Assembly (NCBI GenBank): GCA_016178535.1
Contig: JACOTD010000046.1
Span: forward strand, 1-45,482
Source of the DNA: Candidatus Peregrinibacteria bacterium
Lineage (GTDB): Bacteria > Patescibacteriota > Gracilibacteria > Peribacterales > Peribacteraceae
Direction of reading: 5' to 3'
DNA length: 45,482 nucleotides
Below the pieces are notes generated by a model. It did not search any database. It saw only the letters and a list, made by a program, of their open reading frames with translations, and was not told where the DNA came from. Of the stretch, positions 1 through 45,482 are shown one piece after another. Every line of letters starts with the position of its first letter. Within the stretch, counting starts at the first letter, position 1. The position numbers and the translations under genes were made by a program.

Positions 1-1
1 G

Positions 2-118
2 CTTCCTGCGTTCTCTCTCTCCACTGTCATTGCAGAAGTAACGCGGTGGCGAACGGAGGGGAGATCGCTGTTTGAGAAGCAACTGCAGGGAATCCTCGCC
101 AGAGCGCCACCGGGCTAG
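2..118 (+). CDS. possible 3' end of a truncated CDS (…LPAFSLSTVIAEVTRWRTEGRSLFEKQLQGILARAPPG*)
   Basis: Frame 2 is open from the window start to TAG at 116-118; other frames close early. No family recognised. Confidence 0.3.
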   Translation, partial: LPAFSLSTVIAEVTRWRTEGRSLFEKQLQGILARAPPG

Positions 119-734
119 GCGTGGGAATCGGGAATTACTGTGGCTTGGGGGAGCAGGGAATTTGACTTGGGCAGCTTTCGGTTCACGGTTCCGTGTTGTT
201 TGATGGAACATCAGCCGGAATAGCGCCCTTGTCCCGATCCATAAACGCGAGACAACCGTCGCACTTCGACCCTTCAATTCTTCAGGTCAAGCTCAGCTCA
301 GGGTGACAATGTCGAAGACCTCTTTTTCTTCAGCAAAAAAACAAGGAATTTCCCCTCTGCGTCTCGAGAATCCATCGCTACAATGGATGCATCACGATGA
401 GGGGTCAACCTAAAGGGTTCGTCCCGCGGCTATGCCCCTCTTTGAATGGTATGGCGAGGTACATGCGATTGCATTTTTGGAAGCCTTTCTTTATACTTGG
501 ATCACTTCCTCCCCACTCGCTTGCCGCAAGGCCCCGAGTGGGGTTATTTTTGTCGCTTCGGAATTTCAATCTTTTTCCCTCCCCACCCATCAGGCCATCA
601 CTTAGCCTGGATGCCAAGGCTGAGCTTGCTTGTATTATAATTTATATGTAATATAATGTCAATAGGCTGATCCTTACCATTATCGTCGGCGTTCGGCGTG
701 TCATGGTAGGGAAAGACAATTAAGGAGGTGACCC

Positions 735-1334
735 ATGACATGGGGCACTTTGGTTCTGGGTATTGTTCTTGTGGTATTTTTGGTATGGCTCTCAGCGCGC
801 GTGATCCGCGCTGTTCCAGTACCAGCGTCCGCCGCAGGGGCGTTCGACTTGTCAATGAAGTTGATCGTTGCAAGTTTGTTGGCGGTTGGTGCCTTCATTG
901 GCACCTTCCCGCCGATTTGCGCGGTTGCCACCCCGCTGTGGGCTCGTCTCGGACGAGTGCTCGACAGTACGGTGGCGGGGACCGTCGAGGAGAAATCTTC
1001 GACGACAGCCCCAGCACAACTGGTGCCTCAGGTAAGCACACCGACTTCAACCGGCGGCAGCGCTCCGCCAACCCCCACTCGCGCTCCGAATTCGGTTGTA
1101 CGGCCGCAGAGCCCAAAGTACGACAGTACAATGGGCAAGGTCAGCGTCCAAGACGCACCCGCGGCTCCTTACGAATTGGTGATCTATTGGGATGGAGGGA
1201 CGAACCCTCATCCCGCAGGTCTCCACATCGGTCCGGTAAAGGAGTCGAATATTGGCAAGGATGCCAAAAACATCCGTGTCCAGTTTTCGCTTCCGGACAA
1301 CTCAGTCGTCACGGAGCTGGTACCTGTGCCGTGA
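735..1334 (+). CDS. hypothetical membrane protein, two N-terminal hydrophobic segments and Pro/Thr-rich linker
   Basis: ORF of 199 aa; strong Shine-Dalgarno AAGGAGGTGA at 722-731; hydrophobic N-terminus. Confidence 0.75.
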   Translation: MTWGTLVLGIVLVVFLVWLSARVIRAVPVPASAAGAFDLSMKLIVASLLAVGAFIGTFPPICAVATPLWARLGRVLDSTVAGTVEEKSSTTAPAQLVPQVSTPTSTGGSAPPTPTRAPNSVVRPQSPKYDSTMGKVSVQDAPAAPYELVIYWDGGTNPHPAGLHIGPVKESNIGKDAKNIRVQFSLPDNSVVTELVPVP

Positions 1335-1364
1335 CTCGTCGACGACAGTGATGGGATTAGCCTT

Positions 1365-1402
1365 GGGGGTGAAGTGCGCAAGCGCTTCATCCCCGGGTTT
1401 TT
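1365..1402 (+). terminator. Rho-independent terminator
   Basis: GGGGTGAAGtGCGC-AA-GCGCTTCATCCCC stem followed by GGGTTTTT, just after the stop at 1334. Confidence 0.6.
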
Positions 1403-1450
1403 GATGGCAAAAAATCTTCAGATATGGATGCTTTCAATCCTTGGCTTTTT

Positions 1451-4400
1451 CTATCGAGGCTCTCCTCCTCCTGGTTGCTCTGGGGGATTACCGCCTCCAG
1501 GATGCTGACTAGTTCCATTTTCGGGTGCACCTCCACCCGGTTGTTCCACCGGATTGCCACCGCCAGGATGCTGTGCACGTCTTCCGTTTGCAGGTTCCCC
1601 ACCTCCTGGTTGTTCTGGAGGATTCCCTCCACCTTGATGCTCCGGCGATATACCGCCTCCGCCATTTACTCCTGGTGCTCCACCTCCGAGTTGTTCCGCA
1701 GGAGCACCACCACCAGGGACATTCACACGCCCATTTGGAACTCCACCGCCCGGTTGCTCAGGAGGAGGGCTTCCACCGGGGTTCTCTCGCGGTGCTCCGC
1801 CTCCAGGTTGTTCAGGGGTTCTGCCTCCTCCAGGTGTTTCTGAGGGTCGCCCGCCTCCTGGATGCTCTATTGGAGATCCTCCGCCAGGAACAGTTGCTGC
1901 AGGTGCGCCTCCTCCTGGTTGCTCTGGAGGAGATCCACCACCAGGCATTCCACCTCCCGGTGCCCCCGCTCCCGGTTGCTCGGGGGACGCTCCACTCCCC
2001 GGAGTTTCCGCAGGCGTTCCTCCTCCCGATTGTTCAGGAGGATTACCTCCACCAGCCTTTTCCTCTTTCTTCCCTTCTTCTTTTGCCTTTTCCTCCTTCT
2101 TTTCCTCCTCTTTGGGGAACACCGTCACCCCCGGAATCTCCGGCGGCTCTTCTCCCACGATGAGACGGTAGATGTTCTTCAATGTCGGGAGTCCGTCTTT
2201 GATCGTGGGCATCTTGAGGAGAGCCTCGCGCTTGGCTGCTTCCTCCTGCGTGAGGATCGTCTTGGTCCCAAAGAGATCGAGGAACTTCCGGTGCGTGGTC
2301 TTCACCATCGTCTTCATGGCGTCGTGGTTCTCCGTGGTCAATGTGCCGCTCTGGAGGAGGATGAGATAGACCGTCGCGATGCGCTGGAGAGAGGCGATGG
2401 CTTCTTTGCGTCCCGGCTTGCCGTTCTTCGCGGCCTCTTCTTCCTCATTCACGTCCTCGGGCTTGAACCCGGCGAACACCGCCTGCGCGGCATCGACGTG
2501 GGCGAACATGCCCAAGGCGCCCCCGCTCGCCACGAGTTGCGCGTAATGCTGCCGTGCCATCGCGATGACGTTGAGTTCTTCGATGGGCGTGAAGCGACGC
2601 TTGGCCAGATCCGCATCGCGCAGATGGATGCCGGTTTTTGTGTGCGTCGTGATCATTGCCAGAACGATTTCCTGCGCCAGCTTGAGCGCGAGACCTTTCT
2701 GGGATTCCTTGATCATCCGCTGGTAATCGGCGTTCTTGTAGAGTTCCACGAGGAACTTCTTGGCGGCGGTGTCGCCGCCGAGCCGCGCGATCGCAGCGGC
2801 ATCGAGTCGCCCGAGAGCCTGCCCGGCCATGTAGTCGGGATTCTCCAGCTCATTCTTGAAGTGGAATTTCAGGTTCGCGATTTCCTGCTTGAGCAGTCGG
2901 AAGTCATGCTGATTGATCGTCGAGACATCTTTGAACGGCCGGAAGCTCGCGAAGAACCCTTCGAGACTGTCGAGATTTTCCACCGCCCCGAAGTTGCCCG
3001 TGATTGCCGTGACGTTGCGATTGATCCAGCTGCTCACGGTCGTGAGGAAGTTTCCCAACGAGAAGGACTCCGCTTGAACTTTCAAGATGTTCGTCACGTC
3101 ACTCCCGGTGAGCGGCAGTTGATCCTTCTTGAAAGCGGCAACAACCAGGGCGTACTTGAGTTGCTCGATGGCGAGGAGCTTTGAAGAGAGATTTTCGGGC
3201 GTTCCATCGGGCTTTCGGCTTTCCATGATCGTATGGAAGAGCCCATCGACGAGATACCGGAGTCCGGTGTCATCGACAATCTCCATCAGCTCCATGTTCC
3301 GGGCGAACTCCGCGTAGTCGTCTTTCACGAACGCAACGAGATCCGCAAGGGATCCGCCGGTGGGCGCCTCCTTGGATTTCCTGTACAGCGCGAATTCCGC
3401 TCTGCGGCTCTCGAGGGTGCTGATGTCCTCCATGTGCTGCGCTCGATCTCGCTCTCTGCCAAGCTGCGGCTCCATCAATTCGCGGATGATGTCGACCAGT
3501 GACTTGTCGCGGTAGTCCGTCATCGCGATCTCCATGCCGCGGGCCGTGAGCTGCGCGAACTCGCCCGGCGTGGTCTGGGTGCGGATGTTGCGGAAGAGCT
3601 GGAAGGGGAGGGTGTCGCGCCGCGCGTCGGCGTACGCCCCGATGAAGCGGTTGTTCTCCGAGCGCTGCGCGCCGATAATCGCGAAGAGTTCCGCGACTCC
3701 TGCGCCTATTTTGTGTTCGTGTTTTATGAGATCCTGCATGCTTCCCGCTTGATTTTTTTTGATTTGTCCCTCGATCTCCAGCGCGAGAGGGGATTCCTTC
3801 CCATGTTGATCGAGGACGAGCTTTCCCGTTTGACCGTCTCTGCTTGGGGAGAAGAACGCCGCGATCGTCCCGATCTTGGTGGTCGCGAGCGTGGCGAATC
3901 CTTGGCTGAGTTCCACGACGTCCTTACATTCCCTGTCTCGCAAGAACTTCGCCATGATCGTCAGGTAATCCCTGTCTTCTTTGGGAGCGACGAGCTTCGC
4001 CTTGCGCCCAAGCTCTATGCCTTTGTCGACGGTTAAGTCGACTCCTTTCCGAATGAATTCCGCGATGTGGTCGATGGCTTTCTCATCGCCCTTCACGAGA
4101 CGCATGTAGGCCCACGTCCCTCCGAGCGCGAAGCCGGACGTCCGCATGAATTTCCCCATCCAGCCTTTCCCCCAGATCATCTGGTAGGCCGCGAATCCCG
4201 CAAGCCCCCATTGGGCGGCAGGCGGGAGAGACCTGTAATTGTCCATGAAGGTTCGCGATTGCTGCTTGATGCTCTCTTTGAATTTCTTGTCGACGCCCAG
4301 CCATTGCTGCTTCGCCTCCCGGTGCGCCATGGCGAATTGCGTCTCCGCTGCGCTGCGCGCTCCGTAGAGTTTCTTGAGCATCCGCTGATCGACGCGGGGA

Positions 4401-5236
4401 TCGCCCGGAGCGGCGTACTGGGCCGCGAGGATGGCGCCCTTCAGGTATCCCTCCGGAAGGTGCTGGAGCAGGAAGGTGGGATTGCGGAGGTCTTCTTCGC
4501 TCGGGGGCGGCTTTCCCGCATCATTGAATTTCTTCGTGACGTATCGCGCCGCCGCGAGATACTCATCGGTCAGATTCTTCATGCCGTCCGGACTGCGCAG
4601 GAACTTCGCCTCGACGGATTCCTGGGCGAGCGAGCGCGAGCGCGCGTGATCCGGATCATCCTCGCCGGGCTTGATAGTTGAGACGTTCTCTCCGAAGAGG
4701 AGTGCGTGCGTCTCATCGAAGGTGCGCTTCTGCTCCGGATGGAAGTCGATGGAACCGCCCGCCCGCCGCAGGTCGCTGACATACTTGTCATAGTCGCGGT
4801 CGGAAACCTGGTATTCCGGACCAAAGAGATCGGCGTGATTCGGATTGAAACGCACCGGTTCGGGAATGATCTGGCGCGAGGTGCGAATGTAATCGCTCAC
4901 GCGATCTTCGTACGGCTGCTTCAGGATGTCGGGCAGCGGTCTGCGGACCGTGTTGTCCTTCGCAAGCGGCGTATCGCGGAAGAAGTCGTCTCCCGCGGCG
5001 CGGTAGTCGTTCGCGCGATGGATCAGGTCGTTGCGATAGCGCTGCGTGCGTTCGGCATCGCTCATGGTGAGATCCTGCAGGCCTTCACGCACCCGATTGG
5101 TGCCGCGTTGAATGGATTCCAACGGGCGACCCGGAGGTTGCGAGAGGTTGCGGCACAGCCTCCGCTCTCGCCCCGCCAGACCGATGTCGGGCTGGTCGGA
5201 ATTCTCGAAGCCGAAGGTGGAGCGAGAGGGGATCAT
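1451..5236 (-). CDS. very large hypothetical protein with C-terminal (G)GGxPxEQPGGG repeat tail
   Basis: 1261-aa ORF; central hydrophobic segment (WGLAGFAAYQMIWGKGWMGKF); about 200-aa Pro/Gly repeat tail running to the stop; start overlaps upstream stop (ATGA at 5233-5236). Confidence 0.85.
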   Translation of the reverse strand: MIPSRSTFGFENSDQPDIGLAGRERRLCRNLSQPPGRPLESIQRGTNRVREGLQDLTMSDAERTQRYRNDLIHRANDYRAAGDDFFRDTPLAKDNTVRRPLPDILKQPYEDRVSDYIRTSRQIIPEPVRFNPNHADLFGPEYQVSDRDYDKYVSDLRRAGGSIDFHPEQKRTFDETHALLFGENVSTIKPGEDDPDHARSRSLAQESVEAKFLRSPDGMKNLTDEYLAAARYVTKKFNDAGKPPPSEEDLRNPTFLLQHLPEGYLKGAILAAQYAAPGDPRVDQRMLKKLYGARSAAETQFAMAHREAKQQWLGVDKKFKESIKQQSRTFMDNYRSLPPAAQWGLAGFAAYQMIWGKGWMGKFMRTSGFALGGTWAYMRLVKGDEKAIDHIAEFIRKGVDLTVDKGIELGRKAKLVAPKEDRDYLTIMAKFLRDRECKDVVELSQGFATLATTKIGTIAAFFSPSRDGQTGKLVLDQHGKESPLALEIEGQIKKNQAGSMQDLIKHEHKIGAGVAELFAIIGAQRSENNRFIGAYADARRDTLPFQLFRNIRTQTTPGEFAQLTARGMEIAMTDYRDKSLVDIIRELMEPQLGRERDRAQHMEDISTLESRRAEFALYRKSKEAPTGGSLADLVAFVKDDYAEFARNMELMEIVDDTGLRYLVDGLFHTIMESRKPDGTPENLSSKLLAIEQLKYALVVAAFKKDQLPLTGSDVTNILKVQAESFSLGNFLTTVSSWINRNVTAITGNFGAVENLDSLEGFFASFRPFKDVSTINQHDFRLLKQEIANLKFHFKNELENPDYMAGQALGRLDAAAIARLGGDTAAKKFLVELYKNADYQRMIKESQKGLALKLAQEIVLAMITTHTKTGIHLRDADLAKRRFTPIEELNVIAMARQHYAQLVASGGALGMFAHVDAAQAVFAGFKPEDVNEEEEAAKNGKPGRKEAIASLQRIATVYLILLQSGTLTTENHDAMKTMVKTTHRKFLDLFGTKTILTQEEAAKREALLKMPTIKDGLPTLKNIYRLIVGEEPPEIPGVTVFPKEEEKKEEKAKEEGKKEEKAGGGNPPEQSGGGTPAETPGSGASPEQPGAGAPGGGMPGGGSPPEQPGGGAPAATVPGGGSPIEHPGGGRPSETPGGGRTPEQPGGGAPRENPGGSPPPEQPGGGVPNGRVNVPGGGAPAEQLGGGAPGVNGGGGISPEHQGGGNPPEQPGGGEPANGRRAQHPGGGNPVEQPGGGAPENGTSQHPGGGNPPEQPGGGEPR

Positions 5237-6501
5237 GCCGCCATGGCGTGGTGAGGTTCATCGGCGTGGCCTTCTGGACCATGCGCTTCGTCTGCTGCGG
5301 GAACCGTGGGACCGCCGGAATCTCCTCCGCCCGCCGCCGCCGCACGGCCCTTCTTGCCCTTGCGCCACTTGTAGATGGCGCCGCCGATGACCCCCGCGGG
5401 AATCGCGAGTGGCAGGATGGCGCCGCCGGTCGCCACGGTCGCGGCCGCTCCCAGAGCGCCGCCGATGGCGGCCGGTTTGCTGAAGACCGCCTTGCGTGTT
5501 GCATTGCCGAACTCGAATGTTTTCTTCCCCGCGACGCCGCCCCCGTACCCCGCTCCGCGCAAGAGCCGCCACGATCCCCAGAAGGGCGCCGTGAGTGTTT
5601 TGCCGATGAAGCGCCGCCCGATGCGCAGGAACCCTTCGTACTTCGGTTTCTCTCCCCAGCCGAGCCAGTGCAGCGCCGAGCGAACGCCGTACGTGGCGCC
5701 GCCAATCCCCCACACCGCGGCCGGCACGAATGCCGCCATGCCGAGCAGCGGCAGAACGGAAGCCGGGAGCGCAGCCCCCATCGCAGGGATGAAGACATGT
5801 GCATTCAGCGAATCGACGATGGGCTTGAGGAACGGCGTGACGTACGAGGCGCCGCTCGAGAGCACCGATGCCACGGAACCCACACCGGGGATCGACGAGA
5901 TGACGTTGGCCGCCGCGGTCGTCGCGGTGCCGAGCCCCCCCAAAATCTTGCCCGTCCATTCGCCGAAGGCCCCCAATGTCGTCACGGACGACACGGCGCC
6001 CCCGGCCGAAGCGAACGTCTCCGCGAGCGCCGTGCCCACCGCCGCAAGTCCCACGCCGCGCGTGAACCATTTTCCGAGTGTCATTGCGCGCCGATTGTTC
6101 TTGGCCGATTCCACTTTCTCGTCGAGGTCTTCGCTCTTCCCGAACAGTCGCCTCCATGTCCTGCGAAAGAATCCCACGCCCTTTTCTTTGCTTGCTTTGG
6201 TCTTCTCGCCGCTTCCCTGACCCTCCGCCGCCTCTGATGCTTGTTTCGTCATCAGAGCTTCCATTTCTTTTTTCGTTTGCTCTTCCTGCGCTTTGGTGGG
6301 GCCGTTCTTGGCGAGCGCTTGTTTGGCGGCTTTCTCTTTGGCGGCCTGCGCTTCCGCCGTAAGCGCTTTCCCCATCTTGCCGCGCGTTTCATTGGTCACG
6401 TTCTGACGCAGTGCGGCCAGCCTGGCAGCTTCCTCCTGCTCCGCCTGATCCTTGTGTTCGGCGGATTCCCCGGGCCCGTCGCGGACTTTTTTTTCTGTCA
6501 T
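5233..6501 (-). CDS. hypothetical Ala/Gly-rich multi-pass membrane protein
   Basis: ORF track gives 5233..6747; the likely start is MTEKKVRDGPG at 6501, because the upstream extension overlaps the divergent antitoxin gene. Several hydrophobic segments; translationally coupled to the 1261-aa gene. Confidence 0.75.
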   Translation of the reverse strand: MTEKKVRDGPGESAEHKDQAEQEEAARLAALRQNVTNETRGKMGKALTAEAQAAKEKAAKQALAKNGPTKAQEEQTKKEMEALMTKQASEAAEGQGSGEKTKASKEKGVGFFRRTWRRLFGKSEDLDEKVESAKNNRRAMTLGKWFTRGVGLAAVGTALAETFASAGGAVSSVTTLGAFGEWTGKILGGLGTATTAAANVISSIPGVGSVASVLSSGASYVTPFLKPIVDSLNAHVFIPAMGAALPASVLPLLGMAAFVPAAVWGIGGATYGVRSALHWLGWGEKPKYEGFLRIGRRFIGKTLTAPFWGSWRLLRGAGYGGGVAGKKTFEFGNATRKAVFSKPAAIGGALGAAATVATGGAILPLAIPAGVIGGAIYKWRKGKKGRAAAAGGGDSGGPTVPAADEAHGPEGHADEPHHAMAA

Positions 6502-6639
6502 GGTTTTTGGTATTTCAAAATCTTTCCAGTATACCGGAAAAACCTCCTTCAGTGAAGGATAAATAGAAGAGGGATTCTGTCTGTGTTTTTCTGCGTATGC
6601 GGTTGTGATTTCCTCTGCGAATGGTGTAGAATGCGCAGC

Positions 6640-6915
6640 ATGGAAAAAGTGATCCGCAACGTCGGCGACATCGATCGTGCCGACCGGCGCGCGCTCGAGC
6701 GCCTCACCGGCAAGCCCTTGGCCGAGGGCCAGCAGGTCATTATCCAAGTAATGACCGTCAGGGCCGAGCCTTCACAAATGCCCCAATCGAATCATGAATC
6801 TGAATCCGATACATTGCCAGCGTGGTGTAACGTCTACGCGGGCCTGACGGATCAAGAAATTGCAGACCTCGAGTCCGTCATTCTCCAGCGTGCCAACCTC
6901 ACACGTCCATCGTGA
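6640..6915 (+). CDS. putative VapB-like antitoxin
   Basis: Small ORF (MEKVIRNVGDIDRADRRALERLTGK…) overlapping the downstream PIN-domain toxin start (GTGATG). Confidence 0.55.
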   Translation: MEKVIRNVGDIDRADRRALERLTGKPLAEGQQVIIQVMTVRAEPSQMPQSNHESESDTLPAWCNVYAGLTDQEIADLESVILQRANLTRPS

Positions 6916-7337
6916 TGACTCCGTTTTCGTCATTGTCGCTCCTCGATACGGACATGGTTTCCGAAGTCATGAAGAACAAAAATATCATCGTCGGAAAGAA
7001 TGCGAGAGCGTATCTGCGACAGTTCGGCCAATTCGCCTTTTCCGCCATTACGCGATATGAAGTCATCCGCGGTCTCAAGCGCAAGAGTGCGACCTTGCAG
7101 ATGCTGCAGTTCCAGGATTTTCTCCGTCATTCGCATGTCTTCGCGATCAACGATGAAGTCCTGGATTGCGCTGCTGATCTCTGGGTCACAGCCTCTCACG
7201 GCGGCCACTCGTGCAATGATGCCGATCTCATCATCGCCGCCACTGCGCTCGAGCACGGACGCGTGCTCGTCACCGGCAATGCCGATCATTTCTCGTGGAT
7301 TCCGGAATTGACAGTCGAAAATTGGCGTGGGCCTTGA
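6912..7337 (+). CDS. vapC: PIN-domain ribonuclease toxin, VapC family
   Basis: LLDTDMVSEVM N-terminal acidic motif and C-terminal NDADLIIAATALEHGRVLVTGNADHF, typical of VapC PIN domains; coupled to upstream antitoxin. Confidence 0.85.
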   Translation: MMTPFSSLSLLDTDMVSEVMKNKNIIVGKNARAYLRQFGQFAFSAITRYEVIRGLKRKSATLQMLQFQDFLRHSHVFAINDEVLDCAADLWVTASHGGHSCNDADLIIAATALEHGRVLVTGNADHFSWIPELTVENWRGP

Positions 7338-7346
7338 GAATGTATC

Positions 7347-7540
7347 CAAAGAGCCCCCACCCCCGGCCCCTCCCACTCATCGTTGCGGCTCCGAGCGGGA
7401 GACTGTGTGTGTTGTTTTGTTTCCTCTCCCCCCGACCCCCTCTCCGGTGGAGAGGGGGAGAAATGTTCCAATGTTCCATTCCTCCCCTCCTCCCACGGAG
7501 GAGGGGTTGGGGGTGGAGGATTTCCCCATTGCCCCCCCTC
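7347..7540. repeat. cluster of three C-rich/G-rich palindromic repeat copies
   Basis: Copy A ~7347-7405 (CCCCCACCCCCGGCCCCTCCC…), copy B ~7422-7475 (CCTCTCCCCCCGACCCCCTCTCCggtgGAGAGGGGGAGAAATG), copy C ~7478-7530 in opposite orientation (RC: CCTCCACCCCCAACCCCTCCTCCgtgGGAGGAGGGGAGGAATGG). Confidence 0.75.
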
Positions 7541-7557
7541 GTCAACTTTGCTATACT
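7529..7557 (+). promoter_or_regulatory. sigma70-like promoter TTGCCC-N17-TATACT
   Basis: -35 TTGCCC 7529-7534, 17-nt spacer, -10 TATACT 7552-7557, 31 nt upstream of the ORF at 7588. Confidence 0.5.
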
Positions 7558-7587
7558 GATGACGAATACACATAGCATTTTCTCTCA

Positions 7588-7923
7588 ATGCCCCCCGTTC
7601 CCGTACACGACGACGGCCAGAACGCAGCGCTCGCGGAGCAGCTCTACGATGTGCTGATGGCGGAGATCGAACCGGATCTCCTCCTCGCGAACATTCCGAC
7701 TCTCGACGCCAAGTACGCCGGCGAATCCGCGGAGGACCACGCCGCGCGCATGAAGCGCTACGAGGCGGCCTACAAAGCCTTCGATGAAGAGTTCGCCGCG
7801 TTCATGGCGGACGTGAACGACCAAGTGCGCACCTCGCGCAGGGATTCGCTCAAGACGAACGAGGAGAAGGATCGCACGCAGGAAGCAACTGCACTGGAAT
7901 CCCTCGAAGCAGTCTTCACCTAA
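7588..7923 (+). CDS. hypothetical protein (111 aa)
   Basis: ORF with coding-like composition downstream of a good promoter, upstream of and co-oriented with the 707-aa ORF. Confidence 0.65.
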   Translation: MPPVPVHDDGQNAALAEQLYDVLMAEIEPDLLLANIPTLDAKYAGESAEDHAARMKRYEAAYKAFDEEFAAFMADVNDQVRTSRRDSLKTNEEKDRTQEATALESLEAVFT

Positions 7924-7937
7924 TTCCCCCTCCCTCT

Positions 7938-10061
7938 ATGGAGACGATACACGCATTTTTATTTCCGGACGCTGGATCTCTCCGAGAGAGGAGACTCATG
8001 AATAATTTTTTGGGTCCTCTCAATCCGGATATTGCCATACAAGCTGCTGCCGTTCCGGAAAGAATAGAGGCCAGTCAGCTTGAGGAAAAATTGAAGAAAG
8101 AACCTAATCTCAACGATTCCACAAAGAAGCGCATTGATGAAGTAAAAGAAAGGCTTGGCAAATTCGCAGGGAAAGGGGATTTGGGAGCAGCTGAATTGAT
8201 TAACAAATTGAACAAAGCGCAGATAGAAAGAGATGAAAAAGAAAATGAAGTTAAAAATTTGGAGAAGAAAAACGAACAAGAACTCAAAGATATTACGAAT
8301 GCAAAAGAACTCATGGAAAAACAGCCAGCCGGAATTGCGAAGACAAATTTTGAAGCAACACTCAATAAGATGGCTGAAGACTACATCAATAGTCATTATG
8401 CCAGGATCAATACACTTGCTACCGCAATGGCACCGCATAATTTTGTTGAGGAAATATCTGTGCATGCGAAGCAAGTCGATGCATTACAGAAGAAATGGGG
8501 CAAAGAAGTTGGTGCAAAGGAAAACAAGCTTTCCAAAGACGAGAAGAAAAAGAATGAAGAGGAACATGAAAAATTCATGAAATCTTTGAAGGAAGATTTA
8601 GACCACCTCTCACAGAGAGAGAAGGGAAAGAAAGATTACAATGATTTGAAGAAAGATATCATCGGCAGGATTGATGCTAGAATTATAATTCTTGTGAATC
8701 AGGATTATTCAACAAAACCAAAACCTGAACAATCCTCCATTCGTTATCAATCCGATCCGGGTACAGTTTGGACGAATGGTGTCGAGCATATTCAGCTTCT
8801 TGTGAGTCAGGTCAATGAATTGAGAACCGAGAGAGGAAAGTTGCAGGATGAGCCGAAGCCCGAGCCAGCAAAACCTACTCCGGAAAAGCCCAAGGAAAAT
8901 CTTTCCGATGACGATAAGAAAAAGACGTTCGATCCAGCAATCGCCGCATTCAAGAAGGATGGAAGCAAGGCCGGTCTGGAAACGGCGTACAAAGCTCTTA
9001 GCGAAACGAAGAAAGAGAGCGCAATCACATACATTCAAGCGGAGCTCAAGGATTACACAGTCAAGGATGATAAGGGCGCATTGGTTCTCGAGAAGAAAGC
9101 GGTCGGCGCGGGCGCCGGAACAACCGCTCCCGGAGTTAAGCCAGGAGAAACGAAAGAGAAGACTCCCTTGGAACAAATCATCGAGTTCCTCAAGGAGATT
9201 CTGAAGGCGCTTGGCGTCTTACAAACTCAGAATGATCGTCTGCTCACCACGAGCAAGCTCAAATCTCCGAGCGAGCTCCTCAAGAAGTACGGCGAATTGA
9301 GCGTGTCACTTGCTAAAATCAAAGAGGCCGTTCAGAAGGAAACGGATCCCAAGAAAAAGGAGGAACTTCAAAAGCAGCAGGCACAAATGGAAAAGGAGAT
9401 CGCGGAAATCGAAGCGACCATCGGCAGCTTGCGCCGGCGCTTGAAGGATCCTAAGCACAAGGATGATCTGGAGAAGAGGATCGCCGCTCTGTTTGCCAAG
9501 CAGCAGCGCGACGGCCGTCTTCAGCTTCCGTTCACGGTCGGCCGCGTCGTCCTTTCGCCCAGCGGTGAGAGGATTGCCTACGGCATGCAAATCTACGGTA
9601 CCGATGGAGCGTTGATCAGCGGTCAGTTCCAGGGGCAGTTCCAGATGGCCATTCAATCGCAAGACCTGCCCATCAATATCGATCACGGCACGATGTGGAT
9701 GCCGGCAATCTCGCCGAATTATTACCGCCAGCTTCCGCCGACGATTGTTCAACAGAACCTCTACAACAACTCCACCACGAACAATATTCAGACGAATATC
9801 TATCACCAGGAGAATATCGCCAATGCCAATGCCCCCTTCTCTTCGGCAACGGCAAAAGGCGGCGATACGGTACAACGGCAGAGAGCACAGCAGGAAACCG
9901 TTCAGGTTCCCATCCAGGCTCCGACCTTCAATCCTCCCGCTCAGCCGTCCGCTGCGCCGAGCTTTACGCCGCCTGCCGCTCCTCCCAACAAGATTTCCGC
10001 GCCGCCTTCAACGCCACATATTCCCGGCGGCGCTCCGGGGAGTGACAATCCCAATCGATAA
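7938..10061 (+). CDS. large coiled-coil hypothetical protein with Pro-rich C-terminus
   Basis: 707-aa ORF; long charged K/E-rich coiled-coil stretches; C-terminal Pro/Ala-rich tail. Confidence 0.8.
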   Translation: METIHAFLFPDAGSLRERRLMNNFLGPLNPDIAIQAAAVPERIEASQLEEKLKKEPNLNDSTKKRIDEVKERLGKFAGKGDLGAAELINKLNKAQIERDEKENEVKNLEKKNEQELKDITNAKELMEKQPAGIAKTNFEATLNKMAEDYINSHYARINTLATAMAPHNFVEEISVHAKQVDALQKKWGKEVGAKENKLSKDEKKKNEEEHEKFMKSLKEDLDHLSQREKGKKDYNDLKKDIIGRIDARIIILVNQDYSTKPKPEQSSIRYQSDPGTVWTNGVEHIQLLVSQVNELRTERGKLQDEPKPEPAKPTPEKPKENLSDDDKKKTFDPAIAAFKKDGSKAGLETAYKALSETKKESAITYIQAELKDYTVKDDKGALVLEKKAVGAGAGTTAPGVKPGETKEKTPLEQIIEFLKEILKALGVLQTQNDRLLTTSKLKSPSELLKKYGELSVSLAKIKEAVQKETDPKKKEELQKQQAQMEKEIAEIEATIGSLRRRLKDPKHKDDLEKRIAALFAKQQRDGRLQLPFTVGRVVLSPSGERIAYGMQIYGTDGALISGQFQGQFQMAIQSQDLPINIDHGTMWMPAISPNYYRQLPPTIVQQNLYNNSTTNNIQTNIYHQENIANANAPFSSATAKGGDTVQRQRAQQETVQVPIQAPTFNPPAQPSAAPSFTPPAAPPNKISAPPSTPHIPGGAPGSDNPNR

Positions 10062-10142
10062 TCGCGCTCAGACTGCAGGTTCATCCTGAATCATGGAGAT
10101 GAGGGAAAGCGGGATCCGAATCTGCCGCTTTCCCTCTCTTCG

Positions 10143-12677
10143 ATGCCTACTCCGGAAGCACAACGACGGCTGGAGAATCCAGAGTCCAGACGCGAGATGG
10201 TTCCCACCGATGAGACCGATCGGCACTTGGGTGAGATCCAGCGGCAGATAGGAGCGCTCACGCCGTACACGAATCCAAACGACGGCAAGAAGTACTTCCG
10301 CGATCCCGCGGGGAACACCTACCATGTCCACGAGGGCAACATCTACCTGTTTCGCGCGGGCGGACAGAAGTGGGAATTCTTCCGAGCCGGTCGCGGGCAA
10401 CCGGAGCAATCATCTGCTGTGCAAGAGGAGCCGGCCATGGACATTCCGCCGGGGCGGCGGATCCAGTGGGAGACGATGACCGACGGCAAGGGCGTGGAAG
10501 CGACGGTCTCGGGAACGATCTACGCGGTGCGCGACAGCGGGACGTACCTGGAGTGGATGGGGGATCGATGGAGAGTGTGCCCGGAGGATCGACTTCCGAC
10601 TGCGTACAGCTATCGTTACCAGTTCCATCAGAAGAGAGCCGAGATCCTCCGCGTCAATCCGGCAGCGATGCCTCACGCTCAGGCTGAGCAACCTGCAAAC
10701 GGCGAGCGTCCCACGCAGTCACTCGAGTGGAAGCCCTCGGCAGATGGCTCGTACGCGATGGCAGGCATGATCATCGATGGGAAGCAGGAATGGTACGTCG
10801 TCACCAAACAAGGCACGTACCATCGACACCTCGGGAACAACGTGTGGAAGCATGATCTTCGCGAGGCGGATCTTCCGCAGCAGTACCTCGAGGCGTTCCG
10901 CCAGAAGAGAACGGAGCTCAGTGGAGAACGGCCGAACACTCCGCCCGATCAATCGAATCGATCGCAAGAGAATGCGAATCAAGGACAGCAGCAACCCGCG
11001 GAAGGAGCACAGTCGAATCTCGGGAGCGGACTCGAGGAATTCGAGCGACTCCCGACGGCTGCGAAGAAGATCGAGGCGATCCTGGCGCGGGTGAATGCCG
11101 GATCTCCTGAGGCCGTGAGCTTCTCGCTCAACGGACGCCGGCTCGAGTACACGGGGCGGATCGAAGCGAACTACTTCCGCAAGCGCAGCATCCTGCGGCT
11201 CGACGATTACCGGCGCAACGTGGAGACGGCGGCGCTGCGAATGCAATCGGCGCTGAATGTTCGTGCGCAGTGGAACGTCACGAGCGTCAATTTTGACGAA
11301 GGGTGGTTCACGGCGACAGACCCGCAGAGAGGTCTCTTGAAAGTGAATGCTCTCTATGCGCTCGAGCAGCCGGTGGAATGGCGATCGCAATACGAAAATA
11401 CCTACAAGGTGACCGATGCGCGCGGCAATGTTGACCATTTGGCCACGCAAGACTTCAGAGATCCGGCCGTCACCTCCACGTACCAAGTCTTCCGGCACGA
11501 CAAAGGAACTTCCGGGTACGTCGACAAGATCCGCACCGATGGAGGTTTGCAGAGCCGCGAATTTCTTCATGCGCAGGAGAATCGTCGTCACTGGCAACCC
11601 GACGAGTACACGCAAAATGGCGAACGCACGCAAAATTCGCGTGACGGTCGATGGGTGAATGACGGAGGTTCGTGGGGCACCGTCGGCATCCGGTACTACG
11701 ATGGGAGAAATCCCGAAGATGCCGTGGAAAGCGAACCGCGACAGATGCAGCGTGCGCGGCACCGCCCCACGATCATCAAGGTGCTCGCGGACAGCGCGGA
11801 GGTCATTCTGCCAGCACGCGACGGGTCACGCGAGAACGATCCTCCGGTGACGCTCGCACGAGGTCTCTACTACGTTCCGGAGAGCGGGCCCCCGATCCGA
11901 AACTTCCAGAAGCAGCATGCGACTCTGGAGGAAGATGCCGAGGGTGTGCGGGCGTGGGCCGAGGATGTGGCATCCAGGCTCGGCACGCCGGAGGCGATCG
12001 TCTCGTACCTCACGGCGAATTTCGATTGGGATTACCGCGAGCAGCGAAACCCCCTCGGGGCGGTGGGATGGCAGAACAAAGAGAACTGGTCGGACGTGAA
12101 GCATCCGCTGCAAACGTTGCGGGATGGTACGGGTCACTGCACCGATTTCGCCATGTGCATCCAGTACCTTTGGCGTTGCCTCAGGCCTCCCATTGAATCC
12201 ATCGTGACGAAGAACTACTCCATACACTTCCGTGCGGCGTACTTGGAGGAGAGGACCGATTCCGATGGAAGCAAGCGCTATAATCTTTGCATGGGGGACA
12301 ATGGCGGTTTCCGCCGCTTGAAGGAGAATCCATTGAATCAGAATCACGAGGAGTTCACGAGCGCCGCGCAAGCCATGCGATTCTGTTGGGATGAGACGCA
12401 CGATCAACAGGAAACAGCGGTGCACTGGCAGGTAAAAGCTTTGATGGAGAAATACACGGGAGGGGTGGTGGACAAGGCGACTCTCATGAACATGAAAGAC
12501 GCCGCAACGGGCGATCGCCGGAAGATCTTGGAGTGGATCGAAGACCTCGTAGCCTTGCGCGATCGCGGCGGAGGGCTCATCACCGTCAAACCCCCGGAGA
12601 ACATCGGAGGGCATGTGGGAGTGGATGAAGCCTCTGCCTTCACCGAAGATTGGTCCTCGATCACGCGGAAGATCTGA
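10143..12677 (+). CDS. large protein with C-terminal transglutaminase-like cysteine domain
   Basis: 844-aa ORF; LRDGTGHCTDFAMCIQYLWRCL (Cys nucleophile context), later NYSIHFRAAYLEE and LCMGDNGG as His/Asp candidates; repeated N-terminal modules. Confidence 0.75.
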   Translation: MPTPEAQRRLENPESRREMVPTDETDRHLGEIQRQIGALTPYTNPNDGKKYFRDPAGNTYHVHEGNIYLFRAGGQKWEFFRAGRGQPEQSSAVQEEPAMDIPPGRRIQWETMTDGKGVEATVSGTIYAVRDSGTYLEWMGDRWRVCPEDRLPTAYSYRYQFHQKRAEILRVNPAAMPHAQAEQPANGERPTQSLEWKPSADGSYAMAGMIIDGKQEWYVVTKQGTYHRHLGNNVWKHDLREADLPQQYLEAFRQKRTELSGERPNTPPDQSNRSQENANQGQQQPAEGAQSNLGSGLEEFERLPTAAKKIEAILARVNAGSPEAVSFSLNGRRLEYTGRIEANYFRKRSILRLDDYRRNVETAALRMQSALNVRAQWNVTSVNFDEGWFTATDPQRGLLKVNALYALEQPVEWRSQYENTYKVTDARGNVDHLATQDFRDPAVTSTYQVFRHDKGTSGYVDKIRTDGGLQSREFLHAQENRRHWQPDEYTQNGERTQNSRDGRWVNDGGSWGTVGIRYYDGRNPEDAVESEPRQMQRARHRPTIIKVLADSAEVILPARDGSRENDPPVTLARGLYYVPESGPPIRNFQKQHATLEEDAEGVRAWAEDVASRLGTPEAIVSYLTANFDWDYREQRNPLGAVGWQNKENWSDVKHPLQTLRDGTGHCTDFAMCIQYLWRCLRPPIESIVTKNYSIHFRAAYLEERTDSDGSKRYNLCMGDNGGFRRLKENPLNQNHEEFTSAAQAMRFCWDETHDQQETAVHWQVKALMEKYTGGVVDKATLMNMKDAATGDRRKILEWIEDLVALRDRGGGLITVKPPENIGGHVGVDEASAFTEDWSSITRKI

Positions 12678-13508
12678 TCAGGCAGTTTCGATCCCCACTC
12701 CCAAACCCTTCACGGCATTGCGGATATTCGCAATGTTCCGGGTGATCGCGGGTGCCATTGAACTTTGCTCGGATTGTTCGATGCTTCCGGCCTTCACGAG
12801 GACTGTTTCTGTTCGGCCGTTGTCCATGGTGACGGTCAATCTTCCATACTGGAAAGCCGGATCGAGTTTCAGCGCGAATCCATCGCCGCCGTTGATTGTC
12901 GCTCGATTCACTTCATCCAGGATACCTTCAATTTTGAACGGAGGTTCTTTCTGCGAGAAGGTGATGGGCACGTCGGGGACGCTCACGCCGTCACCCTCTT
13001 CTTTTTCGTAGGTGATCGCGATGGATGATGCGGGGGAGGCCGGAATGTAGCAGACCCCCGGGTCGTTTGGGTCTGGCATGATTTCCAGTGTCGGAGACTC
13101 CTTCGCTCTCTCGGAAGGTTTCTCCGTCTTCACCTCTGCCCCTTCGTTCACAGGCGCGGCCGTGTTGTTCGCCTTCTCCGCTTGGATGCCCTCGACGGTG
13201 CTCTTGTAGAGGGCCTCCGCTTCCGCGAGGAGCGCGGTCTTCGTCTGCATGAGCGGTTTGAATGATGCGCGGGTGATTGCTTCAATCTGTTGCAATTTCT
13301 GCATGAGCGCCGTTTTGGCTGCCAAGCCTGCGGGTTTTTCCGGTTCGCCCAACAGTGCTTTTCGAAGCAGGTCTTCTTGCTGTGCGAAGGACGCGGAGAG
13401 CTGATCGATAGATTGCTGAGTCTGTACGATGCTTGGTTCCGGTTCTTGCACATGCACGAGCCGATGCTCTCGATCACTGTTGCCGAAGCGGGTGAAGCGG
13501 TTATGCAT
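12678..13508 (-). CDS. hypothetical coiled-coil protein
   Basis: ORF track 12678..13619; more likely start MHNRFTRFGNSD at 13508, overlapping the upstream ORF stop; convergent with the 844-aa ORF, stops abutting (TGATCA). Confidence 0.65.
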   Translation of the reverse strand: MHNRFTRFGNSDREHRLVHVQEPEPSIVQTQQSIDQLSASFAQQEDLLRKALLGEPEKPAGLAAKTALMQKLQQIEAITRASFKPLMQTKTALLAEAEALYKSTVEGIQAEKANNTAAPVNEGAEVKTEKPSERAKESPTLEIMPDPNDPGVCYIPASPASSIAITYEKEEGDGVSVPDVPITFSQKEPPFKIEGILDEVNRATINGGDGFALKLDPAFQYGRLTVTMDNGRTETVLVKAGSIEQSEQSSMAPAITRNIANIRNAVKGLGVGIETA

Positions 13509-13782
13509 GGAGGCTCTGGACGAAGGCGGCAATGTCTGTTTCTTGAAGTTGCTTCTGCATGGCGCAGCCGCGCTTGAGCACGGCGATTTGCTCCTGCTCA
13601 TTTTTCTCCAGATCGGCATTCACGCGCGTGAGCCGCTCGAGGATGCGCTCGCGATCTTCCTCAGGAACCTCCTCGGAGATTCGGATGAACTTCTCGCGCA
13701 GCGGGAGCGGGATCGCGATGAGCGAGAGGAGCGCGCTGCGGAAGGCAGATGCGTGCATAGGGATATCAGGATAGTGTAGCAC
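13501..13782 (-). CDS. hypothetical protein (93 aa)
   Basis: Small ORF immediately upstream of and overlapping the MHNRF… ORF; helical charged composition. Confidence 0.5.
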   Translation of the reverse strand: MLHYPDIPMHASAFRSALLSLIAIPLPLREKFIRISEEVPEEDRERILERLTRVNADLEKNEQEQIAVLKRGCAMQKQLQETDIAAFVQSLHA

Positions 13783-13814
13783 CTTTTTGGCTTTTGGTTC
13801 AAGGAAAACTGGTT

Positions 13815-13931
13815 GAGAATTACGAGTTACGAATGGCGAATGACGAGTTACGAGTTACGAATTACGAATTACGAATCAAAGACCAATACTCCAATGCCAT
13901 TCGTAACTCGTAATTCGTAATTCGTAATTCC
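13815..13931. repeat. heptanucleotide-periodic inverted-repeat element (H1)
   Basis: Left arm (ACGAATT/ACGAGTT)n 13815-13876, spacer, right arm reverse-complementary (TTCGTAA/CTCGTAA)n 13898-13931; 28 nt upstream of carA. Confidence 0.85.
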
Positions 13932-13959
13932 TGCATTCGTCCGCTAGCCTATCCGTCGC

Positions 13960-15132
13960 ATGGCCTCCCTTGTTCTTCAAGACGGAACCGTCTTCACAGG
14001 CACATCCTTCGGCGCACCGATCAATCGTGATGGTGAAGTCGTCTTCAACACCGGCATGGCCGGATACCCCGAGAGCCTCACGGATCCCAGTTACCGCGGG
14101 CAGATCCTCGTCTTCACGTATCCGCTCATCGGCAACTACGGCGTGCCGAGCGAGGAACTGAATGCATGGGGATTCTCCAAGAACTTCGAGAGCGAAGGGA
14201 TTCACGTGCGAGGCGTCATCGTCGCGGAGGTCAGCGATGATTACAGCCACCATACCGCGGTGAAGTCACTGGGTGACTGGCTCAAAGACCATGGCATACC
14301 GGCGATCACCGGAGTGGACACGAGGGCGCTCACGAAGAAGCTGCGGGAACATGGGGTGATGTTGGGGAAGATTGCGTCTGAGGAATTACGATTTACGAAT
14401 TACGATTTACGAATTGAGGATCCGAATGAGTTGAATCTCGTCGCGGAAGTCAGTTGTACCGAAGCCATCACCTATGAACCCGAACTCGCAACTCGCCATT
14501 CGCCATTCGCAACTGTCCTTGCCTACGACTGTGGCATGAAGCGCAACATTCTCCGGAGCTTCCTCAAGAGAGGAGTCCGAGTGATTCGTGTGCCCTGGGA
14601 TTTCGATCTCTCCCGCTTCGATGGCGAGTACGACGGCGTCTTCTTCAGCAACGGTCCGGGCGATCCCAAGACCTGCGTTCCCACGATCAAGAGCATGGCG
14701 TGGGCGATCGAGCGGGAGATCCCGACCTTCGGTATTTGCCTGGGCAATCAACTCATGGCGCTCGCGATCGGCGGCGATACGTTCAAATTGAAGTACGGGC
14801 ACCGCGGGGCGAATCAGCCGTGTGTGGAAATTGCCCCCACCCCCCGACCCCCTCCCCCTGAAGGGAGAGGGGGAGAATGTCAAGAATTCCAAAGCTCCGA
14901 GGGAATTGGAGGCCGCTGCATCATCACGAGTCAGAATCACGGCTTCGCAGTTTCTGAGGAGCTCCCCAAGGATTGGAGCGTGTGGTTCCGCAATGCCAAC
15001 GACGGAACGGTCGAAGGGATTCGTCACAAGAGCGGAACCTTCTTCTCCGTCCAATTCCACCCGGAAGCCACGCCCGGGCCGGAGGATGCAGAGTATTTGT
15101 TCGATGAATTTCTGAGCATTCTTCGAAAATAA
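13960..15132 (+). CDS. carA: carbamoyl-phosphate synthase small subunit
   Basis: MASLVLQDGTVFTGTSFGA…GEVVFNTGMAGYPESLTDPSYRGQILVFTYPLIGNYGVP; glutaminase motifs GPGDPKTC, FGICLGNQLMALA, GHRGANQP, ITSQNHGFAV, VQFHPEATPGPED. Confidence 0.95.
   Translation: MASLVLQDGTVFTGTSFGAPINRDGEVVFNTGMAGYPESLTDPSYRGQILVFTYPLIGNYGVPSEELNAWGFSKNFESEGIHVRGVIVAEVSDDYSHHTAVKSLGDWLKDHGIPAITGVDTRALTKKLREHGVMLGKIASEELRFTNYDLRIEDPNELNLVAEVSCTEAITYEPELATRHSPFATVLAYDCGMKRNILRSFLKRGVRVIRVPWDFDLSRFDGEYDGVFFSNGPGDPKTCVPTIKSMAWAIEREIPTFGICLGNQLMALAIGGDTFKLKYGHRGANQPCVEIAPTPRPPPPEGRGGECQEFQSSEGIGGRCIITSQNHGFAVSEELPKDWSVWFRNANDGTVEGIRHKSGTFFSVQFHPEATPGPEDAEYLFDEFLSILRK
14384..14415. repeat. heptad repeat inside carA (AATTACG/ATTTACG x4)
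   Basis: AATTACGATTTACGAATTACGATTTACGAATT, translated in frame as ELRFTNYDLRI. Confidence 0.85.
14483..14514. repeat. second heptad repeat inside carA
   Basis: AACTCGCAACTCGCCATTCGCCATTCGCAACT, in frame as ELATRHSPFAT; same units as the intergenic copy at 21521-21612. Confidence 0.8.
14832..14880. repeat. C-rich palindromic element inside carA
   Basis: TGCCCCCACCCCCCGACCCCCTCCCCCTgaAGGGAGAGGGGGAGAATGT; matches the 7422-7475 copy; in frame as APTPRPPPPEGRGGEC. Confidence 0.85.
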
Positions 15133-15213
15133 GAAACAAGAGACAAGATACAAACTGTGCATAGGAGCAATGGATCATTCTTTGTACCTTGTATCTTGCA
15201 TCTTGTATCTTCC
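15131..15213. repeat. heptad-periodic inverted-repeat element (H4)
   Basis: AAGAAACAAGAGACAAGATACAAA … GATCATTCTTTGTACCTTGTATCTTGCATCTTGTATCTTCC. Confidence 0.85.
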
Positions 15214-15219
15214 ATCCCG

Positions 15220-15936
15220 ATGCCTGTCATACCTCATACCATCCGCTGCCTCTCGCTGCGCGTCATCGCGCCGGACGTGTATGAGGTCGTCTTCACCAAG
15301 CCCGAAGGCTTCAGCTTCCGCGCCGGACAGTTCGTCCTCTTCGATGTTCCGCTCATCGAGAACAGAGACGACATCCAGACGCGAGCCTTCTCCATCGCAT
15401 CTGCTCCGAGCGAAGCAGCATTGCTCTTCGTCATCAAGCTCGTTCCCCATGGCCGAGCCAGCCGATGGATCGCCGAACTCCTCCATGAGGGGACCGAGGT
15501 CACGATGCGCGGACCATTCGGCATGTTCGTTCTCGATCCGGCGACGCAAAAACCCTTCGTCCTCGTCGCCACCGGCGCGGGCATCGCGCCCTTTCGCGCG
15601 TACATCCTCGATGCCATCGATCGCGGCGACCGCCGGCGGATCGACGTGCTCTTCTGCGTGCGCACCCAGGCCGATTTCTTCTGGATCGAGGACATCGAAG
15701 CTCTCGCGAGGAAGCATGGCAACCTCGGCCTGCATGTCACGCTCAGTCATCCTTCGGCTGATTGGAATGGTCTCACGGGTCGCGTCCAAGCCGTCCTCCC
15801 CGATCTCGTTTCGGACTTCATGGCCGTCACCCTCTACGCCTGCGGCAATCCCGAGATGACCAAAGACGTGAAGCGCCTCGCCCTCACGCAGTGGGGAATG
15901 GAGAAGAAGGATGTGCATGTCGAAGGCTACATTTGA
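15220..15936 (+). CDS. FAD/NAD(P)-binding oxidoreductase, ferredoxin-NADP reductase / PyrK-like
   Basis: TRAFSIASAP (FAD binding), VATGAGIAPFRAYI (NAD(P) binding), LYACGNPEMTKDVK (C-terminal FNR-family motif). Start taken at MPVIPHTIRC, just after the repeat element. Confidence 0.85.
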   Translation: MPVIPHTIRCLSLRVIAPDVYEVVFTKPEGFSFRAGQFVLFDVPLIENRDDIQTRAFSIASAPSEAALLFVIKLVPHGRASRWIAELLHEGTEVTMRGPFGMFVLDPATQKPFVLVATGAGIAPFRAYILDAIDRGDRRRIDVLFCVRTQADFFWIEDIEALARKHGNLGLHVTLSHPSADWNGLTGRVQAVLPDLVSDFMAVTLYACGNPEMTKDVKRLALTQWGMEKKDVHVEGYI

Positions 15937-16012
15937 ATTGCGAAGGGTGAAGGGCGAATTGCGAATGTTTTCATCATTCGCAATTCGCAACTGGCAATTC
16001 GCAATTCAATTC
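15935..16012. repeat. heptad-periodic inverted-repeat element (H5)
   Basis: GAATTGCGAAGGGTGAAGGGCGAATTGCGAATG … CATTCGCAATTCGCAACTGGCAATTCGCAATTC between two convergent genes. Confidence 0.8.
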
Positions 16013-16626
16013 CGTTCATCTGTGAGCCTCAACTCGCCCCGCTCGATCATCTCCAGCACCCTGGGGTACCACTCCTTCTCCAGTTCCTGCACTCTCTCTT
16101 TGAGCGTCTCCGGTGTGTCCGTGGGCAGCACGGGACACGTTTTTTGGAAGATGATTTTTCCCGTGTCGATGCCTTCATCCATCACGTGAATGGTCATGCC
16201 GGATTCCTTCTCGCCGGCCGCGATCACCGCTTCGTGCACCTTCATCCCGAACATGTTCCTCCCGCCGTGTTTGGGCAAGAGAGCGGGATGCACATTCAAG
16301 ATCCTGTTTGGCCACTCACGGATGCACTGTGGACTGACGATGTGCATCCAGCCCATTGCGGCGATGAGGAGATCGGGATGAGGGCCCGGTCCCACGAGCG
16401 CCAACTCCATGATGCTGCGCGGGATCAGGTGCCGGTACGAACCGGCCTCATCCGCATCGGGAACGAGGATCGGAATGTTGCACTGCCTCGCCTTGTGGGC
16501 ACAACCGCGATCCATGCGATCGGTAACGAGCCCCACGCAGCGTGCGCTGAGACTCCCATCCGCGATGCGGTCGAGGACGGCCTGGAAGGTGGTGCCGCGG
16601 GAGGAGGAGAGGACGACGAACTTCAA
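16006..16626 (-). CDS. purN: phosphoribosylglycinamide formyltransferase
   Basis: MKFVVLSSSRGTTFQAVLD…, LIAAMGWMHIVSP, ILNVHPALLPKHGG, SGMTIHVMDEGIDTGKIIFQ; TTG start. Confidence 0.9.
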   Translation of the reverse strand: MKFVVLSSSRGTTFQAVLDRIADGSLSARCVGLVTDRMDRGCAHKARQCNIPILVPDADEAGSYRHLIPRSIMELALVGPGPHPDLLIAAMGWMHIVSPQCIREWPNRILNVHPALLPKHGGRNMFGMKVHEAVIAAGEKESGMTIHVMDEGIDTGKIIFQKTCPVLPTDTPETLKERVQELEKEWYPRVLEMIERGELRLTDERN

Positions 16627-16685
16627 ATGGAAAATTGATAATTGAAAATTAAATTATCAATTTTCAATTATCAATTGTCAATTTC
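16626..16685. repeat. heptad-periodic inverted-repeat element (H6, AT-rich)
   Basis: AAAATTGATAATTGAAAATTAAATTATCAATTTTCAATTATCAATTGTCAATTT, directly upstream of purN. Confidence 0.75.
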
Positions 16686-17496
16686 CCGCCCGAAGGATTT
16701 TTCCTCCACAATCTCCGAAAAGATCTCCTTCGCGAGAAATTCCCGGCACCCACCCTTCGCTGTCGCTCAGGGCAAGTCCATGATCACGCACAATGACCGC
16801 GGGGATCGATTGGCCTGCGTTGCCCATGAGGAAGTTCGCGGCGACGGCGAGTTGGTCCGCGACGGCTTCAATCGTGATGTGGAGCGGCTTGCCGAAGAGA
16901 TCCAGCTTCCCGATTTGGCTCGCAAGCGGATCCATGCCGCTCACGGCGAGGGCGAAGGCGGTGACGCCCAGTCTTCGCGGACGCACGCAGGAGTCCGTGA
17001 GGATCACAGCAAGGCGGCAATTGTTCCTTGTTCCTTGTTCCTTGTTTCTTGTTCGATGCCCCATGAGCGCGCGTTTCATTTTTCCCACGGAACCAACGGG
17101 ATCTCTCGGCCACCCGATGGCGAATCCCGCCGCGACGTTCGATTCATCCAATCCCGCATTCGCCGTGAGGATCGATCCTGAGGAAAGTCCCTCGGGATGC
17201 AGCTCCGTGAGGAGCACGTGAGAACAATGGCCGACGATCTCTCCATGGAGGCGCTGCGTCTCTCGGAGAACTGCCTCGCAGAATTCGGCGCTGCGTCCGG
17301 TCTTCTCGCTCCAGGCAATCGCTTCTTGACCCGGCTTCAGGCTCGAGAGATCGATCATTGCTCCCTCGACGGTCGCGACGGCTTTGGAAGAGAGGACGAC
17401 AATGTCCCCGTCGCGTTGTTCGATCATCGTTGCGATCATGCTCGCGAGATCATCGTGCGGACGGAGAATCGGGGTGTGAACGGGAAGCAATTCCAT
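16678..17496 (-). CDS. CofE-like (coenzyme F420-0:L-glutamate ligase family) protein
   Basis: MELLPVHTPILRPHDDLASMI…IVVLSSKAVATVEGAM…SGSILTANAGLDESNVAAG…RLAVILTDSCVRPRRLGVTAFALAVSGMDPL…AVADQLAVAANFLMGNAGQSIPAVIVRD, family-typical order of motifs. Confidence 0.75.
   Translation of the reverse strand: MELLPVHTPILRPHDDLASMIATMIEQRDGDIVVLSSKAVATVEGAMIDLSSLKPGQEAIAWSEKTGRSAEFCEAVLRETQRLHGEIVGHCSHVLLTELHPEGLSSGSILTANAGLDESNVAAGFAIGWPRDPVGSVGKMKRALMGHRTRNKEQGTRNNCRLAVILTDSCVRPRRLGVTAFALAVSGMDPLASQIGKLDLFGKPLHITIEAVADQLAVAANFLMGNAGQSIPAVIVRDHGLALSDSEGWVPGISREGDLFGDCGGKILRAGN
17019..17054. repeat. heptad repeat inside the CofE-like gene
   Basis: AATTGTTCCTTGTTCCTTGTTCCTTGTTTCTTGTTC; on the coding strand (ACAAGGA)n, in frame as TRNKEQGTRNN. 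Confidence 0.85.
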
Positions 17497-17645
17497 GGTC
17501 CGAGAATACCAGGGATCTCGATTCACTGATGGTGATTTCCGCGACCATTCGAGATCGAGAAATGTTTTGACAAGAGATCATACTCGAAGCTTCATGCTAC
17601 AGGGAATGTTGTTCGCCGGATGCGCCGAGTACTAGAGTACCGCCA

Positions 17646-20600
17646 ATGTCTCCCCAGACTCTTTGGCGCAGAATCACGATCGGGATCTTCCTCACAATGG
17701 CGTTGGGCGTTGTGCTGTTTGCGAGGACACAGTTCAAGATTCACCCACAGAAGCTCCAAGGGATAGCCGCCTGTCGGAATGTAGATGAATTTTGTGTGGA
17801 TGCTGGATGTTGTATTGGTCTTTTCTGCGACCAGTCCACAGGGTTCAAATGTGCTTTGGGCGGCTACACGTGCCATCGATGTTCCATGGCCCCCTGCGTC
17901 GCAGACCCCAACGGAACCCTAAATCAACAAGCGTGCCTGGCGAATTGCCCTCCCTTCGGGAGCCCCGCCTGTGGAAGTTCATCCTCTCGGCAATGTAACG
18001 TCGATGCAGATTGCGGTTCCCCACAGACGCTCTGTTCACTCGGCATCTGTCCAGAAAAATGTGATCAAACAACCCACATGTGCGTGCCCCTGAATCCCAC
18101 TATTCCCTACCCTCAATGTTGCGGATTCGGCCCCGTACCCGCACCTGCACCCGCCCCAGCGCCAGCACCCGCTCCCGTCCCCGCTCCAGCGCCAGCACCC
18201 GCTCCCGCCCCAGCTCCCGCAGGATCCCCATCCCCTTCTCCTTCACCGGCTCCAGCTCCAGCTCCCGCTCCATCTCCCTCACCCTCCCCCCCACCCCCTC
18301 CCCCCCCATCGGCCTCGAGCGCACCGCCGCAGTGCCAGACCGATCAGGACTGTGATCCCGGGTGCGGCATCTGCAATGGGCAGGTGAGTGGTATGACTTG
18401 TACTTGCAGTTCAGTTTGTGTAGGGGGCGTCTGTACGAGGATGGGGCGCCCGAAGATTTGCACGCCGTGCGGCGGTTCTTCCTCATCCGCATCTTCCTCA
18501 GCCTCCTCCGCTTCGTCGAGTGCCGGTTGCACGCCCTGCAACCAGGGCAAGTGCGATGGGGGCGACAGTTGCGTTCCCATCGGCCGAGGACAGTGCTGGA
18601 GAGAAGTGGTCGCTTGCGATGCGAACGGGTGTTTCATGGGCTGCTGGCCACAGCAGTGCGCATGCCAGGCATCATCCCAGAGTTCCGCCTCGAGCGCATC
18701 CTCGGCATCGTCTGCGAATTCCTCGGCGTCTTCGGCAAGTTCCTCCTCCTCGAGCACCGAGTACTTCTACTGTTGCCTCTCGCCGGGGATTGCTTGTTAC
18801 CAGGTCATCTCCTGTCCACCTCAATTTCAGAGGTATCCCGATCAGCAATCGTGCGACGCGGATTGCATCCGGTCGAGCGCATCATCTTCAGAAGCGAGTT
18901 CACAATCGAGCGCAACATCGTCATCATCGTCGACCACGGAGTGCACCGGCATCGAGTGCTTCGTCGGCGGTCAGGCGTTCTGCCAATTGCAAGATCCCGG
19001 CTCCAAATGCGTCGAAGACCTCAACAACCCCCCCCAGTGCTTCGATTGTGTCTCAGGCGGCAGCTCGAGCAGCGCGAATGGCGGCTCCTCCAGCAGCGCC
19101 TCTTCCGGATCGAACGGCTCGAATTCCTCCGGCTCCAAATCCTCCGGCTCGTCCTCGGCGGGATCGAAGTCTTCCGGTTCCTCGAAATCCGGAAGCGCAT
19201 CCTCCGGATCCAAGTCTTCCGGTTCTTCCAAATCGGGAAGCTCCTCCAGCGCTCCTCTCTTCTGCGATCCCTTTGGATGCATCCTCGGCGGCAATCAAGC
19301 CTGCGCCGATCAAGGGAAGAAATGCGTCGTCAATGTGAACAACCCGCCCAATTGTTTTGACTGTGAGGGGGGGTCCAGTTCCTCCTCACAAGGATCTTCC
19401 GGTTCGAACGGATCGAATTCCTCGGGTTCCAACTCCTCCAATTCTTCGTGCGATGGAGTACTCGTCTGCCACGCGCCACCGGCATGCGATCCCTTCGAAG
19501 GTCAGATCTGTCCTCCTCAAACTCCAATATGTGAGTGTGTGACGAACAGTTCTTCAGAATCCAATTCTTCGCAATCGTCGAGTTCCTCTTCCGTCTTCAC
19601 TGGGCTGTGCGGTGATGGACTCCTGCAGCAGGGCGAAGACTGCGATCTCGGTTCCACGTGCGCCAAGGATCCGGCGAGCTGCAATCGCGTACCGGGAACG
19701 GCGGGCGGGGTGTGCGCGTGCGATCCGCATGATCCCAACTGTCATCTGATCGCGGGCACGTCCTACCAGAAGGGATGCCAATGGCCGCGCTGCGGCGACG
19801 GCGTCATCAATAACTTCGTGAATCTCAACGGCTTGCAGCTGAACTTCGACTTCCTTCGCGAGGAGTGCGACGACGGTCCCAAGAACGGGACGCCGGACGA
19901 CCCCTGCTCCGTCTCGTGCAGAATCATCACGAGCTCTTCCTCCTCTTCCAGCATCCGTCTCCTCTCCTGCGGCAACGGCATCCTCGATCCCGGCGAGCAG
20001 TGTGATTTCGGCACGCAGAACGGCCTGCCCGGCAGTGCGTGTTCTTCCTACTGTCAATTCACCGCCCTCCCAGGCTGCGGCGACGGTCATCTGGATCAAG
20101 GCGAAATCTGCGACGACGGGGCGAGCAACGGCACCCCCGGCGACGCCTGCACGCTCGAGTGCAAGAGGACGATCACGCAACCGTGCAGCGGGAGGCAACA
20201 GTGCGGCAGCAACGTCTGCTCGAGCGGCGCCTGCGCGGGCTGCACCACGGATGCCCAGTGTCCGGGAGGCGAGAGCTGTGTGAGCGGCCTCTGTATCCCC
20301 AAGGCGTCCTGCGGCGACGGCATCCGCCAACCGGGCGAGCGATGCGACGACGGATCGCGCTGCGCCGCCGATCCCGCAAGCTGCAACAGAGCACCCCTCA
20401 CGCGCGCCGCCAATTGCGCATGCATCCCCGGCGATCCCACTTGCATCGCCCTGCCCGATCTGATGTGGAGTGAGGCGTGCACGTGGTCCTTCTGCGGCAA
20501 TGACATCCTGGATAACTGGGCGGTATGGAACGGCAAGACCGTGGACTACGTCGGTTTGCACGAGGAATGCGACCATGGCGCGCAGAACGGCAAACCAGGC

Positions 20601-21497
20601 GACGGTTGCACAACGTCCTGCCTGCTCGTTCGTCCGGACCTCTGCGGGAATGGCGCCGTCGATGCGGGGGAGCAGTGCGATCTCGGTTCCAAGAACGGCA
20701 AGCCGGGGATCACCTGTTCCTCCACGTGCCAATCGGTCGTGCCTGCACGCTGCGGCAATGCACGACTCGAGGGAGGCGAGGAGTGCGATGATGGAGGCAA
20801 GAACGGCACGCCCGGCGACGGCTGCTCGAATTCCTGCACGCGGCTCACGCTGTCTCGCACCTTCTGCGGCAATGGCAAGCTCGATCCCGGCGAAGAGTGC
20901 GATCATGCCGACCAGAACGGCACGGACGGCGTCTGTTCGGGGAACTGCCTGCTCCTCCAGGGATTCTGCGGGGATGGCATCGTCCAGAAGCTGCTGGGCG
21001 AGCAGTGCGAGCCTTCCACGTTCGACAATTCGCTGCCCTACCACTGCGGCAACGACTGCCGGTTTGCGAGCGACTTCTGCGGCGACGGCGTCATTCAGGC
21101 CGGCGAACAGTGCGATGACGCCGGCTTCAATTCCGACGCGCTCCCCGATCACTGCCGCACGAACTGCTCCGCCTCCCGCTGCGGCGACGGCATCCTCGAT
21201 TCCGGCGAACAGTGCGATGACGGCGCTCGCAATGGAAAACCCGGCGACCCCTGCGATCTCTTCTGCCGCATCAAGAATGCCGCGGCCCCCGAGAACCTCG
21301 CGCAAACGATCGAGCTGCCGTTGCTCGCGTCCTTCACGCGGCAGCCGCAAACGGGAACGGGTATCACCACCATCGCCATCTCGCATCCGCCTGCGGGCAG
21401 AACCGGTCCCGCGTCCGTGGCGTTCATGGCGGCAGGTGCGGCTGCGGGGTACGCGTGGGTGAGGAGAAGAAGAAGGAGGAAGATGGAGAGGGGATGA
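17646..21497 (+). CDS. giant secreted/cell-surface protein with DUF4215-type Cys-rich repeats, Ser-rich and Pro-Ala linkers and C-terminal membrane anchor
   Basis: 1283 aa; N-terminal signal/anchor ITIGIFLTMALGVVLFA; PAPAPAPAP tract; long S-rich linkers; many CGDGxxxxGEQCDDGxxNGxPGDxCxxxC repeats; C-terminal VAFMAAGAAAGYAWVRRRRRRK. Confidence 0.9.
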   Translation: MSPQTLWRRITIGIFLTMALGVVLFARTQFKIHPQKLQGIAACRNVDEFCVDAGCCIGLFCDQSTGFKCALGGYTCHRCSMAPCVADPNGTLNQQACLANCPPFGSPACGSSSSRQCNVDADCGSPQTLCSLGICPEKCDQTTHMCVPLNPTIPYPQCCGFGPVPAPAPAPAPAPAPVPAPAPAPAPAPAPAGSPSPSPSPAPAPAPAPSPSPSPPPPPPPSASSAPPQCQTDQDCDPGCGICNGQVSGMTCTCSSVCVGGVCTRMGRPKICTPCGGSSSSASSSASSASSSAGCTPCNQGKCDGGDSCVPIGRGQCWREVVACDANGCFMGCWPQQCACQASSQSSASSASSASSANSSASSASSSSSSTEYFYCCLSPGIACYQVISCPPQFQRYPDQQSCDADCIRSSASSSEASSQSSATSSSSSTTECTGIECFVGGQAFCQLQDPGSKCVEDLNNPPQCFDCVSGGSSSSANGGSSSSASSGSNGSNSSGSKSSGSSSAGSKSSGSSKSGSASSGSKSSGSSKSGSSSSAPLFCDPFGCILGGNQACADQGKKCVVNVNNPPNCFDCEGGSSSSSQGSSGSNGSNSSGSNSSNSSCDGVLVCHAPPACDPFEGQICPPQTPICECVTNSSSESNSSQSSSSSSVFTGLCGDGLLQQGEDCDLGSTCAKDPASCNRVPGTAGGVCACDPHDPNCHLIAGTSYQKGCQWPRCGDGVINNFVNLNGLQLNFDFLREECDDGPKNGTPDDPCSVSCRIITSSSSSSSIRLLSCGNGILDPGEQCDFGTQNGLPGSACSSYCQFTALPGCGDGHLDQGEICDDGASNGTPGDACTLECKRTITQPCSGRQQCGSNVCSSGACAGCTTDAQCPGGESCVSGLCIPKASCGDGIRQPGERCDDGSRCAADPASCNRAPLTRAANCACIPGDPTCIALPDLMWSEACTWSFCGNDILDNWAVWNGKTVDYVGLHEECDHGAQNGKPGDGCTTSCLLVRPDLCGNGAVDAGEQCDLGSKNGKPGITCSSTCQSVVPARCGNARLEGGEECDDGGKNGTPGDGCSNSCTRLTLSRTFCGNGKLDPGEECDHADQNGTDGVCSGNCLLLQGFCGDGIVQKLLGEQCEPSTFDNSLPYHCGNDCRFASDFCGDGVIQAGEQCDDAGFNSDALPDHCRTNCSASRCGDGILDSGEQCDDGARNGKPGDPCDLFCRIKNAAAPENLAQTIELPLLASFTRQPQTGTGITTIAISHPPAGRTGPASVAFMAAGAAAGYAWVRRRRRRKMERG

Positions 21498-21520
21498 GGC
21501 GAATGCCAGAGATCACATGG

Positions 21521-21612
21521 GAATTGCAAGTTGCGAAGTGCGAATGGCGAATGACGTCATCAACTCGCAACTCGCAACTCGCAACTCGCAACTCGCACTT
21601 CGCAATTCGTTC
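21521..21612. repeat. heptad-periodic inverted-repeat element (H8)
   Basis: GAATTGCAAGTTGCGAAGTGCGAATGGCGAATGAC / CAACTCGCAACTCGCAACTCGCAACTCGCAACTCGCACTTCGCAATTCG. Confidence 0.85.
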
Positions 21613-21616
21613 GTCG

Positions 21617-22186
21617 TCACCAAATCTCCTGCAACGTCTCCGTCACGAACACATGCTCTTCGGTCGCCTGGTTCTTTTCCAGATCGATGCTCCGTACAAT
21701 GACCTCGAGTCTCGATGCCGACGCGTTGCGCAGGGCCAGATGCGATGGTTGCTCGGGGATCCAGAATGAGGCAGTGGCTTCGGGCGGGAGCGACCACCTC
21801 GTCGTTGTGTGCGTGGGATGATCCTTGCGCAAGCGATCGACCGATCCGCCGCGCATCTCGCGCAGGGTCCACGACGACGGCAGGGTCACGTGCGCTCCCG
21901 ATTCGGTCGTCTGGCGCACGTCGACGATGCCCCGCGTCCCTCCCCGCGTCACCGCCATCGTCACGGTCAGGGGTCGCGCATGTTCAAAGGTGATCGTGAG
22001 CGGAGATGCGGGCGTCATCATGCCGTTATGAAGTCTGAGGAGCACAACGCTCGCTGCGAGGAAGAGGAGGGCGGTCGTGAGGAAGACCATGCCCTGATGG
22101 AGAGCCGGACGTTGGGATTTCGAAGAGATCACGAGCAAATCGTACTCGCAGAGGTTTTTGTTGCCTATGATGCACAGTGGTACCAT
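21617..22186 (-). CDS. hypothetical membrane-anchored protein
   Basis: 189-aa ORF; one clear TM segment (MVFLTTALLFLAASVVLL) and an extracellular-type C-terminal domain; exact start uncertain. Confidence 0.6.
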   Translation of the reverse strand: MVPLCIIGNKNLCEYDLLVISSKSQRPALHQGMVFLTTALLFLAASVVLLRLHNGMMTPASPLTITFEHARPLTVTMAVTRGGTRGIVDVRQTTESGAHVTLPSSWTLREMRGGSVDRLRKDHPTHTTTRWSLPPEATASFWIPEQPSHLALRNASASRLEVIVRSIDLEKNQATEEHVFVTETLQEIW

Positions 22187-22215
22187 AGCTCGGTCCGTCC
22201 ATTTCCCCTTGTCCC

Positions 22216-22593
22216 ATGCATCTCGATCCCCACACCCTCCAGCAGATCATCCAGCGGATCTACCAGCAGATGCGCTGCCCGCAGTGCGGCAAGCGTGTGC
22301 CGATCGATTTCGCCGCCGTCCGCATGGCCGGCGATGACTTCATGCTCCTCCAACTCAGGTGCGATACCTGCGATGCCTACATCGTCCTTCACGCGTCCCT
22401 GCAAGGCACGGAACATCTGGGCGTGCGACACGAGGAGGACGGCACCGTGAATGCGTCATCGTCGCTCGCCCTGAAAGACGATGAGCTCGCGATGCTCCAT
22501 CAGGCGCTCCAGGAATCCGGCGGTTCCTTCGAGGCGCTCTTCAAACGGTACGGTCAGGCGGGAGATCCGTCCAAAGGGCCGACGATAGTGTGA
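22216..22593 (+). CDS. small zinc-ribbon protein
   Basis: MRCPQCGKRVP … LRCDTCDAYIV, two CxxC pairs. Confidence 0.65.
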   Translation: MHLDPHTLQQIIQRIYQQMRCPQCGKRVPIDFAAVRMAGDDFMLLQLRCDTCDAYIVLHASLQGTEHLGVRHEEDGTVNASSSLALKDDELAMLHQALQESGGSFEALFKRYGQAGDPSKGPTIV

Positions 22594-22595
22594 CG

Positions 22596-22691
22596 GAAGA
22601 AACAAGAAACAAGACGCAAGAAACAAAAAGCCAGTGGCCAGTCAGACATTGGTGAATTCTTTGCATCTTGTGTCTTGCATCTTCTTTCTTT
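22596..22691. repeat. heptad-periodic inverted-repeat element (H9)
   Basis: GAAGAAACAAGAAACAAGACGCAAGAAACAAA … GTGAATTCTTTGCATCTTGTGTCTTGCATCTTCTTTC. Confidence 0.85.
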
Positions 22692-22715
22692 CATCGAGAT
22701 CAGTATGATGCCAGC

Positions 22716-23003
22716 ATGCCCCTTTTGATCACGTGTTGTGTTTTCCTCCTGATCCTCACGGCGTGCCGGGCTCCGTCGAATCTCCCTCTGATCGGCAGCG
22801 GCGCTGTGACGTTCAAGACCGCGACCGGTCTTCTCCAGAATGTCCAGAAGGAAGTCAACGACACGGTCGAATTGGGCACGATGGGCATCACGAAAGCGAA
22901 GCAGGTCGCTTCGGAAGGGAAAGTGCGCGTCCAGAACGTGCAGAGCGGAATCCAGAAGATCACGGAAGGGGCAGGGTTGATCAAGAAAGGGGTGGGAAAG
23001 TAG
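22716..23003 (+). CDS. small putative lipoprotein
   Basis: MPLLITCCVFLLILTACRAPSN, signal peptide with lipobox LTAC. Confidence 0.65.
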   Translation: MPLLITCCVFLLILTACRAPSNLPLIGSGAVTFKTATGLLQNVQKEVNDTVELGTMGITKAKQVASEGKVRVQNVQSGIQKITEGAGLIKKGVGK

Positions 23004-23024
23004 GGGATTCCGTCGCCATTTCAC

Positions 23025-23052
23025 TTGCATCTCCTTCGGAAATCCGTACAAT
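23025..23052 (+). promoter_or_regulatory. sigma70-like promoter TTGCAT-N16-TACAAT upstream of rpoC
   Basis: -35 23025-23030, -10 23047-23052. Confidence 0.45.
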
Positions 23053-23130
23053 TGGCGGCGAAACCACCGACGTTCCTCCCGTGATAGAGACGATCACCAG
23101 GCGAGAGCGGCGGGTTTTCGTAGGTCATTA

Positions 23131-23178
23131 CAAGAATTGCGAATCTACTTCCATCATCCGCAACTCGCCATTCTCTTC
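23131..23178. repeat. short/degenerate heptad element (H10)
   Basis: CAAGAATTGCGAATCTACTTCCATCATCCGCAACTCGCCATTC. Confidence 0.5.
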
Positions 23179-23204
23179 CCATCATCCTCTTCCACTCCGT
23201 TCCT

Positions 23205-27113
<3,909 letters not shown>

Positions 27114-27118
27114 CCGTT

Positions 27119-27172
27119 GGCTCGTTATTTCCACTCATCAAGAAACGAGCTAACGAGCTAACCAGCGAACGA
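27119..27172. repeat. heptad-type repeat (H11)
   Basis: GGCTCGTTATTTCC…AAACGAGCTAACGAGCTAACCAGCGAACGA between rpoC and rpsL. Confidence 0.5.
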
Positions 27173-27273
27173 ATCCCATCGTCCAAGCTTTACTTCCGAC
27201 CCGTTCACCATTACCATCCGCCAACACTATAGTCAGGGCGTTCGCTTCCTCTCTCTTTATTCTCCTACGATTT

Positions 27274-27693
27274 ATGCCCACCGTTCATCAATTGATCCGC
27301 AAGCGCCGCAGAGACAAGCGCCAGAAATCGAAAACTCCCGCGCTCCAAACTGCATGGAATTCCCTCAACATGCGCAACATTCCTCTGGCAAACGGCGCCC
27401 CCTTCAAGCGGGGAGTATGCATCAAGGTGACGACGATGACGCCCAAGAAGCCAAACTCCGCTCTCCGGAAGATCGCGCGTGTGCGCCTCACCAACGGCAA
27501 CGAGGTGAAGGCGTACATCATGGGCGAAGGGCACAATCTCCAGGAGCACTCGGTGGTCCTCGTGCGCGGCGGCCGCGTGAAAGATCTCCCCGGAGTGCGC
27601 TACCACATCATCCGCGGCGTGCTCGATACCGAGGGCGTGCGCGATCGCAAGCAGGGACGATCGAGGTATGGAGCAAAACGTCCGAAATCCTGA
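27274..27693 (+). CDS. rpsL: 30S ribosomal protein S12
   Basis: [24 protein letters not shown]…[31 protein letters not shown]…[18 protein letters not shown]. Confidence 0.97.
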
Positions 27694-27798
27694 TTCCATT
27701 TTCGTTTTTTGTTTCTGGTTTCTCGATTGCCCGCTTCATTTAGCGCTCTGAACATCGCATCGAAAAACGAGCAAACGATTCACAGCCCCCACCTCCCT

Positions 27799-28260
27799 AT
27801 GTCCAAGCCCATCAAAGCGTACATCCCCGTCGGTTCCGATCCCCTCGTCGAGAAGTTCATCTGTTGCCTCATGAAGCGCGGCAAGAAGTCCACCGCGCGC
27901 AGGATCTTCGGCTCGACCCTCGAGATCATCAAGACGCGCACGAAGGATGCCCCGCTCGAAGTCTTCTCCAAGGCGCTCCTCAATGTCACCCCCCTTGTGG
28001 AAGTTCGTCCGAAACGCGTTGCTGGCTCTGTGTATCAAGTTCCCGTCGAAGTTCCCCCCAAGCGCCAGCAGGCGCTCAGCATCCGCTGGATCCTCACCGC
28101 CGCGCGCGACCGCAAGGGCGTCCCGATGGCTCACAAGCTCGCACTCGAGCTCCTCGATGCCTCCGCCGACCAAGGCAACGCCATCAAGAAGAAACAGGAT
28201 GTGTTGAAGATGGCCCAAGCCAACAAAGCCTTTGCGCACCTCGCCAAGCAACGAGAATGA
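27799..28260 (+). CDS. rpsG: 30S ribosomal protein S7
   Basis: MSKPIKAYIPVGSDPLVEKFICCLMKRGKKSTARRIF…KMAQANKAFAHLAKQRE; start inside ORF 27709..28260. Confidence 0.95.
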   Translation: MSKPIKAYIPVGSDPLVEKFICCLMKRGKKSTARRIFGSTLEIIKTRTKDAPLEVFSKALLNVTPLVEVRPKRVAGSVYQVPVEVPPKRQQALSIRWILTAARDRKGVPMAHKLALELLDASADQGNAIKKKQDVLKMAQANKAFAHLAKQRE

Positions 28261-28289
28261 TCGGCGCCCCATCCTGAGCTTGCCGAAGG

Positions 28290-28340
28290 GTGGCCCAGGC
28301 GAAGAAGGCGTTTGCACATTTGGCGGAGCAGAGGGAGTGA
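28290..28340 (+). pseudogene. diverged duplicate of the rpsG C-terminal end (VAQAKKAFAHLAEQRE*)
   Basis: Codon-by-codon homologous to 28210-28260, offset 80 nt (different frame). Confidence 0.75.
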
Positions 28341-28419
28341 GCATGCAAACTTCTTCTGTTGATCACTGTGTTGCACTTCGGATTGGAATCTAAGCCGTCA
28401 TCCGTCTGCTGAATTTCGG

Positions 28420-28448
28420 TTGCAGAGATCGCATGATTTCCCTATAGT
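28420..28448 (+). promoter_or_regulatory. sigma70-like promoter TTGCAG-N17-TATAGT upstream of fusA
   Basis: -35 28420-28425, 17-nt spacer, -10 28443-28448. Confidence 0.5.
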
Positions 28449-28538
28449 CCGCGCACGTTTGAGGATGCATCGCATCCGCCTCGCTGGATGCAGCTTTTCT
28501 CTGCGATCACCATCCAGCCATCCCACCATCTTGCCATT

Positions 28539-30638
<2,100 letters not shown>

Positions 30639-30643
30639 AGATG

Positions 30644-30671
30644 TACGAATTGCGAAGGGCGAATTGCGATT
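30644..30671. repeat. half heptad element (H12)
   Basis: ACGAATTGCGAAGGGCGAATTGCGATTG. Confidence 0.5.
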
Positions 30672-30744
30672 GATTCCCGTTTGGGTTGTTATGAGCTTGT
30701 GGTACAACGTGACACAGCATTGCGGCAAACGTAGAGTCGTTTTG

Positions 30745-31191
30745 ATGATCACGACGAAGAAGCGCTTCACCGAAGACGGCTATCGCAGAGAACCGTGGTT
30801 CCGTTCCCTCTGTGCTGCGTTGCTCTCGAACAAGAATGAAGAGGAGATGGCGAATTTTCTCCGTGACGTCGCGACGCTGAGTGAATTGCAGGCCTGGAGT
30901 GAGCGTCTCGAAGTTGCCAGGCAGCTTGTCCAAGGCCTCAGCTACCGCCAGGTCGCGGCCAACACCGGCGCGAGCACCACCACCGTCACGCGGGTCGCCA
31001 AGTTCATCGAGAACGGGCCGGGAGGCTACCGCAAATTCCTCCACGCCCATCGGCACCATCGCATGCTCGCCAAGCCACTGCAGAGATCGGATCAGGTGAA
31101 CACCAACACTCCATCATCCCACTCGAAAGTCTCCTCTGATTCTTCGCCGAGCGCGAAGAAGGATGTGCTGCGGAAATATTTGGGGAGATGA
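30745..31191 (+). CDS. YerC/YecD-like TrpR-family DNA-binding protein
   Basis: FLRDVATLSELQAWSERLEVARQLVQGLSYRQVAANTGASTTTVTRVAKFIENGPGGY; start at MITTKKRF preferred over upstream in-frame ATG. Confidence 0.8.
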   Translation: MITTKKRFTEDGYRREPWFRSLCAALLSNKNEEEMANFLRDVATLSELQAWSERLEVARQLVQGLSYRQVAANTGASTTTVTRVAKFIENGPGGYRKFLHAHRHHRMLAKPLQRSDQVNTNTPSSHSKVSSDSSPSAKKDVLRKYLGR

Positions 31192-31206
31192 CCCAACGCT
31201 TCGTTT

Positions 31207-31533
31207 TCAGGCAGGCACCCCGTGTTCTCGCACCTCTTTGGCCAGAGCCAGATAGTCATTCTTCAAATCTTCACTGCGGAGACAAACGATATCCATGGGC
31301 ACCGAGAAATCATCGCGCAGCGAGCGCACACTGCGACGTTCCTGCGAGCGCAGTTTCGCGAAAGGCTCATGGACGACGGCGATATCGACGTCGGTCCAGC
31401 GATGCGGCTTCCCATGTGCCAGCGAACCGAAGAGATACACGCCCACGACGGGGATGCCTCCAGCATTCAGCCGTTTCTTGAAGCGTTTGGCAATCGCGAG
31501 TCCACGTTCTTTTGTGAGGATGTTATGATGCAT
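31207..31533 (-). CDS. MNT-type minimal nucleotidyltransferase (putative antitoxin)
   Basis: VVGVYLFGSLAHGKPHRWTDVDIAVVHE (GS…D.D nucleotidyltransferase motif); partner HEPN gene upstream. Confidence 0.85.
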   Translation of the reverse strand: MHHNILTKERGLAIAKRFKKRLNAGGIPVVGVYLFGSLAHGKPHRWTDVDIAVVHEPFAKLRSQERRSVRSLRDDFSVPMDIVCLRSEDLKNDYLALAKEVREHGVPA

Positions 31534-31909
31534 CGCCGTGGAGGGAAGCAAGAAGATGATTGGTCGTCTCGATCCATTTTCGAGCATTGTCTGCGGTTGC
31601 TTGTTCCGCGGCCCAGTATGGGTCGCTGTAACGCGCGTCGACGACGAACTCCGAGAGTTCCTGCAGGGCCTCCACGTCATCCGTTTCCAATCGATGCTTC
31701 AGGAGAGTCGCCAAATGAGCCAGGTCATGGGTATACGGATGATCTTCTCCTCGTTGTTCCATGTAGAGAGCTTTCAGAGTTTTCTCAATTGCTAGATGAC
31801 AATGGAAGAGCGCCGATTCATAGAATCCCTTCTCGCAGAGGACACGAGCGGCATCCATTGCTTCTCGTGCGCCTTTCTTCCAGTGCCCAATGATTTCTTG
31901 GTCGGACAT
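31523..31909 (-). CDS. HEPN-domain protein (putative toxin partner of MNT)
   Basis: GHWKKGAREAMDAARVLCEKGFYESALFHCHLAIEKTLKALYMEQRG, overlaps MNT start by 11 nt. Confidence 0.8.
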   Translation of the reverse strand: MSDQEIIGHWKKGAREAMDAARVLCEKGFYESALFHCHLAIEKTLKALYMEQRGEDHPYTHDLAHLATLLKHRLETDDVEALQELSEFVVDARYSDPYWAAEQATADNARKWIETTNHLLASLHGDAS

Positions 31910-32015
31910 GTTCTAAGTGTACCTCTTTTCTTGCAAGAGTTCTATGTGCGTAAGCACCGGAATCGAGGCTTTTTGAAAGACTAGCACTTTTTTCAGGCTG
32001 AAAATTCAGTATGCT

Positions 32016-32537
32016 ATGCTACCCATGGAAGAAGGAGCCATCATCGATGTCTGTTTTACCGAGCAAGAGAGTCGGATCAAGAAACCAGATCCCATCGATG
32101 TACTCGTCACTAGGTTGTCGGCAATCATGATTGCTCAAGCGAGAGAGGATGATCTCGCCAACAAAGATGGACAATCATTGCCTCCTCTTCAACGCGATCC
32201 ATGCCATTACGAATCCCTTCGCCATCGACTCAGAATTTACAAGGAAGGCGAGAATCATTACTTGGAATTCATGTTCCAATTGAACGGGAATAAGTGGCGA
32301 CAGGTCGATTTGAATGTGGTGACTCTCGACGAAACGTGTTTTTTTTCGATGCGTTATCCCGGTAACCTCAAGGAAGACGAATACAGAAGATTCACAGAAC
32401 AATTGGAGCGTGCCCTGATTGGACTGGGCAGATTCCCTCGCCCCAGAGTTCTGGCAGAGAAAGAGGCGAATCAAGAGGTAAGAATTCATGAGGTACGAGT
32501 CAAGAGAGCTGTCGGAGAATTACTCGATCGTTTCTGA
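32016..32537 (+). CDS. hypothetical protein (173 aa)
   Basis: ORF whose TGA overlaps the ATG of ribD by 1 nt. Confidence 0.6.
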   Translation: MLPMEEGAIIDVCFTEQESRIKKPDPIDVLVTRLSAIMIAQAREDDLANKDGQSLPPLQRDPCHYESLRHRLRIYKEGENHYLEFMFQLNGNKWRQVDLNVVTLDETCFFSMRYPGNLKEDEYRRFTEQLERALIGLGRFPRPRVLAEKEANQEVRIHEVRVKRAVGELLDRF

Positions 32538-33526
32538 TGAATGAGGAATGTTTCATGCACCGCTGCCTCCATCTCGCCGCCCTTGGCCGAGGGAATGTCG
32601 GCAATGGAGCAATGGTCGGCGCTGTCCTTGTTCGTCATGGTTCGATCATTGCCGAGGCGTATCATTCCGGATTTGGAAAGCCGCATGCTGAGCGAGAACT
32701 TGTGGAAAAATTTGAATATAATAGTAATTCAGATGATGTGCTCTATGTGAACCTCGAGCCGTGCTGTCACCGGGGCAAAACGCCGCCGTGCACCGAGATC
32801 ATTCTCGAGCGCGGCATCAAGCACGTGGTCTTCGGCATGGTTGATCCCGATCCGCGCGTTTCCGGGAAGGGGATTGAGGTTCTCCGCAAGAATGGAGTCG
32901 ACGTGCGCGGTCCGGTCAGCCGTGCCCTCTGCGAACGTCTCAATCGAGGATTCATCAGCGTGCGGACGAAAGGCCGACCGTGGATCACGCTCAAGCGGGT
33001 CCAGACGAAAGCGGGAGCCATCGCGAATCCGGATGGAACTCCATTGAAGATCACGAGTCCTGAGCAGGACGTCTTGTCGCACACGTTCCTCCGCACTCAG
33101 AGTGATGCGATCCTCGTCGGGGTCGGGACGATCATCAGTGATGATCCTCGGCTGGATGTGAGGTTAGCCGGCGGTCTCAACGGCCGACTGGCCGCGCCGT
33201 ATCGCATCATCCTTGATCCCACCCTTCGTATTCCATTGTCCTCCCGCGTCGTCACGGATGATCAGAGACAGAAGACGATCATCGTCACTTCGAACGACAT
33301 CGGTCGAGAGAAAATCGCAGAACTTCAAGATCGTGGAGTGATGGTCTTCCAGATTCCTCTCAACGGAAAAAATTTCGATCTTCCCGAACTCTGGAAAAAG
33401 CTCACAACTCCCTCGGGAGAGTTCCATGGCATCACGAGTGTTCTTGTGGAGGGAGGATCGAAGACGTGGGAAGCGTTCCGGGAGGCGGGAAGTCTTGATG
33501 AAGAAGTCGTGCTCGTTGGCGCATGA
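32537..33526 (+). CDS. ribD: bifunctional riboflavin biosynthesis deaminase/reductase RibD
   Basis: GKPHAERELVEK, LYVNLEPCCHRGKTPPCTEIILERGIKHVVFGMVDPDPRVSGKGIEVL (deaminase), RPWITLKRVQTKAG…SDAILVGVGTIISDDPRLDVR (reductase). Confidence 0.9.
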   Translation: MNEECFMHRCLHLAALGRGNVGNGAMVGAVLVRHGSIIAEAYHSGFGKPHAERELVEKFEYNSNSDDVLYVNLEPCCHRGKTPPCTEIILERGIKHVVFGMVDPDPRVSGKGIEVLRKNGVDVRGPVSRALCERLNRGFISVRTKGRPWITLKRVQTKAGAIANPDGTPLKITSPEQDVLSHTFLRTQSDAILVGVGTIISDDPRLDVRLAGGLNGRLAAPYRIILDPTLRIPLSSRVVTDDQRQKTIIVTSNDIGREKIAELQDRGVMVFQIPLNGKNFDLPELWKKLTTPSGEFHGITSVLVEGGSKTWEAFREAGSLDEEVVLVGA

Positions 33527-33540
33527 ATCGGATCGAGAGT

Positions 33541-33959
33541 TCACTTATTTTCTTCCTGCAAAAGTTTTTCCTTTTGAATGCGCTCGCTTTTCTGCTGTTG
33601 TGAGCCAATGACGAACACCGATACCAGTCCGACAATTCCGCCTCCGCCGATAAAGCTTGCCGCAACTTGCTGGCCGAGAGCGGCACACAATCCACCCGTC
33701 ACAATCGCCGTAATGCCGATGATCAATCCGAAGACAAGACCTCGTTCAGATTTCTTCACGCCAGAACTGATCACCTTCGATTCGAGATCACGTCGATGCT
33801 CTGCCGTTGCTCTGCCATGCGCATGATTCTCTCCGCCGCTCCGGGCAGAATGCGCTCGAAGCGTTCCAAATCACCCGGATGAGGAAGCGGTCCAGAGTAC
33901 GAAACAGTTTGCTCATGCTGGACAATCACTTGCCTGTTATTGGGCGTCTGCTTGTTCAT
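33541..33959 (-). pseudogene. DUF2335-type membrane protein split into two ORFs (33771..33959 and 33541..33774) by a frameshift
   Basis: N-part SGPLPHPGDLERFERILPGAAERIMRMAEQRQ; in the shifted frame it continues HRRDLESKVISSGVKKSERGLVFGLIIGITAIVTGG…VSVFVIGS, the family-like continuation. Confidence 0.6.
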
Positions 33960-34146
33960 GCTGTTTCATGGCGAAACGGATATCATTGCCTGTCGCCCGC
34001 CAGTCGGCTCGCATCGCCTTCGTATCGGCCTCCTCGGGGGTCCTGCTCAAATTGTACTGTTCAAGTGTGGCTCCCACGTCCAACGTGATGGCCATTCCTT
34101 GAAGGAAGGTGGGAGTTGCGTAGAGGTAGGAGGTCTGTGGACTCAT
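33937..34146 (-). CDS. hypothetical protein (69 aa)
   Basis: ORF immediately upstream of and overlapping the DUF2335-type ORF start. Confidence 0.5.
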   Translation of the reverse strand: MSPQTSYLYATPTFLQGMAITLDVGATLEQYNLSRTPEEADTKAMRADWRATGNDIRFAMKQHEQADAQ

Positions 34147-34220
34147 AGGACAATGTCATTGTAGCAGAGGTTCGTCCTCTGAGAAACAATTTTTCCGGTC
34201 GAAAATTGCAGCTTTCAGAT

Positions 34221-34910
34221 TCATAACTTCCCCATAATCCGCTGTCCCTTCAGGTAACACGCCGTCACGAAGCGGTGCCACGGCGGCAGCTTCCCGGTCA
34301 TCTTCCATCGCTCCACGAATGCCGCGAATTTCCTCCCGCGCTCCCGAATGCGTGCGATCGTCTCGGGGCGCTTGTCCACCACGAGGCCGAATTTCCCTTT
34401 GCCCGCCATGCACTTGCCCTCAAAGTCTTTGCCGACGACAGTTCCCCCGAAGTAGCGGATAGCTTCGGGAACGTGCATGGTCGTGAAGCGCATGAGGCCT
34501 TTCCACGCCGGCACCGGTGCGCCCCCCGTGAAGAGGAAGAAGAAAGGTGTGCCTCCGAACATGCCTTTTGATCGTGTCTCCGCATCGAGCCCGAACGTCC
34601 CGATGTGATCCAGCAGATTCTTCAGGTGCGCCGGAACGCTGAAGTTCCAGATGGGCGTCGCGATGAGAATGCCGTCGCTCCCGAGGATGGCATCTTTCAC
34701 TCTCCAAAAATCCTTTCCCGGGTCGCAGGATGTTCCATAGCACTCGACCGTGAAGTGTGCGATGTGCAGATCACGGATGCGGATCTTCTCGACGTCCATC
34801 GTCGCATTCTGCTGCCGAGCTCCTTCGAGGAACCGGTCCGCCAAGTACTCGGCGTTGCTGGGATCATTCGTGCCGGCGACGAGGGCGAGGATCTTCACGA
34901 ACCCGAGCAT
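34221..34910 (-). CDS. NADPH-dependent FMN reductase / flavodoxin-like NAD(P)H oxidoreductase
   Basis: VKILALVAGTNDPSNAEYLADRFLEGA … DGILIATPIWNFSVPAHLKNLLDHIG. Confidence 0.85.
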   Translation of the reverse strand: MLGFVKILALVAGTNDPSNAEYLADRFLEGARQQNATMDVEKIRIRDLHIAHFTVECYGTSCDPGKDFWRVKDAILGSDGILIATPIWNFSVPAHLKNLLDHIGTFGLDAETRSKGMFGGTPFFFLFTGGAPVPAWKGLMRFTTMHVPEAIRYFGGTVVGKDFEGKCMAGKGKFGLVVDKRPETIARIRERGRKFAAFVERWKMTGKLPPWHRFVTACYLKGQRIMGKL

Positions 34911-34929
34911 AGCAGATATTTCTCTTCTC

Positions 34930-35208
34930 TCACGCCGCAGTCGCTTCCAAGACTCTCACCCGTGCGTCGATGTCATCGAGATTTTTCATGAAGGCGATCT
35001 GATTCTGATCGGTTTTCAAGGTCAGATTGTCGATTTTCCCGCTCAGCTTCTGATCAATGTTGTCGATCTTCCCGGTCAATTTTTGATCGAGTGCTGCGAT
35101 GTCCTGTTTCAACTCGTAGCGCACGTCCGCCATTTCCTGCAACAGCACGCGCAGCAGGTCTTTGTTCGTCATGTCCTCGAAGCCGTAGTCATCGTCGTCC
35201 TGAATCAT
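34930..35208 (-). CDS. small coiled-coil hypothetical protein
   Basis: 92 aa; heptad-like KQDIAALDQKLTGKIDNIDQKLSGKIDNL. Confidence 0.6.
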   Translation of the reverse strand: MIQDDDDYGFEDMTNKDLLRVLLQEMADVRYELKQDIAALDQKLTGKIDNIDQKLSGKIDNLTLKTDQNQIAFMKNLDDIDARVRVLEATAA

Positions 35209-35409
35209 GGGAGGGAAATCCTAGCGCTGTCATGGCGACTTGTCTTCCGATGCATGAGTTTTCCTTTGCACTGGTCATTCATCTGTGTCGTGACAGCTGA
35301 TCGTCCGCGAGCGCGTCGCATCACTTTTATCTTCACAGAGCCGACTCTCATCCGCGTGCAGGAAAGTTGTCGGTCACCTTGACCATCTGGACGGAGAACA
35401 ATATCTTGT

Positions 35410-38400
35410 GTGGTCGTTGGCCCAGACATTCAATATGTAGTGGTTCCGCTTTTCTCCCCTGTGAATCCCTCCAGCCCCTCCTCGACGAGTTTTCGCGCGT
35501 CGTCGCTGCAATCCCGCGACGATCGGGCACCCGCCCGCGGGCTCTCGATCACGCGCTTCTTCACCACCCCCGGGAGCGATCCGCTGGAGGAGGTGACGTA
35601 CGAGAGGCGCGTCAGCAAGATCGTCAACACTGACGGCTCCGTGGTGTTCCAGATGGACGGGGCCGAGATTCCCGCAAGCTGGAGCCAGGTGGCAACCGAC
35701 ATTATCGTGAGCAAGTACTTCCGCAAGGCGGGCGTGCCGCAGGTCGATGACAAGGGGAATACGCTCACCGACGAGCGCGGCGACGTCGTGAAGGGGCCGG
35801 AGCGCAGCGTGAAGCAGGTCACTCGCCGTCTCGCCGGATGCTGGCGGCACTGGGGCGAGAAGGAGGGCTACTTCGAGACGGCGCAGGACGCACAGGCGTT
35901 CGAGGATGAACTCAGCTCCATGCTCGTGCGCCAGATGGCGGCGCCCAACAGCCCCCAGTGGTTCAATACGGGGCTCCATACCTCCTACGGCATCACGGGC
36001 CCCTCGCAAGGACACTACTACTGCGAGCCGAAGATGGGCGATGTGAAGAGGAGCGAGGATGCCTACACCCACCCGCAGCCCCATGCGTGCTTCATCCAAT
36101 CGGTGCAGGACGACATGGTCAACGAGGGCGGCATCATGGATCTGTGGGTCCGCGAGGCGCGCCTCTTCATATTCGGCTCCGGCACCGGGACGAACTTCAG
36201 CAGTCTGCGCGCCGCGGGCGAGCCCCTCTCGGGCGGCGGGAAGAGCTCCGGCCTCATGAGCTTCCTCAAGATCGGGGACCGGGCGGCGGGCGCGATCAAA
36301 TCCGGCGGTACCACCCGTCGCGCCGCGAAGATGGTCTGCCTGGATCTCGACCATCCGGATATCGAGGAGTTCATCAACTGGAAAGTGAACGAAGAGAAGA
36401 AAGTGGCGGCGCTGGCGCAGTCGGGGTACGACACCGACTTCAACGGCGAGGCGTACCTCACGGTCTCCGGGCAGAACTCCAATAACTCGATCCGCGTTCC
36501 TCACGCCTTCCTCGAGGCCGTGGAACAGGACAGCGACTGGAACCTCGTCTGGCGCACGGAACTGCGCGCCGCTCAAGAGCAGCAGCGCGAACCCGTCCCC
36601 TCGAAGACGCTCAAGGCCCGCGCTCTGTGGGATCAGATCGGCTACGCCGCCTGGGCCTGCGCCGATCCCGGCGTCCAGTACGACACGACGATCAACGAGT
36701 GGCACACGTGCCCCGAGGACGGCCGCATCAACGCCAGCAATCCTTGCAGCGAGTACATGTTCCTCGATAACACCGCTTGCAATCTCGCATCCTTGAATCT
36801 GCTCACGTTCTATCCAAGCTCCTCGACGACCGTTTCTGGAAAGTCTCCAGTGCCGTCCGCGCGCGCCTCGGGAACGCATTCGCTCCTCGGGGAATCAGGA
36901 TTCGACATCGAAGCATTCCGGCACGCCGTGCGGCTGTGGACGATCGTGCTGGAGATCTCCGTTCTCATGGCCCAATTCCCAAGCCGCGAGATCGCGGAGC
37001 TGAGCTTCCGCTTCCGTACGCTGGGCCTTGGTTACGCCAACCTCGGCGCGATGCTCATGCAGATGGGCATTCCCTACGATTCGCCCAAGGGCAGAGCGAT
37101 CGGGGCCGCCCTCACGGCCATTCTCACCGGCGAGAGCTACGCGACATCCGCAGAGATGGCTGCTCATCTCGGCGCCTTCCCGGGGTACGCGCGCAACCGC
37201 GAGCACATGCTGCGAGTGATCCGCAACCACCGCCGCGCGGCCTACGATGCGCCCGCGCGCGAGTACGAGGGCTTGCACATTGTCCCCGTCGGCATCGAGC
37301 AGCACGTGTGTCCCGGAGATCTCCTCACCGCCGCCAAGGAATGCTGGGACAGAGCGCTCGCCGAAGGGGAGAAGCACGGCTACCGAAACGCGCAAGTCAC
37401 CGTCATCGCCCCCACGGGCACCATCGGTCTCCTCATGGATTGCGACACCACGGGAGTGGAGCCCGATTTCGCGCTCGTGAAGTTCAAGAAGCTCGCGGGG
37501 GGCGGCTACATGAAGATCGCCAATCAATCCGTCGCGCCGGCGCTGCGCGCGCTTCACTACAGCGAAGCGCAGATCGACGACATGATGAAGTACGTGATGG
37601 GAACCCTCAGCCTGGAAGGCGCTCCCCACATCAACCGCGTCTCGCTGCGGCAGAAGGGCTTCAATGAGCAGGACATCGCGAACATCGAGAAGAGCCTCCC
37701 GCGCGTGTTCGAGATCGATTTCGCGTTCAACCAGTGGACGCTCGGCGAGGAGACGATGGCGCGCCTTGGCTTCACCACAGGCCAGATGCAGGACTTCCAT
37801 TTCAACTTGCTCAAGGCGCTCGGCTTCACGAAGGAGCAGATCGAGGAGGCGAACGTGCGCATCTGCGGTCACATGACGGTGGAGAATGCTCCGCACCTCA
37901 AACCCGAGCACTTGGCTGTCTTCGATTGCGCGAACACCTGCGGGAAGCTCGGCAAGCGCTACATCAACGCCGAGGGCCACATCCGCATGATGGCGGCAAG
38001 CCAGCCGTTCATCTCCGGCGCCATCAGTAAGACGATCAATCTCCCCCACGAGGCCACCGTCGAAGACATCAAGAACGCCTACTTCCTGAGCTGGAAGCTC
38101 GCTCTCAAAGCCAATGCGCTCTACCGAGACGGCAGCAAATTGAGCCAGGCGCTCAGCAACAAGTCCGATGCCAAAGACAGGAAAGAGGAGAAGACGACGG
38201 AAACGAAGGTCGTCGAGAAGATCGTGATCAAAGAAGTCCCGCGCCGCCGCAAGCTCCCCCAGGAACGCCTCGCGATCGCGCACAAGTTCGCGGTCGCGGG
38301 CCACGAGGGCTACATCCACGTGGGCATGTACGAAGACGGCTCGCCCGGCGAGATCTTCATCAAGATGAGCAAGGAGGGGTCCACCCTCTCGGGCGTGATG

Positions 38401-38979
38401 GACACGCTCGCGCTCAGCCTCTCCATGAACCTCCAGTACGGCGTCCCGCTCGAGGTGCTGTGCGAGAAGCTGGCTCACACCCGCTTCGAGCCGATGGGCA
38501 TGACGGCGAATAAGGAGATTCCGATGGTCAAGAGCATCATGGATTACCTCGGCCGCTGGATGGCCTTGAAGTTCCTCAGCAAAGAGCAGGCCAAGAAGTA
38601 CCACAATGCCGAGCTCGTCGACCAGGCCTACGAGACGGGAACGAAGAGCAAGGAAGCCTTCGCCATGCGCCTTCCGGTGATCGATGAAGGCGCCGCCGCT
38701 CCAGTCCAAGTGTCCTCGATGATCGAAGAGATGGTCGACGAGAAAACCCGCCTTCGCTCGTCGGAAACGATCAACGGTGAAGATGGCTTCGGCGGGCAGG
38801 CTCATGAAGAGATCGCTGCTGCCGTCCACGAGGTCGAGACGAGTACAGGCAGGCGCGAGCAGGCCAAGCTCCAGGGATTCACGGGCTCCATCTGCCTCGG
38901 ATGCGGTTCGCTGCGGATGAAGAGGAACGGTTCGTGCGAAGTGTGCTTGGATTGCGGAGTTACTTCCGGGTGCAGTTAA
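35410..38979 (+). CDS. nrdJ: adenosylcobalamin-dependent ribonucleoside-diphosphate reductase (class II)
   Basis: FQMDGAEIPASWSQVATDIIVSKYFRKAGVP; NSPQWFNTGLH; PCSEYMFLDNTACNLASLNLL; APTGTIGLLMDCDTTGVEPDFALVKFKKLAGGGYMKIANQSV; C-terminal ICLGCGSLRMKRNGSCEVCLDCGVTSGCS. Exact N-terminus uncertain. Confidence 0.93.
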   Translation: MVVGPDIQYVVVPLFSPVNPSSPSSTSFRASSLQSRDDRAPARGLSITRFFTTPGSDPLEEVTYERRVSKIVNTDGSVVFQMDGAEIPASWSQVATDIIVSKYFRKAGVPQVDDKGNTLTDERGDVVKGPERSVKQVTRRLAGCWRHWGEKEGYFETAQDAQAFEDELSSMLVRQMAAPNSPQWFNTGLHTSYGITGPSQGHYYCEPKMGDVKRSEDAYTHPQPHACFIQSVQDDMVNEGGIMDLWVREARLFIFGSGTGTNFSSLRAAGEPLSGGGKSSGLMSFLKIGDRAAGAIKSGGTTRRAAKMVCLDLDHPDIEEFINWKVNEEKKVAALAQSGYDTDFNGEAYLTVSGQNSNNSIRVPHAFLEAVEQDSDWNLVWRTELRAAQEQQREPVPSKTLKARALWDQIGYAAWACADPGVQYDTTINEWHTCPEDGRINASNPCSEYMFLDNTACNLASLNLLTFYPSSSTTVSGKSPVPSARASGTHSLLGESGFDIEAFRHAVRLWTIVLEISVLMAQFPSREIAELSFRFRTLGLGYANLGAMLMQMGIPYDSPKGRAIGAALTAILTGESYATSAEMAAHLGAFPGYARNREHMLRVIRNHRRAAYDAPAREYEGLHIVPVGIEQHVCPGDLLTAAKECWDRALAEGEKHGYRNAQVTVIAPTGTIGLLMDCDTTGVEPDFALVKFKKLAGGGYMKIANQSVAPALRALHYSEAQIDDMMKYVMGTLSLEGAPHINRVSLRQKGFNEQDIANIEKSLPRVFEIDFAFNQWTLGEETMARLGFTTGQMQDFHFNLLKALGFTKEQIEEANVRICGHMTVENAPHLKPEHLAVFDCANTCGKLGKRYINAEGHIRMMAASQPFISGAISKTINLPHEATVEDIKNAYFLSWKLALKANALYRDGSKLSQALSNKSDAKDRKEEKTTETKVVEKIVIKEVPRRRKLPQERLAIAHKFAVAGHEGYIHVGMYEDGSPGEIFIKMSKEGSTLSGVMDTLALSLSMNLQYGVPLEVLCEKLAHTRFEPMGMTANKEIPMVKSIMDYLGRWMALKFLSKEQAKKYHNAELVDQAYETGTKSKEAFAMRLPVIDEGAAAPVQVSSMIEEMVDEKTRLRSSETINGEDGFGGQAHEEIAAAVHEVETSTGRREQAKLQGFTGSICLGCGSLRMKRNGSCEVCLDCGVTSGCS

Positions 38980-38985
38980 TGAATT

Positions 38986-39030
38986 AAAATTATGGCAGTA
39001 TCTCATGTGGTAGATTGCTTCCATAATTTT
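38986..39030. repeat. 10-bp inverted repeat downstream of nrdJ (hairpin)
   Basis: AAAATTATGG … CCATAATTTT with 25-nt loop. Confidence 0.5.
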
Positions 39031-39033
39031 CAC

Positions 39034-39110
39034 ACTTCGACTCCGCTCAGTATGACCTATAATTCAGGTATCAGAGCAATCTGCGAGTGACCCTGAGCCG
39101 TGTCGAAGGG
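39034..39110. repeat. REP-like inverted element (CTTCGACTCCGCTCAGTATGACC … GTGACCCTGAGCCGTGTCGAAGG)
   Basis: Imperfect inverted repeat; related pieces at 262-309, 28265-28293 and 16749-16774. Confidence 0.65.
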
Positions 39111-39141
39111 GGCAATTTTTCATTCTCAATTCTCCATTGGT

Positions 39142-39585
39142 ATGGCCGACACCTGGTTCGATCATATTCCGAGTCATGAGCGTCAGAAGATTCGCCGGCG
39201 CATGCGCAGCCCGGAGGAGTACGAACGCCTGCGGGAACGAGTGAAAGGTCCTGAAGATCTGGACGAGGAGATGCGGAAGAATGAAGCGCTCGCCGATCTG
39301 CGCTTCGGCATCGAGACCGAGCCGGCCTTCCACGACGGTCTCAAGTTCGCGATCGACCGACAGATTCAGAACGAAGGACTCGAGAGCGTCCTCGAATCGC
39401 CGCCGAAGAATCCGCAGCTCACAAAAGCCCTCGAGCGCGGGAAGTTCACACTCACGGTGTCCTCGCACCCGAAGACCCATCAGGATCAAATCATGGTGCA
39501 GCCCGAGGGAACGGTGCAGGAGAAGCTCCCGCTCAAGCCGAGCCTGAGCGATCAGTACGTGTCGCAATTCGCACGCGATTTCTGA
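39142..39585 (+). CDS. hypothetical protein (MADTWFDHIPSHERQKIRRRM…)
   Basis: 147-aa ORF with coding-like composition; start at 39142 within ORF 39100..39585. Confidence 0.65.
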   Translation: MADTWFDHIPSHERQKIRRRMRSPEEYERLRERVKGPEDLDEEMRKNEALADLRFGIETEPAFHDGLKFAIDRQIQNEGLESVLESPPKNPQLTKALERGKFTLTVSSHPKTHQDQIMVQPEGTVQEKLPLKPSLSDQYVSQFARDF

Positions 39586-39625
39586 GCGAGCGAGAAAACA
39601 CGAACACAAAAAAAGACGAGCGGTC

Positions 39626-39654
39626 TTGAAAATTGCACGGAGGTGATGTACAAT
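39626..39654 (+). promoter_or_regulatory. strong sigma70-like promoter TTGAAA-N17-TACAAT
   Basis: -35 39626-39631, -10 39649-39654; 27 nt before ATG 39682. Confidence 0.6.
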
Positions 39655-39681
39655 GGGCTTAACATTCCCAACATCCACACC

Positions 39682-42600
39682 ATGACGAAACACTCTTCTT
39701 CTTCCGCGCGGCCACACGTGCCCGCTCGTTTTTCCGATGCGTCCATCGCCGTGCTCTCGCTCTTCGTGGGCTTGATCATCGTCGTCGGACATCAGTTCGG
39801 CGGTTTCCTGGTTGCCCAGACGACAGCCCCACCGCCTCCGCCACCGGACAGCACGTCTCCACCTCCTCCAAGCACTCCACCTCCAAGTGATCAATACGTT
39901 TACCCTCCAGATGGTCAGTACGCTCCATCTCCGAGTGGTTCGTATCCTCCTCCTCCTGGTGGATCGCCGAGCGGCGGCATGACTTGCGAGGCCGGATGTG
40001 CCACGATCCCTGAAGCGCAGAGATCCAGTTGTATTGCTGGATGTCAAGGGGGTGGCATGCCCCCCGGAGGTTCTCCGGGTGGAATACCCAGTGGTGGCAT
40101 GACTCCCGCACAATGCATTGCCCAGATGTGTGCCGGGAAGTCCGGAGATACGTATAACGGCTGCGTGAACGGTTGCAATTCTATGAATTCGGGAGGCTCT
40201 CCGGGTGTCATGCCGGGCACCACACCAGGAACAAGCAGTGGACCGGGTAGTCCGACATGCAAGCAGGATCACTGCACGAATATACCAAACACGACCCCGA
40301 CTATGGTCCAACGTTGTAATGATTGGTGCGATGGGAAAACCACAGCCGGCACACAGCCCGGCGGCTATCAAAGTGGCCAGGACATGAACTGTGCGATCAA
40401 CGGCGATCCCGTGAAAAATCACCCAGGTGCCGTCGATTGCAATGCTGCGGAATGCACGAAGATTTGGAATGAAGCGAATGGATGTTACCGCACGGGCTCC
40501 ATGCCCGGCGGCGGCCCGAACAATGGCATGGGCGGAGCACGCACGTACTGGTCTCAAGCGAAGGGGAAGACCTTCACGGTCACGACCAATGGCGATTGCG
40601 ATGCACTCGTCAGCAGCGGTCAGATCCCTGCCAATGAGAGTGATTGGTGCAAGACGGCGGTCGGCGGCGGCTCCGGAGGCAATAATTATGGCGGCGGCCC
40701 GAACAATGCCATGGGCCCCACACACTGCAAATATCCGGGCGGGCACGACGTGTCGTGCAAGAGTCCGAACGTCGATTGCTCGGAAGGAGGCGCTGCGATC
40801 AGCTCCGCAGTCCTCGCTTCATACGGAGCACCGACGACCTGTGACGGGGGGAACAGCGGTGGAGGGGGTCCGATGGGTGGCGGCAACTGTCACACAGAGT
40901 GCGGACCGACGTCCACGAGCGTGTGCAGGCAAGTCTGTGATGGTCAGAATGGTGGTAATCCGGGAGGATTCGACTGGAATGCTTGCATCGCCAAGCGGAA
41001 AGCATCAGGCATGACTGATGATGCTGCGAAGGCTGACTGCAACAGCATCAGTGGCTACAACAATCAGCCTTATCCATGGAACCAGAACAGTAACACCGGA
41101 TTCCAAGGTCAAGGCATGCCCGTCCCAGGCGGCGCCGGACCGTATGGTCCCGGTCAATATCAGCAGTATGGCCAAGGCGGATACGGCAACGGTCAGTACG
41201 GCCCCGGGAACTACGGCGTCTTCGGCGGCAACATGTTCCAGGGTCAGGGGGGAATGAGCCCCGAGGATCAGCAGAAAATGCAGGCGCAGCAGCAGGGGAT
41301 GATGAAGCGGCAAATGTTCCAGGGGATGTCGCAAATGTGCGACCAGAGCACCAGGACGTTCGGCGGTCCGAACGCACAGGAAATCCTGAGCAAGCTCAAG
41401 CAGGCCGGCGATGCCTGCTTCGCGCAGATGAAAGCAATCGCAGACAGCACCACCGACTTCGCTTCGTTCCAGCAGCAAGCGCAGGAGTATGCGGCGCAGT
41501 TCAATCAGCAGCTCAACGATATCTTCAACTCATCCCGCAAGGACGAGCAGAAGCAGCATGCTGCCGAGTACATCCGTCAGATGAGCGAAGGGGCGAAGCA
41601 AGCGGATGGCATGATTCAGCAGGTGGCCGCGAAGCATCCTGACGTCGCCGCTCAAATGAAAGACATGCAACAGAAGGCTCTCGCCGCCGTGGCGCAGGCC
41701 CAGTCGCAACTGGACAGCGGCAATCTCGATGCGGTGTTCCAGATCCTCGATGCCGTCAGCAAGGAATTGCAGGGGCGCATGCAGGGCTGGCAATCGGCGA
41801 TGCATGAGGGGAATGGCGGTCAGTTCAGCTTCGTCGACAACGCGGGAGCGTACCAGGATCTCGCAGGGAAACTGGGCAATGACAACTTCGCCGGTCAATT
41901 CAAGCAGAAGAAATTCGATCGCGGCCATCTGGAGAAGCTCCAGACGCTCGCCACGATCGATCCGAAAAGCCTGACAGAGTACTTGAATTTTCAGCAGGGT
42001 GAAGAGGATATTCATGGTCCTGACCTCATCAAGACGGCCTCGGACAACAACGTGAGCACTGCCGACTTGGCGGATTTGATTGCCGCCAAGAACGCGATCC
42101 TTCAGCAGATCAAAGATGCGACGGACCAACTGCTGAATCTCAAGAAAGAAGTGAAGGCGATCATTGCGGATCTCAAGAGCTTCAACTTCGACCCGGCGGT
42201 GGCCGCCAAGGTCGGCGAACTGGCGAAGAAGATCTCCAGTCTTGACCCGAAGGCAGCCGCTGCGCAGCTGGAGGCATTGAAAACCGAGTCGAGGGTGGAA
42301 GAATTTAAGGCAGGTCGCAGCGCCTTCGTCGATGCGTCTGCCGACAATGACTGGTTCGCGAAGTTCGCCAAGGAAGCCAAGGAAAGGGGCCTCGTGAAGG
42401 GCGTGGATCCCGCGGGAACACAGCTCGATCCGAATGGCGTGACCAACGTCGCCGCCGCCATCACGATCGCCGCCCGCGCGACCGGTGATGACATCGACGC
42501 CAGTGCGCAGCCGACGACCCCGGAGGGCATCAAGATGGCCAAACAGACTCCTTGGGCTGCGGGCGCCATCGCTCTCTGCGAGACGAAGCTGGAGGAAGAG

Positions 42601-43323
42601 GGAAAGACGTTCAAAGACCTCGGCTTGACGGACGCTTCCGCAGCGATCACGCGCGCGCAGACCTTCGAGCTGATGCAGAAAGTGCTGCACTTACCCGATG
42701 GCGATCCCACGACGATCAGCGGATTCAAGGATGTGGCGGGAGCATCCGCTGACGTCCAGAGCGCCACGGCCGCACTCTACGATGCGGGCGTGATCAGCGG
42801 CAATCCCGACGGAACGTTCGGCTTCAGGAATCCTCTGAGGCGTTCCGAGTTCGTCAAGGTCGCCGTCGGCGTGACCGAAGGCGCATCCGGCAACACCGCA
42901 ACACCGGCACCAGCGCCGGCGGCAGGCTCCACCTCACCGCAGCCGGCAGCGACGCAGCCAACGACTCAGGCTGCTCCTGCCGCAGCGAGTGTATCGTCTC
43001 CCACGCCCGAAGTGGCCTTCCATGCAGACGCGATACATCAGGATGCACTGACGAAGATCCTTTCCCTCGTCACACAATTCAAATCGCTGCACAGCACATT
43101 GAGTGTCGATCATCCCGAAGTCAATAGGCGGATTAGCCTCATGGGTGATCTCGTGAAGAGCTTGGGGAATATTCAAGATGATACCTTCGTGAAGCCCACC
43201 AAGGAGGGCTTCCCCCCAGAGTACATGAAGAACGTGACGACGGATTTGCGTCTTCAGTTACCCAAGGATCAGTACGAGGAGCTCAGTTCTATTTTGAAGG
43301 AAATGCGTCAGCCGATCAACTAG
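39682..43323 (+). CDS. large cell-surface protein with Gly/Pro/Cys-rich N-terminal region and C-terminal SLH-like repeats
   Basis: N-terminal TM ASIAVLSLFVGLIIVVGHQFGGFLVA; Cys/Gly/Pro-rich region; C-terminal ITRAQTFELMQKVLHLPDG…FKDVAGASADVQSATAALYDAGVISGNPDGTFGFRNPLRRSEFVKVAVGV typical of SLH domains. Confidence 0.85.
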   Translation: MTKHSSSSARPHVPARFSDASIAVLSLFVGLIIVVGHQFGGFLVAQTTAPPPPPPDSTSPPPPSTPPPSDQYVYPPDGQYAPSPSGSYPPPPGGSPSGGMTCEAGCATIPEAQRSSCIAGCQGGGMPPGGSPGGIPSGGMTPAQCIAQMCAGKSGDTYNGCVNGCNSMNSGGSPGVMPGTTPGTSSGPGSPTCKQDHCTNIPNTTPTMVQRCNDWCDGKTTAGTQPGGYQSGQDMNCAINGDPVKNHPGAVDCNAAECTKIWNEANGCYRTGSMPGGGPNNGMGGARTYWSQAKGKTFTVTTNGDCDALVSSGQIPANESDWCKTAVGGGSGGNNYGGGPNNAMGPTHCKYPGGHDVSCKSPNVDCSEGGAAISSAVLASYGAPTTCDGGNSGGGGPMGGGNCHTECGPTSTSVCRQVCDGQNGGNPGGFDWNACIAKRKASGMTDDAAKADCNSISGYNNQPYPWNQNSNTGFQGQGMPVPGGAGPYGPGQYQQYGQGGYGNGQYGPGNYGVFGGNMFQGQGGMSPEDQQKMQAQQQGMMKRQMFQGMSQMCDQSTRTFGGPNAQEILSKLKQAGDACFAQMKAIADSTTDFASFQQQAQEYAAQFNQQLNDIFNSSRKDEQKQHAAEYIRQMSEGAKQADGMIQQVAAKHPDVAAQMKDMQQKALAAVAQAQSQLDSGNLDAVFQILDAVSKELQGRMQGWQSAMHEGNGGQFSFVDNAGAYQDLAGKLGNDNFAGQFKQKKFDRGHLEKLQTLATIDPKSLTEYLNFQQGEEDIHGPDLIKTASDNNVSTADLADLIAAKNAILQQIKDATDQLLNLKKEVKAIIADLKSFNFDPAVAAKVGELAKKISSLDPKAAAAQLEALKTESRVEEFKAGRSAFVDASADNDWFAKFAKEAKERGLVKGVDPAGTQLDPNGVTNVAAAITIAARATGDDIDASAQPTTPEGIKMAKQTPWAAGAIALCETKLEEEGKTFKDLGLTDASAAITRAQTFELMQKVLHLPDGDPTTISGFKDVAGASADVQSATAALYDAGVISGNPDGTFGFRNPLRRSEFVKVAVGVTEGASGNTATPAPAPAAGSTSPQPAATQPTTQAAPAAASVSSPTPEVAFHADAIHQDALTKILSLVTQFKSLHSTLSVDHPEVNRRISLMGDLVKSLGNIQDDTFVKPTKEGFPPEYMKNVTTDLRLQLPKDQYEELSSILKEMRQPIN

Positions 43324-43344
43324 ACGTTCCTGGAGCATCGGAGG

Positions 43345-43380
43345 AGGTACCCGTGGGCCTCGCGCCCAGGGGTACCTTTT
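43345..43380 (+). terminator. strong Rho-independent terminator
   Basis: AGGTACCCgTGGGC-ctcgc-GCCCAgGGGTACCTTTT. Confidence 0.9.
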
Positions 43381-43416
43381 CAATATTTGAGCGCATCAAA
43401 GTTCAGCAAGAAATAC

Positions 43417-43731
43417 CTACGATTTGCCGTTCTCACCATCGATGACGCCATTCTGCAGCTCATCATCCGGTGCCGCCTTATTCCGCACTTCCTTCCCGCA
43501 GCGTTCGCAGCGGTGGATCAGGATCCATCCCTTTTTCCCATCCTGATCGAGCCCCACCGCAGGCATCAATCCTCCGCAACCGGAAGCGCGATCGCCGGGT
43601 CCTCGGTCGTCGACATGCTTCGAGTACAGGCAGAATGGACAGTGGTTGCGATAGGAACCATGTTCGAGTGGTTCAATGGATCGACCACAGTGTTCGCAGA
43701 GGAATGGTTCTTGGCGAGGGAGGAAGGGCAT
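43417..43731 (-). CDS. RNHCP-domain zinc-ribbon protein
   Basis: FLCEHCGRSIEPLEHGSYRNHCPFCLYSKHVDDRGPGDRASGCGGLMPAVGL…HRCERCGKE. Confidence 0.85.
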   Translation of the reverse strand: MPFLPRQEPFLCEHCGRSIEPLEHGSYRNHCPFCLYSKHVDDRGPGDRASGCGGLMPAVGLDQDGKKGWILIHRCERCGKEVRNKAAPDDELQNGVIDGENGKS

Positions 43732-43737
43732 CGGGCG

Positions 43738-43881
43738 TCACTTCATCGTCGGTCGATGATCATGCCTCCTCTCCTCATGATTACGCGACGCAAGAACAAC
43801 AATGACGATCAGCAGCATCATAATGGTGACGCCACTGACCGCAGTAACGACGAGGAGATCATTGGGAGCGAAAAAGGTCAT
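43738..43881 (-). CDS. small membrane protein (MTFFAPNDLLVVTAVSGVTIMMLLIVIVVLASRNHEERRHDHRPTMK)
   Basis: One TM segment; ATGA overlap with upstream ORF; 6 nt from RNHCP gene. Confidence 0.5.
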   Translation of the reverse strand: MTFFAPNDLLVVTAVSGVTIMMLLIVIVVLASRNHEERRHDHRPTMK

Positions 43882-44090
43882 GGTTTTGTGAGGAAGAACG
43901 ATGTAAACATCAACGACAGCGAGCACAATACTACCACGATGAAGCCATACAAGCTTCCTTTTTCGAAGAAAAATGGAATGGCGTAGGAGGTGAACATGGC
44001 AGTTCCAACATCTGCCACCATATCGGCGATGCGATCGGGTCGAGCCTTTGAGAACACCGGAAGTACAACCATGGCCCGCCAACGTATCAC
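43878..44090 (-). CDS. small membrane protein (70 aa)
   Basis: Two hydrophobic segments; GTGA overlap with ychF stop and ATGA overlap with downstream ORF. Confidence 0.5.
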   Translation of the reverse strand: MIRWRAMVVLPVFSKARPDRIADMVADVGTAMFTSYAIPFFFEKGSLYGFIVVVLCSLSLMFTSFFLTKP

Positions 44091-45181
44091 ACATGGAACC
44101 GGAAGTGCATCACGTCTCCATCCTTCACGCCATACTCCTTCCCCTCGAGTCGCATCTTTCCTGCTTCTTTGGCTTTCTGCTCCGATCCAAACTGTACAAA
44201 ATCATTGTACGAGATCGTCGCTGCAGCGATGAAGCCGCGCTGGAAATCGGTGTGGATCACGCCCGCGGCCTCGGGCGCCGTTGCTCCTCGCGTGATCGTC
44301 CACGCGCGCACTTCTTCGGGGCCGGCGGTGAAGAACGTTTGGTATCCGAGGAGGTCGTAGGCGGCTGCAATCAAGCGATCGAGTCCGGACGATGTGACTC
44401 CCAGATCCAGGAGAAACATCTGCGCTTCCTCGGGGGCGAGATCCTGGAGATCCTCTTCGATCTTGGCGGAGATGATGACGACCTGGCTTGCCGACGGGAG
44501 GAGCATCTGCGCCTTCACGTCATCAATCGTCAGGCTCCCCATCTGCGCTTCCGATGCGTTGAGGGCGACAATCACGGGCTTGAGGGTCAGGAGCTGGAAC
44601 TCGCGCGCGATCACGCGTTCGTCGCTGTCGAACGAGAGCGAGGATGCCGGCTTGCCCTCTTGCAGCGCCGCCTCGATCTTCTGCAGCACGCTCCATTCGA
44701 GTTGCTTGCCTTTGTCGCCGGTGCGCGCCCCGCCCTGGGTCTTCTCGATCCTCTTGCGCACCGAATCGAGATCCGCGAGCGCAAGCTCCGTTTCAATCGT
44801 CTCGCGGTCGCGCTTGGGATCGATGCTCCCTTCCACGTGGATCACGTCGCCGCCCTCGAAGATGCGGACAACGTGGCAGACGGCATCCACCTCGCGAATG
44901 TGACTGAGGAATTTGTTCCCGAGCCCCTCGCCCGTACTCGCTCCTTTCACGAGCCCCGCGATGTCCACGAATTCGACGGTGGCCGGGATCACCTTCTTCG
45001 GCTTCACAAGCTCCGCCAGAGTTCGCAGTCGCTCGTCGGGAACTTCGACGATGCCGACGTTCGGATCGATCGTGCAGAAGGGATAGTTCGCCGCCTGCGC
45101 GCCTCTGCTCTTGGTCAACGCATTGAAGAGCGTCGATTTGCCGACGTTTGGTAGTCCTACTATTCCAATTCTCAGGGGCAT
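44087..45181 (-). CDS. ychF: ribosome-binding ATPase/GTPase YchF (OLA1 family)
   Basis: [52 protein letters not shown] … [35 protein letters not shown]; start at 45181. Confidence 0.96.
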
Positions 45182-45218
45182 GGTGGAAGTATGAAGGATC
45201 TCGGGAGGAAGAACCAAG

Positions 45219-45312
45219 ATACAAGATGCAAGATACAAAAAATGCACCAAGGAATATTGGAACAATCGTCCATCGATCATTCTTTGTTTCTTGTATCTTG
45301 TTTCTTGTTCCT
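45219..45312. repeat. heptad-periodic inverted-repeat element (H13)
   Basis: CAAGATACAAGATGCAAGATACAAAA … CGATCATTCTTTGTTTCTTGTATCTTGTTTCTTGTTCC. Confidence 0.85.
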
Positions 45313-45417
45313 TCTGCGATCTTTCCCCATCCACAAGCCAAACCGTAATTCCCGATTCCCACGCCTAGCGCAGATTGACTTGCCATGTTCTGAACAACTC
45401 CTGTATACGTATTGGCC

Positions 45418-45482
45418 ATGCCGGAAGTCTGGTACTTGAAGGAGATACGCGAGAGGGACAAGGAGGTCCGTCGTCTGAAGCA
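45418..45482 (+). CDS. 5' end of a truncated CDS (MPEVWYLKEIRERDKEVRRLK…)
   Basis: ATG at 45418, open to window end; too short to classify. Confidence 0.35.
   Translation, partial: MPEVWYLKEIRERDKEVRRLK

Follow-up and report, generated by a model that had tools for sequence, protein, structure and literature searches.

In-frame heptad arrays and C-rich palindromes with genome-specific vocabularies at variable loops of CarA and in other genes of a Peribacteraceae genome

The window analyzed here, a stretch of 45,482 nucleotides, is contig 28 in a 92-contig, 1.25 Mb draft genome (Peribacteria, candidate phyla radiation). Among its genes is carA, whose product scores 448 bits to NCBIfam TIGR01368 (cut-off 307) and whose nearest relatives in public records are from Candidatus Peribacteria and Peregrinibacteria. 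An AlphaFold2 model of this CarA, built with 38 family and outgroup sequences (mean pLDDT 88, pTM 0.89), matches E. coli CarA (1jdb) with a TM of 0.82 by query length in Foldseek. A preliminary description of the sequence had placed three repeat segments inside carA, all in frame, and these are confirmed as heptad array A, heptad array B and a C-rich palindrome (Table 1). Array B lies in inverse orientation relative to array A. As in the intergenic hairpins of this genome, the purine-rich arm comes first; the matched arms are separated by 77 nt of coding sequence. Because the polarity is the same as in those hairpins, arrays A and B need not be independent. A single joint hairpin spanning both is unsupported, the RNA fold of the pair being no better than that of shuffled sequence (z +1.3). 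The RNA folds of the C-rich inserts are likewise unremarkable (z -1.4 and, for the rpoC palindrome, -0.5).

Table 1. Repeat features of the window and the carA host gene
Feature	Position	Strand	Units or sequence	Translation	Basis
Intergenic heptad hairpin just upstream of carA; arms 13817-13876 and 13896-13930	13817..13930		carA-array family		
carA, carbamoyl-phosphate synthase small subunit, host gene	13960..15132	+		390 aa	NCBIfam TIGR01368, Foldseek
Heptad array A in carA	14383..14415	+	GAATTACGATTTACGAATTACGATTTACGAATT; GAATTAC/GATTTAC	ELRFTNYDLRI	
Heptad array B in carA	14483..14514	+	AACTCGCAACTCGCCATTCGCCATTCGCAACT; AACTCGC/CATTCGC	ELATRHSPFAT	
C-rich palindrome in carA; core 14848-14872	14832..14880	+		APTPRPPPPEGRGGEC	
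Heptad pair across and beyond the carA end	15127..15216		AAACAAG / TTGTATC family		
Intergenic heptad hairpin	15935..16009		GAATTGC family		
Intergenic heptad hairpin	16625..16684		AAATTGA / AATTATC family		
In-frame heptad array within CofE-like gene (16678-17496)	17021..17053	-	AACAAGG family	RTRNKEQGTRNN	
Intergenic heptad pair	21513..21609		GAATTGC / AACTCGC family		
Intergenic heptad pair	22597..22695		AAGAAAC / TTGCATC family		
Second C-rich palindrome, in frame in rpoC (23205-27113)	25060..25094	+		13 residues	
Intergenic heptad pair close to the contig end	45204..45314		CAAGATA / TTGTTTC family		

The DNA motifs of carA also recur between genes of the window, as had been claimed, at 13817-13930 (RNA fold z -6.1), 15935-16009 (z -7.8) and 21513-21609. 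An Rfam search of the window gives zero matches. Two further kinds of repeat were observed. Positions 19539-21497 and 1450-2100 encode large proteins rich in repeats, namely cysteine-rich CGDG repeats in tandem and a region of proline/glycine-rich repeats; they may resemble the large cysteine-rich proteins described from Peribacteria. The 25-nt sequence GCTAGGCGTGGGAATCGGGAATTAC, present in the window at 88-170 and 45342-45369, occurs in 47 copies, every one within 300 nt of a contig end, and probably represents the terminal inverted repeats of a multicopy insertion sequence that broke the assembly.

In the CarA model, array A falls in the loop from strand 134-140 to helix 160-164, array B in the interdomain loop that joins strands 170-172 and 185-190, and the palindrome in the loop from strand 286-290 to strand 320-323. 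All three insert sites lie between secondary-structure elements of this one confident model, and two of the three are low-confidence stretches, the pLDDT of the insert blocks being 62 at site 1, 82 at site 2 and 43-57 at site 3. Canonical CarA had been described as much shorter at these positions; this holds for site 3, which is ~24 residues longer than in human CPS1, but not for sites 1 and 2, which are ~5 residues longer each and where the inserts substitute for a naturally variable loop.

The carA segments are members of a much larger set. A survey of 1.20 of the 1.25 Mb, taken as stretches with runs of N removed, returns 199 period-7 tandem arrays, compared with 7-27 for periods 5, 6 and 8-11, while simulated sequence with the same dinucleotide frequencies contains zero period-7 arrays at a stricter threshold. 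The 199 comprise 113 intergenic arrays, 50 that lie within called genes with a margin of 30 nt or more, and 36 at gene edges, the last being left unclassified; these gene and intergenic counts are approximate because a home-made hexamer model supplied the gene calls. The intragenic arrays are spread over 39 called genes. Hosts identified by NCBIfam include fmt, rplV, valS, sufC, sufS, guaA, wecB, carB, der, leuS, purH, tsaC, yebC, ligA, ugd, rsmG, rsmF, pyrC, murB, murD, murL, transketolase, tpiA and a heavy-metal ATPase, and in most named host genes the family match spans the array. The same 1.20 Mb has 14 C-rich palindromes, and nine of these lie within genes, carA and rpoC among the hosts. 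Repetition of the motifs across the genome, inside genes as well as outside, is as the preliminary description expected; it rightly recognized the presence of the repeats but understated their extent, since 39 genes and much of the family carry arrays. Stop-free words are commoner in genes (36/50) than between genes (59/113; p 0.025).

Arrays have a median length of ~30 nt, and their arms and loops vary from copy to copy. An inverse partner occurs within 120 nt for 67 of the 113 intergenic arrays and 11 of the 50 intragenic ones, as against 1 of 194 control flanks 3 kb away. In the main word family, GA[AGT][TG][TG][AG]C, 33 of 34 pairs run in one polarity with the purine-rich arm leading, carA arrays A and B among them. 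Hairpin loops are mostly unique, with a few related to one another. No target-site duplication was seen at the arrays, and no clean empty/filled pair with such a duplication was found.

The words in genes are those found between them: 32 of 50 intragenic arrays contain words identical to intergenic words, whereas shuffled words give 2.1 (maximum 6 in 300). The 10-20 kb flanks available for named family members contain too few arrays to extend this comparison. The most common words, such as GAATTGC, GAATTAC and GAGTTGC, are without any G run. Multi-word phrases common to different loci do not exceed a first-order word (Markov) null. Pattern searches covering eight family genomes reveal that heptad vocabularies are genome-specific. 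For instance, GCGARTTGCGARTTGCGA occurs 80 times in this genome and not once in the seven relatives. Three other patterns, AATGGAWAATGGAWAATGGA, TCAGAGRTCAGAGRTCAGA and AGCGAYMAGCGAYMAGCGA, were designed from the CarA loops of G016, of G037, and of G025 and G029. The first is found 93 times in G016, 36 in G037, 14 in G025 and 4 in this genome; the second, with 20 occurrences among the eight genomes, is confined to G037; the third is found in G025, G029 and G040, with a single copy in this genome.

In an alignment of 49 CarA sequences the three insert stretches are hypervariable. Other genera of the family fill these loops with different heptads, including CAAAATG, AGCGATA, GTAGAAT, GGTCAGA, AAGTCAT, GGACCGC and GGGATCA, and some family CarA loops hold C-rich palindromes or other repeat-like blocks, while CarA from outside the family has short loops. 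When 40 family sequences (120 loops) were scored for period 7 at a similarity threshold of 12, 24 arrays were found in the loops (6.0 kb, 17 sequences) versus 1 in the remaining 39.8 kb (p 2e-20); nine outgroup carA genes have zero such arrays, with a top score of 6. These repeats are interspersed, genome-specific, in frame and located at the same variable CarA loops in many genera. At the three sites, congener and family sequences have either short loops or other repeats, and neither homologs that keep the same residues without repeats nor motifs that fail to repeat, the two outcomes under which the preliminary description was to be abandoned, were encountered. Two further observations concern individual genomes. 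The CarA loops of G008 (L004) and G039 (L044) contain repeats of the CCTGAGCC/CTTCGAC type, and G040 has two carA copies (C14 L011, C20 L032) with a near-identical 105-nt stretch at site 2 and differing sites 1 and 3.

Change over shorter distances can be followed in G001, the sole congener compared. Eight orthologous arrays are kept there, one is absent (PurH site 2), one is replaced (Der) and one is shortened (RplV). The kept arrays are largely gap-free but have altered words. At CarA site 3 the C-rich palindrome of this genome is matched in the congener by AAAATTG heptads. The eight kept arrays differ at 41 bases, of which the three most variable of the seven word columns take 34 (p 1.3e-7) and the four most variable 37 (p 3.9e-6), although the sample is small. 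Arrays inside genes thus keep to the genome's heptad vocabulary as they change between congeners. Because protein-level selection has no reason to follow a 7-nt period, the sequence comparison implies that a DNA-level process or constraint shapes array changes inside genes. In G028, of which 0.80 Mb of the single-contig genome was compared, including a 40 kb masked run, orthologs of the host genes mostly lack the insert or have a different repeat, several of them with G028's own repeats in the same place. To illustrate, the rpoC palindrome is missing from the G028 ortholog, and the ortholog of the CofE-like gene is shorter at the array site. The G028 RsmG ortholog has its loop filled by the run PNPNPNPHPHP.

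These features are probably best explained by host-specific heptad and hairpin repeats that are copied into genes and survive only where they are in frame, stop-free and in tolerant loops. Each Peribacteraceae genome would possess its own heptanucleotide vocabulary, in arrays of ~30 nt that often form convergent hairpin arms, plus a C-rich palindrome, and array copies would be seeded at many places, genes included. Copying at the DNA level would move heptad words rather than one fixed element; the sharing of phrases no higher than the null, together with the mostly unique hairpin loops, argues against plain whole-element copying. Template switching or gene conversion between arrays may be the route, with slippage extending them. 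Selection would then purge any insertion that disrupts the frame, introduces a stop or falls in the protein core, so that the remaining ones are translated as disordered, near-neutral surface loops; in carA, seeding and survival would have happened at three loops. Since the word length of 7 is not divisible by 3, reading a long array in any of the three forward frames yields one and the same cycle of seven residues; a stop-free word is therefore stop-free whatever the frame, which would help heptads to survive in genes. Counting against the disordered-loop part of this reading, CarA site 2 is modelled fairly well (pLDDT 82). Moreover, since most of the arrays compared with the congener are common to both genomes, some loops may hold a rewritten old insert and not a new insertion.

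A bolder reading is an ongoing genome-wide rewriting of heptad arrays toward the current vocabulary, essential genes included, by which loops would be repeatedly refilled with species-specific peptides, through concerted evolution by conversion or through templated heptad synthesis. We regard this reading as rather unlikely. If true, array rewriting would be a kind of mutational system distinct from both transposable elements and simple microsatellites.

It is also improbable that the repeats are a classical non-autonomous mobile element of RPE, MITE or REP type, that is, a fixed palindrome moved by a transposase such as RAYT. The hairpins of fixed polarity and the in-frame gene insertions would fit such an element, as would the few mutually related hairpin loops and the Y1/RAYT matches in 23 of 40 genomes searched. 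However, the copies do not share a unit: they vary in arm words, arm length and loop, phrase sharing is at the level of the null and no target-site duplication was seen at the arrays. This genome has two Y1 matches, one of which sits within leuS, and G012 has CarA heptads without a Y1 (PF01797) match. Spread driven by RAYT is accordingly disfavoured, as a fixed unit is lacking and the repeats do not depend on a Y1 gene.

A separate observation concerns that leuS gene. LeuRS (G000 C37:11417-14446, L167) carries at residues ~270-393, in the CP1 editing region, an in-frame block matching REP-associated/IS200-type Y1 transposases (PF01797, 63 bits; NF047646), with HxH and YxxxNP motifs present. 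The block is likewise found in leuS of G001, G010, G021, G027 and G031, and a Y1 match in the leuS frame occurs in G053, which belongs to another family.

Local replication slippage, with each array arising in place in loops that tolerate low complexity, is quite improbable as the whole explanation. Adjacent words within an array are identical in 27% of cases versus 10% after shuffling, as slippage would produce, and earlier work, as summarized in PMC4679880, found that in many bacteria heptads outnumber all other classes of long repeat, and proposed slippage as the explanation. Slippage alone, however, predicts unrelated words at each locus, whereas intragenic/intergenic word matches occur at 15 times expectation and the words are genome-specific; it also leaves the inverted partners and the C-rich palindrome unexplained.

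There is a slim chance that the inserts are selected, either as DNA or RNA hairpins (protein binding, mRNA stability) or as added peptides functional in the host gene. The column bias within words could alternatively reflect selection on DNA or RNA sequence. In favour of selected inserts, base changes in coding sequence follow the 7-nt word pattern in a manner not expected from protein-level selection, and the hairpins between genes fold very stably (z -6 to -8). Against this, the carA pair and the rpoC palindrome do not fold unusually well, and the repeats differ among genera at the same loop and are missing from many orthologs. A terminator role was considered and rejected, as array-occupied gaps are not enriched between convergent genes (11/115 convergent). 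Finally, an assembly or gene-calling artefact, conceivable for a 92-contig draft metagenome genome whose contigs often end in a repeat, is refuted by independent genomes, as the same kind of inserts occurs in orthologs of the congener, of single-contig G028 and of named public records, and the hosts are named core enzymes whose family matches run through the inserts.

Insertion of repeats by host-specific copying, as preferred here, would mean that the in-frame invasion of core proteins by repeats, known from Rickettsiales, also occurs in a small-genome lineage of the candidate phyla radiation. The density is high, with about 40 host genes in this draft, and the many genera with different repeats in the same enzyme loops constitute a natural series. 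It becomes possible to test by what means short repeats spread where no transposase is obvious, and how large a foreign peptide load the loop of an essential enzyme will take. There is also a warning, in that a variable loop of such a protein may represent repeat DNA and not adapted sequence. Our literature searches returned no report of such repeats in Peribacteria; a paper on five complete Peribacteria genomes describes indels of tens of bases in twelve proteins, with no repeat family mentioned.

Several known systems share part of these features. REP/REPIN sequences with RAYT are also short dispersed hairpins, and Y1 transposases do occur in the Peribacteraceae family, but here neither a shared unit, such as a fixed short palindrome spread by a matching Y1 transposase, nor a transposase link was found, heptads being present in G012 without a Y1 match. 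In Beggiatoaceae, TAACTGA forms abundant short tandem heptanucleotides, a few of them within or overlapping genes (PMC4679880); this system differs in having one fixed word, located mostly just upstream of start codons and suggested to be regulatory. The repeats of Xanthomonas (GGGAATC) and Nostoc (GGGGATT) are, as here, dispersed period-7 arrays, and the Xanthomonas heptamers often occur in convergent pairs with the potential to fold into a hairpin (PMC4692102). Those genomes have one G-rich motif each, preferably intergenic and studied as a G-quadruplex former. The present genome also has an excess of dispersed heptamers and convergent pairs able to form hairpins, but not the G-tracts in four units that give G-quadruplex potential; many of its words are without G-tracts, and a quarter of its arrays lie in genes, in frame.

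The likeness that had been proposed, to Rickettsia palindromic elements that add peptides to host proteins, though with motifs of a different kind and at least two families in the same gene, is supported by the alignment, genome-wide and structural comparisons. Like the palindromic elements of Rickettsia and Wolbachia (RPE, WPE), the repeats are interspersed and palindromic, with several families per genome and the frame kept in conserved genes. RPE and WPE inserts lie in exposed regions; the CarA inserts lie in loops of one AlphaFold2 model. Different groups of RPE can occupy the same site in orthologs, which has been described as a hotspot or divergence (PMC3767692), and an RPE-inserted peptide can be translated and tolerated, as in Gmk (PMC2229807). 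The likeness fails in one respect, in that the elements are not simple copies of a fixed palindrome: RPE units are palindromes of ~100-150 bp with a recognizable family sequence, whereas the Peribacteraceae arrays are heptad arrays of ~30 nt, alone or in hairpins, with a vocabulary that differs from genome to genome, in a different phylum. What appears to be new is the combination of RPE-like and heptad features with genome-specific vocabularies and word-respecting change inside genes.
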